NCBI RefSeq assembly: GCF_900100265.1
Contig: NZ_LT629696.1
Location: 248,001 to 312,000, forward strand
Length of the DNA: 64,000 nt
Direction of reading: 5' to 3'
DNA from: Leifsonia sp. 466MF
GTDB taxonomy: Bacteria > Actinomycetota > Actinomycetes > Actinomycetales > Microbacteriaceae
Positions 1 through 64,000 of this stretch are shown one piece after another; positions within the stretch are counted from its first letter, which is position 1; each line of letters begins with the position of its first letter. Made by a program: the position numbers and the translations under genes. The notes beneath the pieces were generated by a model. It worked only from the letters and a program-made list of their open reading frames with translations. It did not search any database and was not told the origin of the DNA.

Positions 1-851
1 AGCTCCAGCTCGAGTCTCCGACCGCGATCCAGATCTTCCTGCCCTGCGACGGAGCGGACGATGCGGCCGTTCTTGACGCCCTGGAGAAGGAGGTCGCCGC
101 CATCGGCGAAGCGTGGACGGGCGCGCGCCCGGAGCGGATCCCGATGGTGCCGCAGGAGCTGACGGTGGAGGCGTTCGGAAGCCGGGTATCCAGCGGGGAG
201 TCGCAGAACAAGCTCTTCCTCGGGTTGAACAAGAGCAGCGCCCTGCCGGAGAGCTTCGACCTGTTTGTCGGTAAGGCGTTGGCCATCTTCCCTGCGACAG
301 GGAAGCAAGCGGCGTCAACGTATCCGTTCGTGATCGAAGGTCTGCGGGATGCGATCGCCAGCGAACACCTTGTCGTCATCGACGCTCATGACACGCTCAG
401 GCCGCTTCTCGGAGCTATCGAATGCCTCTACATCGGAAAGGCGGCGCTGAAGAGTCATGCCGAGGCGGTCAAAAAGGCGCTGACGGATCTGACCGAGTTC
501 GGAACACGGACGCCGAGCTGCATCCTGATCAACGGCCTGACCGATGTGTTGGAGAAGCTCATGCTGCCGACCGATCAGCTCGCCGAGCTTCTCGGCGCCA
601 GCGGCGATCACGTCCAGGTGATCCTGTTGGACCACGTTTCCAAGGTGAACAGCAATTTCGGCTTGATCGCGACACTCAAAGAGAACGTGGATCAGCTCCT
701 CTTCGGTGGCGACCTGGGAACGCAGCGGTTCGTCGACAACCTGCCGCTCGCGGCCCGGAGGCAGGCGGCCGGCAAGAACGTCCTCCATTCGCTCAAGGAT
801 GACGAACTCTCCGAGATCGTCATCCCCACCATCCAGCAGAACGAAGGATGA
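1..851 (+). CDS. EssC-like T7SSb ATPase, C-terminal part (5' end outside window)
   Basis: The reading frame is open from base 3, so only the last 282 residues are seen. The protein resembles the C-terminal ATPase domain of EssC/YukBA, the FtsK/SpoIIIE-type motor of Firmicutes-style type VII secretion. It shows an IPMVPQEL segment, then a LFLGLNKSSALPESFDL strand region that in EssC precedes the last P-loop. That P-loop is degenerate here: PATGKQA (visible residues about 97-103) lacks the GKS/GKT ending, as is usual for the last EssC domain. The stop overlaps the next start (ATGA), beginning a chain of overlapping genes. In EssC systems the C-terminal variant matches the downstream substrate set, which fits the genes that follow. 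The family call is from motifs and context only. Confidence 0.75.
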   Translation, partial: LQLESPTAIQIFLPCDGADDAAVLDALEKEVAAIGEAWTGARPERIPMVPQELTVEAFGSRVSSGESQNKLFLGLNKSSALPESFDLFVGKALAIFPATGKQAASTYPFVIEGLRDAIASEHLVVIDAHDTLRPLLGAIECLYIGKAALKSHAEAVKKALTDLTEFGTRTPSCILINGLTDVLEKLMLPTDQLAELLGASGDHVQVILLDHVSKVNSNFGLIATLKENVDQLLFGGDLGTQRFVDNLPLAARRQAAGKNVLHSLKDDELSEIVIPTIQQNEG

Positions 852-1063
852 CGATGACCCTCGAAATGACGGGCGACCTCCTGGGCTTGGGGTCCATCGT
901 TCGGCTGGAGACCGAGAGCGCTTCCGGCTTGTTCGTCGTTCTGGCGAGAGGAGCGTTCCGACCGGATAACACGCGGAACGAGGTCGTCGCGCGCTACCTG
1001 GTAGGTCCGCATCCCTATGGGGAGGCGCCGGACAGGGAGACGTTCCCCTATTGTGGCCACTGA
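848..1063 (+). CDS. DUF4176 family small protein of T7SSb locus
   Basis: This is a 71-residue protein whose ATG overlaps the EssC stop. Its pattern is LGLGSIVRL, a variable loop, VARYLVGPHPYGE and a terminal FPYCGH. This matches DUF4176, a small beta-rich family found almost only beside Firmicutes-type T7SS LXG substrates. The molecular role is unknown; an accessory role with the secretion substrate is inferred. A second in-frame ATG lies at 854. No signal peptide or membrane segment is visible. Confidence 0.65.
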   Translation: MTMTLEMTGDLLGLGSIVRLETESASGLFVVLARGAFRPDNTRNEVVARYLVGPHPYGEAPDRETFPYCGH

Positions 1064-1310
1064 AATCCATACTGTTGTTCATCATGGCTACACTGATGCC
1101 GCTGATACAGAATTTCTCACGGATCTTCTCGACCAGATGGAGAACGGGCGTCGCAAGACGACGCAGGTAAAGCAGTTCGCGGGCGCCCTCACGGACATCC
1201 CCGATGCCGTCCAAAGCGAGGAGATCGAGAACATGGCGCGGGTTCGCGCGGACCCGTTCTTCGAACTTCGTGGGTTGGTCCAGCAGCAAGACAGGAAAGG
1301 TGAGTCGTGA
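1053..1310 (+). CDS. Small hypothetical protein in T7SSb operon
   Basis: This is an 85-residue acidic, probably helical protein. The GTG at 1053 was chosen because it gives a short overlap with the DUF4176 gene and has an AGGGAG element at 1034-1039; a longer frame to 1017 would overlap its neighbour by 47 bases. The sequence has an FLTDLLDQMENG helix and an ENMARVRADPFFELRG segment. No family was recognised. Its position between DUF4176 and a WXG100-sized helical protein suggests a substrate, adaptor or chaperone of the same secretion module. The stop overlaps the next GTG (GTGA). Confidence 0.6.
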   Translation: MATEIHTVVHHGYTDAADTEFLTDLLDQMENGRRKTTQVKQFAGALTDIPDAVQSEEIENMARVRADPFFELRGLVQQQDRKGES

Positions 1311-1576
1311 AGGTCGCGTCAAACGTCGGTGCCGCACAGGAGGCCGTCTCGGGGTTCGCGGAGCTTGATACGAGCGGGGGAGGGCAGCAGGTGACCCTGA
1401 GCGCGAGCAACGTTTCGTGCATGCAAGACGGATCAAGCGTCGCGAACAAGCTCCTTGACTGCATCTCTGAACTCGCGTCCGGCGTGAAAGGTCAGGCGAG
1501 CAACGTAACCGCCCTTGCCGCCGAGATCGAGGATCGGGACAAGCAGGACGCGAGCGGCTGGTGCGAAGCGCGATGA
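1307..1576 (+). CDS. WXG100-sized T7SS protein (TIGR04197/YwqI-like)
   Basis: This 89-residue protein has the helical layout of small type VII substrates and LXG partners: a short N-terminal helix, a Thr/Ser-rich turn, then a long helix ending SNVTALAAEIEDRDKQDA. It resembles the TIGR04197 (SACOL2603-like) and DUF5344 (YwqI) families, which are encoded next to LXG toxins and bind their N-termini. The GTG start overlaps the upstream stop and the stop overlaps the next ATG, so translation is probably coupled. The resemblance is by pattern and neighbourhood; no WxG motif is seen. Confidence 0.55.
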   Translation: MKVASNVGAAQEAVSGFAELDTSGGGQQVTLSASNVSCMQDGSSVANKLLDCISELASGVKGQASNVTALAAEIEDRDKQDASGWCEAR

Positions 1577-1926
1577 GGCATCTGAGTGCACAGCAGATCG
1601 AGATCGAGCAGAGGATTCGGGCTCACGAGGACAACACGGCCGAACAGTTGGCGACGATTCGCGTGCTCGAGGAGCAGTGGGACGACTACCGGCGAGTGAT
1701 GCGGGAGAACACGACCCTGTTCGAACAAGCCGGCATCGCCATGGGCGCGGATAACTACTTCGTCAAGAAGGGCCTAGTGGCGAGACGAGAGGTCGACAGT
1801 TACGTCGGCCAACTGGCGAATGAACAGGCCGAGCTCTTCGAGGAGACAGCGAGCAGCATCCGCTCGTCATCCGAAGAAGAGCTGGAACGCATGCGGCGAG
1901 AGAAAGCGGGCATGTCATGGGCTTGA
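1573..1926 (+). CDS. Coiled-coil T7SS accessory protein (YwqH/DUF5082-like)
   Basis: This is a 117-residue, highly charged, heptad-rich protein with no membrane segment. The ATG at 1573 overlaps the upstream TGA (ATGA); an in-frame GTG exists at 1561. The gene order (WXG100-sized protein, coiled-coil protein, then LXG-like protein) matches the Bacillus ywqH-ywqI-ywqJ arrangement, where such small helical proteins are partners of the LXG domain. The family call is tentative. The 3' end overlaps the LXG-like gene by 10 bases. Confidence 0.55.
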   Translation: MRHLSAQQIEIEQRIRAHEDNTAEQLATIRVLEEQWDDYRRVMRENTTLFEQAGIAMGADNYFVKKGLVARREVDSYVGQLANEQAELFEETASSIRSSSEEELERMRREKAGMSWA

Positions 1927-3155
1927 TTTACGACTCCGGCGACTCGGGAAACCTCAAAGCTGCACTGTCGGCGAACCTCACAGCCGCGTCCGCCGTGCTG
2001 ACGAAGCTGAGTAGCGCGTCCACCCGTCTGACCACCGCTCTGGGCACGGGGGAGCTATCCGGGAAGGGCTATACGGCAGTCGATTCCTTGTTCGCGCAGA
2101 TCATCGCGCCGTGCGTCAAAGAGGCGAAGGACGAGATCGACTCCATCTCTGGCGAGCTCGAAACCTATACGAGCGAAGACTCCAAGGTGAGCAGGTTCGG
2201 GGTGCTCAAAGAGGATGAGCTGAACACTCAACTCAGGGCGACCAAAAAGCAGCGCGACGCGACCGAACACCAGATCGAGGTCCACGAACGTGCCGCGGAC
2301 TCATCGACGGCAGTGCCTGGCCTTAGTGAAGCGTTGGAGGCGAAGAACGCTCAATTGGAGTTGGTACTGAACCAGCTCGAGAAGGACATCCACGAACTGG
2401 AAGACAAGCTCAAAGCGCTGCGAGACTTCGCTGCGGCGACCAAGGGTCTCTTCATGGGGCGGCTCGAGAACCTGGCAGCTGCCACCGGCGACGTCATCGC
2501 CCTGCTGAAGAGCTTGAGCGAGCCGGCTGTGATGCCCGGTATGAAGCTCGACGTCCTCGGAGCCACCGGAAGCGCGCTGGGGGCCGCGGCGACGAGGAAG
2601 GAAATCCTCGAGTATCTCGCGGGCGGGAAGATCAAGGCTGACGGCAAGGGCCGTCTGAAGGTCGGTAAGACGTTTCTGTACGACCCGAAGGGTAAGTATC
2701 TCTACAGCGGGGGCAAGGGCCTCAACGCCGCAGCCGGAACGCGGATCGACCACTATTTGCAGCCGGTCAAGGCAGGCGCGAGCGCTGCGCTCAAGGCTCC
2801 CATCGACGACTTCACCGGGTGGAAGGGCACCTCTAATCTCAGCAAGCTCGGCAAGTTTTCTGGCGCTGCCGGCACCGTTCTTACCGTCGGGTCCAACGCT
2901 GACAAGTACTTCGGCGACGGTGTGCAGGGTAATGATGTGCCGGACTTCGCCGTCGATACCGGAGTCGACCTCGCGGGCGCGGCGGCCGCGGCCGGTGCGG
3001 GCGCCGCAATCGGCTCGCTCATTGTGCCTCCGGCTGGGACCATCGTTGGAGCGGTGGCCGGGTTTGTGGTGGGTTTGGCGCTGAACATCGAATGGGGCGG
3101 TGGTCCCTCAGCGACTGATGCCGCCAAAGAGATGATCAAGAAGACCTACCGCTGA
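1917..3155 (+). CDS. LXG-like T7SS effector with glycine-rich hydrophobic C-terminus
   Basis: This 412-residue protein begins MGLIYDSGDSGNL. It has an N-terminal helical region with a GYTAVDSLF segment and two long coiled-coil stretches (roughly 75-190), the layout of LXG proteins exported by T7SSb. The C-terminal part carries a long Ala/Gly-rich hydrophobic stretch (about 346-394, containing AAAAAGAGAAIG and VGAVAGFVVG) that looks like a glycine-zipper membrane-insertion segment. Membrane-depolarising LXG toxins such as Staphylococcus aureus TspA have a comparable tail; the comparison is by architecture only. No nuclease or ADP-ribosyltransferase motif was seen. The following gene, 1 base away, encodes a multi-pass membrane protein that would suit an immunity role. 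Confidence 0.6.
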   Translation: MGLIYDSGDSGNLKAALSANLTAASAVLTKLSSASTRLTTALGTGELSGKGYTAVDSLFAQIIAPCVKEAKDEIDSISGELETYTSEDSKVSRFGVLKEDELNTQLRATKKQRDATEHQIEVHERAADSSTAVPGLSEALEAKNAQLELVLNQLEKDIHELEDKLKALRDFAAATKGLFMGRLENLAAATGDVIALLKSLSEPAVMPGMKLDVLGATGSALGAAATRKEILEYLAGGKIKADGKGRLKVGKTFLYDPKGKYLYSGGKGLNAAAGTRIDHYLQPVKAGASAALKAPIDDFTGWKGTSNLSKLGKFSGAAGTVLTVGSNADKYFGDGVQGNDVPDFAVDTGVDLAGAAAAAGAGAAIGSLIVPPAGTIVGAVAGFVVGLALNIEWGGGPSATDAAKEMIKKTYR

Positions 3156-3156
3156 C

Positions 3157-4008
3157 ATGATGCAAGAGAAGAAGCCGACTATCGCCGAGGCGAACCGTGC
3201 GTATTTCCAGGCCTTAGCCAACACTCGCGGATCCATCGCCATGCTGCCTGCTTTGGCAGGTCCCACAATTGTGGTGCTCTTTGCGGCGAACGTTGGGCCG
3301 TTGAATGCTCCCAGTGCATTCGAGGGCTACGGCGTACTTTCGTCCCTCTCGGCCATCAACGTTGTGCTCATCTGGACCAGCGCAATCTGCCTATTGCTGT
3401 CGGTGCTGCTCAAGGGTGTGAGCTACCGAGCCCAGGTGCTTTCCTCAATGGTCATGGCGGGCATGGCAGTGATCCTCGTCTATTGCCTATGTTTGCTGGC
3501 ACTCGCAATAGCAACGCTTTCCCAGGCAAGAGGAGAGCAGTTCTATGCGACGCTCTTCAGCACCGTAGGCATCATCACTGTGGTGATTGTCGCCGGTTCG
3601 ACGTCGGTGCACGTCCTCCTGCTGCGACGTCGGTTGCGAATCGGGCATTCCGAGAAGCGCACGATGGGCAACTTCCTAGCTGTGTCCCGATCCAATCGGT
3701 CCACGATGTTCTGGATTGCCTTCGGACTGGTGGCGGTGGTGTCCAACGTGGTGACGTCTGGGCAGTATCTCGTGAACACGGCTGGTGCGCTCGGGTTGCT
3801 CCTTTTTGCTTGTGTAATACCCAGTCTCCCGGTCGAGTTCGCGTACCTCGCCTATCTGAAGTCGAAGGATCGTGACTACTGGGAGCGTCCTCCTCGCCCC
3901 GTGGCGAAGGAAGTGCGCCTGAGGCTTGCCAGGAAGATCATCCTCTGGGTTGTGGGGATAGCGGGGGCTCTCGCTCTGTTCTGGGTACTGGCCAAGTACG
4001 TTCTGTGA
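3157..4008 (+). CDS. Multi-pass membrane protein, candidate immunity protein
   Basis: This 283-residue protein has about seven hydrophobic segments (roughly 27-50, 63-84, 94-118, 133-155, 184-199, 206-234 and 260-283). Charged loops lie between them, including RRRLRIG after the fourth and KSKDRDYWERPP before the last. It is not a recognisable transporter. The gene starts 1 base after the LXG-like effector stop, so it belongs to the same transcript. Membrane-acting T7SS toxins are usually neutralised by a polytopic membrane protein encoded next to them, hence the proposed role. Part of this gene is the least GC-rich stretch noticed in the window (3481-3540 has 31 G/C of 60 by hand count), consistent with acquisition by transfer. 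Confidence 0.6.
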   Translation: MMQEKKPTIAEANRAYFQALANTRGSIAMLPALAGPTIVVLFAANVGPLNAPSAFEGYGVLSSLSAINVVLIWTSAICLLLSVLLKGVSYRAQVLSSMVMAGMAVILVYCLCLLALAIATLSQARGEQFYATLFSTVGIITVVIVAGSTSVHVLLLRRRLRIGHSEKRTMGNFLAVSRSNRSTMFWIAFGLVAVVSNVVTSGQYLVNTAGALGLLLFACVIPSLPVEFAYLAYLKSKDRDYWERPPRPVAKEVRLRLARKIILWVVGIAGALALFWVLAKYVL

Positions 4009-4080
4009 CCGCGGTTCCCGGCTCACCCGCCGCACATCGTGAACGGTTCTGAACGAGACAACGAGAAATGAGGACTCACC

Positions 4081-4524
4081 GTGAAACTCCAACCGCGCAC
4101 GCTGAGCATGAACAACGTCGTGAGCTACACGCTCGACCTACACGAGGGCGACGAGCTTCTGGACATCGTCGACGGCACTGCCGCCTACTTCCGTGAGGTT
4201 CTGGTGCACAACGGTTACTACACCACGGGCCCAATGGTCTTTCGGGGACTTCCTGGATCGGAGACCTTCACCCTCATGACCACTCTGGGTAATCGTGTGA
4301 ATATGGTCGGTGATCGCCACTCCGGATTCGAATTCCAAGAGCGCGTAGAGCTGGAGACTGACTACTTCTATCGTCACTGGGATGTCGAGGAGCCACTGCC
4401 GTACGACGCGATCGAGGAGGCCGTGGCAGAAGAAGGATTGAGTCTTCAGAGCGTCTATCACGTGATCCTCGACTTCTACGGCGAGTCCGTGCTCGACCTA
4501 TACGCGCACGTGGAGAAGCGTTGA
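4081..4524 (+). CDS. DUF5085-like protein, first paralogue
   Basis: This 147-residue soluble protein starts at a GTG after a GAGGA element. Features are a MNNVVSYTLDL strand near the N-terminus, a central TTGPMVFRGL segment and a closing VYHVILDFYGES followed by VLDLYAHVEK. This is the pattern of the DUF5085 family (GyrI/effector-binding-like fold), which occurs with Firmicutes T7SS clusters. The function is unknown. It is followed with a one-base overlap by a second protein of the same kind, so the two may form a heterodimer or serve different partners. Alternative: an unrelated GyrI-like sensor. Confidence 0.5.
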   Translation: MKLQPRTLSMNNVVSYTLDLHEGDELLDIVDGTAAYFREVLVHNGYYTTGPMVFRGLPGSETFTLMTTLGNRVNMVGDRHSGFEFQERVELETDYFYRHWDVEEPLPYDAIEEAVAEEGLSLQSVYHVILDFYGESVLDLYAHVEKR

Positions 4525-4997
4525 TGGCCACGCCGTTTCATGACGTGGCGTTCGGCCAAAGACTGTCCTTTCAAAACGTGTTGAGCCATCGCACAAAGTG
4601 TCACTACACGGAGATGGCGGCGCAGTTCGACGAGTTCGTGTCCCGGGTCGAGGCGGACGGCTGCGAACCCGTGGGGCCGCTCTTCTACAGTCTCCACAAC
4701 GTGCCGATGGACGAGATGGTCGATATCGAGACGTTCGTCCCGATTCGGCAAAGCACCTTCCCACGTCACGAGGATTTTCTGTTTCATTCGTACGTCGACG
4801 TCTCCCCTCTCCTGAGAGGGATCGTCAAGGGTGAATTCGACGAGCAGACAGAAGCGGTGTACACACAGCTTCTGGCGACGTTGGAAGCGAACGATCTGGA
4901 GATCAATTCGCCCTTCTACCACGTGTTCCAAAAGGACCCGTCGCCATTCGTCCTGGTCTATGTCGGGTACGTCGACCCGGACCAGAGCGCCCCATGA
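4524..4997 (+). CDS. DUF5085-like protein, second paralogue
   Basis: This 157-residue soluble protein has its ATG overlapping the upstream TGA by one base (TGATG). It shares the layout of the preceding gene: an early FQNVLSHR segment, central VGPLFYSLHNVP and a C-terminal YHVFQKDPSPFVLVYVGYV. The GPLFYSLHNVP block resembles the GyrI-like/DUF5085 core more clearly than in its neighbour. It is the last gene of the lower-GC secretion block; the next gene is convergent and has the high-GC codon use of the rest of the window. The role in secretion is unknown. Confidence 0.5.
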   Translation: MATPFHDVAFGQRLSFQNVLSHRTKCHYTEMAAQFDEFVSRVEADGCEPVGPLFYSLHNVPMDEMVDIETFVPIRQSTFPRHEDFLFHSYVDVSPLLRGIVKGEFDEQTEAVYTQLLATLEANDLEINSPFYHVFQKDPSPFVLVYVGYVDPDQSAP

Positions 4998-5083
4998 TGA
5001 GGTTGCGCACCAAGGCAGTACGGAACAAGCACACCCTCGTACACACCCCGATGCAGTAGGTCGGGCTCGTGCGGGCGGCCGCT

Positions 5084-6913
5084 TCACCCTTCCGCGTCGC
5101 CGCGGTCCCGGTGCAGCACCCCCTTCACGCGCTCCACGCCCTCGGTGACCAGCGAGGTCGCCGAGTCCTTGATGGCGCCGAGCCCGTCCGGGTCGCCCTT
5201 CAGCAGCGCGAACGCCGTGTTCTTGGCGAACTCCGCTGTGATGTGCGGGGGGAGGGGCGGCACGTTCTTGCTGGTGTGCGCGTCGATCAGCGTGACGCCG
5301 CGGTGGGCGAATGCGGCATCCCACGCGGCGGCCACATCGTCGTCGTCGGTCACGGTGATGCCGTTGAAGCCGAGGAGGCGCGCCCACCCGGCGTAGTCGA
5401 CGGACTCGACGGCCTGTGCGGTCTCCCAGACGGGGTTCGCGTCCTCGGTGCGCATCTCCCACGAGACCTGCGTGAGGTCGTCGTTGTGCAGCACCAGGAC
5501 GATGAAGGTCGGGTCGGACCAGCGTGACAGGTACTTCTTGATGGTGATGAGCTCGTTCATCCCGAGCATCTGGAACGCGCCGTCGCCGATGGTGCAGACG
5601 ACCGTCCGGTCGGGATACGCGAACTTCGCCGCCTCCGCGTAGGGCATCGCTGCGATCATCGTGGCGAGGCGGCCGGAGAGGTCGCCGAGCATCCCGTCGC
5701 GAAGCCGGATGTAGTGGCCGTACCAGTCGGCGGTGGTGCCCGCGTCGGCGGTGACGATCGCGCCGGCGGGCAGCCGCTTGTTCAACTCCGCGTACACCCG
5801 GCGCGGGTTCACTCCGTCGTCGTAGGTCTGATCGGCCTGGGCGGCGAGCTCGTCGTCCCACGTCCGCATGTCGTCGGCGACCTTCTCCTGCCAGGAGAGG
5901 TCCTCCTTCTGGGTGAGCAGGGGGAGGAGTCCGGCGAGGGCGGTCTTCACGTCCGCCCAGATGCTCACCTCGGTCGGGTACCGCAGGCCGAGCTGCTCGG
6001 GTCGCAGGTCGATCTGTACGGCCCGCGCCTGCCCGGTCGCCGGGAGGAACTGCCCGTACGGATAGTTCGTGCCGAGCAGCACGAGCGTGTCGCACTCCTT
6101 CATCTGGTGGTAGCTCGGCCGGGAGCCGAGGAGCCCCAGCTGCTGGGTGTGGAACGGCACGTCCGACGGCACGGTTTGCTTGCCACGGAGGGAGGTGATG
6201 ACGCCGGCGCCGGCGAGCTTCGCCGCCTCCAGCACCTCCGCCGTCGCGCCGTTCGCCCCGGCGCCGACCAGGAACGTGACGCGCTCGCCGGCGTTGATCA
6301 GATCGGCGGCGGCCTGCAGCTGCTCCAGCGGGGGAGCGATGGCGGTGGATGGCGCCACAGCACTCGAACGCGACTGCCACATCTCAGGTCCCGGCTCCAC
6401 CATCTTCTGCCCCTGCACGTCGTGCGGAAGGATGATCACGCACGGCTGCAGCCGGGTGATCGCGGTCCGGAACGCGGTGTCGACGACGGCCTGCGCCTGC
6501 GCGGGCGACACGATCGTCTGGACGTACGCGGCGACGTCCGAGAAGGTCCGCTCGAGGTGGCTCTCCTGCTGGTTGAACGTCCCCAGCGAGTCGAGGCCCT
6601 GCTGGCCGACGATCGCGACGACGGGCTGGTTGTCCATCTTCGCGTCGTACAGGCCGTTGATCAGGTGGAACCCGCCCGGGCTCGACGTGGCGACGCACAC
6701 GCCGACCTCGCCGGTGAACTTCGCGTGCGCCGTCGCCATCAACGCGGCGATCTCCTCGTGCGTCGGACGGATGTACTCCACGCCCTCCTCGGCCCGCTCC
6801 GCCTTGCCGAGGGCGCCGTCGAACTCCCCGATGCCGTCGCCGGGGAATCCGAACACCCGCCGCACGCCCCACTCCCGGATCCGCTCGATCACGAACTCGC
6901 TCACCGTCGTCAT
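5084..6913 (-). CDS. Thiamine-pyrophosphate enzyme, pyruvate oxidase/acetolactate synthase-like
   Basis: This 609-residue TPP-dependent enzyme has the three-domain layout of pyruvate oxidase (PoxB), acetolactate synthase and related decarboxylases. The N-terminal PYR domain begins RVFGFPGDGIGE and has the catalytic-type Glu in THEEIAALMA. A central domain follows, then a C-terminal PP domain with GDGAFQML. In the cofactor motif the usual NN is replaced by HND (VLHNDDLTQ). Translation starts at an ATG with AAGGAG 7 bases upstream; the open frame extends further but without a ribosome site. It is downstream of an NDH-2-like dehydrogenase on the same strand, which fits a quinone-linked pyruvate oxidation role. 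Substrate not proven. Confidence 0.85.
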   Translation of the reverse strand: MTTVSEFVIERIREWGVRRVFGFPGDGIGEFDGALGKAERAEEGVEYIRPTHEEIAALMATAHAKFTGEVGVCVATSSPGGFHLINGLYDAKMDNQPVVAIVGQQGLDSLGTFNQQESHLERTFSDVAAYVQTIVSPAQAQAVVDTAFRTAITRLQPCVIILPHDVQGQKMVEPGPEMWQSRSSAVAPSTAIAPPLEQLQAAADLINAGERVTFLVGAGANGATAEVLEAAKLAGAGVITSLRGKQTVPSDVPFHTQQLGLLGSRPSYHQMKECDTLVLLGTNYPYGQFLPATGQARAVQIDLRPEQLGLRYPTEVSIWADVKTALAGLLPLLTQKEDLSWQEKVADDMRTWDDELAAQADQTYDDGVNPRRVYAELNKRLPAGAIVTADAGTTADWYGHYIRLRDGMLGDLSGRLATMIAAMPYAEAAKFAYPDRTVVCTIGDGAFQMLGMNELITIKKYLSRWSDPTFIVLVLHNDDLTQVSWEMRTEDANPVWETAQAVESVDYAGWARLLGFNGITVTDDDDVAAAWDAAFAHRGVTLIDAHTSKNVPPLPPHITAEFAKNTAFALLKGDPDGLGAIKDSATSLVTEGVERVKGVLHRDRGDAEG

Positions 6914-7007
6914 GCTGTGTCTCCTTTTCGCGCGTCCTGTCGTTCGCGTGCACATTGGCCATCCAACGCCCCGAGACTCCCGGGTCAACGGGGTCGGACG
7001 GCGTCGG

Positions 7008-8339
7008 TCAGTTCTTCTCCTGCGCGGTTGCCGCCTCACGGAACCGTTCCCGCGGCTCCTGCACCGTTCCGACCGGCGCCGCATCGCGTGGGGTGAGTCC
7101 ATTGCCGACCCACCCGAGCACGAGGCGGAACCGACGCGAGAGGCTGGGCAGGGCGATCGCGTGATAGACCTTGTCGACGGCCCACGCCGCGACGCCGCGC
7201 AGGGGGATGCCGCGGACGACGGCGGCCCCGCGCATCCCGCTGTAGCTGGCGAGCGTCCCCAGTGCACGGTGACGGTACTCGGTGAGTCTCTCGCCGGCGA
7301 TCGACCGCCGCAGGTTGCCGGCGAGCACCCGTGCCTGCCGGATCGCATTCTGCGCGTTCGGCGGGTAGTAGGCGGGCTGCTTCTCGGCCAGCAGATCGGG
7401 CACCTGGGCGTCGTCTCCGAGAGCCCACACGCCGTCGAGGGGCGTGCCGTCGTCGCGGACCGCCTGCAGGCTCGCGTTGCACTGCACGTGCCCCTTCGGG
7501 CCGCGCGGCACATCCGCTCGGTCGAGCACCGGGTTGGGAGTGACGCCGGCCACCCATACGAGCGTGTCGGTGGGATGCGTCTGACCGTTGCTGAGCACGA
7601 CGTCGCCGTGCTCGCAGCTCTTCACCTCGGTGTGGAGCAGCACGTGGATGCCGCGCTTGCGCAACAGCCTCAGGGTCCAGGCGGAGAGCTGCTCGGGGAG
7701 CTCGGCGGCGATCCGGCCGGCGACCTCGATCAGCAGCCAGCTCATCCGTTCGCCGTCGAGCTCCCTGTAGCGGTCGAGTTCGGCAGCCGCGACACGCTGC
7801 AGCTCCGCGATCGCCTCGACGCCGGTGTACCCGCCGCCGACGAACACGAACGTCAGCGCCCGCTTCCGCTCGGCGGCGTCGCCGGTGGCGGCGGCGAAGC
7901 GGATGCGCTCCAGCACGTGGTCGCGCAGATATGCCGCCTCTTCGACGCTGGAGAAGCCGATCGCGGTCTCGGCGAGCCCAGGGATGGGCAGCGTCTTGGT
8001 GACGGCGCCCAGGGCGAACACGACGTGGTCGTAGGCGATCGCCCGCTCGGTCCCGTCGAGGGTCCGCACGACGGCGACCCGGGCGCCGGTATCCACCGAC
8101 TGGAGCGCCCCGGCGACGATGTCGGCGTTCTTGAGCGGGCGGCGCAGGGGCACGACCGAGTCACGCGCCTGGGTCTCGCCGCCCGCCACCTCGGGCAGCA
8201 AGGGCTTGTAGGTCAGGTACGGCTCGGGCTCCACGACGGTCATGCGCAGGCGGTGGGCCGCGGCGTCGCGACGCAAGTCCCGCGCGAGCGTGAACCCGGC
8301 GAACCCTGCGCCGAGGATGAGGATGTGCGGTTCGGTCAT
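7008..8339 (-). CDS. NAD(P)/FAD-dependent oxidoreductase, type II NADH dehydrogenase-like
   Basis: This 443-residue flavoprotein has an N-terminal FAD-binding GAGFAGF, a second Rossmann motif VGGGYTGVE (about 173-181) for NAD(P)H, and a WALGDDAQVP motif that contacts FAD. The length and order match type II NADH dehydrogenases, single-subunit peripheral membrane enzymes that pass electrons to quinone without pumping protons. The C-terminal part (after about 370) contains amphipathic and aromatic segments, VAAWAVDKVYHAI, as used for membrane attachment. GGAAGGAG precedes the ATG. It lies between an SDR and the TPP enzyme, all leftward, probably one operon. Confidence 0.85.
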   Translation of the reverse strand: MTEPHILILGAGFAGFTLARDLRRDAAAHRLRMTVVEPEPYLTYKPLLPEVAGGETQARDSVVPLRRPLKNADIVAGALQSVDTGARVAVVRTLDGTERAIAYDHVVFALGAVTKTLPIPGLAETAIGFSSVEEAAYLRDHVLERIRFAAATGDAAERKRALTFVFVGGGYTGVEAIAELQRVAAAELDRYRELDGERMSWLLIEVAGRIAAELPEQLSAWTLRLLRKRGIHVLLHTEVKSCEHGDVVLSNGQTHPTDTLVWVAGVTPNPVLDRADVPRGPKGHVQCNASLQAVRDDGTPLDGVWALGDDAQVPDLLAEKQPAYYPPNAQNAIRQARVLAGNLRRSIAGERLTEYRHRALGTLASYSGMRGAAVVRGIPLRGVAAWAVDKVYHAIALPSLSRRFRLVLGWVGNGLTPRDAAPVGTVQEPRERFREAATAQEKN

Positions 8340-8383
8340 CGCTCTCGCTCCTTCCTTCTCCGGTGGCGTGCCCTCGCGCTCCG

Positions 8384-9151
8384 TCAGAGCCCCACGCTGC
8401 CGTGCATGATGCCGCCGTCGACGAAGACCGTCGTCGCGGTCATGTACTTCGCGGCATCCGAGACCACGAACGCGACGACATCCCCGATCTCGGAGGGTTC
8501 GGCGACCGTGCGGAGGGGGATGGAGTTCTCCAGCTTCTGGCGCAGCGCGTCATCCTTCATCGTGGCCGCGTTGATGGGCGTGTCGACCGCGCCGGGCGCG
8601 ACGCTGACCACACGGACGCCCTGAGGTCCGAGCTCGACACCGGCGGTGCGCGTGAGCATCCGCATCCCGCCCTTCGATACGCAGTAGCTGAGGTTTCCGG
8701 GCATCGGCCAGTCCTCGTGGACCGAGGACACATTCACGACCACCCCGCCGGTTCCCTGCTGGATGAACCGCTTCGCCGCGCGCTGCGTCCCGAACACCGC
8801 GCTCGTGAGGTTCACGGCCATCACCTTCGCGAAGGTCTCCTCGTCCACCTCGAGCAGGCTGTGCCGCAGCTCCATGCCCGCGTTGTTGACGAACGCGTCC
8901 AACTGCCCGAATTCGTCCACCGCCGTTCCGATCAGCTTGTCGATGCCCGCGGTCGTGGTGACGTCCGCCTCCACTCCGATGGCGCGACCGCCCGCCGCGA
9001 CGATGTCCTTGACCAGGTCGGCGGCGTCCTCCGGCCGCGAGACGTAGTCGATGACGACCGCCGCTCCCGCGGCGGCCAGCGAACGGGCGATCGCCGCCCC
9101 GATCCCGCTGTTTCCGCCGGTGACGACGACGCTCTTCCCGTGCAGGTCCAC
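8384..9151 (-). CDS. SDR family oxidoreductase, glucose 1-dehydrogenase-like
   Basis: This 255-residue classical short-chain dehydrogenase has the cofactor loop TGGNSGIGAAIA, NNAG in the fourth strand, a catalytic SSVH...YCVSK (Ser/Tyr/Lys) and a PGAVDTPIN motif. It resembles the glucose 1-dehydrogenase/stress-type SDRs. GTG at 9151 is preferred because AGGGAGG lies about 5 bases upstream; GTG at 9157 falls inside that element. It leads a leftward operon with the NDH-2-like and TPP enzymes. The Asp-free region after the second strand (DYVSRPE) leaves NAD versus NADP choice open. Confidence 0.82.
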   Translation of the reverse strand: MDLHGKSVVVTGGNSGIGAAIARSLAAAGAAVVIDYVSRPEDAADLVKDIVAAGGRAIGVEADVTTTAGIDKLIGTAVDEFGQLDAFVNNAGMELRHSLLEVDEETFAKVMAVNLTSAVFGTQRAAKRFIQQGTGGVVVNVSSVHEDWPMPGNLSYCVSKGGMRMLTRTAGVELGPQGVRVVSVAPGAVDTPINAATMKDDALRQKLENSIPLRTVAEPSEIGDVVAFVVSDAAKYMTATTVFVDGGIMHGSVGL

Positions 9152-9339
9152 GAGCACCTCCCTCGATCAGCCACCATTGAACGCTCCGGTCGCCCGATTG
9201 CAACGGTTCCTGCGAGGGTCCGCAGGGGAGATGGCCGATGATGCCGACGCGCTGTACGTCATGTCGAGGCATGCCCGCACTCGTGGACGATGTGGCGGGT
9301 CACAGGTGCTTCGGAAGCCGTATTGTCATGATGGGCCAC

Positions 9340-9381
9340 ACCCGTTTCAGCGAAGAAGAGACCCGTTTCAGCGAAGAAGAG
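9340..9381 (+). repeat. Two perfect tandem copies of a 21-bp unit
   Basis: Bases 9340-9360 and 9361-9381 are identical (acccgtttcagcgaagaagag). The second copy supplies the purine-rich AGAAGAGGAG just before the ATG of the succinate-semialdehyde dehydrogenase at 9389, so the duplication doubles the ribosome-binding region. The preceding 9158-9339 between divergent genes shows no other feature except a weak TATTGT box near 9321. Confidence 0.85.
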
Positions 9382-9388
9382 GAGCGCC

Positions 9389-10762
9389 ATGAGCTACGCC
9401 GTGACCAATCCCGCCACCGGCGAGACGGTCAAGACCTTCGACACCATCAGCGATGCCGACCTGGAGGCGGCGATCGCGTCCGCAGACCACGCCTTCCGTA
9501 CCTGGTCGCGGTCGACGACCACGCAGGAGCGGGCTGCACTGATCCGCCGCGTCGGCGAACTCCACGTGGAGCGCCGGCAGCAGCTCGCCGAGATCATCGT
9601 GCAGGAGATGGGCAAGCCCGTCGAGCAGGCGCTCGCCGAGGTCGACTTCGCCGGTGCGATCTACGAGTACTACGCCGACCACGCGGACGAGTTCCTGAAG
9701 GATGAGCCCATCCAGCTGCTCGACGGTGACGGGTCGGCCGTCGTCCGCCGATCGGCGCTCGGTGTGCTCCTCGGAATCATGCCGTGGAACTTCCCGTACT
9801 ACCAGGTGGCCCGGTTCGCCGGACCGAACCTCGTGATCGGCAACACCATCCTGCTGAAGCACGCGGAGCAGTGCCCCGAGTCGGCCGCCGCCATCCAGCA
9901 GATCTTCCTCGACGCCGGCTTCCCCGAGGGCGCCTACGTCAACATCTACGCGAGCCACCCGCAGATCGAGACCGTCATCGCCGACCCGCGCGTCCAGGGT
10001 GTCTCGCTCACCGGCTCCGAGCGGGCCGGCGCGAAGGTCGCCGAGATCGCCGGCCGCAACCTGAAGAAGGTCGTGCTGGAGCTGGGCGGGTCCGACCCGT
10101 TCATCCTGCTCTCGACCGACGACCTGGATGCCGCTGTGCAGAACGCGGTGGATGCGCGCCTCGACAACAGCGGTCAGTCCTGTAACGCCGCCAAGCGGTT
10201 CGTCGTCATCGACGAGCTCTACGAGCCGTTCCTCGACAAGTTCACCGCGAAGCTCTCCGAGGTCGAGGCGAGCGACCCGACGAGCGAGGACTCGGCCCTC
10301 GGCCCGCTCTCGTCGCTGAAGGCGGCGGAGAACCTCGACGAGCAGGTCAAGCGCGCTGTCGACAACGGCGCGAAGCTGGTGCGCGGCGGAGGCCGCAACG
10401 GCGCCTTCTTCGAGACGACGGTGCTCACCGACGTGACGCCCGACAACCCCGCCTCCAAGGAGGAGTTCTTCGGCCCGGTCGCCCAGGTGTACCGCGCCAA
10501 GGATGAGGACGACGCCGTGCGCATCGCCAACGACACCCCGTTCGGGCTCGGCTCCTACCTGTACACGACGGACAAGGAGCAGGCGTCGCGCGTCGCCGAC
10601 CGCATCGAGGCCGGAATGGTGTTCGTCAACGTCGTCCTGGCCGACGGCGCCGAGCTGCCCTTCGGCGGCGTCAAGCGTTCCGGTTCGGGTCGCGAGCTGG
10701 GCCGGTTCGGTGCGGACGAGTTCGTCAACAAGAAGCTGATCCGCGTGGGGAACGACTGGTAG
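9389..10762 (+). CDS. gabD: NAD(P)-dependent succinate-semialdehyde dehydrogenase
   Basis: This 457-residue aldehyde dehydrogenase has PWNFP near residue 131, LELGGSDPF containing the general-base Glu, and the active-site Cys in NSGQSCNAAKRF. The C-terminal PFGGVKRSGSGRELG motif is also present. Length and motifs match the short SSADH subgroup that oxidises succinate semialdehyde to succinate at the end of the GABA pathway. No GABA transaminase is nearby, so the physiological aldehyde is not fixed by context. The gene ends in a strong shared terminator. Confidence 0.85.
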   Translation: MSYAVTNPATGETVKTFDTISDADLEAAIASADHAFRTWSRSTTTQERAALIRRVGELHVERRQQLAEIIVQEMGKPVEQALAEVDFAGAIYEYYADHADEFLKDEPIQLLDGDGSAVVRRSALGVLLGIMPWNFPYYQVARFAGPNLVIGNTILLKHAEQCPESAAAIQQIFLDAGFPEGAYVNIYASHPQIETVIADPRVQGVSLTGSERAGAKVAEIAGRNLKKVVLELGGSDPFILLSTDDLDAAVQNAVDARLDNSGQSCNAAKRFVVIDELYEPFLDKFTAKLSEVEASDPTSEDSALGPLSSLKAAENLDEQVKRAVDNGAKLVRGGGRNGAFFETTVLTDVTPDNPASKEEFFGPVAQVYRAKDEDDAVRIANDTPFGLGSYLYTTDKEQASRVADRIEAGMVFVNVVLADGAELPFGGVKRSGSGRELGRFGADEFVNKKLIRVGNDW

Positions 10763-10774
10763 TCACCAACGAGA

Positions 10775-10805
10775 AAGGGCCGGGCGTCTGAGACGCCCGG
10801 CCCTT
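10775..10805. terminator. Bidirectional intrinsic terminator
   Basis: A perfect 14-bp stem (aagggccgggcgtc / gacgcccggccctt) with a 3-base loop lies between the convergent dehydrogenase and membrane-protein genes. A-rich and T-rich flanks on the two sides allow it to work in both directions. Confidence 0.9.
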
Positions 10806-10818
10806 CGTCGTTTCGCGG

Positions 10819-12102
10819 TCAGTTGAAGGTGACCACGACCTTGTCGTCGTCGATCTTGATGTCGGCGCTGATGTAGCCGGCCTCGCCCGTGAGGTTCTCG
10901 CTCGCCGGGTTGCCGCTGAAGTCCGAGCCGGTCATCACGGCCGAGAACTTCCCCGGGCCGATCTTGAACTGGTAGTAGGAGTCGGAGTCGTCGCTGATCT
11001 CGACCTTCGGCGACTCGTCGACCTTCACGGCGACCGTCGACTTCGAGACGGCCATGTTGCTCGGGTAGCTGAGGTCGATGCCGCAGTCCTCCACGTCGTA
11101 GTACGACGTCTTGGTGGCGCACTCCGCGTAGTGGGCGTCGACCTGCTTCTGCACCTCGTCGAGGTAGGCCTGCGACGGGGTCAGCTTGAGGTCCTTCACC
11201 TGGTACGAGTCGGCGGCCACCGTCAGCTTCGGGGAGCCAGCCAGCTCGTAGTACTTGTTCGGCGCCTCGATGCTGTAGACGCCCGGGTAGGCGACGACCT
11301 CGGAGTCCTTCGACGTCAGCGAGTGGTCCGCGCCCGGCACCGAGTAACCCGGGATGCTCGACGACACGAACGGGAGCTGGTAGGTCAGCCCACGGCTGAC
11401 GTACCAGCCCTTGTCGTCCTTATCCAGCTCGATGGTCCCGCGGTAGGTCTTGCCCGCGAGCTTGTACGTGACGCTCACCTGGGTGAGGTCGGAGCTCCGG
11501 CTGGTCAGTGTCCGGCTCACGACCGGCGCCGTGATGTGCTGCGCCTTGCCGAGGACGGCGTTGGTGAGCAGGAAGTTCTCGTCCTCCGAGGAGTCGACCC
11601 GCGCCAGCTTGTTGGCGGCCGAGGCGTTGCCCTTGGCGATGTCGTTCAGGTAGTCCTGCGCGACCGACTTGGCGCCGCTCCCGCCCAGCAGGTTCGCGAT
11701 GAGAACGATCGCCACGATCACGACGGCGGCGAACGCGACGGCCCCGCCGATGACCCACCAGACCCACCGCGGGACGGCCGGCTTCTTCTTCTCGCCGACC
11801 GGCGGCGCGTACGGGTTCGGCTGGGCGCCCGGGTAGGGGTGCTGGCCGGGCGCGGTCGCGTAGGCGGCCTGCTGCTCGGGAGCGACCGGCTGGGTCGGCG
11901 GCGCCGGCTGCTCGGGTGCGGCGGGCTGCTCGGGTGCGGCGGGCTGCTCGGGTGCGGCGGGCTGTTCGGGTGCGGCGGGCTGTTCGGGTGCGGCGGGCTG
12001 CTCGGGTGCGGCCGGCTGCTCGGGTGTGGTCGGCTCGGATGCGGCCGGTGTGCCCTCCGGAGCCTTGTCGTGGTCGTCTGCGGGCACGGTCGGGTCGCTC
12101 AA
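10819..12102 (-). CDS. Membrane protein with cytoplasmic PEQPAA repeats and extracytoplasmic domain
   Basis: This 427-residue protein uses a TTG start with AAGGGGGA 4-5 bases upstream. Residues about 20-75 are a proline-rich repeat (PEQPAA units), followed by a PYPGAQPNPYAPP stretch and a basic KKKPAVPR. One transmembrane segment follows (about 110-135, WVWWVIGGAVAFAAVVIV), then an extracytoplasmic region of about 290 residues rich in Ser, Asp and Tyr. The exported part starts with a DUF4878-like helix (AQDYLNDIAKGNASAANKL) but no family was firmly recognised. The architecture resembles cell-envelope sensor or anchoring proteins of Actinobacteria. Function unknown. Confidence 0.7.
   Translation of the reverse strand: MSDPTVPADDHDKAPEGTPAASEPTTPEQPAAPEQPAAPEQPAAPEQPAAPEQPAAPEQPAAPEQPAPPTQPVAPEQQAAYATAPGQHPYPGAQPNPYAPPVGEKKKPAVPRWVWWVIGGAVAFAAVVIVAIVLIANLLGGSGAKSVAQDYLNDIAKGNASAANKLARVDSSEDENFLLTNAVLGKAQHITAPVVSRTLTSRSSDLTQVSVTYKLAGKTYRGTIELDKDDKGWYVSRGLTYQLPFVSSSIPGYSVPGADHSLTSKDSEVVAYPGVYSIEAPNKYYELAGSPKLTVAADSYQVKDLKLTPSQAYLDEVQKQVDAHYAECATKTSYYDVEDCGIDLSYPSNMAVSKSTVAVKVDESPKVEISDDSDSYYQFKIGPGKFSAVMTGSDFSGNPASENLTGEAGYISADIKIDDDKVVVTFN
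11906..12031 (-). repeat. Seven tandem 18-bp units coding PEQPAA
   Basis: The unit ggctgctcgggtgcggcg recurs seven times in frame, the last copy diverged and two copies carrying a t for c change. It encodes the proline-rich cytoplasmic repeat of the membrane protein. Copy number is likely to vary between strains. Confidence 0.9.
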
Positions 12103-12540
12103 TATTCCCCCTTGATGATGTGATGACGATCGGATACCGCCCGAGACATGGGCGTCGATCAGAAACTTTTCAAGAATATCAGTCCTCGGTCCACAATCCA
12201 GTCCTCTGGAGGGTGAAAACGAGGGATTCGCGCGCTGGAGGCCGATGTCCTGTAGTCTTGCGGGAACCCGGTCAGCCGACGACGTCTCGCACCGGGTCGA
12301 TTGAGCGCACCTTCCTCGTGACGTGTGCGCATGTGTACCCGCGGCCACGGCCGCGAAAAAGGAAAAGTATCTCACCCTCCGTCCGGCTCCATCAGCCGTT
12401 CAGCTCTCCGGCGAGGGCCACTCCCTCCCCGACGAATCGTCACGACCGCTCCATTCCGTCGTGGCGCTCAGCCGTCCGCGCTCTCTGCGCGGCGAACGGG
12501 ACCGTCATGGTCCCCAACACCAAATAAGAAGGAAGAAACG
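12103..12540 (+). promoter_or_regulatory. Intergenic region with long cspA leader
   Basis: There are 438 bases without a convincing gene between the divergent membrane-protein gene and cspA. An extended -10-like TGTAGTCT (12251-12258) could start a cspA leader of about 280 bases, the length typical of cold-shock mRNA leaders. The leader contains paired GC-rich stretches (for example cccggtcagccgacgacg and caccgggtcg near 12268-12299). An A/G-rich ribosome site, AAGAAGGAAGAAACG, precedes the start codon. Leader function is inferred. Confidence 0.4.
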
Positions 12541-12747
12541 ATGGCCACAGGTACCGTCAAATGGTTCAGCACGGAGAAGGGCTACGGGTTCATCGCCCCG
12601 GATGACGGCACGGCCGACGTCTTCGCCCACTTCAGCGAGATCGCGTCGCAGGGCGAGTTCCGCAACCTGGCCGAGAATCAGAAGGTCGAGTACGAGGTGA
12701 CCCGCGGCCCCAAGGGCCTCCAGGCATCCAACATCCGACCGGTCTGA
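12541..12747 (+). CDS. cspA: Cold-shock protein CspA family
   Basis: This is a 68-residue single cold-shock domain. RNP1 is KGYGFI and RNP2 is VFAHF, with the invariant GTVKWF start. Such proteins bind single-stranded RNA and act as RNA chaperones at low temperature. The long untranslated leader supports post-transcriptional control. It is followed by its own terminator, so it is monocistronic. The downstream fatty acid desaturase is another cold-related gene, although separately promoted. Confidence 0.96.
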
Positions 12748-12755
12748 CCGGTCCT

Positions 12756-12787
12756 CGATGCGGGGCCGGTTTGCCGGTCCCGCATCG
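12756..12787 (+). terminator. Terminator hairpin after cspA
   Basis: The sequence cgatgcggggccgg / ccggtcccgcatcg forms a 14-bp stem with one G-T pair and a 4-base loop, 8 bases after the cspA stop. There is no long T run, as is common in high-GC actinobacteria. Confidence 0.8.
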
Positions 12788-12911
12788 ATCCCAAGCCCCT
12801 TCGGGCATATCTCGGTGCTGGCGCCCAGGAACGGCGCATATGCTTCGAGAATCTAGGGCGAAACGTCCAACACCTCGGCTGGGAAGTCGTCTGACACAGC
12901 GGAGGTCAAGA

Positions 12912-14003
12912 GTGACCGCTACCCTTCTCGGTCCGATCCGGACCACCAAGCCCCGCTCCGGCCGGCCGTCCGTCACGAGCACGTACAGCGAACTCCTCTC
13001 GGAGGTTCGCAGCGAGGGTCTCCTCGAGCGCCGCCGGGGCTTCTACATCACCACCTTCGCGGTCCTCATCCTCGCGCTCGTCGGCGCCTTCGCCGGGATC
13101 GTCCTCTTGGGCGACTCGTGGTTCGTCCTCCTGATCGCCGGAGCGCTCGGCATCATCTTCACCCAGCTCGCCTTCGTGGCGCACGAGGCCTCGCACCGCC
13201 AGGTGTTCGACTCCGGCCCCGCCAACGACCGCGCCGGGCGCTTCCTCGCCACCTGGATGGTCGGCATGAGCTACCACTGGTGGATGACGAAGCACACCCG
13301 TCACCACGCCAACCCGAACACCATCGGGAAAGACCCCGACATCGCCCGTGACACGATCTCGTTCACCGAGGCGGACGCCGCCCGGTCCACGGGCATCCTG
13401 CGCGCACTGACGCGTCGCCAGGGCTACCTCTTCTTCCCGCTGCTGCTGCTCGAGGGCGTCAACCTCCACTTCACGTCGCTGCGGACCCTCTTCGGCAAGG
13501 CGCCGGTCCCCGGCCGCGGCCGTGAGCTCTCCGCCATCTTCATCCGATTCGGCATCTACCTCAGTGCTGTCTTCCTGCTGATGCCGGTCGGCGTCGCCTT
13601 CGCGTTCCTCGGAGTGCAGCTCGCCGTGTTCGGCCTGTACATGGGGGCGTCCTTCGCCCCCAACCACAAGGGCATGCCGCAGCTGCCCGAGGGCTCGCGC
13701 GTCAGCTTCCTCGACAAGCAGGTGCGCACCTCCCGCAACATCCGCGGCGGATGGTGGATGAACATCCTCATGGGCGGTCTCAACCACCAGGTCGAGCACC
13801 ACCTCTTCCCGAGCATGCCGCGGCCGCACCTGGCGCGCGCTCGTGAACTGACAATCGCGCACTGCGCGGCGAACGAGGTGCCGTACACCGAGACATCGCT
13901 CGTCCGGTCGTACACCATCGTCATCCAGTACCTGAACCGCGTCGGCCTCGCGGCCCGCGACCCGTTCGACTGCCCGGCCGCCGGGGCCTACCGCCGGGCC
14001 TGA
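12912..14003 (+). CDS. Acyl-CoA/fatty acid desaturase
   Basis: This 363-residue membrane desaturase carries the three His boxes HEASHRQ, HTRHH and HQVEHH that bind the di-iron centre. Paired hydrophobic segments lie between them (about 45-85 and 200-245). The HQVEHHLFPSMPR box is typical of the DesA3/delta-type soluble-acyl desaturases of Actinobacteria. The GTG at 12912 was chosen for the GGAGG 6 bases upstream. It introduces a double bond into acyl chains using O2 and an electron donor not encoded here. Membrane fluidity at low temperature is the likely role, and it follows cspA. Confidence 0.92.
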   Translation: MTATLLGPIRTTKPRSGRPSVTSTYSELLSEVRSEGLLERRRGFYITTFAVLILALVGAFAGIVLLGDSWFVLLIAGALGIIFTQLAFVAHEASHRQVFDSGPANDRAGRFLATWMVGMSYHWWMTKHTRHHANPNTIGKDPDIARDTISFTEADAARSTGILRALTRRQGYLFFPLLLLEGVNLHFTSLRTLFGKAPVPGRGRELSAIFIRFGIYLSAVFLLMPVGVAFAFLGVQLAVFGLYMGASFAPNHKGMPQLPEGSRVSFLDKQVRTSRNIRGGWWMNILMGGLNHQVEHHLFPSMPRPHLARARELTIAHCAANEVPYTETSLVRSYTIVIQYLNRVGLAARDPFDCPAAGAYRRA

Positions 14004-14084
14004 CCTTCCCTCCGCGCATCCCGCCGGACATCGTCGAGCCAACGAACGTGCGTCTTGGCGTACGGTGTTGGCTGGAGGTGCCCG

Positions 14085-14417
14085 ATGGGATACATGGTCT
14101 ACGACAGCAGCACGATGATCACGTTCGAGGATCGCGTCCTCGCGCACCTCGAAGTGGTGATCGTGTCGAAGCTGCGCCGCAAGGAGTCGTTCGCTCTGAG
14201 CTGGCGCGAGACCGCGGAGAACGGCGACGGTCGCTCGACCGTCTGGATCGACCCCTCCATCCCTCTGCGTTTCCGGTTCAGCGGCTCACGACCGCCGACA
14301 CTCGACCGCGACTGGATCGAGCGCCTCGCGGCAGCGGCGGCCAGCTCCTCCGGTCTGATCGCCGTGGATGAGGACGGCCAGCCGGTCGTCGGGTCCACCC
14401 ACGAGCGGGGTATCTAG
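14085..14417 (+). CDS. DUF7882 family small protein
   Basis: This 110-residue soluble protein starts at an ATG with GGAGG 6 bases upstream; a TACGGT box at 14060-14065 may be its promoter. The pattern MGYMVYDSS, FEDRVLAHL, KLRRKESFALSW, STVWIDPSIPLRF and a closing SSGLIAVDE is that of DUF7882. This family is abundant in Microbacteriaceae and often mislabelled as ATP-dependent DNA ligase. No ligase motif is present. The function is unknown. Confidence 0.8.
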   Translation: MGYMVYDSSTMITFEDRVLAHLEVVIVSKLRRKESFALSWRETAENGDGRSTVWIDPSIPLRFRFSGSRPPTLDRDWIERLAAAAASSSGLIAVDEDGQPVVGSTHERGI

Positions 14418-14516
14418 GGCGCGGTCGGGATCGCGAACGGCGCTGTCTCTCGCTCGCCGCCCTGCCTCGTTAGCGTGTGTCTGCAGCGGCACTGTGTCGC
14501 GGGCAGGGGACTTTCG

Positions 14517-15296
14517 ATGCATCCGACCGAGCTCACCTTCGGCACGTGGTCGCTCACCGGTGGCGGCACCCTCATCGACCTGATCGCGGCGACGACGAAC
14601 GCTCTGAACGGTGCCCTGCTCGCGCGGCGACCGGACCACTATCGCAACTACACCTTCGTCGGCATCATCCTGATGGCCGTCATCGGCGGAATCGCGGGCG
14701 GGGTCATCCGGGACGTGATCCTGCAGGAGACACCGTCCGCCTTCGTCAACCCGGCCTACCTGGTCTTCAGCGTCGCGGCCGGTGTCGTCGGCTACCTCAT
14801 CGCCTATGCGCACGGCCAGCTGTTCCGCGAGGGCCTCTTCCAGTTCATGACGTCGTTCTCGCTACCCTGGTACGCCATCATCGGAGCGCAGAAGGCGACG
14901 GAAGCCGGCTATCCCATCGTGGGCGCACTCGCGATCGCTGTGATCGCACCGACCGCGGGCCGCTATCTGATCGACGTAACCAGCGGTGTCACGCCCAAGC
15001 AGTTCGTGCGCGGCGAGTGGTTCGTCGCGACGGCCGTCGGCACCGGATTCGTCTGGATCGTGCTCTCGGAGGCGGGCGTGCCGTACTGGCTGAGCGTCGG
15101 GGGCGCCTTCCTGCTCGGGTTCACCTTCCGCGTTGTTGCGCTGTACCGCGGATGGGAGGAGCCGCTCGCCCGCGGGCCGAAGGGCCTCAAGGTGCATGCC
15201 GACCGGCGCCCGCTGCTCGGTCGCAAGCTCTCGGGGCGCTCACAGGAGGAGTTGCGGATGCTGGGTCTCGCCGTCGACGAGGAGCCCGCCGCCTGA
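14517..15296 (+). CDS. TRIC cation channel family membrane protein (UPF0126)
   Basis: This 259-residue protein has seven hydrophobic segments. Two repeats each carry the GGIAGGVIRDVIL-type motif: GGIAGGVIRD at about 60-69 and a degenerate second copy around APTAGRYLIDV. This is the UPF0126/YadS family, related to trimeric intracellular cation channels. AGGGGA lies 6 bases before the ATG. A hydrophilic tail of about 45 residues follows the last membrane segment. Ion selectivity cannot be told from sequence. Confidence 0.85.
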   Translation: MHPTELTFGTWSLTGGGTLIDLIAATTNALNGALLARRPDHYRNYTFVGIILMAVIGGIAGGVIRDVILQETPSAFVNPAYLVFSVAAGVVGYLIAYAHGQLFREGLFQFMTSFSLPWYAIIGAQKATEAGYPIVGALAIAVIAPTAGRYLIDVTSGVTPKQFVRGEWFVATAVGTGFVWIVLSEAGVPYWLSVGGAFLLGFTFRVVALYRGWEEPLARGPKGLKVHADRRPLLGRKLSGRSQEELRMLGLAVDEEPAA

Positions 15297-15324
15297 GAGG
15301 GCGTTGCTGGCCGGAACCCGGGCG

Positions 15325-16200
15325 TTACTCCGGGATCTGCGCGAGTGCGTGCCGGGCCAGCGCCGCCATCCGAGGGTTGTCGTCCGACGCCATGGCCAGG
15401 GCGGACGCCATCGTCACCGCCCAGCCGCGCGCTCGCGCCCACGTCGCCGTGTCGGGCGTGACGGGAAGTGCACGGCGGAACCGCTCCCGCGCGTCCCGGT
15501 CGAAGGTGAGCCACGCGGTGGCGAGATCCGTGGCCGGGTCGCCGGATGTGACGTCGCCGAAGTCGACGACCCCCGTCAGATCGCCGTCCGGGCCGAGCAG
15601 CAGGTTGCCGGGATGCAGGTCGCCGTGGAGCAGCAGGGGAGGCCCGTCCCAGGCGGGCGCGTCGAGGGCCTCGCGCCAGGCCTGTTCGAGGTCGGCGACC
15701 TCCATGCGGCCGGACAGCGAGCGGAGCCGGGTGGCGACCGCATCTCGGCGTGCCGCGAGCGGGATCCCGCGCACCGGGTTGTGCGGCGCTTCGGAGGCGG
15801 GCACGGCGAGCTCGCCGAGGAAGAGTGCCAGCGGCTCGGCCAGACCGACACGGCCCGCGGCGCCGACGGATGCGCCGTCGATGCCGTCGAACCACTCCAC
15901 GACGCTCCATGGCCAGGGGAATGTCGCAGACGGGACACCGACGCGAACAGGGACGGGCACGCGGACGCTCACGCGCTCCGCGATCCCCGGGAGCATGCGC
16001 TGCTCGTGCTCGATGAGGTGCGCGGCGGCCTCCCGGCGCGGGACGCGGACCGCGAGACGGTCACCGAGTCGGTACAGCTGGTTGTCCCAGCCGTCGCTCA
16101 CCAGCCGGAGTTCTCCGTCGAGGTCGGGATGCTGCTCCGCGAGCAGCCGGGCGACCAGCGCGGCGTCGGTGGTGATGTCGGCGGCGGGAGTGTCACTCAC
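15325..16200 (-). CDS. Aminoglycoside phosphotransferase-fold kinase
   Basis: This 291-residue protein has the APH/choline-kinase fold. The catalytic loop is LLHGDLHPGNLLL and the metal-binding segment VVDFGDVTSGDPATDLA. The nucleotide-binding N-lobe carries WDNQLYRLGDRLAVRVPRR. The substrate is unknown; this subgroup (SDGWDNQLYRL type) is commonly annotated as phosphotransferase and need not give antibiotic resistance. The GTG start has a TACGGT box 7 bases upstream and no ribosome site, so the mRNA may be leaderless. It is divergent from the PLP decarboxylase. Confidence 0.82.
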   Translation of the reverse strand: MSDTPAADITTDAALVARLLAEQHPDLDGELRLVSDGWDNQLYRLGDRLAVRVPRREAAAHLIEHEQRMLPGIAERVSVRVPVPVRVGVPSATFPWPWSVVEWFDGIDGASVGAAGRVGLAEPLALFLGELAVPASEAPHNPVRGIPLAARRDAVATRLRSLSGRMEVADLEQAWREALDAPAWDGPPLLLHGDLHPGNLLLGPDGDLTGVVDFGDVTSGDPATDLATAWLTFDRDARERFRRALPVTPDTATWARARGWAVTMASALAMASDDNPRMAALARHALAQIPE

Positions 16201-16207
16201 CCGCTCG

Positions 16208-16213
16208 ACCGTA
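16208..16213 (-). promoter_or_regulatory. -10 box for leaderless phosphotransferase gene
   Basis: TACGGT on the minus strand is 7 bases from the GTG at 16200, leaving no room for a ribosome-binding site. Confidence 0.5.
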
Positions 16214-16341
16214 GCAGGCCGCCCGATAGGCTGGTGCTGGGCGCTCGAAATATCCGAATGCTGCGCTGAACGAGCAAGAGAGTTGCGTTCAGCGCCAAAC
16301 TCATGCGGGTTCTTTGTGAAAGCATGGCGATCGGAGGTTCC

Positions 16342-17721
16342 ATGACTCAGCAGCCCGCTCAGCCGCACGACCGCATGCACGCGGTGACACCGGAGACCCG
16401 TGAACTGGTCGACCTGGTGCTCGACTACTCGCGCCGGCGCATCCTCAGTGAGGACACCCCGCTCGACAAGCCGCTGCCGGAGTACGAGCTGCGCCGCCTG
16501 GCGGGACAGACCGTCTCCGAGAACGGCATTGGCGCCGAGCGCGCGCTCGCCCTCTTCGAGCACGTCCTCGCGCCCGCGTGCATCACCACCGACCACCCGA
16601 GCTACCTGTCGTTCATCCCGACGGCCCCGACGAAAGCGGCCACCGCGTTCGACCTCGTCGTCTCGGCCAGCGCCGTCTACGGCGGGTCGTGGCTGGAGGG
16701 ATCCGGCGCCGTGTACGCCGAGAACCAGGTGCTGGCATGGCTGGCGGCCGAGTTCGGGCTGCCCGCGACGGCCGGTGGTGTCTTCGTGCAGGGCGGGACG
16801 CTCGGCAACCTCTCCGCCCTGGTGGCGGCGCGGGATGCGGCCCGGACCGAGCGCGGCAACCCGGCCGGTCGCTGGGTGATCGTCTGCAGCTCCGAGGCGC
16901 ACTCGTCGGTCTCGTCCGCAGCACGGGTGATGGATGTCGACGTCGTCGCCGTCTCGCCGGGGGAGAGCGGCGTGTTGAGCGGAGATGCGGTTCGTCCGGC
17001 GCTGGAGGAGTACGGCGACGCGGTGTTCGCGGTCGTCGCCACGGGCGGATCCACGAACTTCGGCATCGTCGACGACATCGCGTCGATCGCCGCGCTGAAG
17101 TCGGACTTCTCGTTCTGGCTGCACGTCGACGGCGCGTATGGACTCGCGGGGATGCTCTCGCCGCTGGCCCGCCACCGTTTCGCCGGGGTGGAGAGCGCTG
17201 ACTCGGTGATCGTCGACCCGCACAAGTGGCTGTTCGCGCCGTTCGACGCCTGCGCACTGATCTATCGCGACCCGGAGGCCGGCCGACGGGCGCACACCCA
17301 GCACGCCGAGTACCTCGACACGCTGACCGAGACCACGGAGTGGAGCCCCTCCGACTACGCGGCGCACCTCACCCGCCGGGCCCGCGGACTGCCGTTCTGG
17401 TTCTCGCTGGCGTCACATGGAGCCGCGGCCTACCGCGATGCGGTGACCGCATCCATCCGGCTGGCCGAGCGAGTGGCCGAGGAGATCGAGCAGCGGGACG
17501 GCTTCCGCCTCGTGCGACGGCCCCAGCTCTCGGTCGTGGTCTTCGAGCGCGACGGCTGGACAAAGGAGGACTACGCCGTGTGGTCCGCCCGGCTGCTGGA
17601 GGAGCAGCGCGCGTTCGTCACGCCGAGTTCGCACGCGGGCCGGCCGAACACGCGTTTCGCCATCCTGAACCCACTGACCACGTTCGACAACCTGGTGGGG
17701 ATCCTCGACTCGATGGAGTGA
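16342..17721 (+). CDS. PLP-dependent group II amino acid decarboxylase family protein
   Basis: This 459-residue protein belongs to the glutamate/aromatic amino acid decarboxylase family. The PLP lysine lies in VDPHKWLFAPFD and the cofactor-binding Asp/Ala pair in LHVDGAYG. GSWLEGSGAVYAENQVL and QGGTLGNLSALVAAR are family blocks. ATG at 16342 has GGAGG just upstream; an ATG at 16324 is an alternative. The substrate amino acid is undecided; aromatic L-amino acid or related substrates are possible. It ends at a strong terminator. Confidence 0.88.
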   Translation: MTQQPAQPHDRMHAVTPETRELVDLVLDYSRRRILSEDTPLDKPLPEYELRRLAGQTVSENGIGAERALALFEHVLAPACITTDHPSYLSFIPTAPTKAATAFDLVVSASAVYGGSWLEGSGAVYAENQVLAWLAAEFGLPATAGGVFVQGGTLGNLSALVAARDAARTERGNPAGRWVIVCSSEAHSSVSSAARVMDVDVVAVSPGESGVLSGDAVRPALEEYGDAVFAVVATGGSTNFGIVDDIASIAALKSDFSFWLHVDGAYGLAGMLSPLARHRFAGVESADSVIVDPHKWLFAPFDACALIYRDPEAGRRAHTQHAEYLDTLTETTEWSPSDYAAHLTRRARGLPFWFSLASHGAAAYRDAVTASIRLAERVAEEIEQRDGFRLVRRPQLSVVVFERDGWTKEDYAVWSARLLEEQRAFVTPSSHAGRPNTRFAILNPLTTFDNLVGILDSME

Positions 17722-17738
17722 GCGTCCCCCGCATAACA

Positions 17739-17770
17739 GAAGACCCCGTGCCGGGAGGCACGGGGTCTTC
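17739..17770. terminator. Bidirectional terminator hairpin
   Basis: The stem gaagaccccgtgcc / ggcacggggtcttc (14 bp) with a 4-base loop lies between the convergent decarboxylase and DUF6458 genes. Confidence 0.9.
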
Positions 17771-17792
17771 CACGTTTCCAGAAGGGAGGGTG

Positions 17793-18047
17793 TCAGACGA
17801 TGTCGTCCGACTCGCCCGTCCGGCGCGTCACGCGCTCGCCCGTCGCAGGATCGACGGCCGTGCGGGTGGTGGCGACGGAGGTGCGACGCCGAGTGAGCAG
17901 CACGATCCCGATGATGATGCCGATGACGCCGGCGAACATCAGGATGTAGCCCACCAGGTGGAGATCGATCCAGGCCACCTGGACGTTGATTGCGAACGCG
18001 AGGATCGCGCCCACCACGACCAGGAAGATGCCAGCGCCGAGGCTCAT
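17793..18047 (-). CDS. DUF6458 family small membrane protein
   Basis: This 84-residue protein has two transmembrane segments (about 4-24 and 31-50) and a polar Thr/Arg-rich cytoplasmic tail with DPATGERVTRR. The start MSLGAGIFLVVVGAILAFAI matches the DUF6458 family of Actinobacteria. The function is unknown. It is 16 bases downstream of another two-segment membrane protein on the same strand, so the two are co-transcribed. Confidence 0.8.
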   Translation of the reverse strand: MSLGAGIFLVVVGAILAFAINVQVAWIDLHLVGYILMFAGVIGIIIGIVLLTRRRTSVATTRTAVDPATGERVTRRTGESDDIV

Positions 18048-18063
18048 CCGGTGACCTCCGGGC

Positions 18064-18228
18064 CTAGACCCGTCGGCTCCCGGTGAGCAGTCGCACGAGC
18101 CAGACGATCACAGCCAGGACGAGCAGGATGATTCCCACCCAGAGGAGGAAGTTCAGCGACTGCACGAACCCTCCGGTGAGCAGCAGGATGATCGCGATGA
18201 TGGCGATGACGATGAGCAGGATGTTCAT
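18064..18228 (-). CDS. 54-residue two-helix membrane protein
   Basis: This 54-residue protein is almost entirely two hydrophobic helices (ILLIVIAIIAIILLLTGGF and LLWVGIILLVLAVIVWLV) and ends in Arg. The ATG at 18228 follows AAAGGA by 9 bases; the frame runs longer upstream but without support. A palindrome lies about 47 bases upstream (18275-18287), between it and the MarR gene on the same strand. Similar tiny proteins are stress-induced in other bacteria; the role here is unknown. Confidence 0.75.
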   Translation of the reverse strand: MNILLIVIAIIAIILLLTGGFVQSLNFLLWVGIILLVLAVIVWLVRLLTGSRRV

Positions 18229-18274
18229 GGAGAAGTGTCCTTTCCTTGACGCGCTCCACACAACAACTGCTTCA

Positions 18275-18287
18275 ATTGCCTAGCAAT
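18275..18287. promoter_or_regulatory. Candidate MarR operator
   Basis: The perfect inverted repeat ATTGC-cta-GCAAT lies between the MarR gene and the two small membrane-protein genes it precedes. TTGC...GCAA half-sites are typical of MarR-family operators. Control of the membrane genes by the adjacent MarR is inferred. Confidence 0.5.
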
Positions 18288-18297
18288 CCCCTTGACT

Positions 18298-18792
18298 TCA
18301 CGTTCGTTTCGGCCTAGCGGCGGCTCGTTCCGCGGCGATGCGGTCGACGGTCTGGCGCATCTTGGTGAGGAAACGCGTGACGGTCTCCGCTTCGTCCGGG
18401 CTGAGCTCGGCGGTCGCGGCGGCGATCTGCTCCTGCGCCGCAGCCAGCAGCGGGCCGGTGTCGCCCTGCGCGGCCAGCGTCGGGACGAGCTCGACGGAGC
18501 GCTTGTCGACGGTGCTCTGCCGTCGTTCGACGAATCCGTCGCGCACGAGCCGGTCGATGAGCAGGGTGGTGGATGCGCTCGAGACGCCGAGGTAGGCGCT
18601 GATGTCCTTGGCGAAGGTCGGTCGGCCGGCCGACGTGTTGTCGAGGATGAGCCGGAGGGCGAGCAGATCGTTCTCGCCGATCCCCATGGCCGCCCCCGTG
18701 CGGCGACGCATTGCCGCCTCGGCCGCACGGTAGACCTGCAACGCCTCGAGCACGGCCGTGTCCGGCCGCGGCGTCTCCGGTTCGTGCTTCAC
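18298..18792 (-). CDS. MarR family transcriptional regulator
   Basis: This 164-residue winged-helix protein has its recognition region in FAKDISAYLGVSSASTTLLIDRLVRDGFVERR, followed by the wing STVDKRSVELVPT. The GTG start has GGAG 4 bases upstream. It is immediately upstream of two small membrane-protein genes, with a palindrome between them, and divergent from a Ser/Thr kinase. The ligand is unknown. Feedback on its own operon is plausible but no palindrome was found at its own start. Confidence 0.88.
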   Translation of the reverse strand: MKHEPETPRPDTAVLEALQVYRAAEAAMRRRTGAAMGIGENDLLALRLILDNTSAGRPTFAKDISAYLGVSSASTTLLIDRLVRDGFVERRQSTVDKRSVELVPTLAAQGDTGPLLAAAQEQIAAATAELSPDEAETVTRFLTKMRQTVDRIAAERAAARPKRT

Positions 18793-18854
18793 CTTCTCCA
18801 GTCATGCCCGCAACGCCGATCCGCGCAACGGGGGTGGACCCGACTGTCGGCGGA

Positions 18855-18883
18855 TTCACGGCCACGGATCCTGCGCGTATGCT
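18855..18883 (+). promoter_or_regulatory. Promoter of the Ser/Thr kinase (leaderless)
   Basis: A -35-like TTCACG (18855-18860) and -10 TATGCT (18878-18883) are separated by 17 bases. The GTG start is 6 bases after the -10 box, where transcription itself would begin, and there is no Shine-Dalgarno. Confidence 0.6.
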
Positions 18884-18889
18884 CGCGCA

Positions 18890-20227
18890 GTGGACGACAG
18901 AGTGCTTCTCGACCGCTACGAGCTGAAGGACCGACTGGGCCGCGGCGGCATGGCGACGGTCTTCCGCGCGCACGACAGGCGCCTGGATCGCGAGGTCGCC
19001 GTGAAGGTCTTCACCTCCGGCGCCGCCGTCGACGATGCGCGGCGGCGCACCGAGGCGACGATGCTCGCGCGGCTGAGCCACCCGCACCTGGTGGCGCTGC
19101 ACGACGCGCACCTGGCAGCGGACGGGGATACGACGCCGAGCTTCCTGGTGATGGAGCTGGTCGACGGGGAGGACCTCCGCTCCCGGCTCGAACGCGGACC
19201 GCTTCCTCCGGAGGATGCGGTCGAGATCGCCGTCGGGATCGCGGAAGCGCTCGTGGTGGTCCACGAGGCGGGAATGGTCCACCGCGACCTCAAGCCCGGC
19301 AACATCCTGCTGGCCGACGCGAGCGTGCCCGGCGGCCGGCCGGTTGTGAAGCTCGCCGACTTCGGCATCGCGCACCTGATCGGCTCGGAGCGGATCACGA
19401 CCGTCGGAACGGTCATCGGCACCGCGGGCTACCTGAGCCCGGAGCAGATCTTCGGGGGCGAGCCGGGGCCGTCTGCGGACATCTACTCGCTCGGCCTCGT
19501 CGTGCTGGAGGCGCTGACCGGCGTCCGGGAGTTCCCCGGCACGCCCGTGGAGGCGGTGGCCGCCCGCTCGGCGCGCGACCCGCGCATCCCCTCGTCGCTG
19601 CCGGAGGACTGGCGCGGCTTCCTCGGCGCCATGACGGCCCGCGAACCGTCGATCCGGCCCACCGCCTGGGAGGTGGCGGTGATGGCGCGCGAGCTCGCGC
19701 CGCAGCTGGCCGGGTGGCGGGCGGATGAGCCGGATGCGGCGACCGTGGCGGCTGCGATCGGCGGCGGGGCTCCCGGGGGGACGTCGGCCGCGGCGATCGG
19801 CGATGCGGCGGGAGACCACGATGCGCCGACGCGCATCCTCCCGACGTCCGCGCGCAGGGATCCGGATCGCAGCGGCGAGACACCGTCGCGTAGTCGTCGC
19901 CGGGGGTTGCTGGTCGGCGGTGTGGCGGCGGCCGCTGTCCTCGTGACCGCATCCGCACTGGCGCTCGGTTCGATGATGGCGCCCGCCGCGCAACCCGAGA
20001 CGGTCACGACGCCGCGCCCGACTCCCAGTGTGACCGCCCCGCCCACCACGGTCGCTCCTGCTACGACGACGGAGACGACGGATCCGGAGACGACGACGCC
20101 CAGTGAGGATCCGGGGCCGGCGACCAGCCCCTCGGACGACAAGACGGGTCCCGGCAAGGACAAGGGGCCGGGAAAGGACGCCCCGGGTGGCGGCCCGGGC
20201 AAGAACGGCGGCAAGGGCAAAGGCTGA
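18890..20227 (+). CDS. Transmembrane serine/threonine protein kinase
   Basis: This 445-residue Hanks-type kinase has the Gly-rich loop LGRGGMATVF, VAVKVF with the ATP-binding Lys, the catalytic HRDLKPGN, DFG and APE-equivalent SPEQ. The kinase domain covers about 8-265. A linker, one transmembrane helix (about 345-370, GLLVGGVAAAAVLVTASALAL) and an extracytoplasmic Thr/Pro-rich then Gly/Lys-rich tail (GPGKDKGPGKD) follow. There are no PASTA repeats, so it is not PknB proper. The basic tail may bind anionic wall polymers. The transcript is probably leaderless. It precedes a lipid-kinase gene on the same strand by 48 bases. Confidence 0.92.
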   Translation: MDDRVLLDRYELKDRLGRGGMATVFRAHDRRLDREVAVKVFTSGAAVDDARRRTEATMLARLSHPHLVALHDAHLAADGDTTPSFLVMELVDGEDLRSRLERGPLPPEDAVEIAVGIAEALVVVHEAGMVHRDLKPGNILLADASVPGGRPVVKLADFGIAHLIGSERITTVGTVIGTAGYLSPEQIFGGEPGPSADIYSLGLVVLEALTGVREFPGTPVEAVAARSARDPRIPSSLPEDWRGFLGAMTAREPSIRPTAWEVAVMARELAPQLAGWRADEPDAATVAAAIGGGAPGGTSAAAIGDAAGDHDAPTRILPTSARRDPDRSGETPSRSRRRGLLVGGVAAAAVLVTASALALGSMMAPAAQPETVTTPRPTPSVTAPPTTVAPATTTETTDPETTTPSEDPGPATSPSDDKTGPGKDKGPGKDAPGGGPGKNGGKGKG

Positions 20228-20263
20228 GGGCTCCGGCCGCTTCCGCCATCGACCATCCGCCGG

Positions 20264-20269
20264 TACTGT
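20264..20269 (+). promoter_or_regulatory. -10 box for leaderless lipid-kinase gene
   Basis: TACTGT stands 6 bases before the ATG at 20276. The GGGGA in between touches the start codon and cannot act as a ribosome site. Confidence 0.5.
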
Positions 20270-20275
20270 CGGGGA

Positions 20276-21253
20276 ATGCCCGAGCAAACGAGGACCGCCG
20301 CGATCGTCGTGAACCCGGTGAAGGTGGATGCGCCCGCCCTGCGCGAGGCGCTCCGAGCCGCCGAAGAACGGCACGGCTGGGCGGAGACGCTCTGGATCGA
20401 GACCACCGAGGACGACCCGGGCTCCGGGCAGACCGAGCAGGCGCTCGAGCGCAACGTGGATGTCGTCATCGCTGCCGGCGGTGACGGAACCGTCCGCACG
20501 GTCGCCGAGAAGCTTCAGGGCACCGGTGTGCCGCTGGCGCTGCTGCCCTCCGGCACGGGCAACCTGCTCGCGCGGAACCTGAACCTCACGCTCGACGACG
20601 TGGGCCATGCCCTCGACTCGGCGTTCGACGGAGAGAACCGGTCCATCGATGTCGGCGTGATCGAGCTGCGCGACGGGAGCGGTCCGACGCGCAAGCACTC
20701 CTACCTCGTGATGGCCGGCGTCGGGATCGACGCCCAGATGATCGCCGCCACCGACGACGACCTCAAGGCCCGGCACGGCTGGCTCGCCTATGTGAAGGCG
20801 ATCGGGAAGGTGCTGCGCGACAAGAACGAGCTCCGCCTGCGCTACCGGCTCGACGACAAGGGCGTGCGCTCCGTGCGGGCCCACACGGTGCTGATCGGCA
20901 ACTGCGGGTCGCTGCCCGCGAACATCCTGCTGCTTCCCGAGGCGGCCGTGGACGACGGGGAGTTCGACATCGTCGTGCTGCGCCCGGAGGGGTTCGTCGG
21001 CTGGGTCCAGATCGCCGTCAAGATCTTCTGGGAGAACGGCGTCCTCCGGCGCACCACCGTCGGCCGGCGGCTGATGGGCGCCGACAAGGAGGTGCGCGCG
21101 ATGAACTACCTCAAGGGCCGCGAGTTCGTGATGCGGCTCAGCCGTCCCCAGGAGGTGGATCTCGACGGCGACCTGTTCGGCCGCGCGTCCGCTCTCCGCA
21201 CCTGGGTCGACCCGTCGAGCCTGATGGTGAAGGTGCCGCGCTCGTGGAGCTGA
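20276..21253 (+). CDS. Diacylglycerol/sphingosine kinase family lipid kinase
   Basis: This 325-residue DAGK-catalytic-domain protein has the nucleotide-binding GGDGTVRTVAEKL (about 68-80) and PSGTGNLLARNL blocks. The DVGVIEL and AGVGIDAQMI segments and a C-terminal beta domain with EVDLDGD follow. These enzymes phosphorylate diacylglycerol or related lipids at the membrane. In Actinobacteria they often act in phospholipid or glycolipid turnover. The lipid substrate is not determined by the sequence. Confidence 0.9.
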   Translation: MPEQTRTAAIVVNPVKVDAPALREALRAAEERHGWAETLWIETTEDDPGSGQTEQALERNVDVVIAAGGDGTVRTVAEKLQGTGVPLALLPSGTGNLLARNLNLTLDDVGHALDSAFDGENRSIDVGVIELRDGSGPTRKHSYLVMAGVGIDAQMIAATDDDLKARHGWLAYVKAIGKVLRDKNELRLRYRLDDKGVRSVRAHTVLIGNCGSLPANILLLPEAAVDDGEFDIVVLRPEGFVGWVQIAVKIFWENGVLRRTTVGRRLMGADKEVRAMNYLKGREFVMRLSRPQEVDLDGDLFGRASALRTWVDPSSLMVKVPRSWS

Positions 21254-21289
21254 GGGCAGCGCGTAGCGATGCCGCGACCCCAGCGCCGA

Positions 21290-21319
21290 GGGAGCCTGCG
21301 ACCGAGGTAACAGGCTCCC
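21290..21319. terminator. Possible bidirectional terminator
   Basis: The 9-bp stem gggagcctg / caggctccc with a 12-base loop lies between convergent lipid-kinase and GAPDH genes. There is no T run, so support is moderate. Confidence 0.5.
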
Positions 21320-21325
21320 CGCGAA

Positions 21326-22321
21326 CTAGCGAGCGAGCAGCTCCAGTGTGTCGACCACGCGGTTGGAGAAGCCCCACTCGTTGTCGTACCAGGCGACGAC
21401 CTTGACGTGTCGTCCGTCGACGCGGGTCAGCGCCGCGTCGAAGATCGACGACGCCGGCTGGCCGGTGATGTCGCTGGAGACGAGGGGCTCGTCGGCGTAG
21501 TCGAGGATGCCGCGCAGCGGTCCGTCGGCAGCCGCACGGTAGGCGGCCAGCACCTCGTCGCGCGTGACGTCGCGCTCGACGGTCGTGTTCAGCTCGACGA
21601 TGGAGCCGACGGGAACGGGGACGCGGATGGAGTCGCCCGACAGCTTGCCGTCGAGCTGCGGGAGCACCAGGCCGATCGCCTTCGCGGCGCCGGTCGTGGT
21701 CGGCACGATGTTGACCGCGGCGGCACGGGCACGGCGGAGGTCGCGGTGCGGGCCGTCCTGCAGGTTCTGCTCCTGCGTGTACGCGTGGACGGTGGTCATG
21801 AAGCCGTGCTCGATTCCGGCCAGGTCGTCCAGGACGGCCGCGAGCGGGGCGAGCGCGTTCGTGGTGCAGGAGGCGTTGGACACGATGACGTGCTGGGCGG
21901 GGTCGAAGGCGTCGGTGTTGACGCCGTAGGCCAGCGTCACGTCGGCGCCGTCGGACGGCGCGCTGACCAGCACGCGCTTCGCGCCGGCAGTGAGGTGTGC
22001 CCGGGCGGCCTCTGCGGAGGTGAAGCGTCCGGTGGACTCGAGCACGACATCCACGCCGAGCTCGCCCCACGGCAGGTCGGCGGGCTCGCGCTCCGCCAGC
22101 ACGCGGATGCGGCGGCCGTCGACGACGAGAGCGTCCCCGTCGACCTCGACGGTGCGGCCCAGGCGGCCGAGGGAGCTGTCGTACTTCAGGAGGTGGGCAA
22201 GGGTGTCGGGCGCCGTCAGATCGTTGATGGCGACGACCTCGAGGTCGGAGTCGCGCTCGAGGAGCGCGCGGAGGGTGTTGCGGCCGATGCGGCCGAAACC
22301 GTTGATGGCGATGCGGGTCAT
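21326..22321 (-). CDS. gap: Glyceraldehyde-3-phosphate dehydrogenase, type I
   Basis: This 331-residue enzyme has INGFGRIGRN at the N-terminus, the active-site SNASCTTNALAP (nucleophilic Cys), the partner His in TVHAYTQEQ and the C-terminal WYDNEWGFSNRV. It interconverts glyceraldehyde 3-phosphate and 1,3-bisphosphoglycerate using NAD(P). The ATG has AAAGGA 5-6 bases upstream. It stands alone rather than with pgk and tpiA, so it may be a second, non-glycolytic-operon copy. The cofactor region INDLTAPDTLAHLLKYDS has the Asp used for NAD binding. Confidence 0.93.
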   Translation of the reverse strand: MTRIAINGFGRIGRNTLRALLERDSDLEVVAINDLTAPDTLAHLLKYDSSLGRLGRTVEVDGDALVVDGRRIRVLAEREPADLPWGELGVDVVLESTGRFTSAEAARAHLTAGAKRVLVSAPSDGADVTLAYGVNTDAFDPAQHVIVSNASCTTNALAPLAAVLDDLAGIEHGFMTTVHAYTQEQNLQDGPHRDLRRARAAAVNIVPTTTGAAKAIGLVLPQLDGKLSGDSIRVPVPVGSIVELNTTVERDVTRDEVLAAYRAAADGPLRGILDYADEPLVSSDITGQPASSIFDAALTRVDGRHVKVVAWYDNEWGFSNRVVDTLELLAR

Positions 22322-22469
22322 GCTGTTCCTTTCGTGGGACCGCATCCATGCTGCGGCGTCGGCGATCCCGTCGAAAGTGGCTGGGACGACAGTGCGCGCA
22401 AGCATTCCGCCAGAGTGATCGCCAGCGTGCGCAAGGATCCCGCCACCCCCGGGGGCGAGCGGCGCGAGC

Positions 22470-23414
22470 TCAGGCCGAGAACGTGCGGCGGTACTCCGTC
22501 GGCGAGGTGCCGAGGATGCGGTGGAAATGCATCCGGAGGTTCGCCGCCGTGCCGAGCCCGACCTGCGCGGCGATCTGGTCGACGCCCAGGTCGGAGCGCT
22601 CCAGCAGTTCCCGCGCGAGGTCGACGCGGGCGCGGAGGACCCACTGCATCGGCGTGTAGCCGGTGTCCTCCACGAACCGCCGCGAGAAGGTGCGGGCGGA
22701 GACGCGGGCGTTGCGCGCCAGGCTCTCGAGCGTCAGCGGCTCGGCGAGGTGCGCGAGCGCCCACTCACGGGTCTCGGCGAACAGGTCGCCCAGCGGCTCG
22801 GGAACGCTGCGCGGGACGAACTGCGCCTGCCCCCCGCTGCGGTACGGCGCGGCGACGAGGCGGCGGGCGACCCGGTTGGAGAGACCGACGCCATGGTCGC
22901 GCCGCACCAGATGGAGACACAGGTCGATGCCGGAGGCCGCGCCGGCGGAGGTGAGGATGTCGCCCTCGTCCACGAAGAGCACGTTCTCGTCCACCCGCAC
23001 CAGCGGATACCGCTTCGCCAGCTGGCGCGTGTAGTGCCAGTGCGTCGTCGCGCGCTTCCCGTCGAGCAGGCCGGTCGCCGCGAGGGCGAAGGCTCCGGTG
23101 GAGATCGCCGCGAGGCGCGCGCCGCGCTGGTGGGCGGCGAGCAGGGCATCCACCACCGCGGCAGGCGGATCGGTGGTCGCCGGCGTGCGATAGCCGGGCA
23201 CGAAGACGGTGTCGGCGTGCGTCAGCGCCTCCAGGCCCTCCGCGACGTGGTACGAGAGGCCGTCGCCCCCGGTGATGAGTCCCGGGGTGGGGCCGCACAC
23301 GCGCACCTCGTACGGCATGCTCGGCCGGTTCGAGAACACCTGGGCCGGGATGCCGACGTCGAGCGGCTTCGCGCCCTCCAGCACGAGCACCGCGACGACG
23401 TGGTTGCCGCTCAC
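22470..23414 (-). CDS. GlxA-type transcriptional regulator (DJ-1/PfpI plus AraC HTH)
   Basis: This 314-residue protein has two parts. The N-terminal class I glutamine amidotransferase-like domain (about 5-190) has AISTGAFALA in place of the nucleophile-elbow Cys. A C-terminal AraC domain (about 210-312) contains ESLARNARVSARTFSRRFVEDTG and the second helix pair ending GTSPTEYRRTF. The missing Cys implies ligand sensing rather than catalysis. Its GTG overlaps the stop of the upstream MarR gene (GTGA), so the two regulators are translated together. Target genes are not evident. Confidence 0.88.
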   Translation of the reverse strand: MSGNHVVAVLVLEGAKPLDVGIPAQVFSNRPSMPYEVRVCGPTPGLITGGDGLSYHVAEGLEALTHADTVFVPGYRTPATTDPPAAVVDALLAAHQRGARLAAISTGAFALAATGLLDGKRATTHWHYTRQLAKRYPLVRVDENVLFVDEGDILTSAGAASGIDLCLHLVRRDHGVGLSNRVARRLVAAPYRSGGQAQFVPRSVPEPLGDLFAETREWALAHLAEPLTLESLARNARVSARTFSRRFVEDTGYTPMQWVLRARVDLARELLERSDLGVDQIAAQVGLGTAANLRMHFHRILGTSPTEYRRTFSA

Positions 23415-23842
23415 GGGCGGGCGGTGACGATCTGCAGCAGGGCCGCGCGGAACGCCGCCGGGTCGTCGACCGCCGGGAACACCTCGTCCTCGAGCCCGCG
23501 GACGCCCGCGAACGCCGTCCGCCCCGCTTCGGTGATCGCGAGGACGTGGCGGCGCCGGTCGCCCGGGTCGGGGGCGCGGGTGACCAGGCCCTCGCGCTCC
23601 AGGCGGTCGACCGTGCGCGACATCGTCTGCGGCTCGACGTGCGCCATCCGGGCGAGATCCGACTGGGAGTCGAAGCCGAGCTCGAGCAGATGCAGCACGA
23701 TCAGACCGGCGTGGGTGAGGCCGCGCTCCTCCAGGGCATCCGCCCAGGCACGCTCCACGGCTCGGGAGGCGGCGCCGAGCAGCCGGCCGAGCGGCCAGTT
23801 CTCGGGGCGGTGCTCCTCCGCTTCCGCCGCGTGCGCATCCAT
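23411..23842 (-). CDS. MarR family transcriptional regulator
   Basis: This 143-residue winged-helix protein has the DNA-binding block QSDLARMAHVEPQTMSRTVDRLEREGLVTR and the wing DPGDRRRHVLAITEAGR. It is coupled by a 4-base overlap to a GlxA-type regulator. A TACGAT box lies 6 bases before the ATG with no ribosome site, indicating a leaderless mRNA. The next gene upstream, argG, is on the same strand but separated by about 70 bases. Confidence 0.88.
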   Translation of the reverse strand: MDAHAAEAEEHRPENWPLGRLLGAASRAVERAWADALEERGLTHAGLIVLHLLELGFDSQSDLARMAHVEPQTMSRTVDRLEREGLVTRAPDPGDRRRHVLAITEAGRTAFAGVRGLEDEVFPAVDDPAAFRAALLQIVTARP

Positions 23843-23848
23843 ACCCTC

Positions 23849-23854
23849 ATCGTA
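23849..23854 (-). promoter_or_regulatory. -10 box for leaderless MarR gene
   Basis: TACGAT on the minus strand is followed after 6 bases (gagggt) by the ATG at 23842. Confidence 0.5.
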
Positions 23855-23913
23855 CGGATGTCTCGGGCCGGTCGGGCAAGCGCGGCCCGGCCCGATGCGC
23901 GCGGGTGTTCGCC

Positions 23914-25359
<1,446 letters not shown>

Positions 25360-25388
25360 TCGGCCGCTTCACCCGGGCCCGGGACCGA

Positions 25389-25443
25389 GATTTGCGCCAA
25401 ATCGCGGTAATGCGGCTCCCATAACCGCGATTTGGCGCAAATC
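25389..25443. repeat. Perfect 20-bp inverted repeat upstream of argG
   Basis: The left arm 25389-25408 (gatttgcgccaaatcgcggt) and right arm 25424-25443 are exact reverse complements with a 15-base loop. It is AT-richer than its surroundings and lies 16 bases from the stop of the MarR gene and 30 bases from the argG -10 box. It could terminate the MarR transcript, regulate argG, or be a small dispersed palindromic element. Confidence 0.9.
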
Positions 25444-25458
25444 GTGGGGTGGGGAACG

Positions 25459-25953
25459 TCAGTGGCGGGCGTCAAGACCGGGGTGCACACCGGCCCGGTA
25501 GCCGGCCGCGGCGACGAGGCGGGTGAGGGTCGCGACGAGCGCAGCGCGCTCTCCCGCGTCGAGGGGCGCGAGCATCGCCTCCTCCTGCTCGTCGGCCAGG
25601 CGATCGCCGGCCTCGAGTACGGCGTGCGCCGCGGGAGTGAGGTGGATGGCGTACGCACGGCGGTCGTCCGGGTGGCGGCGACGCTCGACCAGGCCGCGCT
25701 CCTCCAGGTCGTCGATCATCCCGACCATGGAATTGCGGTGCAGGCCGAGGGCGGTGGCGAGCTCCTGCTGCGTGCGGCCCTCCTGACGGGCGAGATGCAC
25801 GAGCACCCCGAACCGGTTCGGGGTGATGCCGAGCGGGGCGAGAGCCGCGGTGAAGCGCTGGGCGCTCTGCAGGCCGAGTTGTGACACGAGGAAGCTGGCC
25901 CGGGTCTCGAGCGCGGGCACAGCCTCGGGCCGCGGGGTCTCGGAGGACGACAT
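25459..25953 (-). CDS. MarR family transcriptional regulator
   Basis: This 164-residue winged-helix protein has recognition block QQELATALGLHRNSMVGMIDDLEERGLVERR and wing HPDDRRAYAIHLTPAAH. It is divergent from an NmrA-like NAD(P)-binding protein across 59 bases. A TACGAT box is 6 bases before its ATG. The TGATTATCA palindrome (25990-25998) in the shared region is a candidate operator, so control of the divergent gene is likely. Confidence 0.88.
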   Translation of the reverse strand: MSSSETPRPEAVPALETRASFLVSQLGLQSAQRFTAALAPLGITPNRFGVLVHLARQEGRTQQELATALGLHRNSMVGMIDDLEERGLVERRRHPDDRRAYAIHLTPAAHAVLEAGDRLADEQEEAMLAPLDAGERAALVATLTRLVAAAGYRAGVHPGLDARH

Positions 25954-25959
25954 CCCTCG

Positions 25960-25965
25960 ATCGTA
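25960..25965 (-). promoter_or_regulatory. -10 box for leaderless MarR gene
   Basis: TACGAT on the minus strand is followed after 6 bases (cgaggg) by the ATG at 25953. Confidence 0.5.
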
Positions 25966-25989
25966 CCAACGAGTGATTGCACGGCAGTG

Positions 25990-25998
25990 TGATTATCA
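25990..25998. promoter_or_regulatory. Candidate operator between divergent MarR and NmrA-like genes
   Basis: The palindrome TGAT-t-ATCA lies just upstream of the rightward TAGCAT -10 box, where bound repressor would block transcription. It is short, so support is limited. Confidence 0.35.
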
Positions 25999-26000
25999 TC

Positions 26001-26006
26001 TAGCAT
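26001..26006 (+). promoter_or_regulatory. -10 box for leaderless NmrA-like gene
   Basis: TAGCAT is followed after 6 bases (gcctac) by the ATG at 26013. Confidence 0.5.
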
Positions 26007-26012
26007 GCCTAC

Positions 26013-26630
26013 ATGAAGCTCACCGTCTTCGGCGCCAGCGGGCGCACCGGCAGCCAGCTCGTCCGGCAAGCGCTGGATCGAGGCGACGAGGTCGCGGTCG
26101 TCCTCCGCCGTCCGGCCGAGATCGACCCGCGAGTCACCCCGGTCATCGTCCCCGACCTCTCCGATACGGCGGCCGTCCGGGACGCGATCGCCGGGTCGGA
26201 CGCCGTGCTGTCCGCGATCGGCCCGCGATCCCGCGCGGATGCGCCCGTCGCAGCGCCCGCCACGCGGGCGATCCTCGCCGCCCACCCCGGCCGCATCGTC
26301 GTCATCAGCGCAGCGCCGGTCGCACCTCCGCCCGCGGACGACAGCTTCATCAGCCGACGCGTTGCCCTGCCCCTCATCGGTCGCGTGCTGCGGCCGGTGT
26401 ACGACGACCTGCGCGAGATGGAGGCCGAGCTCGCTGCCTCGGACAGCGTGTGGACGGCATTCCGGCCGCCGATGCTCACGAACGGGCCCGCGACGGGTCG
26501 CTATCGAACGCGCATCGGCGGTTCCGTCCCTCGCGGCATGACGGTGTCCCGGGCGGATCTCGCGGCGGCGATGCTGGCGAGCCTGGGCCGGGCGGACACC
26601 GAGCGCGCCGCCGTCGGCATCGCCCGCTGA
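26013..26630 (+). CDS. NAD(P)-binding NmrA/atypical SDR protein
   Basis: This 205-residue protein has a Rossmann start MKLTVFGASGRTGSQLVRQAL and a second-strand VVLRRPAEID region. VVISAAPVAPP and the C-terminal FRPPMLTNGPATGRY are typical of NAD(P)H-binding atypical SDRs. It lacks the classical YxxxK pair, so it may sense redox state or have a reductase role. It is divergent from a MarR regulator that probably controls it. Confidence 0.85.
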   Translation: MKLTVFGASGRTGSQLVRQALDRGDEVAVVLRRPAEIDPRVTPVIVPDLSDTAAVRDAIAGSDAVLSAIGPRSRADAPVAAPATRAILAAHPGRIVVISAAPVAPPPADDSFISRRVALPLIGRVLRPVYDDLREMEAELAASDSVWTAFRPPMLTNGPATGRYRTRIGGSVPRGMTVSRADLAAAMLASLGRADTERAAVGIAR

Positions 26631-26659
26631 GGCGTCTCGCTCAGCCGCGGCCGGGGGCC

Positions 26660-27259
26660 TCAGCCGCGACCGTCGGGCGACTGCGGCGGGCAGGTGCCGC
26701 CCGGCGCCGTGCGCAGCTCGAAGTGCCAGGCCTCGTTCGCGTAGACCTGGCAGAGTCCCCACTCGGCGCCGAAGCGGTTGAGGTAGTCCATCGCGCCGGC
26801 GTCGGCGATGTCGACCGCCTCGCCGCGGACGTGGGCGGAGTCGCTGCCGCGCTTCACCCACTTCTCGGCCTCCTCCTCGCTGCCGTATTGCTTCACCGCC
26901 TGCGCGAACAGGTGCTCCTGGTACCGCTCGGAACGCCAGCCGTCGGCGATGGTGATGGCGGACCCGCTGCCCTCGGCCTCCATCGCGGACTGCGCGTCCT
27001 CCAGTGCGGAGCGGAGGTCCGGGTCGAGCCGAGTGACGGCGGGGAGGTCGCTGTCGAGGGGGAGGTACGTGCCGTCCGCGATGTATCCGTCGTCATCGGT
27101 GAGGCCGCCGCTTTCGACCACCGATCCGCCCGCACTCGCCGGCTGCGCGAGGGAACCGGTGGGCGCGGAGGTGCAGCCGGCGAGGACGGCGCTGAGGGCG
27201 ATGGATGCGGCGGCCACCGACAGGGCGGCGCCGAACAGTCGGGACTTCGAGGAATGCAT
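26660..27259 (-). CDS. VanY-like D-alanyl-D-alanine carboxypeptidase lipoprotein
   Basis: This 199-residue lipoprotein has an N-terminal signal with lipobox LAGC (Cys at about 29). The M15 peptidase zinc motif SAHVRGEAVDI (SxHxxGxAxD) is followed by EAWHFEL, which gives the third His and the catalytic Glu. YGSEEEAEKWV lies before the motif. Enzymes of this family trim the terminal D-Ala of cell-wall stem peptides. There is no vanRS/vanHAX context, so a housekeeping wall role rather than glycopeptide resistance is likely. The ribosome site is weak. Confidence 0.87.
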   Translation of the reverse strand: MHSSKSRLFGAALSVAAASIALSAVLAGCTSAPTGSLAQPASAGGSVVESGGLTDDDGYIADGTYLPLDSDLPAVTRLDPDLRSALEDAQSAMEAEGSGSAITIADGWRSERYQEHLFAQAVKQYGSEEEAEKWVKRGSDSAHVRGEAVDIADAGAMDYLNRFGAEWGLCQVYANEAWHFELRTAPGGTCPPQSPDGRG

Positions 27260-27353
27260 GCCTTCAGCCTCGCCGGGCGGCGCGGGCGGCCGCGTCCCCC
27301 GCGAGGCCCATCCGCATCCACCGCGCGACGGACCCCGAGGAGGCTGGCGGGTG

Positions 27354-29069
27354 CTACCCGAGGCGCGGTGTGCGCGACGGCTCGGTGCGCCGCTCGCCGG
27401 TCGCCTCGAACGCCGCGGCGAGGGCGAGCAGCCGGGCATCGTCGTAGGCGCGGCCGGCGAAGGTGAGTCCGACCGGCATCCCGATGTCGTCCATCGTGCC
27501 CATCGGCACGGTCACGGTCGGGATGCCGAGGTGCCGCGGCACGAGGTTGCCGTTCGCGACCCAGACGCCGTTGCGCCAGCCGAGGTCGGCCGAGTCCGGG
27601 TTCACGTCCATGTCGGCCGGCCCCACATCGGCGACGGCGGGGAAGACGACGGCGTCGAGACCGAGCCCGTCCATCCACTCCTCCAGGTCGACGCGCCGGG
27701 TCTCCTCGAGGCCGCGCAGGCCGTCGGCCAGCTCGGGGATGTCGGCGAGGGCCGTGCCGGGATGCGCGCGCACCCAGGCGGGGTAGTCGGCGATGTCGTC
27801 CTCGAAGCCGTCGTAGCGGTCCGGCAGGGCGCCCTCCGGGTGAGGGAAGATGCGCTCGCCGTCGACGTCGGCGAGAGTCCGGAGCGCCGGGTCGCCGTTG
27901 GCGGCGAGGAAGTCGTCCCACGCCCACGCCGACAGGTCGACGATCTCTCGCCGCAGGAACTCGGGGCTGACCAGCCCGCGCGTCGCGATGGAGGGTGCGC
28001 CGGCCCGGTCGCCCTCGTAGTTGCTGACCGCCGGGAAGTCGACCTCGACGACCGTCGCGCCGGCCGCCTCCAGGTCGCGGCGGGCGCGCTCCCACAGCGC
28101 GATGACGGACGGGCGCGTCTCGATCCGCTGACCGGTCGCGCCCCCGATGCCACCGCGGCCGCTCGGTCCTCCGTCGCCTGTGCCCGCCTCCGGGTCGGCG
28201 TTGATGTACATCCGCGGCACGCCGAACCGCCGTCCGGCGAGCGGGGCGCTCCCGGCGAGGGCGGGATACGACGCGGGCCGCAGCTCCGACGCCCGCGGGA
28301 TCGGCACCCACGGCTGCGCGCGCCAGAAGTCCCCGCGGGTCTCCGGGTCGTCGGCCACGATCACGTCGAGCACCTCGAGCAGGTCCGCCACGGTGCGGGT
28401 GTGCGGCACCACCACATCCATCGTCGGCACCAGGGGCCAGTTGCCGCGCACCGAGATGATGCCGCGCGACGGCGTGTAGGCGCACAGCGCGTTGTTGGAT
28501 GCGGGGGCGCGGCCCGACGACCACGTCTCCTCGCCGAGGCCGAACGCCGCGAAGCTGGCTGCGGTGGCCGTGCCGGAGCCGTTCGACGAACCGGAGCCGA
28601 ACGCGGCGGTGAGGTAGTCGCCGTTGTAGGGGGACTCGGCGCGCCCGTAGACGCCGCGCTGCATCCCGCCGTTCGCCATCGGCGGCATGTTGGTGAGGCC
28701 GAGGAGGATGGCGCCCCCGGCGCGCAGGCGCTCGATCGTGAACGCGTCGCGCTGGGCGACCAGGTGCTCGAACGCCGGGGAACCCGCCGCCGCGGTGAGC
28801 CCGCGCGCCAGGTAGCTGTCCTTCGCGGTGTACGGGATGCCGTCGAGCGGCCCGAGGGTCTGGCCGCGCGACCGCCGGGCCTCGGAGGCACGCGCCTCCG
28901 TGAGCGCGTCCGGGTTGCGGACCACTACTGCGTTGAGGCGCGGGCCGGCCGTGTCGTACGCGTCGATCCGGGCGAGGTAGGCGGTGACCAGCTCCTCGCT
29001 CGTGGTCTCGCCGGCCTCCAGCGCTCGCCGCAGCTCGGCGATGGGCGTCTCGACGACGTCGAAGGTCAT
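27354..29069 (-). CDS. Amidase signature family enzyme
   Basis: This 571-residue enzyme has the catalytic Lys in GIPYTAKDS and the Ser/cis-Ser region in FGSGSSNGSGTATAASFAAFGLGEET. It hydrolyses an amide or carbamoyl bond; the substrate is unknown. It starts inside the stop of the agmatine deiminase gene (ATGA overlap), so the two act together. This suggests a function on the deiminase product or another guanidino/amide compound. The Gly-rich insert GTGDGGPSGRGGIGG (about 300-315) is unusual. Confidence 0.88.
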   Translation of the reverse strand: MTFDVVETPIAELRRALEAGETTSEELVTAYLARIDAYDTAGPRLNAVVVRNPDALTEARASEARRSRGQTLGPLDGIPYTAKDSYLARGLTAAAGSPAFEHLVAQRDAFTIERLRAGGAILLGLTNMPPMANGGMQRGVYGRAESPYNGDYLTAAFGSGSSNGSGTATAASFAAFGLGEETWSSGRAPASNNALCAYTPSRGIISVRGNWPLVPTMDVVVPHTRTVADLLEVLDVIVADDPETRGDFWRAQPWVPIPRASELRPASYPALAGSAPLAGRRFGVPRMYINADPEAGTGDGGPSGRGGIGGATGQRIETRPSVIALWERARRDLEAAGATVVEVDFPAVSNYEGDRAGAPSIATRGLVSPEFLRREIVDLSAWAWDDFLAANGDPALRTLADVDGERIFPHPEGALPDRYDGFEDDIADYPAWVRAHPGTALADIPELADGLRGLEETRRVDLEEWMDGLGLDAVVFPAVADVGPADMDVNPDSADLGWRNGVWVANGNLVPRHLGIPTVTVPMGTMDDIGMPVGLTFAGRAYDDARLLALAAAFEATGERRTEPSRTPRLG

Positions 29070-30118
29070 CGGGCGTCCTGCGCTGCCGGGACCACGGCGG
29101 GCTGCTGCTGGGTGATGCAGTGGATGCCGCCGCCGCGCTGGAAGATCGGGCGCGAGTCGACCATCGTCACCCGCCGGCCGGGGTACGCGGCCTCGAGGAT
29201 CTCGGTCGCTTCCGCGTCCGCGCGCTCCTCGCCGAAACCGCACGCCACGATGCCGTCGTTGACGACGAGGTGGTTGACGTAGCTCCAATCGACGAAGCCC
29301 TCCTCGTCCCGAAGGGTAGCGGGGGCGGGCAGGTCGATGATGTCCCAGCTGCGTCCGGCTGCATCCGTCGTGCCGGAGAGGAGGGCGCGCAGCTCGCGTG
29401 ACACCAGGTGGTCGGGATGCTCCGGGTCGCGCTGGGCGTGCAGCAGCAGCCGGCCCGGGGAGGGGATGGTGGCGACGATGTCGACGTGGCCGTTCGTCCC
29501 GAAGTCGTCGTAATCGCGGGTGAGGCCGCGCGGAAGCCAGACGGCGTGCGTCGCGCCTATCGTGCGGGCGAGCTCGGCCTCCACCCGCTCCTTGTCGGCG
29601 TACCGGTTGCGCCGCGGGTCGAGCTGGACGGTCTCGGTCAACAGCACGGTGCCTTCGCCGTCGACGTGGATGCCGCCGCCCTCGTTGACCAGGAGCGAGC
29701 TGATCAGCTCGGCGCCGGTGCGCTCGGCGACGAAGCGGGCGATCTCGGCCGACTTGTGCCACTCGGCCCACTCGGGGTCGCCCCAGCCGTTGAACGTCCA
29801 GTCGACGGCCCCGAGCACACCCGGCCGCTCGTCGTCGACCACGAAGGTGGGGCCGAAGTCGCGCATCCAGAACTCGTCGAGCGGGGCTTCGACCTGTTCG
29901 ACGTGGCTGCCGAGCATGCGGCGGGCGCGGTCGCGCTCGGTGGGGTCGACGACCATCGTGATCGGCTCGTACTCGGCGACCGCGTGGGCGACGGCGGTCC
30001 ACGACGCGTAGGCCTCCTCGGCTGATGCGGCGTCGTCGCCGAGGGTCAGGCCGGCGCGCGGGAACGCCATCCACGTGCGCTCGTGCGGTGCGGTCTCTGC
30101 GGGCATGCGCCAGGTCAT
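29066..30118 (-). CDS. aguA: Agmatine deiminase family protein
   Basis: This 350-residue protein has the fivefold pentein fold motifs. WMRDFGPTF holds the substrate-binding Asp region and NEGGGIHVD the Glu. FGTNGHVDIVA carries the active-site His and GGGIHCITQQQP the nucleophilic Cys near the C-terminus (about 333). It hydrolyses agmatine to N-carbamoylputrescine and ammonia; peptidyl-arginine deiminase activity is an alternative within the family. GGAGG precedes the ATG. A TetR gene is divergent with a palindrome between, pointing to inducible control of this gene and the coupled amidase. Confidence 0.88.
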   Translation of the reverse strand: MTWRMPAETAPHERTWMAFPRAGLTLGDDAASAEEAYASWTAVAHAVAEYEPITMVVDPTERDRARRMLGSHVEQVEAPLDEFWMRDFGPTFVVDDERPGVLGAVDWTFNGWGDPEWAEWHKSAEIARFVAERTGAELISSLLVNEGGGIHVDGEGTVLLTETVQLDPRRNRYADKERVEAELARTIGATHAVWLPRGLTRDYDDFGTNGHVDIVATIPSPGRLLLHAQRDPEHPDHLVSRELRALLSGTTDAAGRSWDIIDLPAPATLRDEEGFVDWSYVNHLVVNDGIVACGFGEERADAEATEILEAAYPGRRVTMVDSRPIFQRGGGIHCITQQQPAVVPAAQDAR

Positions 30119-30146
30119 CGGTGTCCTCCGCGGTCGGCGACGATTG

Positions 30147-30162
30147 TTGATCGAATGATCAA
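30147..30162. promoter_or_regulatory. Candidate TetR operator
   Basis: The inverted repeat TTGATC-gaat-GATCAA is centred between the divergent deiminase and TetR genes, 29 bases from the deiminase start and about 20 bases from the TATACT box of the TetR gene. Confidence 0.6.
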
Positions 30163-30181
30163 TATCTGAGGCGAACGTACC

Positions 30182-30187
30182 TATACT
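30182..30187 (+). promoter_or_regulatory. -10 box of TetR gene
   Basis: TATACT is 9 bases before the ATG at 30197, which implies a leader of only a few bases. Confidence 0.5.
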
Positions 30188-30196
30188 GGGCGGACC

Positions 30197-30835
30197 ATGT
30201 CAAGAGCACCCCGCCGCCCGCCCGCGGAACGTCGTGCCGAACTCTCGGCCGCCGCCCGCGACCTCGCGCTCACGGACGGGCTCACCGCGGTGACCATGCG
30301 CGGCGTCGCCGGTCGCGCCGGGGTCGCTCCCGCCCTGGTCGCGCACTATCACCCGGTGATGGATGAGCTGGTCGCCTCCGCCTTCACCGCGGTCGTCGCC
30401 GCCGAATTGGATGAGGTGCGTGCCCTCCTCGATCGGGAAGTCGACCCGACGGCGCGCCTCGCCGCGCTGCTGCGGACGCTGCTCGACGGTACCCGCGACG
30501 ATGTCACGCTCGTCTGGGTCGAGGCCTGGGCGCTCGGCCGGCGGAACGAGGCGCTCGCCGCCGCCGTGCGCGACCAGATGGACGCCTGGCAGGCGCTCAT
30601 CCTCGACGTCGTCGAGCGCGGTGTCGCAGCCGGGGTCTTCCACGCCGACGACCCGGCGCAGGCCGCGTGGCAGCTGCTCGGCATGATCGACGGCCTCAAC
30701 GCGCAGGCCCTGGTCCGCTGGGGCGCGGGCGGCGACCGCGGGCCCGTCCTCGCCCACGCGGTCGAGGGGCTCCTCGGACTCCGCCGCGGCACGCTCGACG
30801 CCGCGCCGGCCCCCGGTGCCGCGGTCGAGTCGTGA
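30197..30835 (+). CDS. TetR family transcriptional regulator
   Basis: This 212-residue protein has the N-terminal HTH LTAVTMRGVAGRAGVAPALVAHYHPVMDELV and a helical ligand domain ending in AVEGLLGL. The LVAHYHPVMDEL recognition region is BetI/RutR-like. It is divergent from aguA and the amidase, with a perfect palindrome between, so it most likely represses that pair in response to an amine or related substrate. The ligand is inferred from neighbours only. Confidence 0.88.
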   Translation: MSRAPRRPPAERRAELSAAARDLALTDGLTAVTMRGVAGRAGVAPALVAHYHPVMDELVASAFTAVVAAELDEVRALLDREVDPTARLAALLRTLLDGTRDDVTLVWVEAWALGRRNEALAAAVRDQMDAWQALILDVVERGVAAGVFHADDPAQAAWQLLGMIDGLNAQALVRWGAGGDRGPVLAHAVEGLLGLRRGTLDAAPAPGAAVES

Positions 30836-30839
30836 GTAC

Positions 30840-31892
30840 TCAGCCGATCCAGGCGAGCAGCTCGGCGCGGAACTCGTCCGGCTTCTCGATGTGGGCGGAG
30901 TGCCCGCAGTCCTCGAACACGACCTCGCGCGTGGTGCCTCCGGCCGCGGCGTAGCGGTCGAGCACGGCCCGCGTCTGAACGAGCATCGGCTGGGGCGGAG
31001 CGACCTGGTCGCCGGGCCACCCCGGGATGATGCCTGCGGCGCCCAGCTGGTTGAGGTCGAAGAAGGAGGCATCGCCGACGATCGCGTCGACCGCGCCGTG
31101 GATCCACAGGATGGGCGGCTTGGCCGGCGCATCCACGATGCCCGAGGTGTCGAAGTACGTCGGGGCCAGGGTGTTGAGGATGCCGCGCGTGCCCGGCGCG
31201 AGTCCCGGCCAGTGCTCCGACGCGCTCGCATCGCCGGGGTAGTTGTCGGGGCCGGTCGCCGTGGACAGCATCGACTCCACCCAGAGGTCCTCGTACTCGG
31301 AGACGAACCCGGGCGCGACGTAGGAGGAGCGGTACACGGCGCGCGGCGACGTCGGAGCGTCCTCGCCGGTGTCGCCCGCGGCGAGCCGTGCGACGAAATC
31401 CGGGTTGGCGCCGCCGCCTCCCGTGCCCGACGCGTCCGGGTTGAGCAGGCTGCCGTCGGCGGCCGTCCCGCCGAAGCCGTAGGGGGAGACGGGGGAGACC
31501 AGGGTCAGGCTCGCGACGAGGTCCGGTCGGTCGAGCAGCAGCTGCATGACCACCCCGCCGCCGAGGCTCCAGCCGACCACGTGCACCGTGCCGAGACCGA
31601 GCTCGTCCGCCACCGCCGCGACGTCGTCGGAGAAGTCGCGGACACCGCGGGTCGCATCCACCGGGAGGGTCTCGCTGTCGCCGAACCCGCGGAGGTCGAC
31701 CGCGAGCGCGCGCACGCCCTCCGGCAGCGACAGCATGAGCGGCTGCCAGAACAGCGACGACGAGACGTTTCCGTGCACGAACAGCACGGTACGGAGCGGG
31801 TCGCCCGCGGCTGGGCGCTCCAGCACGTTGGCGGTGTAACGGGAGGTGCGGACGGCGCGGGCGTCGATGCCGGGCAGCAGCGTTCCACTCAT
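30840..31892 (-). CDS. Alpha/beta hydrolase
   Basis: This 350-residue hydrolase has oxyanion region LFVHGNVSS, nucleophile elbow GWSLGGGV (Ser) and catalytic His in DCGHSAHIEKPDEF. A cap region of about 110 residues contains a Gly-rich loop (ASGTGGGGANP). It is the third gene of a leftward operon with 3-hydroxybutyrate dehydrogenase and a second hydrolase. Its start overlaps the upstream stop (ATGA). Ester or lactone hydrolysis is likely; the substrate is unknown, perhaps a hydroxyalkanoate oligomer given the operon. Confidence 0.85.
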   Translation of the reverse strand: MSGTLLPGIDARAVRTSRYTANVLERPAAGDPLRTVLFVHGNVSSSLFWQPLMLSLPEGVRALAVDLRGFGDSETLPVDATRGVRDFSDDVAAVADELGLGTVHVVGWSLGGGVVMQLLLDRPDLVASLTLVSPVSPYGFGGTAADGSLLNPDASGTGGGGANPDFVARLAAGDTGEDAPTSPRAVYRSSYVAPGFVSEYEDLWVESMLSTATGPDNYPGDASASEHWPGLAPGTRGILNTLAPTYFDTSGIVDAPAKPPILWIHGAVDAIVGDASFFDLNQLGAAGIIPGWPGDQVAPPQPMLVQTRAVLDRYAAAGGTTREVVFEDCGHSAHIEKPDEFRAELLAWIG

Positions 31893-32779
31893 CGGGGTGT
31901 CTCCTTCGGGTCGAGGACGGGGAGGACCTGCCGCAGGCCGGCATCGGTCATGAGGATCGTGTAGTGGTTCACGTCGTCAGCCTCGTGGATGCGCATCCCG
32001 GGCAGGCGCTCCCGCCACTCGTCGACGACGGTGGGGTCGTAGAGCGGCGGTCCGTCGAGGAGGCCGCGCGGTGCGCGCACGAAGTCGATCGGGAGGCGGA
32101 GGGCGGCCAGCGCCTCGGCGTAGCCGGCAGACCCGTCGAGCTCGAGCGCGTTCACGGACACGGCGTCGGGGTCGGCGCTCGACCGCAGCTCCGGCGCGTC
32201 GCTGACGAGGTCATACGCGACGTAGTCGGCGATGGCGGCGTTCCACCACGGACCGATTGCGGGATGCCGCCGCCAGAACGCCTCGTACTCCTCCGGCGAC
32301 GCGAACCGCATCCGCAGACGCTCGAGCGCCGGGCCGAGGATCACGGCCGGGAGGTCTTCGGGTGGAACGCCCTCGGGTGCGGGGACGGGCAACCCGCCGT
32401 CGATCAGCACCAACCGCTCGACCCGGTCCGGGTGGCGTTCGGCGAAGCGGACCGCGACGAAGCCGCCCATGGAGTGACCGGCGGCGACGACCCTGTCCAC
32501 AGCGAGCGCATCCAGCGCCCTGGCCAGATCGTCGGCGTGCTGCGTGAGCCCGAACGGGCCCGGGAGCCCGGAGCTGCGGCCGCGCCCGCGCAGGTCCGGC
32601 GCGATCAACCGGTGGTGCGGCAGCGCGTCGGCGGCGAGGAGCCAGGCACGGTGACTGGCCGTGATGCCGTGGATGGCGAGGATCGGCATCCCCTCGGCCT
32701 CCGGATGCCACACACCGCCGGCGAGGTCGCCGCCGTCGACCGGGACCGCGAACGGCGTGTATTCCGTCGCGGTCGTCAC
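31889..32779 (-). CDS. Alpha/beta hydrolase
   Basis: This 296-residue hydrolase has LAIHGITASHRAW as oxyanion region, nucleophile elbow GHSMGGFVAV and catalytic His in DDVNHYTI. GTG at 32779 was chosen because it has GGAG 6 bases upstream and overlaps the stop of the dehydrogenase gene (GTGA); a GTG at 32791 is possible. It sits between bdhA and another hydrolase, both overlapping, so all three are one transcript. The substrate is unknown. Confidence 0.85.
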   Translation of the reverse strand: MTTATEYTPFAVPVDGGDLAGGVWHPEAEGMPILAIHGITASHRAWLLAADALPHHRLIAPDLRGRGRSSGLPGPFGLTQHADDLARALDALAVDRVVAAGHSMGGFVAVRFAERHPDRVERLVLIDGGLPVPAPEGVPPEDLPAVILGPALERLRMRFASPEEYEAFWRRHPAIGPWWNAAIADYVAYDLVSDAPELRSSADPDAVSVNALELDGSAGYAEALAALRLPIDFVRAPRGLLDGPPLYDPTVVDEWRERLPGMRIHEADDVNHYTILMTDAGLRQVLPVLDPKETPR

Positions 32780-33534
32780 CGGGCGCTCCACCCGCCGTCC
32801 ATCGTGTAGCTCGCACCGGTGACCATGCCCGCGTCGTCACCGGCGAGCCAGAGCGCCAGACTCGCCACCTCGGTCGGCTCCACCAGGCGCTTGATCGACG
32901 CCTCGGTCAGCATCACCTTCTCGACCACCTCGTCCTCCGGGATGCCGTGCAGCCGCGCCTGGTCGGCGATCTGCTTCTCGACGAGCGGGGTGCGGACGTA
33001 GCCGGGATTGATGCAGTTGGAGGTGACGCCGTGCGCTCCACCCTCGAGCGCGGTGGTCTTCGAGAGCCCCTCCAGGGCGTGCTTGGCGGTGACGTACGCC
33101 GACTTGAATTCGGACGCCCGCAGGCCGTGGACGCTGGAGATGTTGACGATCCGGCCGAATCCCCGCTCGTACATCCCGGGCAGCGCCGCGCGGATGAGGA
33201 GGAACGGCGCCTCCACCATGATCCGCAGCATCAGGGCGAACGTCTCCGGCTCGAACTCGGGGATCGGACGGACGTGCTGGATGCCGGCGTTGTTCACGAG
33301 GATGTCGACATCCACCGACGCGTCGGCAGCCGCGACGGCCAGCTCGCCGGTCTTCGACAGGTCCACCTCCCAGGCGTCGCCGCCGAGCCGCGCCGCGACC
33401 TCGCGCGCCGCGTCGCCGTTCAGGTCGGCGACCGTCACCCGTGCGCCCGCGGCCGCGAACGCCTCGGCGCAGGCGAGCCCGATGCCGCTGGCGCCGCCGG
33501 TGACCAGCGCGCGCCTCCCCGTGAGATCGGTCAT
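32776..33534 (-). CDS. bdhA: 3-hydroxybutyrate dehydrogenase (SDR)
   Basis: This 252-residue SDR has TGGASGIG, NNAGIQHVRPIPEF, the catalytic SSVHGLRAS...YVTAKH and INPGYVRTPLVEKQIADQA. The signature LTEASIKRLVEPTEVA is characteristic of D-3-hydroxybutyrate dehydrogenases. It oxidises 3-hydroxybutyrate to acetoacetate with NAD. GGAAGGAG lies 8 bases before the ATG. It leads an operon with two hydrolases, which fits breakdown of hydroxybutyrate esters or oligomers. Confidence 0.87.
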   Translation of the reverse strand: MTDLTGRRALVTGGASGIGLACAEAFAAAGARVTVADLNGDAAREVAARLGGDAWEVDLSKTGELAVAAADASVDVDILVNNAGIQHVRPIPEFEPETFALMLRIMVEAPFLLIRAALPGMYERGFGRIVNISSVHGLRASEFKSAYVTAKHALEGLSKTTALEGGAHGVTSNCINPGYVRTPLVEKQIADQARLHGIPEDEVVEKVMLTEASIKRLVEPTEVASLALWLAGDDAGMVTGASYTMDGGWSAR

Positions 33535-33654
33535 CGATGACGCTCCTTCCCGCCGGGCCAGCGGCCCGTGGGCCGCGGATCGCCGTGCGCTCCACGCGCA
33601 CTCTAACGCCGGGCGACGGGAACGGGGAAGAGCGGTGGGCGGCCGGGTCGCGCC

Positions 33655-34635
33655 TCAGCCGTAGACGAGGCCGATGCGCTCCCGGATGGTGTCGAGCGTG
33701 CCCATGATGGCGACCGACTGCGAGAGCGGCAGGCGGACATCCTCTCCGCCGCCTGCCGCGATCAGCCGTTCGATGGCGCGTGCCTGGTACTGCATCCCGC
33801 GCCCGTCGATGCGCGACTCGTACGTCTCGATGACGTGGCCCTTCGGGTCGACGACCCGGAAGGAGGTGGGCGCGTAGAAGGTCGCGGCGAGTTCGACCCG
33901 CGCGTCCGTCCCGATGACGGTGGCGCTGTTGTCGCCCGCGGCGTCCAGCTCGGTGGTGAGCGCCGCCTGAGCGCCGCTCTCGTAGCCGAGCAGGATGGAC
34001 GTCTGGCGGTCGACGCCGGTCGCGGTCGGTGTCGACAGGGCGAGCACCTGGTTCGGTGCGCCCAGCACATCCCAGGCGAACGACACCGGGTAGATGCCGA
34101 GGTCGAGCAGCGCGCCGCCGCCGAGCGCCGGGTTCAGCATCCGGGCGGCCGGGTCGGGGTTCGTGAGCTGGACGTGGTGGGCGACGACCGAGCGCAGCTC
34201 GCCGAGGGTGCCGTCGCTGATGATCTCCTGCAGGCGCTCCATGTGGGGCAGCCACCGCGTCCACATCGCCTCGAGCGCGACCAGTCCGCCCGCGCGGGCG
34301 GCGTCGGCGATCTGCTGCGCTTCGGCCTCGTTCATCGTGAACGGCTTCTCGACGAGGACGTGTTTCCCGGCCGCGAGCGCGAGCAGGGCGTTGGGAGCGT
34401 GCTGCGGATGCGGCGTCGCGACGTAGACGATGTCGACATCCGGATCGGCGACGAGCTCCTCATAGCTGCCGTGCGACCGGGGCACGGCGTGCGCGGCGGC
34501 GAACTGCGCGGCCGCCTCCGGGGTGCGGGAGCCGACCGCGGCGACGGTGTGGCCGTCGAGCTGCAGGTCGCGGGTCATGGCGGCCGCGATGCCGCCCGTT
34601 CCGAGGATGCCCCACGCGGGGGAGGAGGTCGTCAT
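33655..34635 (-). CDS. Gfo/Idh/MocA family oxidoreductase
   Basis: This 326-residue protein has an N-terminal NAD(P)-binding GILGTGGIAAAM, the family motif VEKPFTMN (Lys in EKP, about 96) and a C-terminal alpha/beta domain with LLDLGIYPVSF. It resembles dihydrodiol dehydrogenase-like and sugar dehydrogenases. The substrate is unknown. A TACGAT box is 6 bases before the ATG with no ribosome site. It stands alone. Confidence 0.88.
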   Translation of the reverse strand: MTTSSPAWGILGTGGIAAAMTRDLQLDGHTVAAVGSRTPEAAAQFAAAHAVPRSHGSYEELVADPDVDIVYVATPHPQHAPNALLALAAGKHVLVEKPFTMNEAEAQQIADAARAGGLVALEAMWTRWLPHMERLQEIISDGTLGELRSVVAHHVQLTNPDPAARMLNPALGGGALLDLGIYPVSFAWDVLGAPNQVLALSTPTATGVDRQTSILLGYESGAQAALTTELDAAGDNSATVIGTDARVELAATFYAPTSFRVVDPKGHVIETYESRIDGRGMQYQARAIERLIAAGGGEDVRLPLSQSVAIMGTLDTIRERIGLVYG

Positions 34636-34641
34636 GCGGTC

Positions 34642-34647
34642 ATCGTA
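34642..34647 (-). promoter_or_regulatory. -10 box for leaderless Gfo/Idh gene
   Basis: TACGAT on the minus strand is followed after 6 bases (gaccgc) by the ATG at 34635. Confidence 0.5.
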
Positions 34648-34680
34648 CCGACGGCGGGCGGGTGGACGTTCGGCGGTCGG

Positions 34681-34890
34681 TCGTCCGGAACGGAGGTGGA
34701 TCGGGCCGCCGGCGCCCGCAACATCCTCCGTTTCCGGTGATTCATCGGCGCGGCGGAGGGATTCTCCTCCGATTCCGGCCTGCCGACGGGGTTGGCAGGA
34801 AGGGAGGAGAAACAGCGCGACTCGCCGCCGCGAGGCCGGAATCGGAGGAGATTCTGGCCGCGGCGGGCGTGGGATCCTCCGTTTCGCGCT
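34681..34890. repeat. Cluster A of GAAACGGAGGAT-type repeats
   Basis: The 320-base gap 34636-34955 holds no gene but five copies or variants of ATCCTCCGTTTC / GAAACGGAGGAT: 34687-34696, 34723-34735, 34764-34776, 34838-34850 and 34874-34886, in both orientations. A perfect 19-bp inverted repeat (34763-34781 with 34833-34851) includes two of them. The same motif fills the gap at 45110-45345, on the other side of the peptide cassette. Confidence 0.85.
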
Positions 34891-34955
34891 GGTTGGTGAG
34901 GGGCGCGGGACGGACGCGGGAGGCGGGGACGGAGGCGGTGCGCCCGCGACCGCCG

Positions 34956-36023
34956 TCAGGCGACCGGGAGGCCGACCGCCTCCTCGGCGTGGTGGCAGGC
35001 CACCTCGCGCAGCGGGATGCCGGGACCGTCGAGCGGGCGGAGCGGCGGGACCACCGTGCGGCACTCGTCGGTCGCCATCCAGCAGCGCGGGTTGAAGCGG
35101 CAGCCCGACGGCGGGTCCACCGGCGACGGCGGCTCCCCGGCGAGGATGCGCCGCTGCGCCAGGCGGCCACGGCCCTCCCGGGTTGCGGTCGGCGTCGCCG
35201 ACAGCAGCGCCTGGGTGTAAGGATGCGACGGGCTCTCGTAGAGCACGTCGGTGTCGCCGAGCTCCGCGATCCGGCCCAGGTACATGACGGCCACGCGGTC
35301 GGCGATGTGCCGGACCACCGAGAGATCGTGAGCGATGAACACGATCGACACCCCGAGGCGGCGGCGGATGTCGCCCAGGAGGTTGATCACCTGCGCCTGC
35401 ACCGACACGTCGAGTGCGGAGACCGGTTCGTCGCAGACCAGGACGTCCGGGTCGAGCGCCAGAGCGCGGGCGATGCCGATTCGCTGTCGCTGCCCGCCGG
35501 AGAACTGGTGCGGGAAGCGCGTGAGCATGTCCTCGCCGAGTCCGACCAGCTCCAGCAGCTCGACGGCCCGTGCGCGCCGAGCGGAGCGGTTCATCGCGTG
35601 GGCCGCGGCGATCGGCTCGGTGACGATGTCGAGCACCGTCATGCGCGGGTCGAGAGAGGCGTACGGGTCCTGGAAGATCATCTGCACCCCCTCGCGGAGG
35701 TGCTTGCGGTCGCGCCGGCGGCCGCGTCCCACGTCGGTGCCGCGGTACGCGAGCGTGCCCTCATCGGGACGTTCGAGGCCGACGAGCATGCGCGCGAGAG
35801 TCGACTTGCCGCATCCCGACTCCCCGACGATGCCGAGGATCTCGCCGGCGTGCAGGTCGAGCGAGATGCCGTCGACCGCCGAGACGGTCGCCGGCCGCAA
35901 CGCGGAGCCGGTCGCGAAACGGCGGACGAGGCCGTGCGCGCTGAGGACGACCTCGGCTTCCGGGGCGGTCGGGTCGCCGGTGCGGGAGTCGATGACGGTG
36001 CGGGTATCAGGGGACGAGTTCAC
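34956..36023 (-). CDS. Peptide ABC transporter ATP-binding protein (DppF/OppF-like)
   Basis: This 355-residue ATPase has Walker [10 protein letters not shown], signature [15 protein letters not shown], Walker B VLVCDEP and the switch His in IAHDL. The C-terminal oligopeptide-transporter extension contains the four-Cys-type iron-sulfur segment [14 protein letters not shown]...C. Such extensions mark Dpp/Opp family ATPases. Its GTG overlaps the stop of the partner ATPase by 17 bases. The permeases and binding protein are divergent, across 37015-37179. Confidence 0.93.
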
Positions 36024-37014
36024 CGATGAGCTCCTCGGATCGGATGCAGGCCGCCCGCCGACCGGGGGCGACCTCTTCGAGCGGGGGACGGATGCTGCGG
36101 CAGGCCTCGACGGCCAGGTGGCAGCGGGGATGGAACGAGCAGCCGGACGGGACGCGCGCCGGACTCGGCGGCGACCCGGGGATGGTGAGCAGATCCGACC
36201 CGCGCTGCGCCGCCTGCGGAACCGACCGCAGGAGGGCCTCCGTGTACGGGTGGGCCGGGCGGGCGAACACCGTGTCGGCGTCGCCGGACTCCACGATCCG
36301 GCCGGCGTACATGACGGCCACCCGGTCGGCGACCTCCATGACGACGCCCAGGTCGTGTGTGATCAGGAGCACGCCCATCCCGAGCCGGTCGCGCAGCGAG
36401 CCCAGCAGGTCGAGGATCTGCGCCTGCACGGTGACGTCGAGCGCGGTCGTCGGCTCGTCCGCGATGAGGAGTTCCGGCTCCAGGGCGATGGCCATGGCGA
36501 TCAGGATGCGCTGGCGCATGCCACCGGAGAACTGGTGCGGGTAGTCGTCGACCCGGCGCTCCGGGGCGGGGATGCCGACGAGCGCGAGGAGTTCGGCCGC
36601 GCGGGCGCGCGCCTCCTTCCGGCCGGCGCCGCGGTGCACGCGGAAGAGCTCGCCGATCTGGTCGCCGATCGTCATCACCGGGTTGAGTGCCGAGAGGGCG
36701 TCCTGCAGGACGAGCGAGATGCGCTCGCCGCGGAGCCGCCTGCGCGCCTCCTCGCTCACGGACAGCAGGTCGACGTCGCCCAGGCGCAGCACGTCGGCCG
36801 TGACCCGGGTGTCCTCCTCGCCGAGGCCCATGATGGCCCGCGCGGTGACCGACTTGCCCGAGCCGGACTCGCCCAGGAGCGCCACGAACTCGCCCCGGCC
36901 GACGCGGAGGTCGACCTCGCGAACCGCGGGGATGTCCGGGCCGCCGCCGGTGAAGGCCACGGAGAGATTGCGTACCTGCAGCACGTCGGTGCTGTGCGCG
37001 TTCGATGTGTCCAC
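36007..37014 (-). CDS. Peptide ABC transporter ATP-binding protein (DppD/OppD-like)
   Basis: This 335-residue ATPase has Walker [10 protein letters not shown], signature [15 protein letters not shown], Walker B LLIADEPT and switch ITHDLG. The C-terminal Dpp/Opp extension has [14 protein letters not shown]...C. GTG at 37014 is chosen for the GAGGAT just upstream; no ATG is available in frame before the first domain strand. It pairs with the downstream ATPase, and with the divergent permeases forms a complete importer. Confidence 0.93.
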
Positions 37015-37046
37015 GTCGACATCCTCGCATGTGAGTCGTTTCCGGA

Positions 37047-37066
37047 ATGTTTCAATCAGGAAACAT
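37047..37066. promoter_or_regulatory. Candidate operator of the peptide cassette
   Basis: The inverted repeat ATGTTTC-aatcag-GAAACAT lies in the region between the divergent ATPase and dipeptidase operons. The Lrp-type regulator at the end of the cassette is a likely binder. Confidence 0.5.
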
Positions 37067-37090
37067 CCGTGCCGAATTTTCAAATCAATG

Positions 37091-37096
37091 TTGACA
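37091..37096 (+). promoter_or_regulatory. -35 box TTGACA upstream of dipeptidase operon
   Basis: There is a perfect TTGACA. A weak -10 (GAGATT, 37115-37120) follows after 18 bases. The dipeptidase GTG is at 37180, after AAGGAG. Confidence 0.45.
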
Positions 37097-37179
37097 CAGC
37101 CGCCGGATATCCGCGAGATTGGCTGCTGTTGCGCCTGATTGCGCAGCGGCCTCAACCTCACCAGGACGAAGGAGACAGC

Positions 37180-38388
37180 GTGCTCGACCCCGCCCCGCGC
37201 TACACGGGCTACACCGCATACGACTACCTGGAGGCCGGCAAGGACTACCGCGAGTTCCGCTACGCCAAGCAGATCAACCGGGTGCCCGAGTACGCCGGCC
37301 TCGACCTCAGCGACGACCAGGCGGAGCGCACGACGCGCCTCCTCTCCGAGTCGACGGTCATCTCCCTGCACGACCACGTGCAGGTCTTCCCCGAAGACAT
37401 GACCCAGCTCCGCGACCACATCCGCCAGGGCCGCGAACCAACCGGCTACCAGGGCCTCTCGCGTTCCGGGATCACAGCGGTCTTCGACAACGGGATGGAC
37501 GGCACCTGCTGCATCTCGAGCGACGCCGGCTGGAAGTACCAGGACGTGCTCTTCGACCTCGGCGTCCGCATGGCCGACCTGGCCCACCAGGACTTCGTCA
37601 TCAAGGGCGAGACGATCAAGGACATCGAGTACGCCGCCGAGACCGGGCGCATCGCCCACATCTTCGCCCTCGAGGCGGCGACCCCGATCGAGAACGAGGT
37701 CGACCGGCTCGACGTGCTGTACGGCTTCGGCGTGCGCCAGATGGGCATCGCGTACTCGGAGGCGAACTACCTGGGCTCCGGGCTGAAGGAGCGCGGCGAC
37801 GGCGGGCTGACGTACTTCGGCGAACGCGCCGTCGAGCGGATGAACAAGCTGGGCATCGCGATCGACGTCTCGCACTCGGGCGACCGGACGGCGGTGGATG
37901 CGATCAAGGCCTCCACCAAGCCGGTCTTCATCACCCACGCGGGAGCCCGCGGCCTGTGGCCGACGAACCGCATGAAGACGGACGAGACGATCATCGAGTG
38001 CGCCAAGCGCGGCGGTGTCATCGGCATCGAGGCCGCACCGCACACGACGCTGTCGCCCCAGCACCCGCGTCACTCGCTGGAATCGGTCATGGACCACTTC
38101 CAGTACTGCGTCGACCTGGTCGGCCTGGAGCACGTCAGCTTCGGACCGGACACCCTGTTCGGCGACCACGTCGGACTGCACGACGCGTTCTCATCCAACC
38201 TGTCCCTCGGACAGGCGCACGGGAAGGTCGACTACGAGAAGGTCGAGTACGTCGACGGCCTCGAGAACCCGGCCGAGGAGTTCTACAACATCATCGGCTG
38301 GCTGGTGAAGCACGACTACTCCGACGACGAGATCCGCGCCGTCGTGGGTGGAAACACTCTTCGGGTCCTGAAGGAGGTGTGGGTCTGA
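37180..38388 (+). CDS. Membrane dipeptidase-family (M19) metallopeptidase
   Basis: This 402-residue protein has M19 renal-dipeptidase metal motifs in order: LHDH (H-x-H instead of the usual H-x-D), ALEAA at the bridging Glu, IDVSHSG and FITHAGARG for the two His, and FGPDTLFGDH at the C-terminal Asp. No signal peptide is seen, so it acts in the cytoplasm. It begins with AAGGAG and GTG. As first gene of the importer operon it probably splits imported dipeptides. The HDH variant may alter metal or substrate choice. Confidence 0.88.
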   Translation: MLDPAPRYTGYTAYDYLEAGKDYREFRYAKQINRVPEYAGLDLSDDQAERTTRLLSESTVISLHDHVQVFPEDMTQLRDHIRQGREPTGYQGLSRSGITAVFDNGMDGTCCISSDAGWKYQDVLFDLGVRMADLAHQDFVIKGETIKDIEYAAETGRIAHIFALEAATPIENEVDRLDVLYGFGVRQMGIAYSEANYLGSGLKERGDGGLTYFGERAVERMNKLGIAIDVSHSGDRTAVDAIKASTKPVFITHAGARGLWPTNRMKTDETIIECAKRGGVIGIEAAPHTTLSPQHPRHSLESVMDHFQYCVDLVGLEHVSFGPDTLFGDHVGLHDAFSSNLSLGQAHGKVDYEKVEYVDGLENPAEEFYNIIGWLVKHDYSDDEIRAVVGGNTLRVLKEVWV

Positions 38389-40004
38389 TGCGCCCACGGA
38401 AGATCGCGGTCGCGGCGGCCACTCTCGCCGTCGCGGCCCTGGCGCTCAGCGCGTGTGCGCCGAGCGCACCGCCCGCGGCGAGCTCCGCCACGGCCGGCTC
38501 GGCGACGCTCACGATCGCCACGACGACCGATGTCGTCAACTACAACCCGCTCGTCGGCAACAGCCGCAGCGACTACTGGATCACCAACCTGATGTATCCG
38601 CACCTGCTGGAGATCGCGAACGACGGTTCGAAGAAGCCGCAGCTCGCCACCAAGTGGGGTTACGTGAACGACACCACCGGGTACTACGAGATCCGCGACG
38701 ACATGAAGTGGAGCGACGGCCAGCCGCTCACCGCGGAGGACGTCGCGTGGACGATGAACGCGGTGAAGAAGGACAAGCCCTCCGGCACCTTCTACGGCCA
38801 GCTCGCCAACCTCGACACGGCGAAGGCGGTGTCGAAGACGCGGGTCGAGTTCACCCTGACCAAGCCGGATTCGTCGATCGTCGACGAGATCGGCTTCTGG
38901 GGCAACATCGTCCCGAAGCACGTGTTCGAGAAGGCCGACTCCGTCGCCACGTTCCCGAACGACGGCAAGGACGGCGGCTGGGTCAGCGCCGGACCGTACA
39001 AGCTGTCGGCGGTGCAGGTGGGGCAGAGCTACACGCTCGACCGCGTCGACGACTACCCGCTGGTCGAGGGAGGCACGCCGCTCTCCGCCAAGGTCGTGTA
39101 CCGGGTCTTCCCGGACGTCAACACGGAGATCCTCGCGCTGCAGAGCGGTGAAGTGGATGCGATCGCCAACGCGCTGCCACCGGCGCAGGTCGCGAAGCTG
39201 AAGTCGACGAGCGGCATCACGGTCACCGAGGCGGTCGGGCTGGGCTACGCCCACATGACCTACAACATGAAGAACCCGGTGCTCGCGAAGCTCGAGGTGC
39301 GTCAGGCGCTCGCCCACGCGGTCGACTACGACGCGATCCGCAAGGTCGTGCTGCAGGGTCAGGCCGTGTCGACCGGGTCGAGCCCGCTGATGCCGGTGCT
39401 GAAGGACTACTACGACAAGTCCATCAAGGAGTACTCGTTCGACACGGACGAGGCGAGGTCGCTGATGGAGAAGGCAGGATACACGGCCGGCTCCGACGGG
39501 ATGTTCCCGGTCAAGTTCCGGCTGATCTACTCGCTCCAGGACAGCGTCACCTCTCAGTGGGCGACCCTCGTCAAGGACAGCGCGGCGAAGGCGGGCATCC
39601 CGATCGAGCTCCAGGGCACCGAGCGGAACACCTACCTCGCGATGACCAACAAGGGCGACTTCGACATCTACGCCGGCAACTTCGCCATCATGGACGACCC
39701 GGTGACGAACATGACGCTCGCCTACCTCCCCGGAGGCGCCATCAACTACAGCTACGTCGACGACGCGAAGCTCAACGACCTGATCGCCCAGGGCGCCGCG
39801 ACCACCGACAAGAAGGAGAAGGTGAAGCTGATGCGGGAGGCCGCGAAGATCGTGCGGGACAACGTGTACGACAACATCATGTACACGCAGAACCTGTACT
39901 TCGCGTCCAGCTCGAAGTGGACCGGGTTCGTCTCGAAGCCCAGCGAGCTGCTGTCCATCGTCAACCCGATCTCGGTCGCCAGCGCGCACCCGACCGGCAA
40001 GTAA
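38388..40004 (+). CDS. Peptide ABC transporter substrate-binding lipoprotein (family 5)
   Basis: This 538-residue family 5 solute-binding protein has a signal peptide and lipobox LSAC (Cys about 23). The family motif MKWSDGQPLTAEDV is at about 106-119, and the C-terminal lobe includes NLYFASSSKW. It binds peptides or related ligands outside the membrane for the permeases that follow. The ATG overlaps the dipeptidase stop by one base (TGATG), with AAGGAGG about 10 bases upstream. Confidence 0.94.
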   Translation: MRPRKIAVAAATLAVAALALSACAPSAPPAASSATAGSATLTIATTTDVVNYNPLVGNSRSDYWITNLMYPHLLEIANDGSKKPQLATKWGYVNDTTGYYEIRDDMKWSDGQPLTAEDVAWTMNAVKKDKPSGTFYGQLANLDTAKAVSKTRVEFTLTKPDSSIVDEIGFWGNIVPKHVFEKADSVATFPNDGKDGGWVSAGPYKLSAVQVGQSYTLDRVDDYPLVEGGTPLSAKVVYRVFPDVNTEILALQSGEVDAIANALPPAQVAKLKSTSGITVTEAVGLGYAHMTYNMKNPVLAKLEVRQALAHAVDYDAIRKVVLQGQAVSTGSSPLMPVLKDYYDKSIKEYSFDTDEARSLMEKAGYTAGSDGMFPVKFRLIYSLQDSVTSQWATLVKDSAAKAGIPIELQGTERNTYLAMTNKGDFDIYAGNFAIMDDPVTNMTLAYLPGGAINYSYVDDAKLNDLIAQGAATTDKKEKVKLMREAAKIVRDNVYDNIMYTQNLYFASSSKWTGFVSKPSELLSIVNPISVASAHPTGK

Positions 40005-40025
40005 CCGAAAGCGAGGCCGACCCGC

Positions 40026-40988
40026 GTGTCCCGGTTCCTGTTCCTGCTCCCGAGGCTCGGGAGGGGTGTGCTCACGATCTGGTTCGCCGTGACCGTGACG
40101 TTCCTCCTGCTGCGCCTGCTGCCCGGAGACCCGGCGCTGGCGGTCGCCAGCCCGAACATGACCGAGGACACGCGGGCGGCCCTGCTCCAGCAGTACGGGC
40201 TCGATCAGCCGCTGATCGTGCAGTACGGCATCTATCTGTGGCAGCTCGTCCAGGGAAACCTGGGGGTCTCGTTCACGCAGTCGATTCCTGTGCTCGACGT
40301 GCTGATGCAGCGACTCCCGTGGACGCTGCTGCTCACCGGCACCGCTCTGGTGCTCACGGTGGCCGTCGGCATCCCGCTCGGGGTGCTGGCGGCCTCCCAC
40401 CGCGGCCGCTTCCTCGACAAGGTCGTGCAGATCGTCGGCGTCACCGGCCAGTCCATCTTCGTCCCGAGCATCGGCGTGCTGCTGCTGTTCGTGTTCGGGC
40501 TGATGCTGCACTGGCTGCCGATCGGCGGAGCGTACGACCAGGACGCCTACGGGTTGGCCTGGTACGGCTCGGTGGCCAGCCATCTCATCCTGCCGGCGGT
40601 GTCGCTCATGCTGGTGCAGCTCGGCTCGTACGTGCTCACCATGCGCTCGACGTTGATCGACGCGCTGGGGGAGGACTACACGACCCTGGCCCGGGCCAAC
40701 GGCCTCCCGTACCGCCGGGTGCTGTGGAAGCACGCCCTGCGGAACGCGCTGCTCCCGACCACGACGCTGATCGGGCTCCAGCTGGGCTTCCTCGTCGGCG
40801 GCGCCGTCCTCACCGAGACCGTGTTCGCCTACCCGGGCATCGGCCGCGGGATCTACGAGGCGGTCACGCAGCTCGACTTCCCGGTGCTGCAGGGCGCGTT
40901 CCTGATGCTCGCCATCACGGTCGTGGTGGCGAACATGATCACCGACACCGTCTACGGATTCCTCGACCCGAGAGTGAAGAAGGCATGA
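40026..40988 (+). CDS. Peptide ABC transporter permease (DppB-like)
   Basis: This 320-residue permease has six transmembrane segments: one near the N-terminus (about 10-30), then five between about 100 and 310. The EAA loop reads EDYTTLARANGLPYRRVLWKHALRNALLP. N-terminal PGDPALAV is typical of the DppB group. GTG start. It forms the membrane channel with the following permease. Confidence 0.93.
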   Translation: MSRFLFLLPRLGRGVLTIWFAVTVTFLLLRLLPGDPALAVASPNMTEDTRAALLQQYGLDQPLIVQYGIYLWQLVQGNLGVSFTQSIPVLDVLMQRLPWTLLLTGTALVLTVAVGIPLGVLAASHRGRFLDKVVQIVGVTGQSIFVPSIGVLLLFVFGLMLHWLPIGGAYDQDAYGLAWYGSVASHLILPAVSLMLVQLGSYVLTMRSTLIDALGEDYTTLARANGLPYRRVLWKHALRNALLPTTTLIGLQLGFLVGGAVLTETVFAYPGIGRGIYEAVTQLDFPVLQGAFLMLAITVVVANMITDTVYGFLDPRVKKA

Positions 40989-41881
40989 CCCAGGCAGCAG
41001 TCACCGAGGCCGCGGTCGGCATCGAGCCGGTCGCCCTGGAGAACGGCCGCGCGGCCGCGCAGACCTGGCGGGCGTTCCGCCGGGAGCCGCTCGGGATGCT
41101 GGCGCTCGCCGTCCTCATCCTGCTCACCATCGTCGCGATCGCGGCCCCGCTGATCGCGCCCTATCCGCCGAGCTACGGCGACCCCGTCCTCGCGCCGCCG
41201 AGCGGCGCCCACTGGTTCGGCACCGACAGCCTCGGCCGGGATGTGTTCGGCGAGGTGGTCTGGGGGTCTCAGCAGAGCATCCTGGTCGCGGTGGCGGCCT
41301 CCGCCATCGCCATCGTCGTCGGGACCATCGTCGCCGTCGCCGGCGCGTACTTCCGCCGGCTCGACGGCTTCATCAGCGTCGTCGTCGACCTGACCCTGTC
41401 GCTCCCGGTGCTGCCGCTGATGATCCTCATCGCCGCGCTGGTCGGACCGAGCACCACCACGATCATCCTCGTCGTCGCCGCCTTCTCCTGGCCGGAGGTC
41501 ACGCGGCTGGTGCGGTCGCAGGCGCTGACCGTCGTGCGCCTCCCGTACGTCGACGCCGCCCGGCTGATGACCTCCTCCCCGCTGTGGATCATCGTGCGGC
41601 ACGTGGTCCCGGCGGTCACTCCTGTCATCGTCGTCTCCGTCGTCGTCACCGCCTCGCGCGCCGTGCTCTCCGCCGCGGGCCTCGCCTTCCTCGGGCTGGG
41701 CGATCCGAATGTCTGGTCGTGGGGGCGCATCCTCTACGAGGCGCAGCAGTCGGGCGCGATGTCGAGCGCCTGGTGGCTGACACTGTTCCCGTCCATCGCG
41801 ATCCTGCTGCTCGTGCTCTCGGCGACGCTGCTGTCCATCGCCTACAACGACGCGCGCAACCCCAAGTCGCGTCGCCGCTGA
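40985..41881 (+). CDS. Peptide ABC transporter permease (DppC-like)
   Basis: This 298-residue permease carries the DppC markers: an N-terminal cytoplasmic tail, FGTDSLGRDVFGEVVWGSQQS after the first membrane segment, and the EAA loop VDAARLMTSSPLWIIVRHVVPAV. ATG overlaps the upstream stop (ATGA). With the DppB-like permease and the two divergent ATPases it completes the importer. Confidence 0.93.
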   Translation: MTQAAVTEAAVGIEPVALENGRAAAQTWRAFRREPLGMLALAVLILLTIVAIAAPLIAPYPPSYGDPVLAPPSGAHWFGTDSLGRDVFGEVVWGSQQSILVAVAASAIAIVVGTIVAVAGAYFRRLDGFISVVVDLTLSLPVLPLMILIAALVGPSTTTIILVVAAFSWPEVTRLVRSQALTVVRLPYVDAARLMTSSPLWIIVRHVVPAVTPVIVVSVVVTASRAVLSAAGLAFLGLGDPNVWSWGRILYEAQQSGAMSSAWWLTLFPSIAILLLVLSATLLSIAYNDARNPKSRRR

Positions 41882-41895
41882 TCCGAAGGAGACCC

Positions 41896-43068
41896 GTGTT
41901 CCGCACCCGGCTGTCCGCCGACGCGCTCGACCGCATCCAGGACCGCGTCCGCTCCCGGCTTGCCGCCGAGGGGCTCGACGCCCTGCTGACCGACTCGCCG
42001 GAGGACGTCGCCTACCTGACCGGCTTCTTCCATCATCCGAGTGAACGGCCGGTGGCGGTGTGGATGGATGCGGAGGGTCGAACGGTCCTGCTCGTCCCCG
42101 AGCTCGAGCGGGAGAACGCGGAACGCCAGTCCGCCCGAGCCGACGTGGTGTCCTATCCCGAGTTCCCCGGTGTCCTCCCGCCGTTCCGCGCGCTCGCAGA
42201 CCGTGTGGGGCGGGCCGGCCGCGTGGGGTTCTCGACCGGGATGACGTGGGAGCGGCAGGCGGCCGCGTTCGCGGAGCTCGACGCGGGCGAGGCCGTTGCG
42301 ACGCCGCTGGTCACCGTGGCGCGCTACGTGAAGTTGCCCGAGGAGGTCGCCCTGCACGCCGAGGCGGCGCGCATCACCGACCTGATGCTCGAATCCGGCG
42401 TCGCCCTGATCCGCGAGCGCGTCTCGGCCGGCGGCGAGCTGCCGAGCGAGGCGGAATTGGCCTCGCATGTCGGCGGCGTCGGCGTCTCGACGATGTACGC
42501 AGAGCACGACGATGTCGTCGTCGTGTCGCCGCTCGCGGGCGGCCTCGTCTACGCGGGCGCGAACTCCGCCTACCCGCACGGGCTGCCGTCCGGGTACCGG
42601 CTGCGGCCCGGCGACACCTTCATGCTCTCGCTCGGCTGCGCCGTCGGCGGCCGCTTCGTCGAGGGGGAGCGCACCTTCGTGCTGGGCACGCCGACCGCCG
42701 ACCAGCGGCGCTACCACGACGCCGTCCGGCTCGCGCAGGCCACCGGCGCCTCCGCCATCCGGCCCGGCCGCGAGTGCCGCCAGGCGAACGCCGACTGCCT
42801 CGACGTCATCCGGGAGGCGGGCCTCGGCGAGTACCTCCGCCATCGGCAGGGGCACGGCATCGGGCTCGGGATGCACGAGCCGCCGTGGCTGGAGGACGGC
42901 GACCCGACGCTGCTCGAAGCCGGGATGATCGTCTCCAACGAGCCGGGCGTCTACATTCCCGGGCACGCCGGTTACCGCATCTCCGACTCCATGCTGGTCA
43001 CGGAGGACGGCGCGAGACCGCTGACCGCGTTCCCCCGCGACCTGGACCACTGCACCATCGACCTCTGA
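41896..43068 (+). CDS. M24 family peptidase homologue with altered metal ligands
   Basis: This 390-residue protein has the creatinase-like N-domain and the pita-bread C-domain of M24 peptidases. Against aminopeptidase P (five ligands D, D, H, E, E), the His region GHGIGLGMHEPP and Glu in SNEPGVYIPG are kept. The first Asp is Ser (MLSLGCAV), the second is Glu (FVEGERTF), and the last Glu is Ser (YRISDSMLV). This resembles metal-free creatinase/ectoine-hydrolase-type members more than true proline aminopeptidases. AAGGAG precedes the GTG. The operon still suggests peptide or amino-acid-derivative hydrolysis. Confidence 0.82.
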   Translation: MFRTRLSADALDRIQDRVRSRLAAEGLDALLTDSPEDVAYLTGFFHHPSERPVAVWMDAEGRTVLLVPELERENAERQSARADVVSYPEFPGVLPPFRALADRVGRAGRVGFSTGMTWERQAAAFAELDAGEAVATPLVTVARYVKLPEEVALHAEAARITDLMLESGVALIRERVSAGGELPSEAELASHVGGVGVSTMYAEHDDVVVVSPLAGGLVYAGANSAYPHGLPSGYRLRPGDTFMLSLGCAVGGRFVEGERTFVLGTPTADQRRYHDAVRLAQATGASAIRPGRECRQANADCLDVIREAGLGEYLRHRQGHGIGLGMHEPPWLEDGDPTLLEAGMIVSNEPGVYIPGHAGYRISDSMLVTEDGARPLTAFPRDLDHCTIDL

Positions 43069-43120
43069 ACCACTGATCTATGAACCACCGCACCACAGCA
43101 CCGCCATCGAAAGGAACACC

Positions 43121-44029
43121 GTGACCACAGACGTCTCCCCCGAGTTCGCCGCCGCGACCACCACCGCGCAGTTCGTCGAGATCAACGGCAATCGCCTCGC
43201 CGTCGAGGTGCTCGGACCCGAGGGGGCGCCGGTGATCATCACCCACCACGGCGCGCCCGGTCTCGGTTCGCGCGCCGAGCCGCGCGCCAGCTTCGGGCGC
43301 CTGGCGGACGAGTACCGCGTCGTCGTGTTCGATGCGCGCGGCTCGGGCGAGAGCGAGGGCAACGGCGAGTTCAGCCACGAGCAGTGGGCGGCAGACATCG
43401 ACGCGCTGCGCGAGTGGATCGGCGCCGACCGGATCGTCATGGCCGGCGGCTCGTACGGCGGCTTCATGTCGCTGGAGTACGCGACGCGGTACCCGGACCG
43501 GGTGCTCGCCCTGGTGCTGCGCGACACGGCCGCCGACAACTCCCACTCGGAGCTGTCCCGCAAGAACGCGCTCGCCTCCGACAGGGTGACCGTCGACATG
43601 GACAAGTTCGACCGCATCGACGAGGGCCGCGTGCGCGACAACGACGACCTCCGCGACTGCTGGCGCGAGATCCTCCCGCTGTACGACTACGTCTACGACC
43701 CGGAGGCGGTCGAACGGAAGGTCGAGGCCACCCCGTACCGCTACGAAGCGCACAACTACGCCTTCTCGAAGAACCTTCCGACCTATGATCTGAAGGGGGC
43801 GCTCCCGGGGATCACCGCACCCACGCTGGTGACCGTCGGGCGGACCGACTGGATCACGCCGGTCTCGTGCTCGGAGACGATCGTGTCGCTCATCCCGGAT
43901 GCGCGGCTGGCGATCTTCGAGAAATCGGGTCACTCCCCCCAGATCGAGGAGGCGGAGGCATGGACGGACACGGTGCGGGGATTCCTGCACGAAGTGGTGC
44001 CGCCGGTGCGGAGCGCGGCGTCCGAGTGA
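43121..44029 (+). CDS. Alpha/beta hydrolase, proline iminopeptidase-like
   Basis: This 302-residue hydrolase has THHGAPGLGS at the oxyanion site, FDARGSGES, the nucleophile elbow GGSYGGFMSLEYA and catalytic His in KSGHSPQIEEAE. The D-x-RGSGES and GGS-x-G pair is typical of proline iminopeptidases (S33). It would release N-terminal residues from imported peptides. GTG with AAGGA upstream; the stop overlaps the regulator start (GTGA). Confidence 0.85.
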   Translation: MTTDVSPEFAAATTTAQFVEINGNRLAVEVLGPEGAPVIITHHGAPGLGSRAEPRASFGRLADEYRVVVFDARGSGESEGNGEFSHEQWAADIDALREWIGADRIVMAGGSYGGFMSLEYATRYPDRVLALVLRDTAADNSHSELSRKNALASDRVTVDMDKFDRIDEGRVRDNDDLRDCWREILPLYDYVYDPEAVERKVEATPYRYEAHNYAFSKNLPTYDLKGALPGITAPTLVTVGRTDWITPVSCSETIVSLIPDARLAIFEKSGHSPQIEEAEAWTDTVRGFLHEVVPPVRSAASE

Positions 44030-45072
44030 AGGCGCTCGACACCCTCGACGACCTCGACCGCCGCATCATCGTCGCGCTCCAGCACGACGGACGAGCGAGC
44101 TGGACCGCGATCGCGGACATGGTCGGCAGCTCCTCCGCCACCGTCGCCCGCCGCGGCCAGCAGCTCGTGCAGGACGGCGTCGTGCGGATCGCCGTCGTGC
44201 CGGCGCTCGGCAGCTCCGGGCAGGTCGACACCTTCCTGGTGCGGCTGAACTGCCGTCCGGGCACGCAGCTCGAGGTCGCGGCAGCGCTCGTGGAGCACGC
44301 CGACGTCCGCTTCCTCACGCTGGTGACCGGGCAGTACGACATCATGGCCGAGGTCGTGGTGACGGGAGGGGCGGCGCACTACCCGCAACTCATCCAGCAG
44401 CTGCAGTCCATCGCCGGCATCAAGCGCTGGCGCAGCGACCTCATCATGCACGTGCACAAGGTGCGGCACGACTGGAGCCGGCAGCTGTTCGCCGAGACGA
44501 TGAATCTCCCGCAGGAGGACGAGAAGGCGTCGCTGGTCGACGCCGAGATGTGCGAACCGGACCACCTCGACGAGGCCGACCGCCGCATCCTCGCCGCCCT
44601 CCGCGACGACGGCCGCGTCACCTTCCAGGCCATCGGCGACCGGACGGGCATGAACGAGTCCAGCGTGCGGCGCCGCTTCGACCGGATGCGCGCGAACCAC
44701 TGCCTCGACATCCTCACGCTCGTCCCCGCGGCGGCGCTCGGGATGGGTGCGGAGACGCTGCTGCTGGTCAAGGTCGCGCCGTCGCGGCTGGAGGCGGTCG
44801 CGCAGGAGCTCTCCGGGTATCCGGCTGTGCGCTACCTCGCCTCGCTGCTGGATGACAACTCCCTGTTCTGCGAGCTGATCACGCCGTCCGTGGGGGAACT
44901 GAACCAGTTCATCTCGCACACCCTCTCGGTGCTCGACGGCGTCGAGGGCTGGACCGGCGCGATGGAACTGCTCTACCTCAAGCGCGGCTTCATCGAGACG
45001 CCGTGGTGGCGGGCACAGGTCGGCTACGCCGACGAGGCGGAGCGGCGGGAGGCGGCGCGCCTGCGGGCGTGA
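44026..45072 (+). CDS. Two-domain Lrp/AsnC family regulator
   Basis: This 348-residue protein contains two tandem AsnC-type units. The HTHs are around DDLDRRIIVALQHDGRASWTAIADMVG and LDEADRRILAALRDDGRVTFQAIGDRTG. Each is followed by a RAM-like ligand domain; the first has VRFLTLVTGQYDIMAEV. Duplicated Lrp proteins of this size are frequent in Actinobacteria. As the last gene of the peptide cassette, coupled by GTGA to the hydrolase, it likely senses an amino acid and controls both divergent transcripts. Confidence 0.9.
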   Translation: MKALDTLDDLDRRIIVALQHDGRASWTAIADMVGSSSATVARRGQQLVQDGVVRIAVVPALGSSGQVDTFLVRLNCRPGTQLEVAAALVEHADVRFLTLVTGQYDIMAEVVVTGGAAHYPQLIQQLQSIAGIKRWRSDLIMHVHKVRHDWSRQLFAETMNLPQEDEKASLVDAEMCEPDHLDEADRRILAALRDDGRVTFQAIGDRTGMNESSVRRRFDRMRANHCLDILTLVPAAALGMGAETLLLVKVAPSRLEAVAQELSGYPAVRYLASLLDDNSLFCELITPSVGELNQFISHTLSVLDGVEGWTGAMELLYLKRGFIETPWWRAQVGYADEAERREAARLRA

Positions 45073-45109
45073 CGCTCGCGTCCGCGTCCAGCGCGGTCGG
45101 CTCCGTCGG

Positions 45110-45345
45110 TGCTGCTGAAACGGAGGACATCCCGCGCGTCCGGCTCCGCGCATCCTCCGTTCGTGGCGAAACGCCGCGCGTCGCCGTGGGAAATCCTCCC
45201 TTTCCACGGCCGCCGGGGCACCTTTCCCGCGTCCGCGAGGTGGCGGGAAACGGAGGAGTTTCCGTCCGACACTCCGGCGGAATGCGGGGAACGGAGGATG
45301 CGGGGAGCCGGGCGTCCGGGAAATCCTCCGTTTCGGTGCGAGGGA
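45110..45345. repeat. Cluster B of GAAACGGAGGAT-type repeats
   Basis: The 291-base gap 45073-45363 between convergent genes holds six copies or near copies of GAAACGGAGGAT / ATCCTCCGTTTC: 45117-45128, 45152-45163, 45193-45205, 45247-45258, 45288-45299 and 45323-45336, alternating in orientation so that neighbours could pair as hairpins. The copies match those of cluster A at 34681-34890. No coding sequence was found in the gap. Confidence 0.85.
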
Positions 45346-45363
45346 GAGGCGGGTGCGGGGCGG

Positions 45364-46956
45364 TCACTCCCGGAGGAGGCCGCGCAGCGTTTCGATCGTG
45401 TCGGCCTCGCCTGCGTCCTTGTCGTCGCGGTAGCGCTTGACGCGGGCGAAGCGCAGGGCGATGCCGCCGGGGTAACGGGTGGAGCGCTGCACGCCGTCGA
45501 TCGCGATCTCCACGACGGTCGTCGGCGCGACCCAGACCGTCCCGGCGGTTCGCCGCACCTCGATCTCCTGGAAGTGCTCCGTCTGCCAGGCGAGGAGCTT
45601 GTCGGTGAGGCCCTTGAAGGTCTTGCCGACCATCACGAAGCCGCCCGGCTCGCCGAACGCGCCCTCCGGATCGCGGGCCCCGAGGTGGATGTTCGACAGC
45701 AGCCCCTGCCGCCGCCCCGACCCCCACTCCACGGCGAGGACGACCAGGTCGTAGGTGTGCACCGGCTTCACCTTCACCCAGCTGGAGCCCCGGCGACCCG
45801 CAGCGTAGGGCGAGTCGATCGCCTTGACGACCACGCCCTCCTGCCCGGCGGTGAGAGCGTCGCGCGAGACGCGCTCGGCAACCTCCGGGTCGGCCGTGAC
45901 CTCCCCGGGGATGCGGTGATCGCCGGCCACACGCTCCAACTCCGCCAGCCGGGTGGACAGCGGCTCGTCGAGCAGATCGCGGCCGTCGACGTGCAGGATG
46001 TCGAAGAACCAGGGATGCAACACCGTCTCGCGCACGGCATCTGGACCCTCAGTCGCAGGCTCCTTCGGCGCTGGGGTCGCGGCGTCGCTTCGCGCCGCCC
46101 CTGAGCTCCACCGCGCAAACCTCGACATGGTCTCCTGGAAGGGCCGGGGAGCGCCGTCCTCATCCAGCGACAGGGTCTCTCCGTCGAGGATCACGTCGCG
46201 CACCGGCAGTCGCCGCGCCACCTCGACCACCTCTGGCACGCGGTGGGTGATGTCCGCGAGGTTGCGGGTGAAGACGCGCACCTCGTCGCCGTGGCGATGC
46301 ACCTGGATGCGCGCGCCGTCGAGCTTGTACTCGACCGACGCCTCGCCGGTCGTCGCGAGGGCCTCCGCCGCGCTCGGGGCGGACGCCGCCAGCATCGGGA
46401 GGACCGGTCGGCCGACGACCAGGCCGACCGCGTCGAGCTCCTCCGCGGTGCCGGTCAGCGCGAGGCGGGCGGTCTCGCCGAGGTTTCCGGACAGCATCGC
46501 CGCGCGGCGCACGCTGTCGCCGGGGCGGTCCGCGGCCCGGGCGATCGCATCCATCAGCACACCCTCGAGTGCCCCGGTGCGCATCTCGCCGAGGAGCACG
46601 CGCGCGATGAAGTCCTGCTCGCGTGCGGTGGCCTGCGCCGTGAAGTCGCGGAGGGCGCGGTTGCGCTCGCCGGCCGAGCCGGATCCCGACACCGCCGCGA
46701 GGCGGTCGAGCAGCGCGTCCAGATCGTCGACGGTCAGAGAGGCCTCCGACGCGGGTTCGCCCATCGCGCCCTTAAGCCCGCGCCAGCCGACGCCGACCCG
46801 ACCCTGCCGCGCTTTGCCGACGAGGAAGCCGACGGCCGGTGCGATCTCCTCCGGGTCGAGGTCGGCGAGGAGCGCCGCGAGCGCATCCACCTTCGCCAGC
46901 CGGGAGCGAGTGGATGCGACGGTCTCGGCCGTCGTCACGAGCGTGTCGAGGAGCAC
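45364..46956 (-). CDS. ATP-dependent DNA ligase (LigB/archaeal type)
   Basis: This 530-residue ligase has the nucleotidyl Lys in EYKLDGARIQ (about 211), motif III-like VILDGETLSL, FFDILHVDG, EGVVVKAIDSPY (motif IV) and WVKVKP (motif V). An N-terminal all-helical DNA-binding domain and a C-terminal OB domain flank the core. It seals nicks using ATP, in addition to the NAD-dependent LigA expected elsewhere. GTG at 46956 gives the VLLDTLV start of related proteins; TTG at 46968 has a better placed GGAGG. The Ala/Pro/Glu linker near 310-335 is an insert. Confidence 0.9.
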   Translation of the reverse strand: MLLDTLVTTAETVASTRSRLAKVDALAALLADLDPEEIAPAVGFLVGKARQGRVGVGWRGLKGAMGEPASEASLTVDDLDALLDRLAAVSGSGSAGERNRALRDFTAQATAREQDFIARVLLGEMRTGALEGVLMDAIARAADRPGDSVRRAAMLSGNLGETARLALTGTAEELDAVGLVVGRPVLPMLAASAPSAAEALATTGEASVEYKLDGARIQVHRHGDEVRVFTRNLADITHRVPEVVEVARRLPVRDVILDGETLSLDEDGAPRPFQETMSRFARWSSGAARSDAATPAPKEPATEGPDAVRETVLHPWFFDILHVDGRDLLDEPLSTRLAELERVAGDHRIPGEVTADPEVAERVSRDALTAGQEGVVVKAIDSPYAAGRRGSSWVKVKPVHTYDLVVLAVEWGSGRRQGLLSNIHLGARDPEGAFGEPGGFVMVGKTFKGLTDKLLAWQTEHFQEIEVRRTAGTVWVAPTTVVEIAIDGVQRSTRYPGGIALRFARVKRYRDDKDAGEADTIETLRGLLRE

Positions 46957-47004
46957 GTACCCATACAACCACCGGCCTCCGACGTCGCACGGCCGGGCCG
47001 GTTC

Positions 47005-47010
47005 TAGGCT
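47005..47010 (+). promoter_or_regulatory. -10 box for leaderless cupin gene
   Basis: TAGGCT is followed after 6 bases (gagccc) by the ATG at 47017. Confidence 0.5.
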
Positions 47011-47016
47011 GAGCCC

Positions 47017-47388
47017 ATGAACACGGTCCACAACCTCGACGCCGCCTTCGCCCTCATCCCGGAGCCCTGGCAGCCGCACCGCCTGGCGAGCGTCAACGAC
47101 TACGACGTGAAGGTGGCGCGCCTGCGCGGCGAGTTCGTCTGGCACGCGCATCCCGAGACCGACGAGCTCTTCCTCGTCATCGAGGGGCGGCTCACCATCC
47201 AGCTGCGCGACGGGGATGTGGAGCTCGGTCCGCACGACGTGTTCGTCGTCCCGCGCGGCGTCGAGCACTGCCCGAAGGCCGACGAGGACGCGCTCGTCGT
47301 GATGGTGGAGCCGAAGGGGACCGTCAACACCGGCGACCGTCCGGGCGAGCGAACCGCCGAGCTGCGCGAACTCGCCGACGAGGTCTGA
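47017..47388 (+). CDS. Cupin-domain protein
   Basis: This 123-residue single cupin has metal motif 1 WHAHPETDELFLVIEGRL (two His and a Glu) and motif 2 VELGPHDVFVVPRGVEHCP. It binds a divalent metal, probably in a dioxygenase, isomerase or ligand-sensing role. The substrate cannot be told. The gene is divergent from the DNA ligase and probably leaderless. Confidence 0.88.
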   Translation: MNTVHNLDAAFALIPEPWQPHRLASVNDYDVKVARLRGEFVWHAHPETDELFLVIEGRLTIQLRDGDVELGPHDVFVVPRGVEHCPKADEDALVVMVEPKGTVNTGDRPGERTAELRELADEV

Positions 47389-47452
47389 CCGGCCGCGGAC
47401 GGAGTCGAAACACTCGCAACACCACCGAAACGCGGGCGAAACGCGTCGCCGA

Positions 47453-47458
47453 TAGCGT
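47453..47458 (+). promoter_or_regulatory. -10 box for leaderless ATP-grasp operon
   Basis: TAGCGT is followed after 6 bases (ctggcc) by the ATG at 47465. Confidence 0.5.
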
Positions 47459-47464
47459 CTGGCC

Positions 47465-49150
47465 ATGGGCGAGCTGTTCGGTGGATACGCGACCGCGGCG
47501 TCCGGCAGGCGTCAGGGCGGCAGCACCCCCTTCGATGAGATGTTCGCGGACGCGACAGCAGCGGAGGGCGGCATCCGCCCTGCCTATCGCGAGCTGTTCG
47601 CGGCCCTCGCCTCGCTCACCCAGGAGGAGCTGCGGGGGCGGACGGAGGCGCTGGCCAGGTCGTACCTCGCGCAGGGCGTGACCTTCGACTTCGCCGGCGA
47701 GGAGCGCCCGTTCCCGCTGGATGCCGTCCCGCGGGTGATCGAGCAGGACGAGTGGGCCCACGTCGAGGCGGGGGTCAGGCAACGCGTCCGGGCGCTCGAA
47801 GCGTTCCTCAGCGACGTGTACGGCGACCAGAACGCTGTCCGCGACGGTGTCATCCCGGCGGGGCTGATCACCTCGTCGGCGCATTTCCACCGGGCGGCGG
47901 CCGGGATCACGACGGCCAACGGCGTGCGGATCCAGGTGTCGGGCATCGACCTGATCCGTGACGAGGTCGGAGCGTGGCGCGTTCTCGAGGACAACGTCCG
48001 CATCCCGAGCGGTGTCAGCTACGTCATCTCGAACCGGCGCGTGATGGCCCAGACGCTCCCCGAGCTGTTCACGTCGATGCGGGTGCGCCCGGTCGGCGAC
48101 TATCCGTATCGCCTGCTCCAGGCGCTCCGGGCGAGCGCCCCGGACGGCATGGAGAACCCGAACGTCGTCGTGCTGACCCCCGGCGTCTACAACTCCGCCT
48201 ACTTCGAGCACACCCTCCTCGCCCGGCTGATGGGGGTCGAGCTGGTCGAGGGGCGCGACCTGTTCTGCTCGGGGGGTCACGTGTGGATGCGCACCACGTC
48301 GGGACCCCAGAAGGTCGACGTGATCTACCGGAGGATCGACGACGACTTCATCGATCCGCTTCAGTTCCGCGTCGACTCCGTCCTCGGCACGCCGGGCCTG
48401 ATGCTGGCCGCGCGCCTCGGGAATGTGACGATCGCCAACGCCGTCGGCAACGGCGTCGCCGACGACAAGCTCGTCTACACGTACCTGCCCGACCTCATCC
48501 GCTATTACCTGGCCGAGGAGCCGGTGCTGCCCAACGTCGACACCTGGCGCTTGGAGGAACCGGAGTCGCTCGCCGAGGTGCTCGACCGGCTCGACGAGCT
48601 CGTCGTCAAGCCGGTCGACGGCTCCGGCGGCAAGGGCCTCGTGATCGGGCCGGACGCCTCCCGCGCAGAGCTCGCCGACCTTCGCGCACGTCTCGCCGCC
48701 GACCCGCGCGGGTGGATCGCTCAGCCGGTCGTGCAGTTGTCGACCATCCCCACACTGGTCGACGACGGGATGCGCCCGCGACACGTCGACCTCCGCCCGT
48801 TCGCCGTCAACGACGGCCGAGACATCTGGGTCCTCCCGGGAGGCCTCACCCGGGTCGCCCTCGCCGAGGGCCAGCTGGTGGTCAACAGCAGCCAGGGCGG
48901 CGGATCGAAGGACACCTGGGTGGTCGGCGCCGCGGCGACCGACGTGCCGGCCGACCGTTCGGGTCAGCGGCGCCCCGGCGATGCAGCGGAGGGGGCCTCC
49001 CGGGTGGCGGGAATCGTCGCCGAGCAGGCGGCGGGGCCGCGTGTCTCCGCCCAGCACGTGCCCGATCACTCTGCGGAGGACGCGCCGCGCTCCGATCAAC
49101 AGCAACAGCAACAGCAGCAGGGCGTCCCCGGGGAGGTCACCTCATGCTGA
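47465..49150 (+). CDS. Circularly permuted ATP-grasp protein
   Basis: This 561-residue protein of the CP-ATP-grasp family (DUF404/DUF407) carries RPFPLDAVPR, VLEDNVRIPSGVSYV, LTPGVYNSAYFEH, the Gly-rich loop GSGGKGLVIG and VNSSQGGGSKDTWV. It is expected to form an amide or peptide bond using ATP, but the substrates are unknown. The last 65 residues are a low-complexity tail with eight consecutive Gln (coded by CAG/CAA, about 49098-49121). It overlaps the alpha-E gene. The trio with alpha-E and transglutaminase proteins is a conserved operon in many bacteria. Confidence 0.9.
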   Translation: MGELFGGYATAASGRRQGGSTPFDEMFADATAAEGGIRPAYRELFAALASLTQEELRGRTEALARSYLAQGVTFDFAGEERPFPLDAVPRVIEQDEWAHVEAGVRQRVRALEAFLSDVYGDQNAVRDGVIPAGLITSSAHFHRAAAGITTANGVRIQVSGIDLIRDEVGAWRVLEDNVRIPSGVSYVISNRRVMAQTLPELFTSMRVRPVGDYPYRLLQALRASAPDGMENPNVVVLTPGVYNSAYFEHTLLARLMGVELVEGRDLFCSGGHVWMRTTSGPQKVDVIYRRIDDDFIDPLQFRVDSVLGTPGLMLAARLGNVTIANAVGNGVADDKLVYTYLPDLIRYYLAEEPVLPNVDTWRLEEPESLAEVLDRLDELVVKPVDGSGGKGLVIGPDASRAELADLRARLAADPRGWIAQPVVQLSTIPTLVDDGMRPRHVDLRPFAVNDGRDIWVLPGGLTRVALAEGQLVVNSSQGGGSKDTWVVGAAATDVPADRSGQRRPGDAAEGASRVAGIVAEQAAGPRVSAQHVPDHSAEDAPRSDQQQQQQQQGVPGEVTSC

Positions 49151-50070
49151 GTCGCATCGCCTCCTCGCTCTTCTGGATCGGCCGCTACATCGAGCGGAGC
49201 GACGGCACGGCCCGCATCCTCGACGTTCACCTGCAACTCCTCCTCGAAGACCCGTGGATCGACGAGGACACCGCGTGCCGATCGCTCCTCAGCGTGATGG
49301 GCAGCCCGGCGCCGGAGTCCGCGATCGTTCGGGAGGACGTGCTCCGCATCCTGGCGGTCGACCGCGCGGCGCCCGCATCCATCGTCTATTCGCTCGCGTC
49401 TGCGCGTGAGAACGCCCGGCGCGCCCGCGAGATCATCTCGACCGAACTCTGGGAGTGCCTCAACACCACGACCGCGCGGATGCCGCGTCGGGTGACCAGC
49501 GACAAGGTGCACGAGTTCTTCAGCTGGGTGCGCGAGCGGGCGGCTCTCGCCGTCGGGCTGATGGAGTCCGGGGCGAGCCGCGACGAGGCCTGGCACTTCT
49601 TCACCCTCGGTCGCAGCCTGGAGCGGGCCGACATGACGGCACGCCTGCTCGCGACACGGTCGCTGACCGAGGCGAGCGGGCCGAGCTGGACGACCCTCCT
49701 GCGCTCCTGCGGCGCCTACGAGGCGTACCTGCGGACGTACCGCGGAGTGCCGTCCGCGAGGAACGCTGCGGAGTTCCTCCTGCACGACCGGCTCTTCCCG
49801 CGATCGATCCTCTACTCGGTGGCGCGCGCGGTGGACAGTCTGCGCGAGATCGAGCCGAGACTCGAGCGGGTCGGGGTCTCCGATCAGGCGGCACGGATGC
49901 TCGGGCAGGTGCGCAGCGAACTCGAGTTCCGGCCGGTGGCCGACGTGCTCGACGACCTCCCGGCCTTCATGTCCGCCATCCAGGACGCGACGAGCGCGGC
50001 GACGACGGCGGTCGCCATGCGGTACTTCCCCGAGAGCGTTGCGCCGAGCTGGACGGGGGACCGGGCGTGA
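49144..50070 (+). CDS. Alpha-E domain protein (DUF403)
   Basis: This 308-residue all-helical protein begins LSRIASSLFWIGRYIERSD, the hallmark of alpha-E (DUF403) proteins. It always accompanies circularly permuted ATP-grasp and transglutaminase-like proteins, probably as one complex; the reaction is unknown. The ATG lies inside the 3' end of the ATP-grasp gene and its stop overlaps the next GTG (GTGA). Confidence 0.92.
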   Translation: MLSRIASSLFWIGRYIERSDGTARILDVHLQLLLEDPWIDEDTACRSLLSVMGSPAPESAIVREDVLRILAVDRAAPASIVYSLASARENARRAREIISTELWECLNTTTARMPRRVTSDKVHEFFSWVRERAALAVGLMESGASRDEAWHFFTLGRSLERADMTARLLATRSLTEASGPSWTTLLRSCGAYEAYLRTYRGVPSARNAAEFLLHDRLFPRSILYSVARAVDSLREIEPRLERVGVSDQAARMLGQVRSELEFRPVADVLDDLPAFMSAIQDATSAATTAVAMRYFPESVAPSWTGDRA

Positions 50071-50924
50071 AACGGCTCAGGATCGTGCATTCGACGGGCT
50101 ACCGCTACGACGGCGACGTGACCGCCTCATACAACGAGGCGCGCATGCTTCCCGTCTCCGGCTCCCGGCAGCTCGTGCTCCACTCGTCCCTCGACGTGCA
50201 GCCGGTCTCCTCCCACCACCAGTACACGGACTACTGGGGCACCAGGGTCCTGGCGTTCGACGTGCTGGCCCCGCACAGCGAACTGACGATCACGGCGAGC
50301 AGTCTCGTCGAGGTGCTCGAGGCGGAGCACCCCACCTCGACTGTCGGCTGGGAGGACCTCGCCGCCGTCGTCCCGAGGTCCGCCGCGTGCGTCGAGCAGC
50401 TCCGTCAGACGGCGCTCACCGCGCCGCCGCCCTCGCTGGCCGAGCTCGCCGCATCCGTCGTGGCAGGCCTGGGACCCGAGGTCGACGGACCCTGCGCCGC
50501 CGCCCAGGCGATCGTCGCCGCCGTGTCGTCCGAGATGGAGTACGTGAGCGGAGTGACCGGCGTTCGAACCGCTGCCGCCGAGGCGTGGGATGCGCGGAGC
50601 GGTGTCTGCCAGGACATCGCCCACGTCGCGGTCGGGGCGCTCCGCTCGGTGGGGATTCCCGCGCGCTACGTCTCCGGCTATCTGCATCCTCAGGCCGACG
50701 CCGCCGTCGGGGAGACCGTCGTGGGGGAGTCGCACGCGTGGGTGGAGTGGTTCTGCGGCGGGTGGCACGGTTACGATCCGACGAACAGCATCCCCATCGG
50801 CGATCGTCACGTGCGCGTCGGCCACGGCCGGGACTACACCGACGTCACACCCCTCCGAGGTGTCTACGCGGGCGGCAGCGGGTCAGAATTGTTCGTCTCC
50901 GTCTCCATCACCCGGGAGGCATGA
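50067..50924 (+). CDS. Transglutaminase-like cysteine protease family protein
   Basis: This 285-residue protein has an N-terminal beta domain (RIVHSTGYRYDGDVTASYNEARM) and a transglutaminase core. The triad is Cys in GVCQDIAHVA, His in GESHAWVEWF and Asp in GYDPTNS. This family can act as amidase or protease and is the third member of the ATP-grasp/alpha-E operon. Start overlaps the upstream stop. It has no signal peptide, so it is cytoplasmic. Confidence 0.92.
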   Translation: MKRLRIVHSTGYRYDGDVTASYNEARMLPVSGSRQLVLHSSLDVQPVSSHHQYTDYWGTRVLAFDVLAPHSELTITASSLVEVLEAEHPTSTVGWEDLAAVVPRSAACVEQLRQTALTAPPPSLAELAASVVAGLGPEVDGPCAAAQAIVAAVSSEMEYVSGVTGVRTAAAEAWDARSGVCQDIAHVAVGALRSVGIPARYVSGYLHPQADAAVGETVVGESHAWVEWFCGGWHGYDPTNSIPIGDRHVRVGHGRDYTDVTPLRGVYAGGSGSELFVSVSITREA

Positions 50925-51004
50925 GTCGGCGCTGAGGATCCCTTCGCGTCGTGTTCGTTTCCCCACCCTCCCGTGACCGCTTTTCCTCTGGTGGAGGGGC
51001 GCCC

Positions 51005-51014
51005 ACGATATCGT
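51005..51014. promoter_or_regulatory. Palindrome upstream of TetR gene
   Basis: The sequence ACGATATCGT is a perfect 10-base palindrome 36 bases before the TetR start and could be an autoregulatory site. Confidence 0.35.
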
Positions 51015-51049
51015 CGTCTCACACGCCACTTCGGGAGACGGGCCTTCGC

Positions 51050-51628
51050 ATGCCGAGACAGGAGCGCGCGGAGAGAACGCGCCTCGCCATCCTCGACGCC
51101 GCCGCCGCGGAGTTCGACGAGCACGGGTACGAGGGCGCTCGCCTGGAGCGGATCGTCGAGCGGACGGGCGCGACGAAGGGCGCGGTGTACTTCCACTTCC
51201 GTTCGAAGCTCGATATCGCCCGGGCCCTGGTCGCCGAGAAGTACGCGAACTGGCCGGTCATCATCGGCGAGGTCGAGGAGTCCGGGTTGCGGGGGCTCCC
51301 CGCCGCGCGGGAGTTGACGCGCCGCGTCGGTGCGCTGCTGGCCTCGGACGTGCGCGTCCGTGCCGCCATGAAGCTGTCGCAGACCGTGCTGCCGCCGTCC
51401 GCCGACGAGAACCCCTACGCGCGCTGGGTCGCCGTCCTCTCGCGGTTCCTGGAGCAGGAGACCGAGGACCGCGACGGGCCGGAGGTGGATGCGCGAGCCG
51501 TCGCGACGGTCGCGGTGCACGGCATCTTCGGGGCGTACCTGATCGCGGACGAGCGCGGGGCGCTCGACGCGCTCGCGTCGGACATCGAGAGGATCTGGGA
51601 CGTCCTCGCCGTGTCCTTCGGCCGCTGA
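51050..51628 (+). CDS. TetR family regulator, ScbR/ArpA-like
   Basis: This 192-residue regulator has HTH FDEHGYEGARLERIVERTGATKGAVYFHFRSK. The KGAVYFHFRSK helix and overall length match gamma-butyrolactone receptor-like (ScbR/ArpA) TetR proteins, although many of this group bind other ligands. There is no biosynthetic gene cluster nearby. A GGGAGA element lies 11 bases before the ATG. Confidence 0.85.
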   Translation: MPRQERAERTRLAILDAAAAEFDEHGYEGARLERIVERTGATKGAVYFHFRSKLDIARALVAEKYANWPVIIGEVEESGLRGLPAARELTRRVGALLASDVRVRAAMKLSQTVLPPSADENPYARWVAVLSRFLEQETEDRDGPEVDARAVATVAVHGIFGAYLIADERGALDALASDIERIWDVLAVSFGR

Positions 51629-51702
51629 ACCCGATTTGCACTCAAACCGGTGAGTCCGTATGTTTTGGCGCGGGGACACCGACGACACTCGGCGTCGTCA
51701 CC

Positions 51703-51745
51703 GGGGGAGTACGCCCCGTCTCTTTGCGAGTCGGGGCGTACCCCC
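51703..51745. terminator. Terminator between TetR and DedA genes
   Basis: The stem gtacgccccg / cggggcgtac is extended by five G-C pairs at its base, with a 2-base bulge. It lies between the convergent genes. Confidence 0.75.
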
Positions 51746-51771
51746 GCCCCGAGCGCACCCGCGAGCCGCCG

Positions 51772-52473
51772 TCAGGACGACGGGTCCGCATCCCGTCGCG
51801 TTGCGCGATGACGCAGGATGCGGCGGAGCACCAGCCATCCGAGCACGAGACCGACGGCTACGTAGACGACGATGTCGATGTACTCCGTGTACCGCTCGAC
51901 GAGGTGGTACTGCGTGCCGAGGGCGAACCCGGCACCCACGAGGATCGCGTTCCAGAGCAGCGTCCCGGCCAGGGTGAACGCCGCGAACCGGCCGAACGGC
52001 ATCCGTGTCGCGCCCGCGGGGAGCGAGATCAGGCTCCGCACCAGGGGCACGAGCCTGCCGAAGAACACGGCACCGCGTCCGTGGCGCTTCAGCCAGTCGG
52101 CGGCCTTGGTGAAGTCGTCCTCCTCGACCAGGGGCAGCCGTGACAGCAGCCGAACGGCGCGCTCCTCACCCAGCGTTCGGCCGAGGACGTACAGGATGGC
52201 CGCCCCGGCGAAGCTGCCGAGCGTCGCCGCAAGCAGTACGAGCACCACGTTCAGCGACCCCTGGTACGCGAGGAATCCGGCGAACGGCAGGATCACCTCG
52301 CTCGGGATCGGCGGGAACACCACCTCCGCCAACGAGCACAGTCCCACCCCGATCTCGCCGAGGGCGGTCATGACGCGGGCGGCGAGACCGGCGATGCCGC
52401 CGAGCTCGGACGGGTCGGTCTGCGTCCGCAGCGGGGACGCGGCCAGGGGCAGGGCGAGAAGCTGTCCTGTCAT
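51772..52473 (-). CDS. DedA family membrane protein
   Basis: This 233-residue polytopic protein has the DedA/VTT signature: FPPIPSEVILPFAGFLA, then GSFAGAAILYVLGRTLG, FFGRLVPLVRSLISLPAG and a final helix pair. The family flips phospholipid or isoprenoid carriers across the membrane (UptA/PetA type). A TATCGT box lies 7 bases before the ATG, so the transcript is probably leaderless. Confidence 0.92.
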   Translation of the reverse strand: MTGQLLALPLAASPLRTQTDPSELGGIAGLAARVMTALGEIGVGLCSLAEVVFPPIPSEVILPFAGFLAYQGSLNVVLVLLAATLGSFAGAAILYVLGRTLGEERAVRLLSRLPLVEEDDFTKAADWLKRHGRGAVFFGRLVPLVRSLISLPAGATRMPFGRFAAFTLAGTLLWNAILVGAGFALGTQYHLVERYTEYIDIVVYVAVGLVLGWLVLRRILRHRATRRDADPSS

Positions 52474-52480
52474 GGCGACG

Positions 52481-52486
52481 ACGATA
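52481..52486 (-). promoter_or_regulatory. -10 box for leaderless dedA-like gene
   Basis: TATCGT on the minus strand is followed after 7 bases (cgtcgcc) by the ATG at 52473. Confidence 0.5.
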
Positions 52487-52542
52487 CCCGCGACTCGATG
52501 GGAAACGCGTGGATGTGCGGGGGCCTCCCAGCACCCGAAGCG

Positions 52543-52983
52543 TTACATCCCTGGTCGCCGGCCCGGCGGCCGGTCCACGCGCGCGAGCGCCAGAAGGCTG
52601 TCGAGGCCGTCCGCCGTCCCCGGCCAGTTGCGTTCGAGCGCGTCGTAGCCCGCGTGCTTCACGGCGAAGCGCACCGCGACGATCGTGAGGATCGCATCGT
52701 CGGCGTAGCCGATACCGGGAAGGAAGTCGGGGATGAGGTCGATCGGGAGGATCAGGTACACGAGCAGTCCGTAGAGCCACCAGCGGGTGGCGCGCGGTAC
52801 GGCCGGATCGGTGGCGAGCCGACGGATCAGGCGGACGACGTCGGGCACCAGGCGCAGGATCGCCCGCCAGTCCACATCGCGTCCGGCCCGGCGCTGCTGC
52901 ACGACCAGGACCACGACGAGGGTGATCCACATCACGACCAGGGCGACGAGCACACCGACGACGGTCCAGATCCACCCGGGCAT
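52543..52983 (-). CDS. DUF1232/YkvA family membrane protein
   Basis: This 146-residue protein has an N-terminal transmembrane helix (about 5-28) and the DUF1232 core YLILPIDLIPDFLPGIGYADDA. The function is unknown. It is the last gene of a leftward metal-transport operon, 2 bases after the preceding stop. Confidence 0.85.
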   Translation of the reverse strand: MPGWIWTVVGVLVALVVMWITLVVVLVVQQRRAGRDVDWRAILRLVPDVVRLIRRLATDPAVPRATRWWLYGLLVYLILPIDLIPDFLPGIGYADDAILTIVAVRFAVKHAGYDALERNWPGTADGLDSLLALARVDRPPGRRPGM

Positions 52984-52985
52984 CC

Positions 52986-53578
52986 TCACTCCCGGAAGAG
53001 GTGGACGGCCTCGCGCGCGGCGTAGGCGACGATGACGAGGGCGGCCACCGGGTCCGCCCACCACCAGCCGAGGAGCCCGTCGAGGCCGATCCCGAGCAGG
53101 ACGCTCGTGGCGAGGATGCCGTCCACCAGGGTGACGCGCCCTTCGGCGGCCAGCACCGGGTTGGCGAGGAGGCGGCCGACGCGTGCCTTCCCGAAGGCCA
53201 GCAGGAACATGACGGCGGCGGTCGCGGCCGTCCATCCCGCTCCCAACGGGCTCGGAGCTGCGCGGTGGCCCGTCGCCAGCGTGACGGCCGCTTGGACGAG
53301 CAGGTAGGCGCCGAGGAGGACGAAGGCGATGCCGATCAACCGGAGGGCGAGTCGCTGCCGCCTCTCGTCCGATCCGGTGAGTTCCCAGATCACCACCGTG
53401 CTGGCGCCGATCTCGATAAGGCTGTCGAGTCCGAATCCGAGCAGGGCGACCGAGGCGCTGGAGGAGACCGCGATCGCGAGGACGACGACGCCGACGACGT
53501 TCCAGCCGAGGGTGGTCGCTTCCAGGCCGATGCCGGCCCGGACGAGCCTCTTCCGGCGTGCGACCTCCGCGGATGTGC

Positions 53579-53582
<4 letters not shown>
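52986..53582 (-). CDS. Short CDF-like cation transporter
   Basis: This 198-residue protein has five or six transmembrane segments and no C-terminal cytoplasmic domain. The metal-site region of the second helix reads GLDSLIEIGAS and of the fifth LVDGILATS, so Asp/Glu replace the usual His-Asp pair. It resembles CDF-superfamily cation transporters but is shorter than the usual 290 residues. It overlaps the full-length CDF gene (ATGA), suggesting a joint or alternative-substrate role. Confidence 0.75.
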
Positions 53583-54672
<1,090 letters not shown>

Positions 54673-54676
<4 letters not shown>

Positions 54677-55053
54677 GCGGTCGCCTCGTCCTCTGCCGTC
54701 GGCGCCTGGTGGTGGTGGCGCGGCGTGCCGCCGAGCGAGTGCTCGGCCTGGAAGATCGCGTCGCTCACGAGGCGGCTCGCGTGCTCGTTCTCCAGCCGGT
54801 AGAACACCCGCTGGCCGTCCTGCCGGGTGGCGACGATCCGTGCCAGCCGGAGTTTCGCCAGGTGCTGCGACACCGCTGCGGGCTGTTTGTCGAGGATGTC
54901 CGCGAGATGGTTCACCGACAGCTCGCCCGCATCCCGGAGCGCCAGGACGATGCGCACGCGGGTGGCATCCGCCAGCATCGCGAAGACCTCGACGGCGAGT
55001 TCCACGTACTGGCTGTCGGGGAGACGCCCGCATATCGGCTTATCTGCATGCAT
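54673..55053 (-). CDS. ArsR/SmtB family metal-sensing repressor
   Basis: This 126-residue winged-helix repressor has VFAMLADATRVRIVLALRDAGELSVNHLADILDKQPAAVSQHLAKLR and a His-rich tail (GTPRHHH) that could bind metal. ATG at 55053 gives the MHADKP start typical of actinobacterial homologues; a GTG at 55074 is an alternative. The start codon sits inside a 20-bp palindrome, the presumed operator. It leads the CDF-CDF-DUF1232 operon. Confidence 0.87.
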
Positions 55054-55061
55054 ACGCAGAT
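55042..55061. promoter_or_regulatory. Candidate ArsR/SmtB operator
   Basis: The inverted repeat ATCTGC-atgcatac-GCAGAT, extended by flanking TT and AA, covers the ATG of the repressor gene. Imperfect palindromes of this size around the start are usual for SmtB/CzrA-type autorepression. Confidence 0.65.
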
Positions 55062-55103
55062 TAAAGCGCGTCACCTCCGATCGAGCAACCCGGGGGCGGC
55101 CGA

Positions 55104-55109
55104 TAGGGT
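55104..55109 (+). promoter_or_regulatory. -10 box for leaderless GNAT gene
   Basis: TAGGGT is followed after 6 bases (gcgtga) by the ATG at 55116. Confidence 0.5.
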
Positions 55110-55115
55110 GCGTGA

Positions 55116-55668
55116 ATGGCCGTCTCTCTCCATCCGCTCGATCCGTATGGGGCGGATCGGGACGCCCTCATCGACTTCCTGACGGGCAACGAGTTCCCGT
55201 TCCATGTCGCGCCGAGGCTTGACCGCGCTGCAGCACTCGCCGCGATCGACGCGGGTGCGTATGGCGATGACGACCACGCTGCGTTCTGGCTTCAGGTGCC
55301 GAGCGGAGAGCGGATCGGCACGGTTCGGTTGGACGATCTGGGCGACCCCACGCCGTTGGTCGACCTGAGGCTCGACGGTGGCATGCGTGGTCGCGGGCTG
55401 GGCACGAAGGCCCTGCGCGCGACGACGGATTTCGTGTTCGACAGCATGGCCGCCGTCAACCGCTTCGAGGGGCAGACGCGCGAGGACAACACCGCGATGC
55501 GGCGGGTGTTCGCGCTGCGGATGGGTCAAGGAGGCCCATTACCGCGAGGCCTGGCCCGTGCCGGGGCGGGAACCCGTCGCGTCCGTCGCGTATGCGATAC
55601 TCCGGCGCGACTGGAGAGACGGCACGACGACGCCCGTGCCCTGGGAGGACGAACCGCGTCCTCGGTAG
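55116..55668 (+). pseudogene. GNAT acetyltransferase, frameshifted
   Basis: The first frame (55116 to about 55513) gives an N-acetyltransferase with HPLDPYGADRDALIDFL, RIGTVRLDDLGDPTPLVDL, the acetyl-CoA loop GGMRGRGLGTKAL and TREDNTAMRRVFA. The expected ending, CGWVKEAHYREAWPVPGREP...DWRDG, is present in another frame to a stop at 55668. The switch is in the cgcgctgcgg run around 55510-55520 and needs one base added or two removed. The first frame otherwise runs on to 55775 through unrelated sequence. Either a true mutation or a sequence error. Confidence 0.75.
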
Positions 55669-55672
55669 GGCG

Positions 55673-57331
55673 TCAGGCCGAATCTCCCCGCCCGGACGGG
55701 GGCTGGACCGAGATCCCGGCCCTCTGTGCGATGTCGGCCGCGGCGGCCCGCGAGTTGACGCCGAGCTTGCGGTAGAGCCGGGAGGCGGTGGCCTTGAGCG
55801 TGTTCGGACTGATGAAGAGCTCCGTCGCGATCTCGCTCATGGAACGGGTGGTCGTGAGCTGCTGCAGCACGTCGCGTTCCCGCTTGGTCAGCGACCCGAC
55901 CTCCGTTGCCGACTCTCTTCGTCGCGGCGCGAGGAGGCTGTGGGCACCGGGAGCCAGGGTCTGCAGGTGCGCGTCACTGATGAGGTGGTAGCTGGCGCGC
56001 ATGTCCTCCTGCTCGATGATGGAGTGTGCGAGCCGGAAATTGTGGGCGGCGGAGCGGGAGCGTTGCAGCGCGAGGGACGATGCGGCCGTGATGAGGAAGG
56101 CGCCGGCGCGCACGCGGGGCGGGCTGAGGGGTTCGGCGGCCTGCGCGGCGTCGTCGATCGCCTCGATGAAGCGGCCGCGCCGGTACTCGCCGATGGCCCG
56201 GAGCAGGTGGTCGTCGGGGGTCACCGGACGGTGTCCGGCCACGGATCGGCCCAGCCGCATCCACGTGGCGCGCACGTACTGCCCGTTCATCCCGCGATTG
56301 GAGACCGCCGGCGGGTGCCTCCCGAGCTCGCGGGCGAGCTCCTCTTCGAGGAGCACCTGCTCGGCCTTCGTGTGAGCGAGGAAGGACCGCACCCAGCTGG
56401 CGGCCGCCCAGTACTCGCCGACCGGGTGGGCCGCGACGAGCGCGAGTTCGTGCGCGGATGCATCCTCCTGCACGCGGTCGGCGTGGACGAGGGCGGCGGC
56501 GAGATGGTGGGCGGCGTCGTAGCGCGGGTTCGATTCGCCGGTGTTCCTGGCGCGGTGCGCCCAGTCGAGTGCCGCGCTCAGCCGGCCTCGAGCGGCGAGA
56601 TGCCAGGCGAGGTGGCCGGCGGCGCGGCGGGCGACCTGGGGCTGCTCGGTCATCACGGCGACGCGGTGCGCTTCTTCGTACTCGTAGGCGACGGGGAGGG
56701 TGTGGTCCCCGGAGAGCTCGAGCGCCCGGCCCCACTGCACGAACAGATGCGGGAGGTTGGCGAGACGGTGCCCGACCTCGCCCGGCTCCGCTGCCGTCAG
56801 CGCCCGGCGTGCCTCGGTCGCGGCCTCGACCGCCGCCGCGTGCTGTCCCTTGGTGCGTGCCGTGGCCGATGTGCCGGTGAGCCCGATCAGGTACTCCACG
56901 AGATCGCCTGAGCGTCGACCGGGGACGGTCGTCGCAGCGGGATGCTGCTCGAAGCGGTCGGGACCGCCTCCCGAGACGACGTGCTTGAGGTAGTTCGCTG
57001 CGGACACCAGGGCGACATTGTCGACGAATGCTTCTCCGGGGAGCGCCCGGAGGGCGGCGAGCAGGGCTGCGGGGTCGGTGTGCGCGTACCGGTCCCAGTG
57101 TTCCGCGATCACCGCGGCCGCGGCGGCCGAACCGGCCCGGCACGCCGTCTCGGCGACGACCGCGGCAAGGCTGTCTGCGGGTACGCCCTCCTCGGTCCCA
57201 CGGTGGTCGCCATCGGCGGGGAGCGAGTCTGACGGGGAGGGCACGGACGGAGTTCCTACAGGGTCGGGGGAGGGGCGGAGCGGATGCCGAGGCGCGTCGG
57301 CGGGGACGATCACCTCGATTCGATTGAACAC
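55673..57331 (-). CDS. LuxR-type regulator with long helical sensor region
   Basis: This 552-residue protein has a C-terminal LuxR HTH (about 480-545: SLTKRERDVLQQL, MSEIATELFISPNTLKATASRLYRKLGV). Before it come about 400 residues of TPR-like helical repeats (LAWHLAARGRLSAALDWAHRA). No P-loop is present, so it is a degenerate MalT/LAL relative. Convergent with the GNAT gene by 4 bases and divergent from the large surface-protein gene, which it may control. Confidence 0.85.
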   Translation of the reverse strand: MFNRIEVIVPADAPRHPLRPSPDPVGTPSVPSPSDSLPADGDHRGTEEGVPADSLAAVVAETACRAGSAAAAAVIAEHWDRYAHTDPAALLAALRALPGEAFVDNVALVSAANYLKHVVSGGGPDRFEQHPAATTVPGRRSGDLVEYLIGLTGTSATARTKGQHAAAVEAATEARRALTAAEPGEVGHRLANLPHLFVQWGRALELSGDHTLPVAYEYEEAHRVAVMTEQPQVARRAAGHLAWHLAARGRLSAALDWAHRARNTGESNPRYDAAHHLAAALVHADRVQEDASAHELALVAAHPVGEYWAAASWVRSFLAHTKAEQVLLEEELARELGRHPPAVSNRGMNGQYVRATWMRLGRSVAGHRPVTPDDHLLRAIGEYRRGRFIEAIDDAAQAAEPLSPPRVRAGAFLITAASSLALQRSRSAAHNFRLAHSIIEQEDMRASYHLISDAHLQTLAPGAHSLLAPRRRESATEVGSLTKRERDVLQQLTTTRSMSEIATELFISPNTLKATASRLYRKLGVNSRAAAADIAQRAGISVQPPSGRGDSA

Positions 57332-57510
57332 GTCCCCGGAGCCGATTGTGGTCCTTCACCTGGGGGACATTCGGTATTCGTCAGGGTTAAATCCGGGGTG
57401 AATTTCTGTTCGTCGTGTGGAAATCCTTCACGCCCCCTCAGAAGACTGAGCCTGATTCACAGGATCGTCAGCCGTCTGTCTCACTGACCGGCGGACGGGG
57501 GAGGACACCA

Positions 57511-60500
57511 ATGCACCTGGCAGCTCGGCACCGGAGACGGCGCAACGCTCAGCACTCAACGGACTCGTCGTCGGGAAGACGGCTGGTCTTCTCGCTGAGC
57601 AACCGCCGCAGCAGATTCGCGGCAGCCGTTCTCAGCGTCGGACTGCTCGCGAGCGGGCTGAGCACGTGGGCGCTGCTGGGCACGTCGGCTGCTCCGGCCG
57701 CGGCTGCTCCCGGCAACCCGGGCACCCCGTCGGCGCCGACCGTGGCGTTCCAGGAGAACTTCGAGAACGGGGTCGGCAACACGCCCGTCGCTCTGACGGC
57801 GTACACCGGCGTTACCGGTCAGAAGTACACGGCCGACCCGGCGTGGCTCACCGGGTGCAACGGGCAGATCCGCAACTTCAACACACCGGCCTCCACTCTC
57901 GGCAACTGCATCAACGACACGGAGACGGCGAACCTCAACCAGCTGGCCTATGCGCTCGGTGCCCACAGTGGAGCGCAGACGCCCGCGTCGAACCATGCCG
58001 TGACGGCCTACACCGAGGGCAACCCCGGCGCCAACGCCACCGAGTTCCGGACGGCGACCAACGTTCCGCTGGCCTCGTCGTCCGGGCGGTTCTTGACGTT
58101 CAGCGTCGACACCGCCGCGGTCAACTGCCAGGTGTCAGCGCCCCTGTACCAGTTCGCATTCCTCGATCAGGCGGGAACCGCCACGAACGTCGGTGGGCAG
58201 CTCAACGCCTGCACCTCGACGCAGACCGTCAATGTCCCCGCCAATGGCACCCTGCCCGCTCGTGCGATCAACGTCGGCACCTACACGTCGAACGGTTCGG
58301 TCCTCCTCAACGGATCCACTCTGGGCATTCGCATGCAGAATGCGAACGGATCCGGGACCGGTAACGACGCCGCCTTCGACAACATCCGCATCCTGGATGT
58401 GACCCCGCAGCTCGATAAGGCTTTTACTCCCACAGCAGTTCAGACCGGTGGAACCTCGACCCTCACCTTCACCGTCACGAACACCAGCGAGCTAGCCTCG
58501 AAGGCGGGCTGGGGCTTCACCGACACCCTCCCGGCCGGTCTGACACTGGCGAACGGCACTGTGGGCGGCACCTGTAACGCGACGACCACGGCTGTCGCGG
58601 GCGGCACGACCGTCGCCGTGACCAACGGCACCCTCGCCGCCGGCCAGGCCTCGTGCACCATCACGGTGCAGGTCACCTCCCCGGTCGCGGGCAGCTTCAC
58701 CAACGGCCCGGGCAACGTCACCACGGTCGGCCTGAACGAGCCCGGCACCAGCACCGTCACCTTCTCCGACCCGTCCTACACCGTGACGAAGACCGCCTCG
58801 ACCGCGGTCGCAAACCCGGGCGGTACCGTCACCTACACGGTGTCGGTGAAGAACACGGGCGCGTGGCCGTACACGGCCGCGAACCCGGCCTCGTTCACCG
58901 ACGACCTGTCGAAGGTGCTCGATGACGCCACGATCAGCTCCGGACCCACCAACGGGGCAACCGTGAACGGAACCACCCTCACCTGGTCGGGCCCTCTCGC
59001 TGTGGGCGCGACGCAGACGATCACTTACACCGTGACGGTCGGAGCGGCCGGCACGGGCGACGGGGTGCTGACGAACGCCGTCGTCCCGGGCAACGGCGGA
59101 ACCTGCGACCCGGCCGGCTCCTGCACGACGACCACCCCGGTGCAGGCATTCAGCGTGACCAAGAAGGCCGACAAGACCGATGTCGTGCCCGGCCAGACGA
59201 TCAACTACACGATCACGGTGAAGAACACCGGTGTGGTCGACTACACGGCCGCTGCGCCGGCGTCGTTCACCGACGATCTGTCGGCCGTCCTCGACGACGC
59301 CACGTACAACAATGACGCGACGAGCGGTGCCACTTACGCGGCACCGACCCTCTCGTGGTCCGGCGCCCTCGCTGTCGGCGACACCGTCACGATCACCTAC
59401 TCCGTGACGGTGAACGACCCGATCACCGGAGACTCGCACGTGGACAACGCCGTGGTCACCCCGCCCGGGGTGGGCGGCGACTGCCCGGCCGGGTCGACCA
59501 ATCCGGACTGCATCGTGCTGATCCCGTCGGGCTCCTTCACGGTCGCGAAGACGGCGTCCACGACGGAGGTCACCGCGGGCAGCACGGTCACGTACACGGT
59601 GACGGTGACCAACACCGGCGCCCGCGACTACACCGCCGCCCTTCCGGCCAGCTTCACGGACGACCTGTCCCGTGTTCTGGATGACGCAACCGTTACCGCC
59701 GGTCCGGACAACGGAGCGACCATCAACGGGAACGCCCTGTCGTGGTCGGGTCCGCTCGCGGCCGGTGCGACAGTCGTGATCACGTACACCGTGACGGTGA
59801 ACAACCCGGACACCGGCGACAAGGAACTGCGGAACACGGTCAGCCCGACCGGCCCTGGCGGCTCGTGCGACCCGGCCGGGGAGTGCACGACCACCACGAA
59901 CGTGCGCTCCTTCACCACCGCGAAGTCGGCGTCGCCGGCCGGTGCGGTGAACCCGGGCGAGACGGTCACGTACACGGTCACCGTCACCAACACGGGCACC
60001 GCCGACTTCACCGCGGCCAACCCCGCCGGCTTCACCGACGACCTGTCGGCAGTGCTGGATGACGCCACCATCACCGGTGGTCCGGACAACGGAGCGACCA
60101 TCACCGGGAGCACGCTGTCCTGGTCCGGCGCCCTCGCGGCCGGCGCCACGATCGTGATCACCTACACGGCGACGGTCAACACCCCCGACACCGGCGACCA
60201 CACGCTGACCAACGCGGTGGTCCCGGGCGACGGCGGCAGCTGCCTCACGGCAGGCGACTGCGCGACCACCACCCCGGTGCAGTCGTACACGGTCGCCAAG
60301 GCCTCGTCGGCGGCCGGCCCGGTGCACCCGGGTGACACGGTGACGTACACGGTCACCGTGACCAACACCGGTCAGGCCGACTACACCGCCACCGCTCCGG
60401 CGTCGGTGACCGACGACCTCTCGCAGGTGCTGGACGACGCCACCTATGTGGCCGGTTCGGCCACCAACGGCGCGATCGTCAACGGCACAACGCTGACCTG

Positions 60501-61920
60501 GTCGGGCCCGCTCGCTGTCGGCGCGGTCCAGACGATCACCTACCAGGTGCTCGCGGGCCCGGCCGGTACGGGTGACGGCACGCTGACCAACACGGTCACG
60601 GCGTCTCCGGGCGACGGTGGTGGCTGCGCGACCCCGGGCGACTGCACCACGACGAACCTGCTGCAGGCGTTCACCGTGACCAAGACGGCCGACAAGGCCG
60701 ACGTGGTCCCCGGCGACATCGTGACGTTCACCGTCACGGTGAAGAACACCGGACAGGTCGACTACACCGCTACCGACCCGGCCTCCTTCACCGACGACCT
60801 GTCGGCCGTGCTGGATGACGCCTCCTACAACAACGACGCCACCGCGGGAGCAACCTACGCGGCACCGACGCTGTCGTGGTCGGGTGCCGTCGCCGTCGGG
60901 GACACGGTGACGGTGACGTACTCGGTGACCGTCAACGATCCGGACACGGGCGACAAGATGATCACCAACACGGTCGTCACCCCGCCCGGTGGTGACTGCC
61001 CGGCCGGCACCGACAACGCCGCGTGCACCGTTCAGATCCCGTCGGGGTCGTTCACGGTGGCCAAGGCCGCGTCCTCGCAGACCGTCACTCCCGGCGGCAC
61101 CATCACCTACACGGTGACGGTGGTCAACACCGGCAAGGCGGACTACACCGCGGCCGAGCCGGCGTCGTTCAGCGACGACCTGACCAACGTCCTCGACGAC
61201 GCCGCCTACAACGGTGACGCCAGCAACGGTGCGACCGTGGCCGGAAACACGCTCAGCTGGGCCGGTCCGCTCGCGGTCGGCCAGACGGTGAAGGTCACGT
61301 ACTCGGTGACGGTGAACAGCCCGGATGCGGGCAACCACCACCTGGTCAACGCGGTCATGCCCACCGGGCCGGGCGGGTCGTGCGACCCGGCGGGCAGCTG
61401 CCTGACCAACACCCCGGTCGCCTCGTACACGGTGCACAAGACGGTCTCCACGACCAGCACCGTGAAGCCGGGAGCCGTGGTCAGCTACACGGTCACCGTC
61501 ACGAACACGGGTGAGTTCGCCTACACCGCGAGCACTCCCGCGAAGTTCACCGACAACATGAGCGACGTGCTCGACGACGCCCACTACAACGGCGACGCGA
61601 CGCACGGAGCGACCCTCAGTGGCACCGTGCTCTCCTGGGCCGGCCCGCTGGCAGTCGGCGAGACGATCGACGTCACGTACTCGGTGACGGTCAACAACCC
61701 GGCGGCGGGCAACCACCGCCTGGTCAACACCGTCGACCCTGTCGTGGACGGCGGATCGTGCGACCCGTCGGGCGCCTGCGACACCCGCACGCCGATCGAC
61801 CCGGGCCCCGGCCTGGCGTTCACCGGTAGCGATCTGGTCGCACCCGGGATCATCGCCCTGCTGCTGCTGGGCGCCGGAGCAGCCTTCGTGCTGATCCGCC
61901 GACGCCGCGCGACCGAGTAA
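57511..61920 (+). CDS. Large DUF11-repeat cell-wall protein with LAxTG sortase motif
   Basis: This 1469-residue exported protein starts at the ATG preceded by GGGGAGGA. It has a long N-region, a signal-peptide core (FAAAVLSVGLLASGLSTWALL) and an N-terminal domain (about 70-290). One atypical and then eight DUF11 repeats of about 125 residues follow, each with YTVTVTNTG, FTDDLSxVLDDA and LxWSGPLAVG. It ends GLAFTGS, a hydrophobic helix and RRRRATE: an LAxTG wall-sorting signal for a class E sortase. Repeats 2 and 6 are near identical over YNNDAT...YAAPTLSWSG, pointing to recent duplication. Probably an adhesin or surface stalk. Confidence 0.92.
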   Translation: MHLAARHRRRRNAQHSTDSSSGRRLVFSLSNRRSRFAAAVLSVGLLASGLSTWALLGTSAAPAAAAPGNPGTPSAPTVAFQENFENGVGNTPVALTAYTGVTGQKYTADPAWLTGCNGQIRNFNTPASTLGNCINDTETANLNQLAYALGAHSGAQTPASNHAVTAYTEGNPGANATEFRTATNVPLASSSGRFLTFSVDTAAVNCQVSAPLYQFAFLDQAGTATNVGGQLNACTSTQTVNVPANGTLPARAINVGTYTSNGSVLLNGSTLGIRMQNANGSGTGNDAAFDNIRILDVTPQLDKAFTPTAVQTGGTSTLTFTVTNTSELASKAGWGFTDTLPAGLTLANGTVGGTCNATTTAVAGGTTVAVTNGTLAAGQASCTITVQVTSPVAGSFTNGPGNVTTVGLNEPGTSTVTFSDPSYTVTKTASTAVANPGGTVTYTVSVKNTGAWPYTAANPASFTDDLSKVLDDATISSGPTNGATVNGTTLTWSGPLAVGATQTITYTVTVGAAGTGDGVLTNAVVPGNGGTCDPAGSCTTTTPVQAFSVTKKADKTDVVPGQTINYTITVKNTGVVDYTAAAPASFTDDLSAVLDDATYNNDATSGATYAAPTLSWSGALAVGDTVTITYSVTVNDPITGDSHVDNAVVTPPGVGGDCPAGSTNPDCIVLIPSGSFTVAKTASTTEVTAGSTVTYTVTVTNTGARDYTAALPASFTDDLSRVLDDATVTAGPDNGATINGNALSWSGPLAAGATVVITYTVTVNNPDTGDKELRNTVSPTGPGGSCDPAGECTTTTNVRSFTTAKSASPAGAVNPGETVTYTVTVTNTGTADFTAANPAGFTDDLSAVLDDATITGGPDNGATITGSTLSWSGALAAGATIVITYTATVNTPDTGDHTLTNAVVPGDGGSCLTAGDCATTTPVQSYTVAKASSAAGPVHPGDTVTYTVTVTNTGQADYTATAPASVTDDLSQVLDDATYVAGSATNGAIVNGTTLTWSGPLAVGAVQTITYQVLAGPAGTGDGTLTNTVTASPGDGGGCATPGDCTTTNLLQAFTVTKTADKADVVPGDIVTFTVTVKNTGQVDYTATDPASFTDDLSAVLDDASYNNDATAGATYAAPTLSWSGAVAVGDTVTVTYSVTVNDPDTGDKMITNTVVTPPGGDCPAGTDNAACTVQIPSGSFTVAKAASSQTVTPGGTITYTVTVVNTGKADYTAAEPASFSDDLTNVLDDAAYNGDASNGATVAGNTLSWAGPLAVGQTVKVTYSVTVNSPDAGNHHLVNAVMPTGPGGSCDPAGSCLTNTPVASYTVHKTVSTTSTVKPGAVVSYTVTVTNTGEFAYTASTPAKFTDNMSDVLDDAHYNGDATHGATLSGTVLSWAGPLAVGETIDVTYSVTVNNPAAGNHRLVNTVDPVVDGGSCDPSGACDTRTPIDPGPGLAFTGSDLVAPGIIALLLLGAGAAFVLIRRRRATE
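58777..61800 (+). repeat. Eight DUF11-coding repeats of about 375 bp
   Basis: Units begin near 58777, 59149, 59530, 59909, 60284, 60668, 61048 and 61426, each encoding a TVTKTAS-like strand, a YTVTVTNTG strand and the TDDLSxVLDDA block. Confidence 0.88.
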
Positions 61921-61930
61921 GACCCCGTGA

Positions 61931-61967
61931 CAGTGGGCCGGCATTTCCCCAAGGTGCCGGCCCACTG
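61931..61967 (+). terminator. Terminator of the DUF11 protein gene
   Basis: The perfect 13-bp stem cagtgggccggca / tgccggcccactg with an 11-base loop starts 10 bases after the stop codon. Confidence 0.9.
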
Positions 61968-62010
61968 TTGCGGGTTCCAGCTGACGTGTCCGGGGGGAGC
62001 GTCAGCCCAC

Positions 62011-62040
62011 CGAGGTGCCGGCTCGGGCGCCGGCACCTCG
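62011..62040 (-). terminator. Terminator of the molybdopterin oxidoreductase gene
   Basis: The perfect 12-bp stem cgaggtgccggc / gccggcacctcg with a 6-base loop lies 36 bases downstream of the leftward gene. Confidence 0.85.
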
Positions 62041-62075
62041 GGTCACGGAGTGCCCATCCGACGACCTCGACGCCC

Positions 62076-63623
62076 TCAGCCCACCCGCACCAGCGTCTGC
62101 TGCCATCCTGTCGATCCGTTCGGCGCGATCGGCGTGCGCTTCTGCTCCTGCACGCGGCCCGCGCGATCGGTGGCGCGCACCGCGAGGGTGTGGCTGCCCG
62201 CTGTGGCGTCCCAGTCGAGCGACCACTGCACCCAGGTGTCGGCGTTGATCGGAGTGGAGAGCGTCGCCTGCTGCCACTGGCCACCGTCGATCCGCACCTC
62301 GACGGTGCGGATGCCGACCGTCTGCGCCCACGCGACACCGGCGATCTTCGTCGGGCCGGCGGAGAGCGGCTTGTCCACGCGCGGGGTGTCGATGCGGCTG
62401 GAGAGCTTGATCGGGGCTTTCGCACTGTAGCCGCGGGGAGTCCAGTACGCCTGATCGGCGGCGAAGGTCGTCACCTTCAGCTCGGTCAGCCATTTCGTCG
62501 CCGACACGTAGCCGTACAGGCCCGGCACCACCATCCGCACCGGGAAACCGTGCTCGAGGGGGAGCGGTTCGCCGTTCATCCCGATCGCGAGGATGGCGTC
62601 GCGGCCGTCGTCGGTGAGCGCATCCAGCGGGGTGCTGGCGGTGAAGCCGTCGACGCTGCGCGACAGCACCATATCGGCGCCCCGGCGCGGACGGGCGAGG
62701 GCGAGGATGTCGCGGACCGGCACGCCGAGCCACCGCGCGTTCCCGACCAGGTTGCCGCCGACCTCGTTCGACACGCACGTCAGGGTGACGCCGTACTCGG
62801 CTGGGCGCATGTCGACGAGGTCCTGGAAGCTGAGCTCGACGCGCTTCTCGACCAACCCGTCGATGGTGAGGCGCCAATTCGCCGGGTCGACAGACGGCAC
62901 GGTGAGGGCCGTGTCCACCCGGTAGAAGTCCGTGTTCGGCGTGAAGAGAGGGCTGATGCCGGGAGCGTCGAGTTCGGCGCCGGCAGGCACTTTCAGGCGG
63001 GAGGCCGGCGTCGGGAGCGTGAGCGCCGAGCGGACCGCGGCGATGGATGACGTGGCAGCGGACCCCAGGCGCGACCCGACCCCGGCGACTAGGGCTCCCG
63101 CCGCTGCGACCGACGTGAGCACCAGGAACCGGCGGCGGTCGACGCCGACCCTTTCCGCTCCCGCGGTCCCGTCGCGCCAGGCGTGAAGCCGCCCGATCAG
63201 CAGTCGCAGCACCACCGCGCCGAGCAGGGCTCCGACCGCGGCCGGAAGGAAGCCGAACGGGCTGGCCCCCGTGCGGGTCAGCGTCGCCACCACGGCCGCG
63301 ACACCCGCGAGAACGAACAGCGCGACGCCGACCCACCGACGCCACCACTCCACCACCCCCGCGACGGCGGCGGCGACGAAGACCGCGAGGCCCAGGCTCG
63401 CCAGGAGGAACAGCTTGTCGTTCGACCCGAACAGGTCGATCGCCAGTTCCTTCGCCCAGCGGGGGACGATGTCGATCACGAACGAGCCGACCGCGATGAT
63501 CGGGCTCGCGTCGCGCACGGTCAGCAGGGCCACCAGTTCGGCCGCTCCGAGGAACACGCCACCGCTCACCGCCCCGGCGAGTGCGGCCAGGGCGATGGTG
63601 CCGATTCTCTTCTTCGCTGACAT
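62076..63623 (-). CDS. Membrane-anchored molybdopterin-dependent oxidoreductase (sulfite oxidase-like)
   Basis: This 515-residue protein has N-terminal transmembrane helices (about 8-30, 70-95, 100-120 and 130-145) and a further hydrophobic/Arg-start segment (RRRFLVLTSVAAAGALVAG, about 170-190). The oxidoreductase domain follows with the Mo-coordinating Cys in TLTCVSNEVGGNLVG, GFTASTPLDAL and HGFPVRMVVPGLYGY, and a Mo-co dimerisation domain (VEVRIDGGQWQQA) ends it. The RRRFL start of the last helix looks Tat-like. The substrate is unknown; it is divergent from a fasciclin lipoprotein, a pairing common in Actinobacteria. Confidence 0.9.
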   Translation of the reverse strand: MSAKKRIGTIALAALAGAVSGGVFLGAAELVALLTVRDASPIIAVGSFVIDIVPRWAKELAIDLFGSNDKLFLLASLGLAVFVAAAVAGVVEWWRRWVGVALFVLAGVAAVVATLTRTGASPFGFLPAAVGALLGAVVLRLLIGRLHAWRDGTAGAERVGVDRRRFLVLTSVAAAGALVAGVGSRLGSAATSSIAAVRSALTLPTPASRLKVPAGAELDAPGISPLFTPNTDFYRVDTALTVPSVDPANWRLTIDGLVEKRVELSFQDLVDMRPAEYGVTLTCVSNEVGGNLVGNARWLGVPVRDILALARPRRGADMVLSRSVDGFTASTPLDALTDDGRDAILAIGMNGEPLPLEHGFPVRMVVPGLYGYVSATKWLTELKVTTFAADQAYWTPRGYSAKAPIKLSSRIDTPRVDKPLSAGPTKIAGVAWAQTVGIRTVEVRIDGGQWQQATLSTPINADTWVQWSLDWDATAGSHTLAVRATDRAGRVQEQKRTPIAPNGSTGWQQTLVRVG

Positions 63624-63651
63624 GCCTGGAGTTCGTGGCGGAGAGGCCCCG

Positions 63652-63669
63652 CGGATTGGTTCCAATCCG
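63652..63669. promoter_or_regulatory. Palindrome between molybdopterin and fasciclin genes
   Basis: CGGATTGG-tt-CCAATCCG is a perfect 8-bp inverted repeat flanked by an outer ggccccg / cggggcc pair. Confidence 0.6.
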
Positions 63670-63689
63670 ATTCGCCGCCGGGGCCGAAC
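63662..63689 (+). promoter_or_regulatory. Possible SigK-type promoter of the fasciclin gene
   Basis: CCAATCC, 15 bases and CCGAAC resemble the mycobacterial SigK promoter (CCATCC, 16-17 bases, CCGAAT), which drives fasciclin-like mpt70/mpt83. The match is imperfect. Confidence 0.35.
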
Positions 63690-63750
63690 CCCTGATGACC
63701 GCCCCGCAGCGGCCGTAACGATCGTCACCATCCCTCGAAGGAGAAGAACC

Positions 63751-64000
63751 ATGCGATCCACAGCTCGTCTCGCAGCGGCAGCCATCCTGGCCGCAGCCGC
63801 CCTCACCCTCACCGCCTGTTCGTCCGGTGCGGGCAGCGCCACCTCCAGCGACTCCGGCTCCTCGATGAGCAAGTCCACCCCGTCCGCCTCGAAGATGGAC
63901 CCGGCCGCCGACCTCGTCGGTCCCGGCTGCGCGGCATACGCCAAGCAGGTCCCGTCGGGTGCGGGCTCCGTCTCCGGCATGGCCGAGGACCCGGTGGCCA
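63751..64000 (+). CDS. Fasciclin-domain lipoprotein (3' end outside window)
   Basis: The first 83 residues are visible. A signal peptide with lipobox LTAC (Cys about 23) is followed by a Ser-rich linker with MSKSTPSASKMDPAADLVGPG and then CAAYAKQVPSGAGSVSGMAEDP. This is the start of a fasciclin domain as in actinobacterial MPT83-like surface lipoproteins. AAGGAG lies about 7 bases before the ATG. The role is probably adhesion or redox-stress response under an extracytoplasmic sigma factor; the divergent neighbour supports this. Confidence 0.85.
   Translation, partial: MRSTARLAAAAILAAAALTLTACSSGAGSATSSDSGSSMSKSTPSASKMDPAADLVGPGCAAYAKQVPSGAGSVSGMAEDPVA

Follow-up and report, generated by a model that had tools for sequence, protein, structure and literature searches.

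Gene content at the left edge of the window

The window analysed here is a stretch of 64,000 nucleotides of the Leifsonia sp. 466MF genome (contig NZ_LT629696.1, positions 248,001 to 312,000), and at its left edge, judging from profile matches and gene order, a type VIIb secretion (T7SSb) locus of a member of the Actinomycetota comes to its 3' end. In the range covered by an earlier, sequence-only reading (1-4997), open frames lie at the stated places on the forward strand: 3-851, 848-1063, 1017-1310, 1307-1576, 1561-1926 (with an ATG at 1573), 1917-3155, 3157-4008, 4081-4524 and 4521-4997. Neighbouring frames overlap or lie one base apart, with the exception of 72 bases before 4081, in agreement with the overlapping gene chain that had been described behind an EssC-like C-terminus. 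GC content is 61-63% over positions 1-6000, versus 65-74% in the remaining window.

The first frame (3-851) encodes the last 282 residues of EssC, whose gene starts outside the window (L004:14376-18851, 1491 residues). The piece inside the window (3-848) matches the EssC model TIGR03928 with an E-value of 5.4e-18, and the whole gene reaches 1387.6 bits where the cut-off is 778.4, so that the proposed identity of this protein holds. Its last ~200 residues make up the variable, module-linked part, here of variant 1.

Behind essC, the sequence-only reading had placed a DUF4176 gene and a gene for an unknown small protein. The first assignment stands at a level below the cut-off (848-1060 against PF13780, E 0.033), but the supposed small protein is the second half of the same gene. 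The frames 848-1063 and about 1044-1310 are halves of one protein of ~152 residues, the former corresponding to about residues 1-67 in relatives whose gene is intact and the latter, in another frame, to the remainder; because a single frame is found in all eight aligned relatives, two separate small genes at 848-1310 were rejected. The frame is broken at about 1040-1060. Since a DUF4176 protein is required for TelA secretion, as summarised in a review, this copy of the module may be impaired, or the break may be an assembly error.

The next two products, earlier described as a WXG100-sized and a coiled-coil protein, are better read as Lap1-like and Lap2-like targeting partners of the toxin, with Lap profiles that are below cut-off or absent. 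The 89-residue product of 1307-1576 appears Lap1-like from its position and a weak profile match (1307-1573 against TIGR04197, Lap1/DUF3130: 15.6 bits with E 0.018, under a cut-off of 26); five of nine aligned family members match this model at E<=1, the best with 0.0018. At the FxxxD site of Lap1 (residues 74-78) an aliphatic residue replaces F and D is retained, [ILV]xxRD being found there in all nine members, that of Lactococcus included, and F in none; the FxxxD/E near residue 17 in eight of the nine is at a different place from the Lap1 motif. In LapD1, a change of the motif phenylalanine is reported among the changes that block TelD secretion. The 117-residue helical product of 1573-1926 gave no DUF3958 (Lap2) match in Pfam at E<=1 and is termed Lap2-like by position: homologues occupy the same place in relatives, and it matches the Lactococcus gene at that place weakly, with 8.9 bits and no shuffle control.

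A putative LXG toxin and its candidate immunity genes

The frame 1917-3155 encodes a protein of 412 residues with a predicted LXG domain (about residues 1-200) followed by a putative toxin domain (about 200-412), as earlier suggested from its LXG-like appearance and glycine-zipper-like tail. The region 1917-3152 matches LXG PF04740 with an E-value of 2.4e-4 (21.5 bits, under the cut-off of 26.5), and among the 24 aligned members of its family 17 are matched at E<=0.01 (best 2.4e-7). A profile of the family can also be aligned to an LXG protein of Lactococcus whose own score exceeds the cut-off. LSG is found at residues 47-49 of the LXG domain. The C-terminal domain contains a glycine zipper, G374-G378-G382-G386 (GxxxGxxxGxxxG), the first three glycines of which are invariant in all 24 aligned members, within a hydrophobic stretch at residues 352-394. 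The same LXG N-terminus is joined either to glycine-zipper C-termini or to a PF06259 hydrolase (13 of 65 matches), and the occurrence of one N-terminus on different C-terminal domains follows the pattern of polymorphic toxins. The PF06259 (DUF1023) hydrolase domain is typical of Actinobacteria. A sequence search of the PDB with the toxin profile returned three matches, all with E>0.05, and a fold search with the toxin gave none under E 0.001, the matches being mostly generic helical and BAR-type entries; no LXG structure was present among the results of either search.

The product of 3157-4008 is a polytopic membrane protein with about seven helices by hydropathy, the same number as previously proposed. 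It matched no Pfam or NCBIfam family, and its homologues are encoded directly behind the glycine-zipper toxin in five further loci, and in genome G130 next to the second of the LXG genes. By analogy with ExiC (see below), it is probably an immunity protein against toxin arriving from outside. The last frame, 4521-4997, encodes a DUF5085 protein (4521-4994 against PF16895: 77.8 bits, cut-off 30), a family whose members are described as immunity factors in two reports (PMC12744356, PMC10434224), and a role as cytoplasmic immunity protein like that of ExiB or TipE is probable. Between them, 4081-4524 encodes a soluble protein that is possibly the partner of the DUF5085 protein, in an ExiA-like role. 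None of the six members of its family has a Pfam match; profile-profile comparison with the DUF5085 family gave a weak but nearly full-length similarity, its score of 27.6 (probability 24%) exceeding the highest value reached by 200 shuffles, 23.1. A structure model of 4108-4521 built from two sequences was poor (mean pLDDT 45.7), and the fold search made with it returned no match under E 0.001, four of the best five being CtR107 entries, which we take to be GyrI-like.

This arrangement resembles the EsxX locus of S. aureus ST398 (essC2), reported as LapX3-LapX4-EsxX-ExiC-ExiA-ExiB-ExiD, that is, two Lap genes, the toxin, a polytopic protein, two DUF5085 proteins and a further polytopic protein (PMC12744356). 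The succession of two Lap genes, an LXG/glycine-zipper toxin, a polytopic, a soluble and a DUF5085 protein, and the tie to an EssC variant, are shared with the locus as presented in that report. The earlier reading had noted a likeness to Bacillus and Staphylococcus LXG modules; the DUF5085 gene, which lies in the same range, had gone undescribed. In contrast to that system, the Leifsonia host is an actinobacterium and a single polytopic gene replaces ExiC and ExiD, which are reported to be needed together (PMC12744356); the first soluble partner is also below Pfam detection and the DUF4176 gene directly follows essC. The TelE-TipE system of S. gallolyticus likewise combines an LXG protein bearing a C-terminal glycine zipper with an adjoining polytopic gene and a DUF5085 gene behind (PMC10434224). 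According to the same report, E. coli was protected against TelE by TipE but not by the six-pass protein encoded next to telE; the roles in Leifsonia are predicted ones. A membrane-acting toxin accompanied by a membrane immunity protein is, on these sequence features, the best reading of this part of the module.

The secretion system and its distribution

EssB and YukD, whose absence from the flank had been named beforehand as evidence against a T7SSb, are both encoded upstream of the window. EssB scores 277.1 bits against TIGR03926 (cut-off 229.75), EsaA 128.3 bits against TIGR03929 (cut-off 122), the WXG100 protein EsxA 62.5 bits against PF06013 (cut-off 27.3) and YukD/EsaB 45 bits against PF08817 (cut-off 27). 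The EssA candidate itself has no TIGR03927 or PF10661 match and is identified indirectly, by homology: it shares 29% identity (E 3.5e-11) with a gene of Lactococcus above the TIGR03927 cut-off, and it lies in the same place and has a C-terminal hydrophobic segment.

Of 28 Leifsonia genomes, 14 encode a T7SSb-type EssC, which, together with the curated profiles, upholds the proposal of a T7SSb with an LXG module outside its usual phylum. These EssC proteins form two deep lineages, A and B, about 51% identical (the program that built the EssC N-terminal tree warned that long branches meet). Their last ~200 residues, beginning at about residue 1285 of 1491, come in two variants which cut across both lineages and are each followed by a different downstream module. 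Module and EssC C-terminus thus form a linked, swappable pair, and the variant follows the module across the lineages. EssC1-4 and module 2 of S. aureus likewise show an EssC C-terminus varying in step with the downstream genes, the variable part there beginning ~3220 bp into the gene as reported (PMC4788903); unlike in that species, the swap in Leifsonia takes place in another phylum and crosses two deep lineages.

The T7SSb locus of Lactococcus reticulitermitis (L063) shares with the window genome the last 19 residues of EsxA, which are identical, an EssC C-terminus of the same variant (35% identical over 206 aligned positions) and the order DUF4176-Lap1-Lap2-LXG/glycine-rich tail behind it. 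It differs in that tblastn (E<=1e-3) found no counterpart of the window's membrane, soluble or DUF5085 protein in the stretch examined. A search with the variant-1 C-terminus returned 18 matches, and the two with organism names are both Leifsonia; the Lactococcus link therefore rests on the loci of the EssB comparison.

A helicase gene and a pyruvate-oxidase-like gene flank the locus in three genomes of lineage A, and in two relatives without T7SSb the same flanks are 935 and 597 bases apart, as empty sites; both flanks are near the locus in only three of six lineage-A genomes. The free EssB tree, with 41 rows (13 Leifsonia loci, 25 named proteins drawn from the best 120 of 176 matches, and three loci from the EssB comparison), contains two actinobacterial clades; it excludes genome G129, in which essB is present but was missed by the gene finder. 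Two acquisitions are only likely, because despite these two clades the AU test (p 0.064) falls short of formally rejecting one common EssB clade of the actinobacteria. The most likely source of the Leifsonia T7SSb is a Bacillota bacterium resembling lactic acid bacteria, a direction of transfer that we infer from these comparisons.

Alternative explanations

It might be supposed that the ATPase merely resembles EssC and belongs to an actinobacterial T7SS, given that T7SSa is the usual system of Actinomycetota, that T7SSd has been described from the same phylum (PMC11217815) and that EccC-like proteins of 44 other family genomes reach ~508-575 bits on the EssC model. The window EssC at 1388 bits is far above these, its nearest solved structure is YukB (632 bits, against 163 for EccC5), and the EccC-like system of the same genome is a separate locus. 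T7SSd clusters are described as being without the T7SSb membrane components EssB and EsaA (PMC11217815), and both are present here. Among 396 genomes drawn from the phylum, EssB above the cut-off was found in the window's own alone, and two other genomes of the phylum above the EssC cut-off (G332 and G255) have no EssB in the stretches examined. Such an identity was rejected on the presence of EssB and EsaA and the proximity to YukB, and we regard it as extremely improbable. An ancient T7SSb that most Microbacteriaceae have lost would fit its presence in several genera (Leifsonia, Rathayibacter and Microbacterium, and also Arthrobacter) and the single EssB clade tolerated by the AU test. Against this, EssB above the cut-off was found in only 10 genomes of a family sample of 398 (seven Leifsonia, including this one, and three in one other genus), the two empty sites and the lower GC content count against it as well, and lineage-A EssB is about as near to Streptococcaceae and Enterococcus (46-51% identity) as to Leifsonia lineage B (43-46%), making ancient presence quite improbable.

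As regards function, the toxin domain could act otherwise, for instance as an enzyme, with the glycine-rich tail serving translocation or packing only, since residues 200-340 have conserved positions belonging to no known family and are modelled with low confidence in a structure model of the domain that is poor overall. The invariant zipper glycines in their hydrophobic stretch, Colicin-pore matches at E<=0.01 in three of 24 family members, and DUF5085 and polytopic partners like those of EsxX and TelE argue for membrane action, and we consider the alternative distinctly unlikely. Finally, the system and its module may have been acquired and now be a decaying, non-functional remnant in this strain. 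Besides the broken DUF4176 gene, other Leifsonia genomes show signs of such a process: in G134 DUF4176 is all that is left of the module, G139 has an essC seemingly split between two frames, and no EsxA or YukD was recognisable in the stretch examined of G128. However, no further broken frame was seen in the locus of the window genome, and its near relative G138, with an LXG protein 79% identical, has the whole module with DUF4176 unbroken, so that decay here seems unlikely.

Proposed working of the module

The reading that we prefer, and hold to be probable as a whole, is that of the effector end of a T7SSb of Bacillota source, with an LXG toxin, Lap partners and two layers of immunity. Before export, the toxin would bind the Lap1-like and Lap2-like proteins in the cytoplasm through its LXG domain, while its glycine-zipper tail would be held by the DUF5085 protein, possibly aided by the soluble protein encoded next to it, and so kept out of the producer's membrane. 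Mutual recognition between the LXG-Lap complex and the variable EssC C-terminal domain would follow, and the toxin would be threaded out as the soluble immunity proteins are shed. Outside, the zipper may insert into the membrane of a competitor and cause depolarisation, with the polytopic protein protecting the producer and its kin.

T7SSb is defined as a Bacillota system in the two surveys consulted, and none of the papers searched reports its occurrence in Actinomycetota, its component parts being already known. We tentatively suggest, at somewhat less than an even chance, that Microbacteriaceae have repeatedly taken up T7SSb from lactic-acid-bacterium-like Bacillota and made it a native weapon, exchanging effector cassettes and the EssC recognition domain between the two lineages and fitting the LXG chassis with the PF06259 hydrolase. 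A complete T7SSb in a genus with its ATPase in half of the sampled genomes indicates that the machine can persist in the envelope of another phylum, and offers a distant relative with which to study the host requirements of T7SSb. The joint swapping of EssC C-termini and modules between two deep lineages provides a natural test of the idea that this EssC domain selects substrates.

Secretion machinery and a second T7SS-like locus

The window (bases 248001-312000 of the 4.14 Mb, single-contig genome) starts within essC, which spans its left edge. The genes found 5' of the window start encode the WXG100 protein EsxA, an EssA-like protein, YukD, EsaA, EssB and EssC, esaA being on the opposite strand. 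Curated profile cut-offs were passed by EssB, EssC, EsaA, YukD and EsxA; a direct profile search with the EssA-like protein gave no match, and its gene shares homology with a Lactococcus gene matching the EssA profile. Among solved structures, EssC is much closer to YukB, the B. subtilis protein (632 bits), than to EccC5 (163 bits). Between yukD and esaA, a 198-residue protein of no recognised family is encoded in this genome (L004, the stretch holding full-length essC, 9580-10176, minus strand) and in G138. A second, separate T7SS-like locus (stretch L005, genome positions 684001-704000) encodes an EccC-like ATPase of 1504 residues whose N-terminus is FHA-like (10132-14646, minus strand) and a WXG100 protein (18584-18880, plus strand).

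EssC lineages and C-terminal variants

The 14 EssC proteins of Leifsonia fall into lineages A (n=6) and B (n=8), G139 being assigned by its C-terminal piece, with 50-55% identity between lineages over residues 1-1250. Residues 1290-1491 group differently, forming two variants that cut across the lineages: variant 1, that of the window, in four lineage A and six lineage B proteins (49-93% identical), and variant 2 in two of each (26-68% identical), with 14-22% identity between variants. In a tree of the variant 1 C-termini, lineage A forms one group (99/97), nested within B if rooted on the Lactococcus row, a root that is one long branch.

In the window, essC is followed by genes for DUF4176 (848-1310), a Lap1-like protein (1307-1576), a Lap2-like protein (1573-1926), the predicted LXG toxin (1917-3155), a polytopic membrane protein (3157-4008), a soluble protein of no recognised family (4081-4524) and a DUF5085 protein (4521-4997). 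DUF4176 is a single gene in relatives and is split over two frames here; the variant 1 DUF4176 gene follows essC in 10 of 10 variant 1 loci, this broken copy included. Lap1, Lap2 and LXG genes are present in nine of the ten, G134 having none of the three, and were found directly behind essC in none of the four variant 2 loci, two of whose contigs (G140 and G132) stop 1.2 and 2.4 kb past essC, yet beyond the expected Lap1 start. As for the other variant 2 genomes, G128 (stretch L046) has no effector module behind essC, and G130, which like G140 has two DUF4176 genes, encodes a different protein of 606 residues that matches LXG below threshold. Far from its variant 2 module, G130 also carries a second, inverted LXG/membrane-protein module (L049, 17760-20000).

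Genomic site, distribution and relatives

Three lineage A genomes have the locus flanked by a DEAD-box helicase gene on one side and a pyruvate-oxidase-like gene on the other, and the interval spans 14.8 kb (the window's genome), 19.0 kb (G138) and 12.8 kb (G128). The helicase gene is also upstream of the locus in G140 and G134, where the pyruvate-oxidase-like match is on a different contig, and in G129, where no such match exceeded the threshold. In two genomes devoid of T7SSb, 935 bases (G137) and 597 bases (G142) separate the helicase and pyruvate-oxidase-like genes; in the remaining 12 T7SSb-free genomes they were not found side by side. GC content is 61-63% over positions 1-6000 versus 65-74% in the rest of the window.

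EssC passed its cut-off in 14 of the 28 genomes sampled from the genus, in 3 of 396 phylum genomes, one being the window's own, and in only 2 of 120 drawn from the family, both in the genus (G055 and the window's own); at E<=1e-150 the EssC model matched 46 of these 120, and EccC-like ATPases resembling that of L005 were found in 44. EssB, found at all 14 Leifsonia loci, was over its cut-off in 10 of 398 family genomes (seven in the genus, three in one other genus) and, in the phylum draw, in 1 of 396, the window's own. Named carriers beyond Leifsonia are Rathayibacter iranicus, Microbacteriaceae VKM Ac-2855, Arthrobacter bambusae and Microbacterium resistens. The lineage A genome G128 has EsaA, EssB and EssC, with no recognisable EsxA or YukD within the stretch examined.

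Two overviews assign T7SSb to Bacillota, a 2024 survey that gives T7SSa and T7SSd to Actinomycetota (PMC11217815) and a 2023 review (PMC10765036); the survey's main text does not mention "Leifsonia", "Microbacter" or "horizontal". Our literature search, judged mostly by titles and abstract openings, returned no report of T7SSb in Actinomycetota and no paper joining Leifsonia with EssC or T7SSb with Microbacteriaceae. Because database annotation pipelines already use the names EssC and EssB in Leifsonia and this literature held no report, the genes are already annotated, and their biology appears undescribed in the literature searched.

In an EssB tree of 41 rows the actinobacterial sequences split into two clades, lineage B grouping with Enterococcus, Lactococcus and Listeria (99/99) and lineage A with Arthrobacter, its wider placement being without resolution; the AU test (p 0.064) does not formally reject a single actinobacterial clade. 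The EssC C-terminus of Lactococcus reticulitermitis matches that of the window's genome (35%, E 2e-38) and is followed, in the same order, by DUF4176, Lap1 (36%), Lap2 and LXG; this LXG protein reaches 105.7 bits with the toxin profile, with no score over 8.0 among 1000 shuffles, and the final 19 residues of EsxA are identical in the two organisms. About 2 kb upstream of this T7SSb lies a large serine recombinase gene (L063, 447-2024) whose product is over the Pfam Resolvase and Recombinase cut-offs and far under that of the CcrB model; it is a possible vehicle for T7SSb. Behind a Lactococcus T7SSb, similar small-protein pairs, each lipoprotein-like with a short partner, stand in tandem (L064, 17228-19908).

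Predicted LXG toxin, Lap-like partners and candidate immunity proteins

Among the best 8000 candidates scored, at least 65 toxin homologues were found, and those carrying an organism name are from Leifsonia, except one from Microbacterium and one record labelled Streptomyces. A PF06259 hydrolase domain is present in 13 of the 65 listed, which have only the N-terminal part in common with the toxin. Behind LXG, the nine variant 1 loci encode either a glycine zipper (seven) or a PF06259-type domain (two, G129 and G139). The zipper core is invariant in the aligned set (n=24). The predicted toxin structure, confident solely in parts of the N-terminal helices, places LSG at the turn that joins the first helix to the second, and its model of the toxin domain is of low confidence. 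Two side observations concern this family. Behind the main toxin-immunity pair of G055 stand a second copy of the zipper C-terminus (102 aa) and a second polytopic gene (L054, 14000-15165), and the LXG domain is fused to a PF06259-type hydrolase C-terminus in L050 (12083-14086) and L056 (11924-13939), both numbered in the essC-forward orientation, with other genes behind.

According to Klein et al. (PMC9600955), TIGR04197/DUF3130 proteins (Lap1) and DUF3958 proteins (Lap2) are required for LXG export. The Lap1-like protein of the window is below the Lap1 profile cut-off and the Lap2-like protein gave no match in a DUF3958 profile search; at the positions of F77 and D81 of LapD1, the Lap1-like proteins here have an aliphatic residue instead of F and keep D. 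Judged by position and a weak profile match, the small proteins encoded before the LXG gene are Lap-like.

In S. aureus, the study of EsxX (PMC12744356) describes two Lap proteins encoded 5' and a polytopic protein, two DUF5085 proteins and a second polytopic protein 3', the DUF5085 pair binding the glycine zipper in the cytoplasm and the polytopic pair protecting from outside. For TelE, the DUF5085 protein TipE was protective and the adjacent six-pass protein was not (PMC10434224). Given these precedents, gene order and family suggest that the products of 4081-4997 would confer cytoplasmic immunity and that the polytopic protein of 3157-4008 would confer extracellular immunity.
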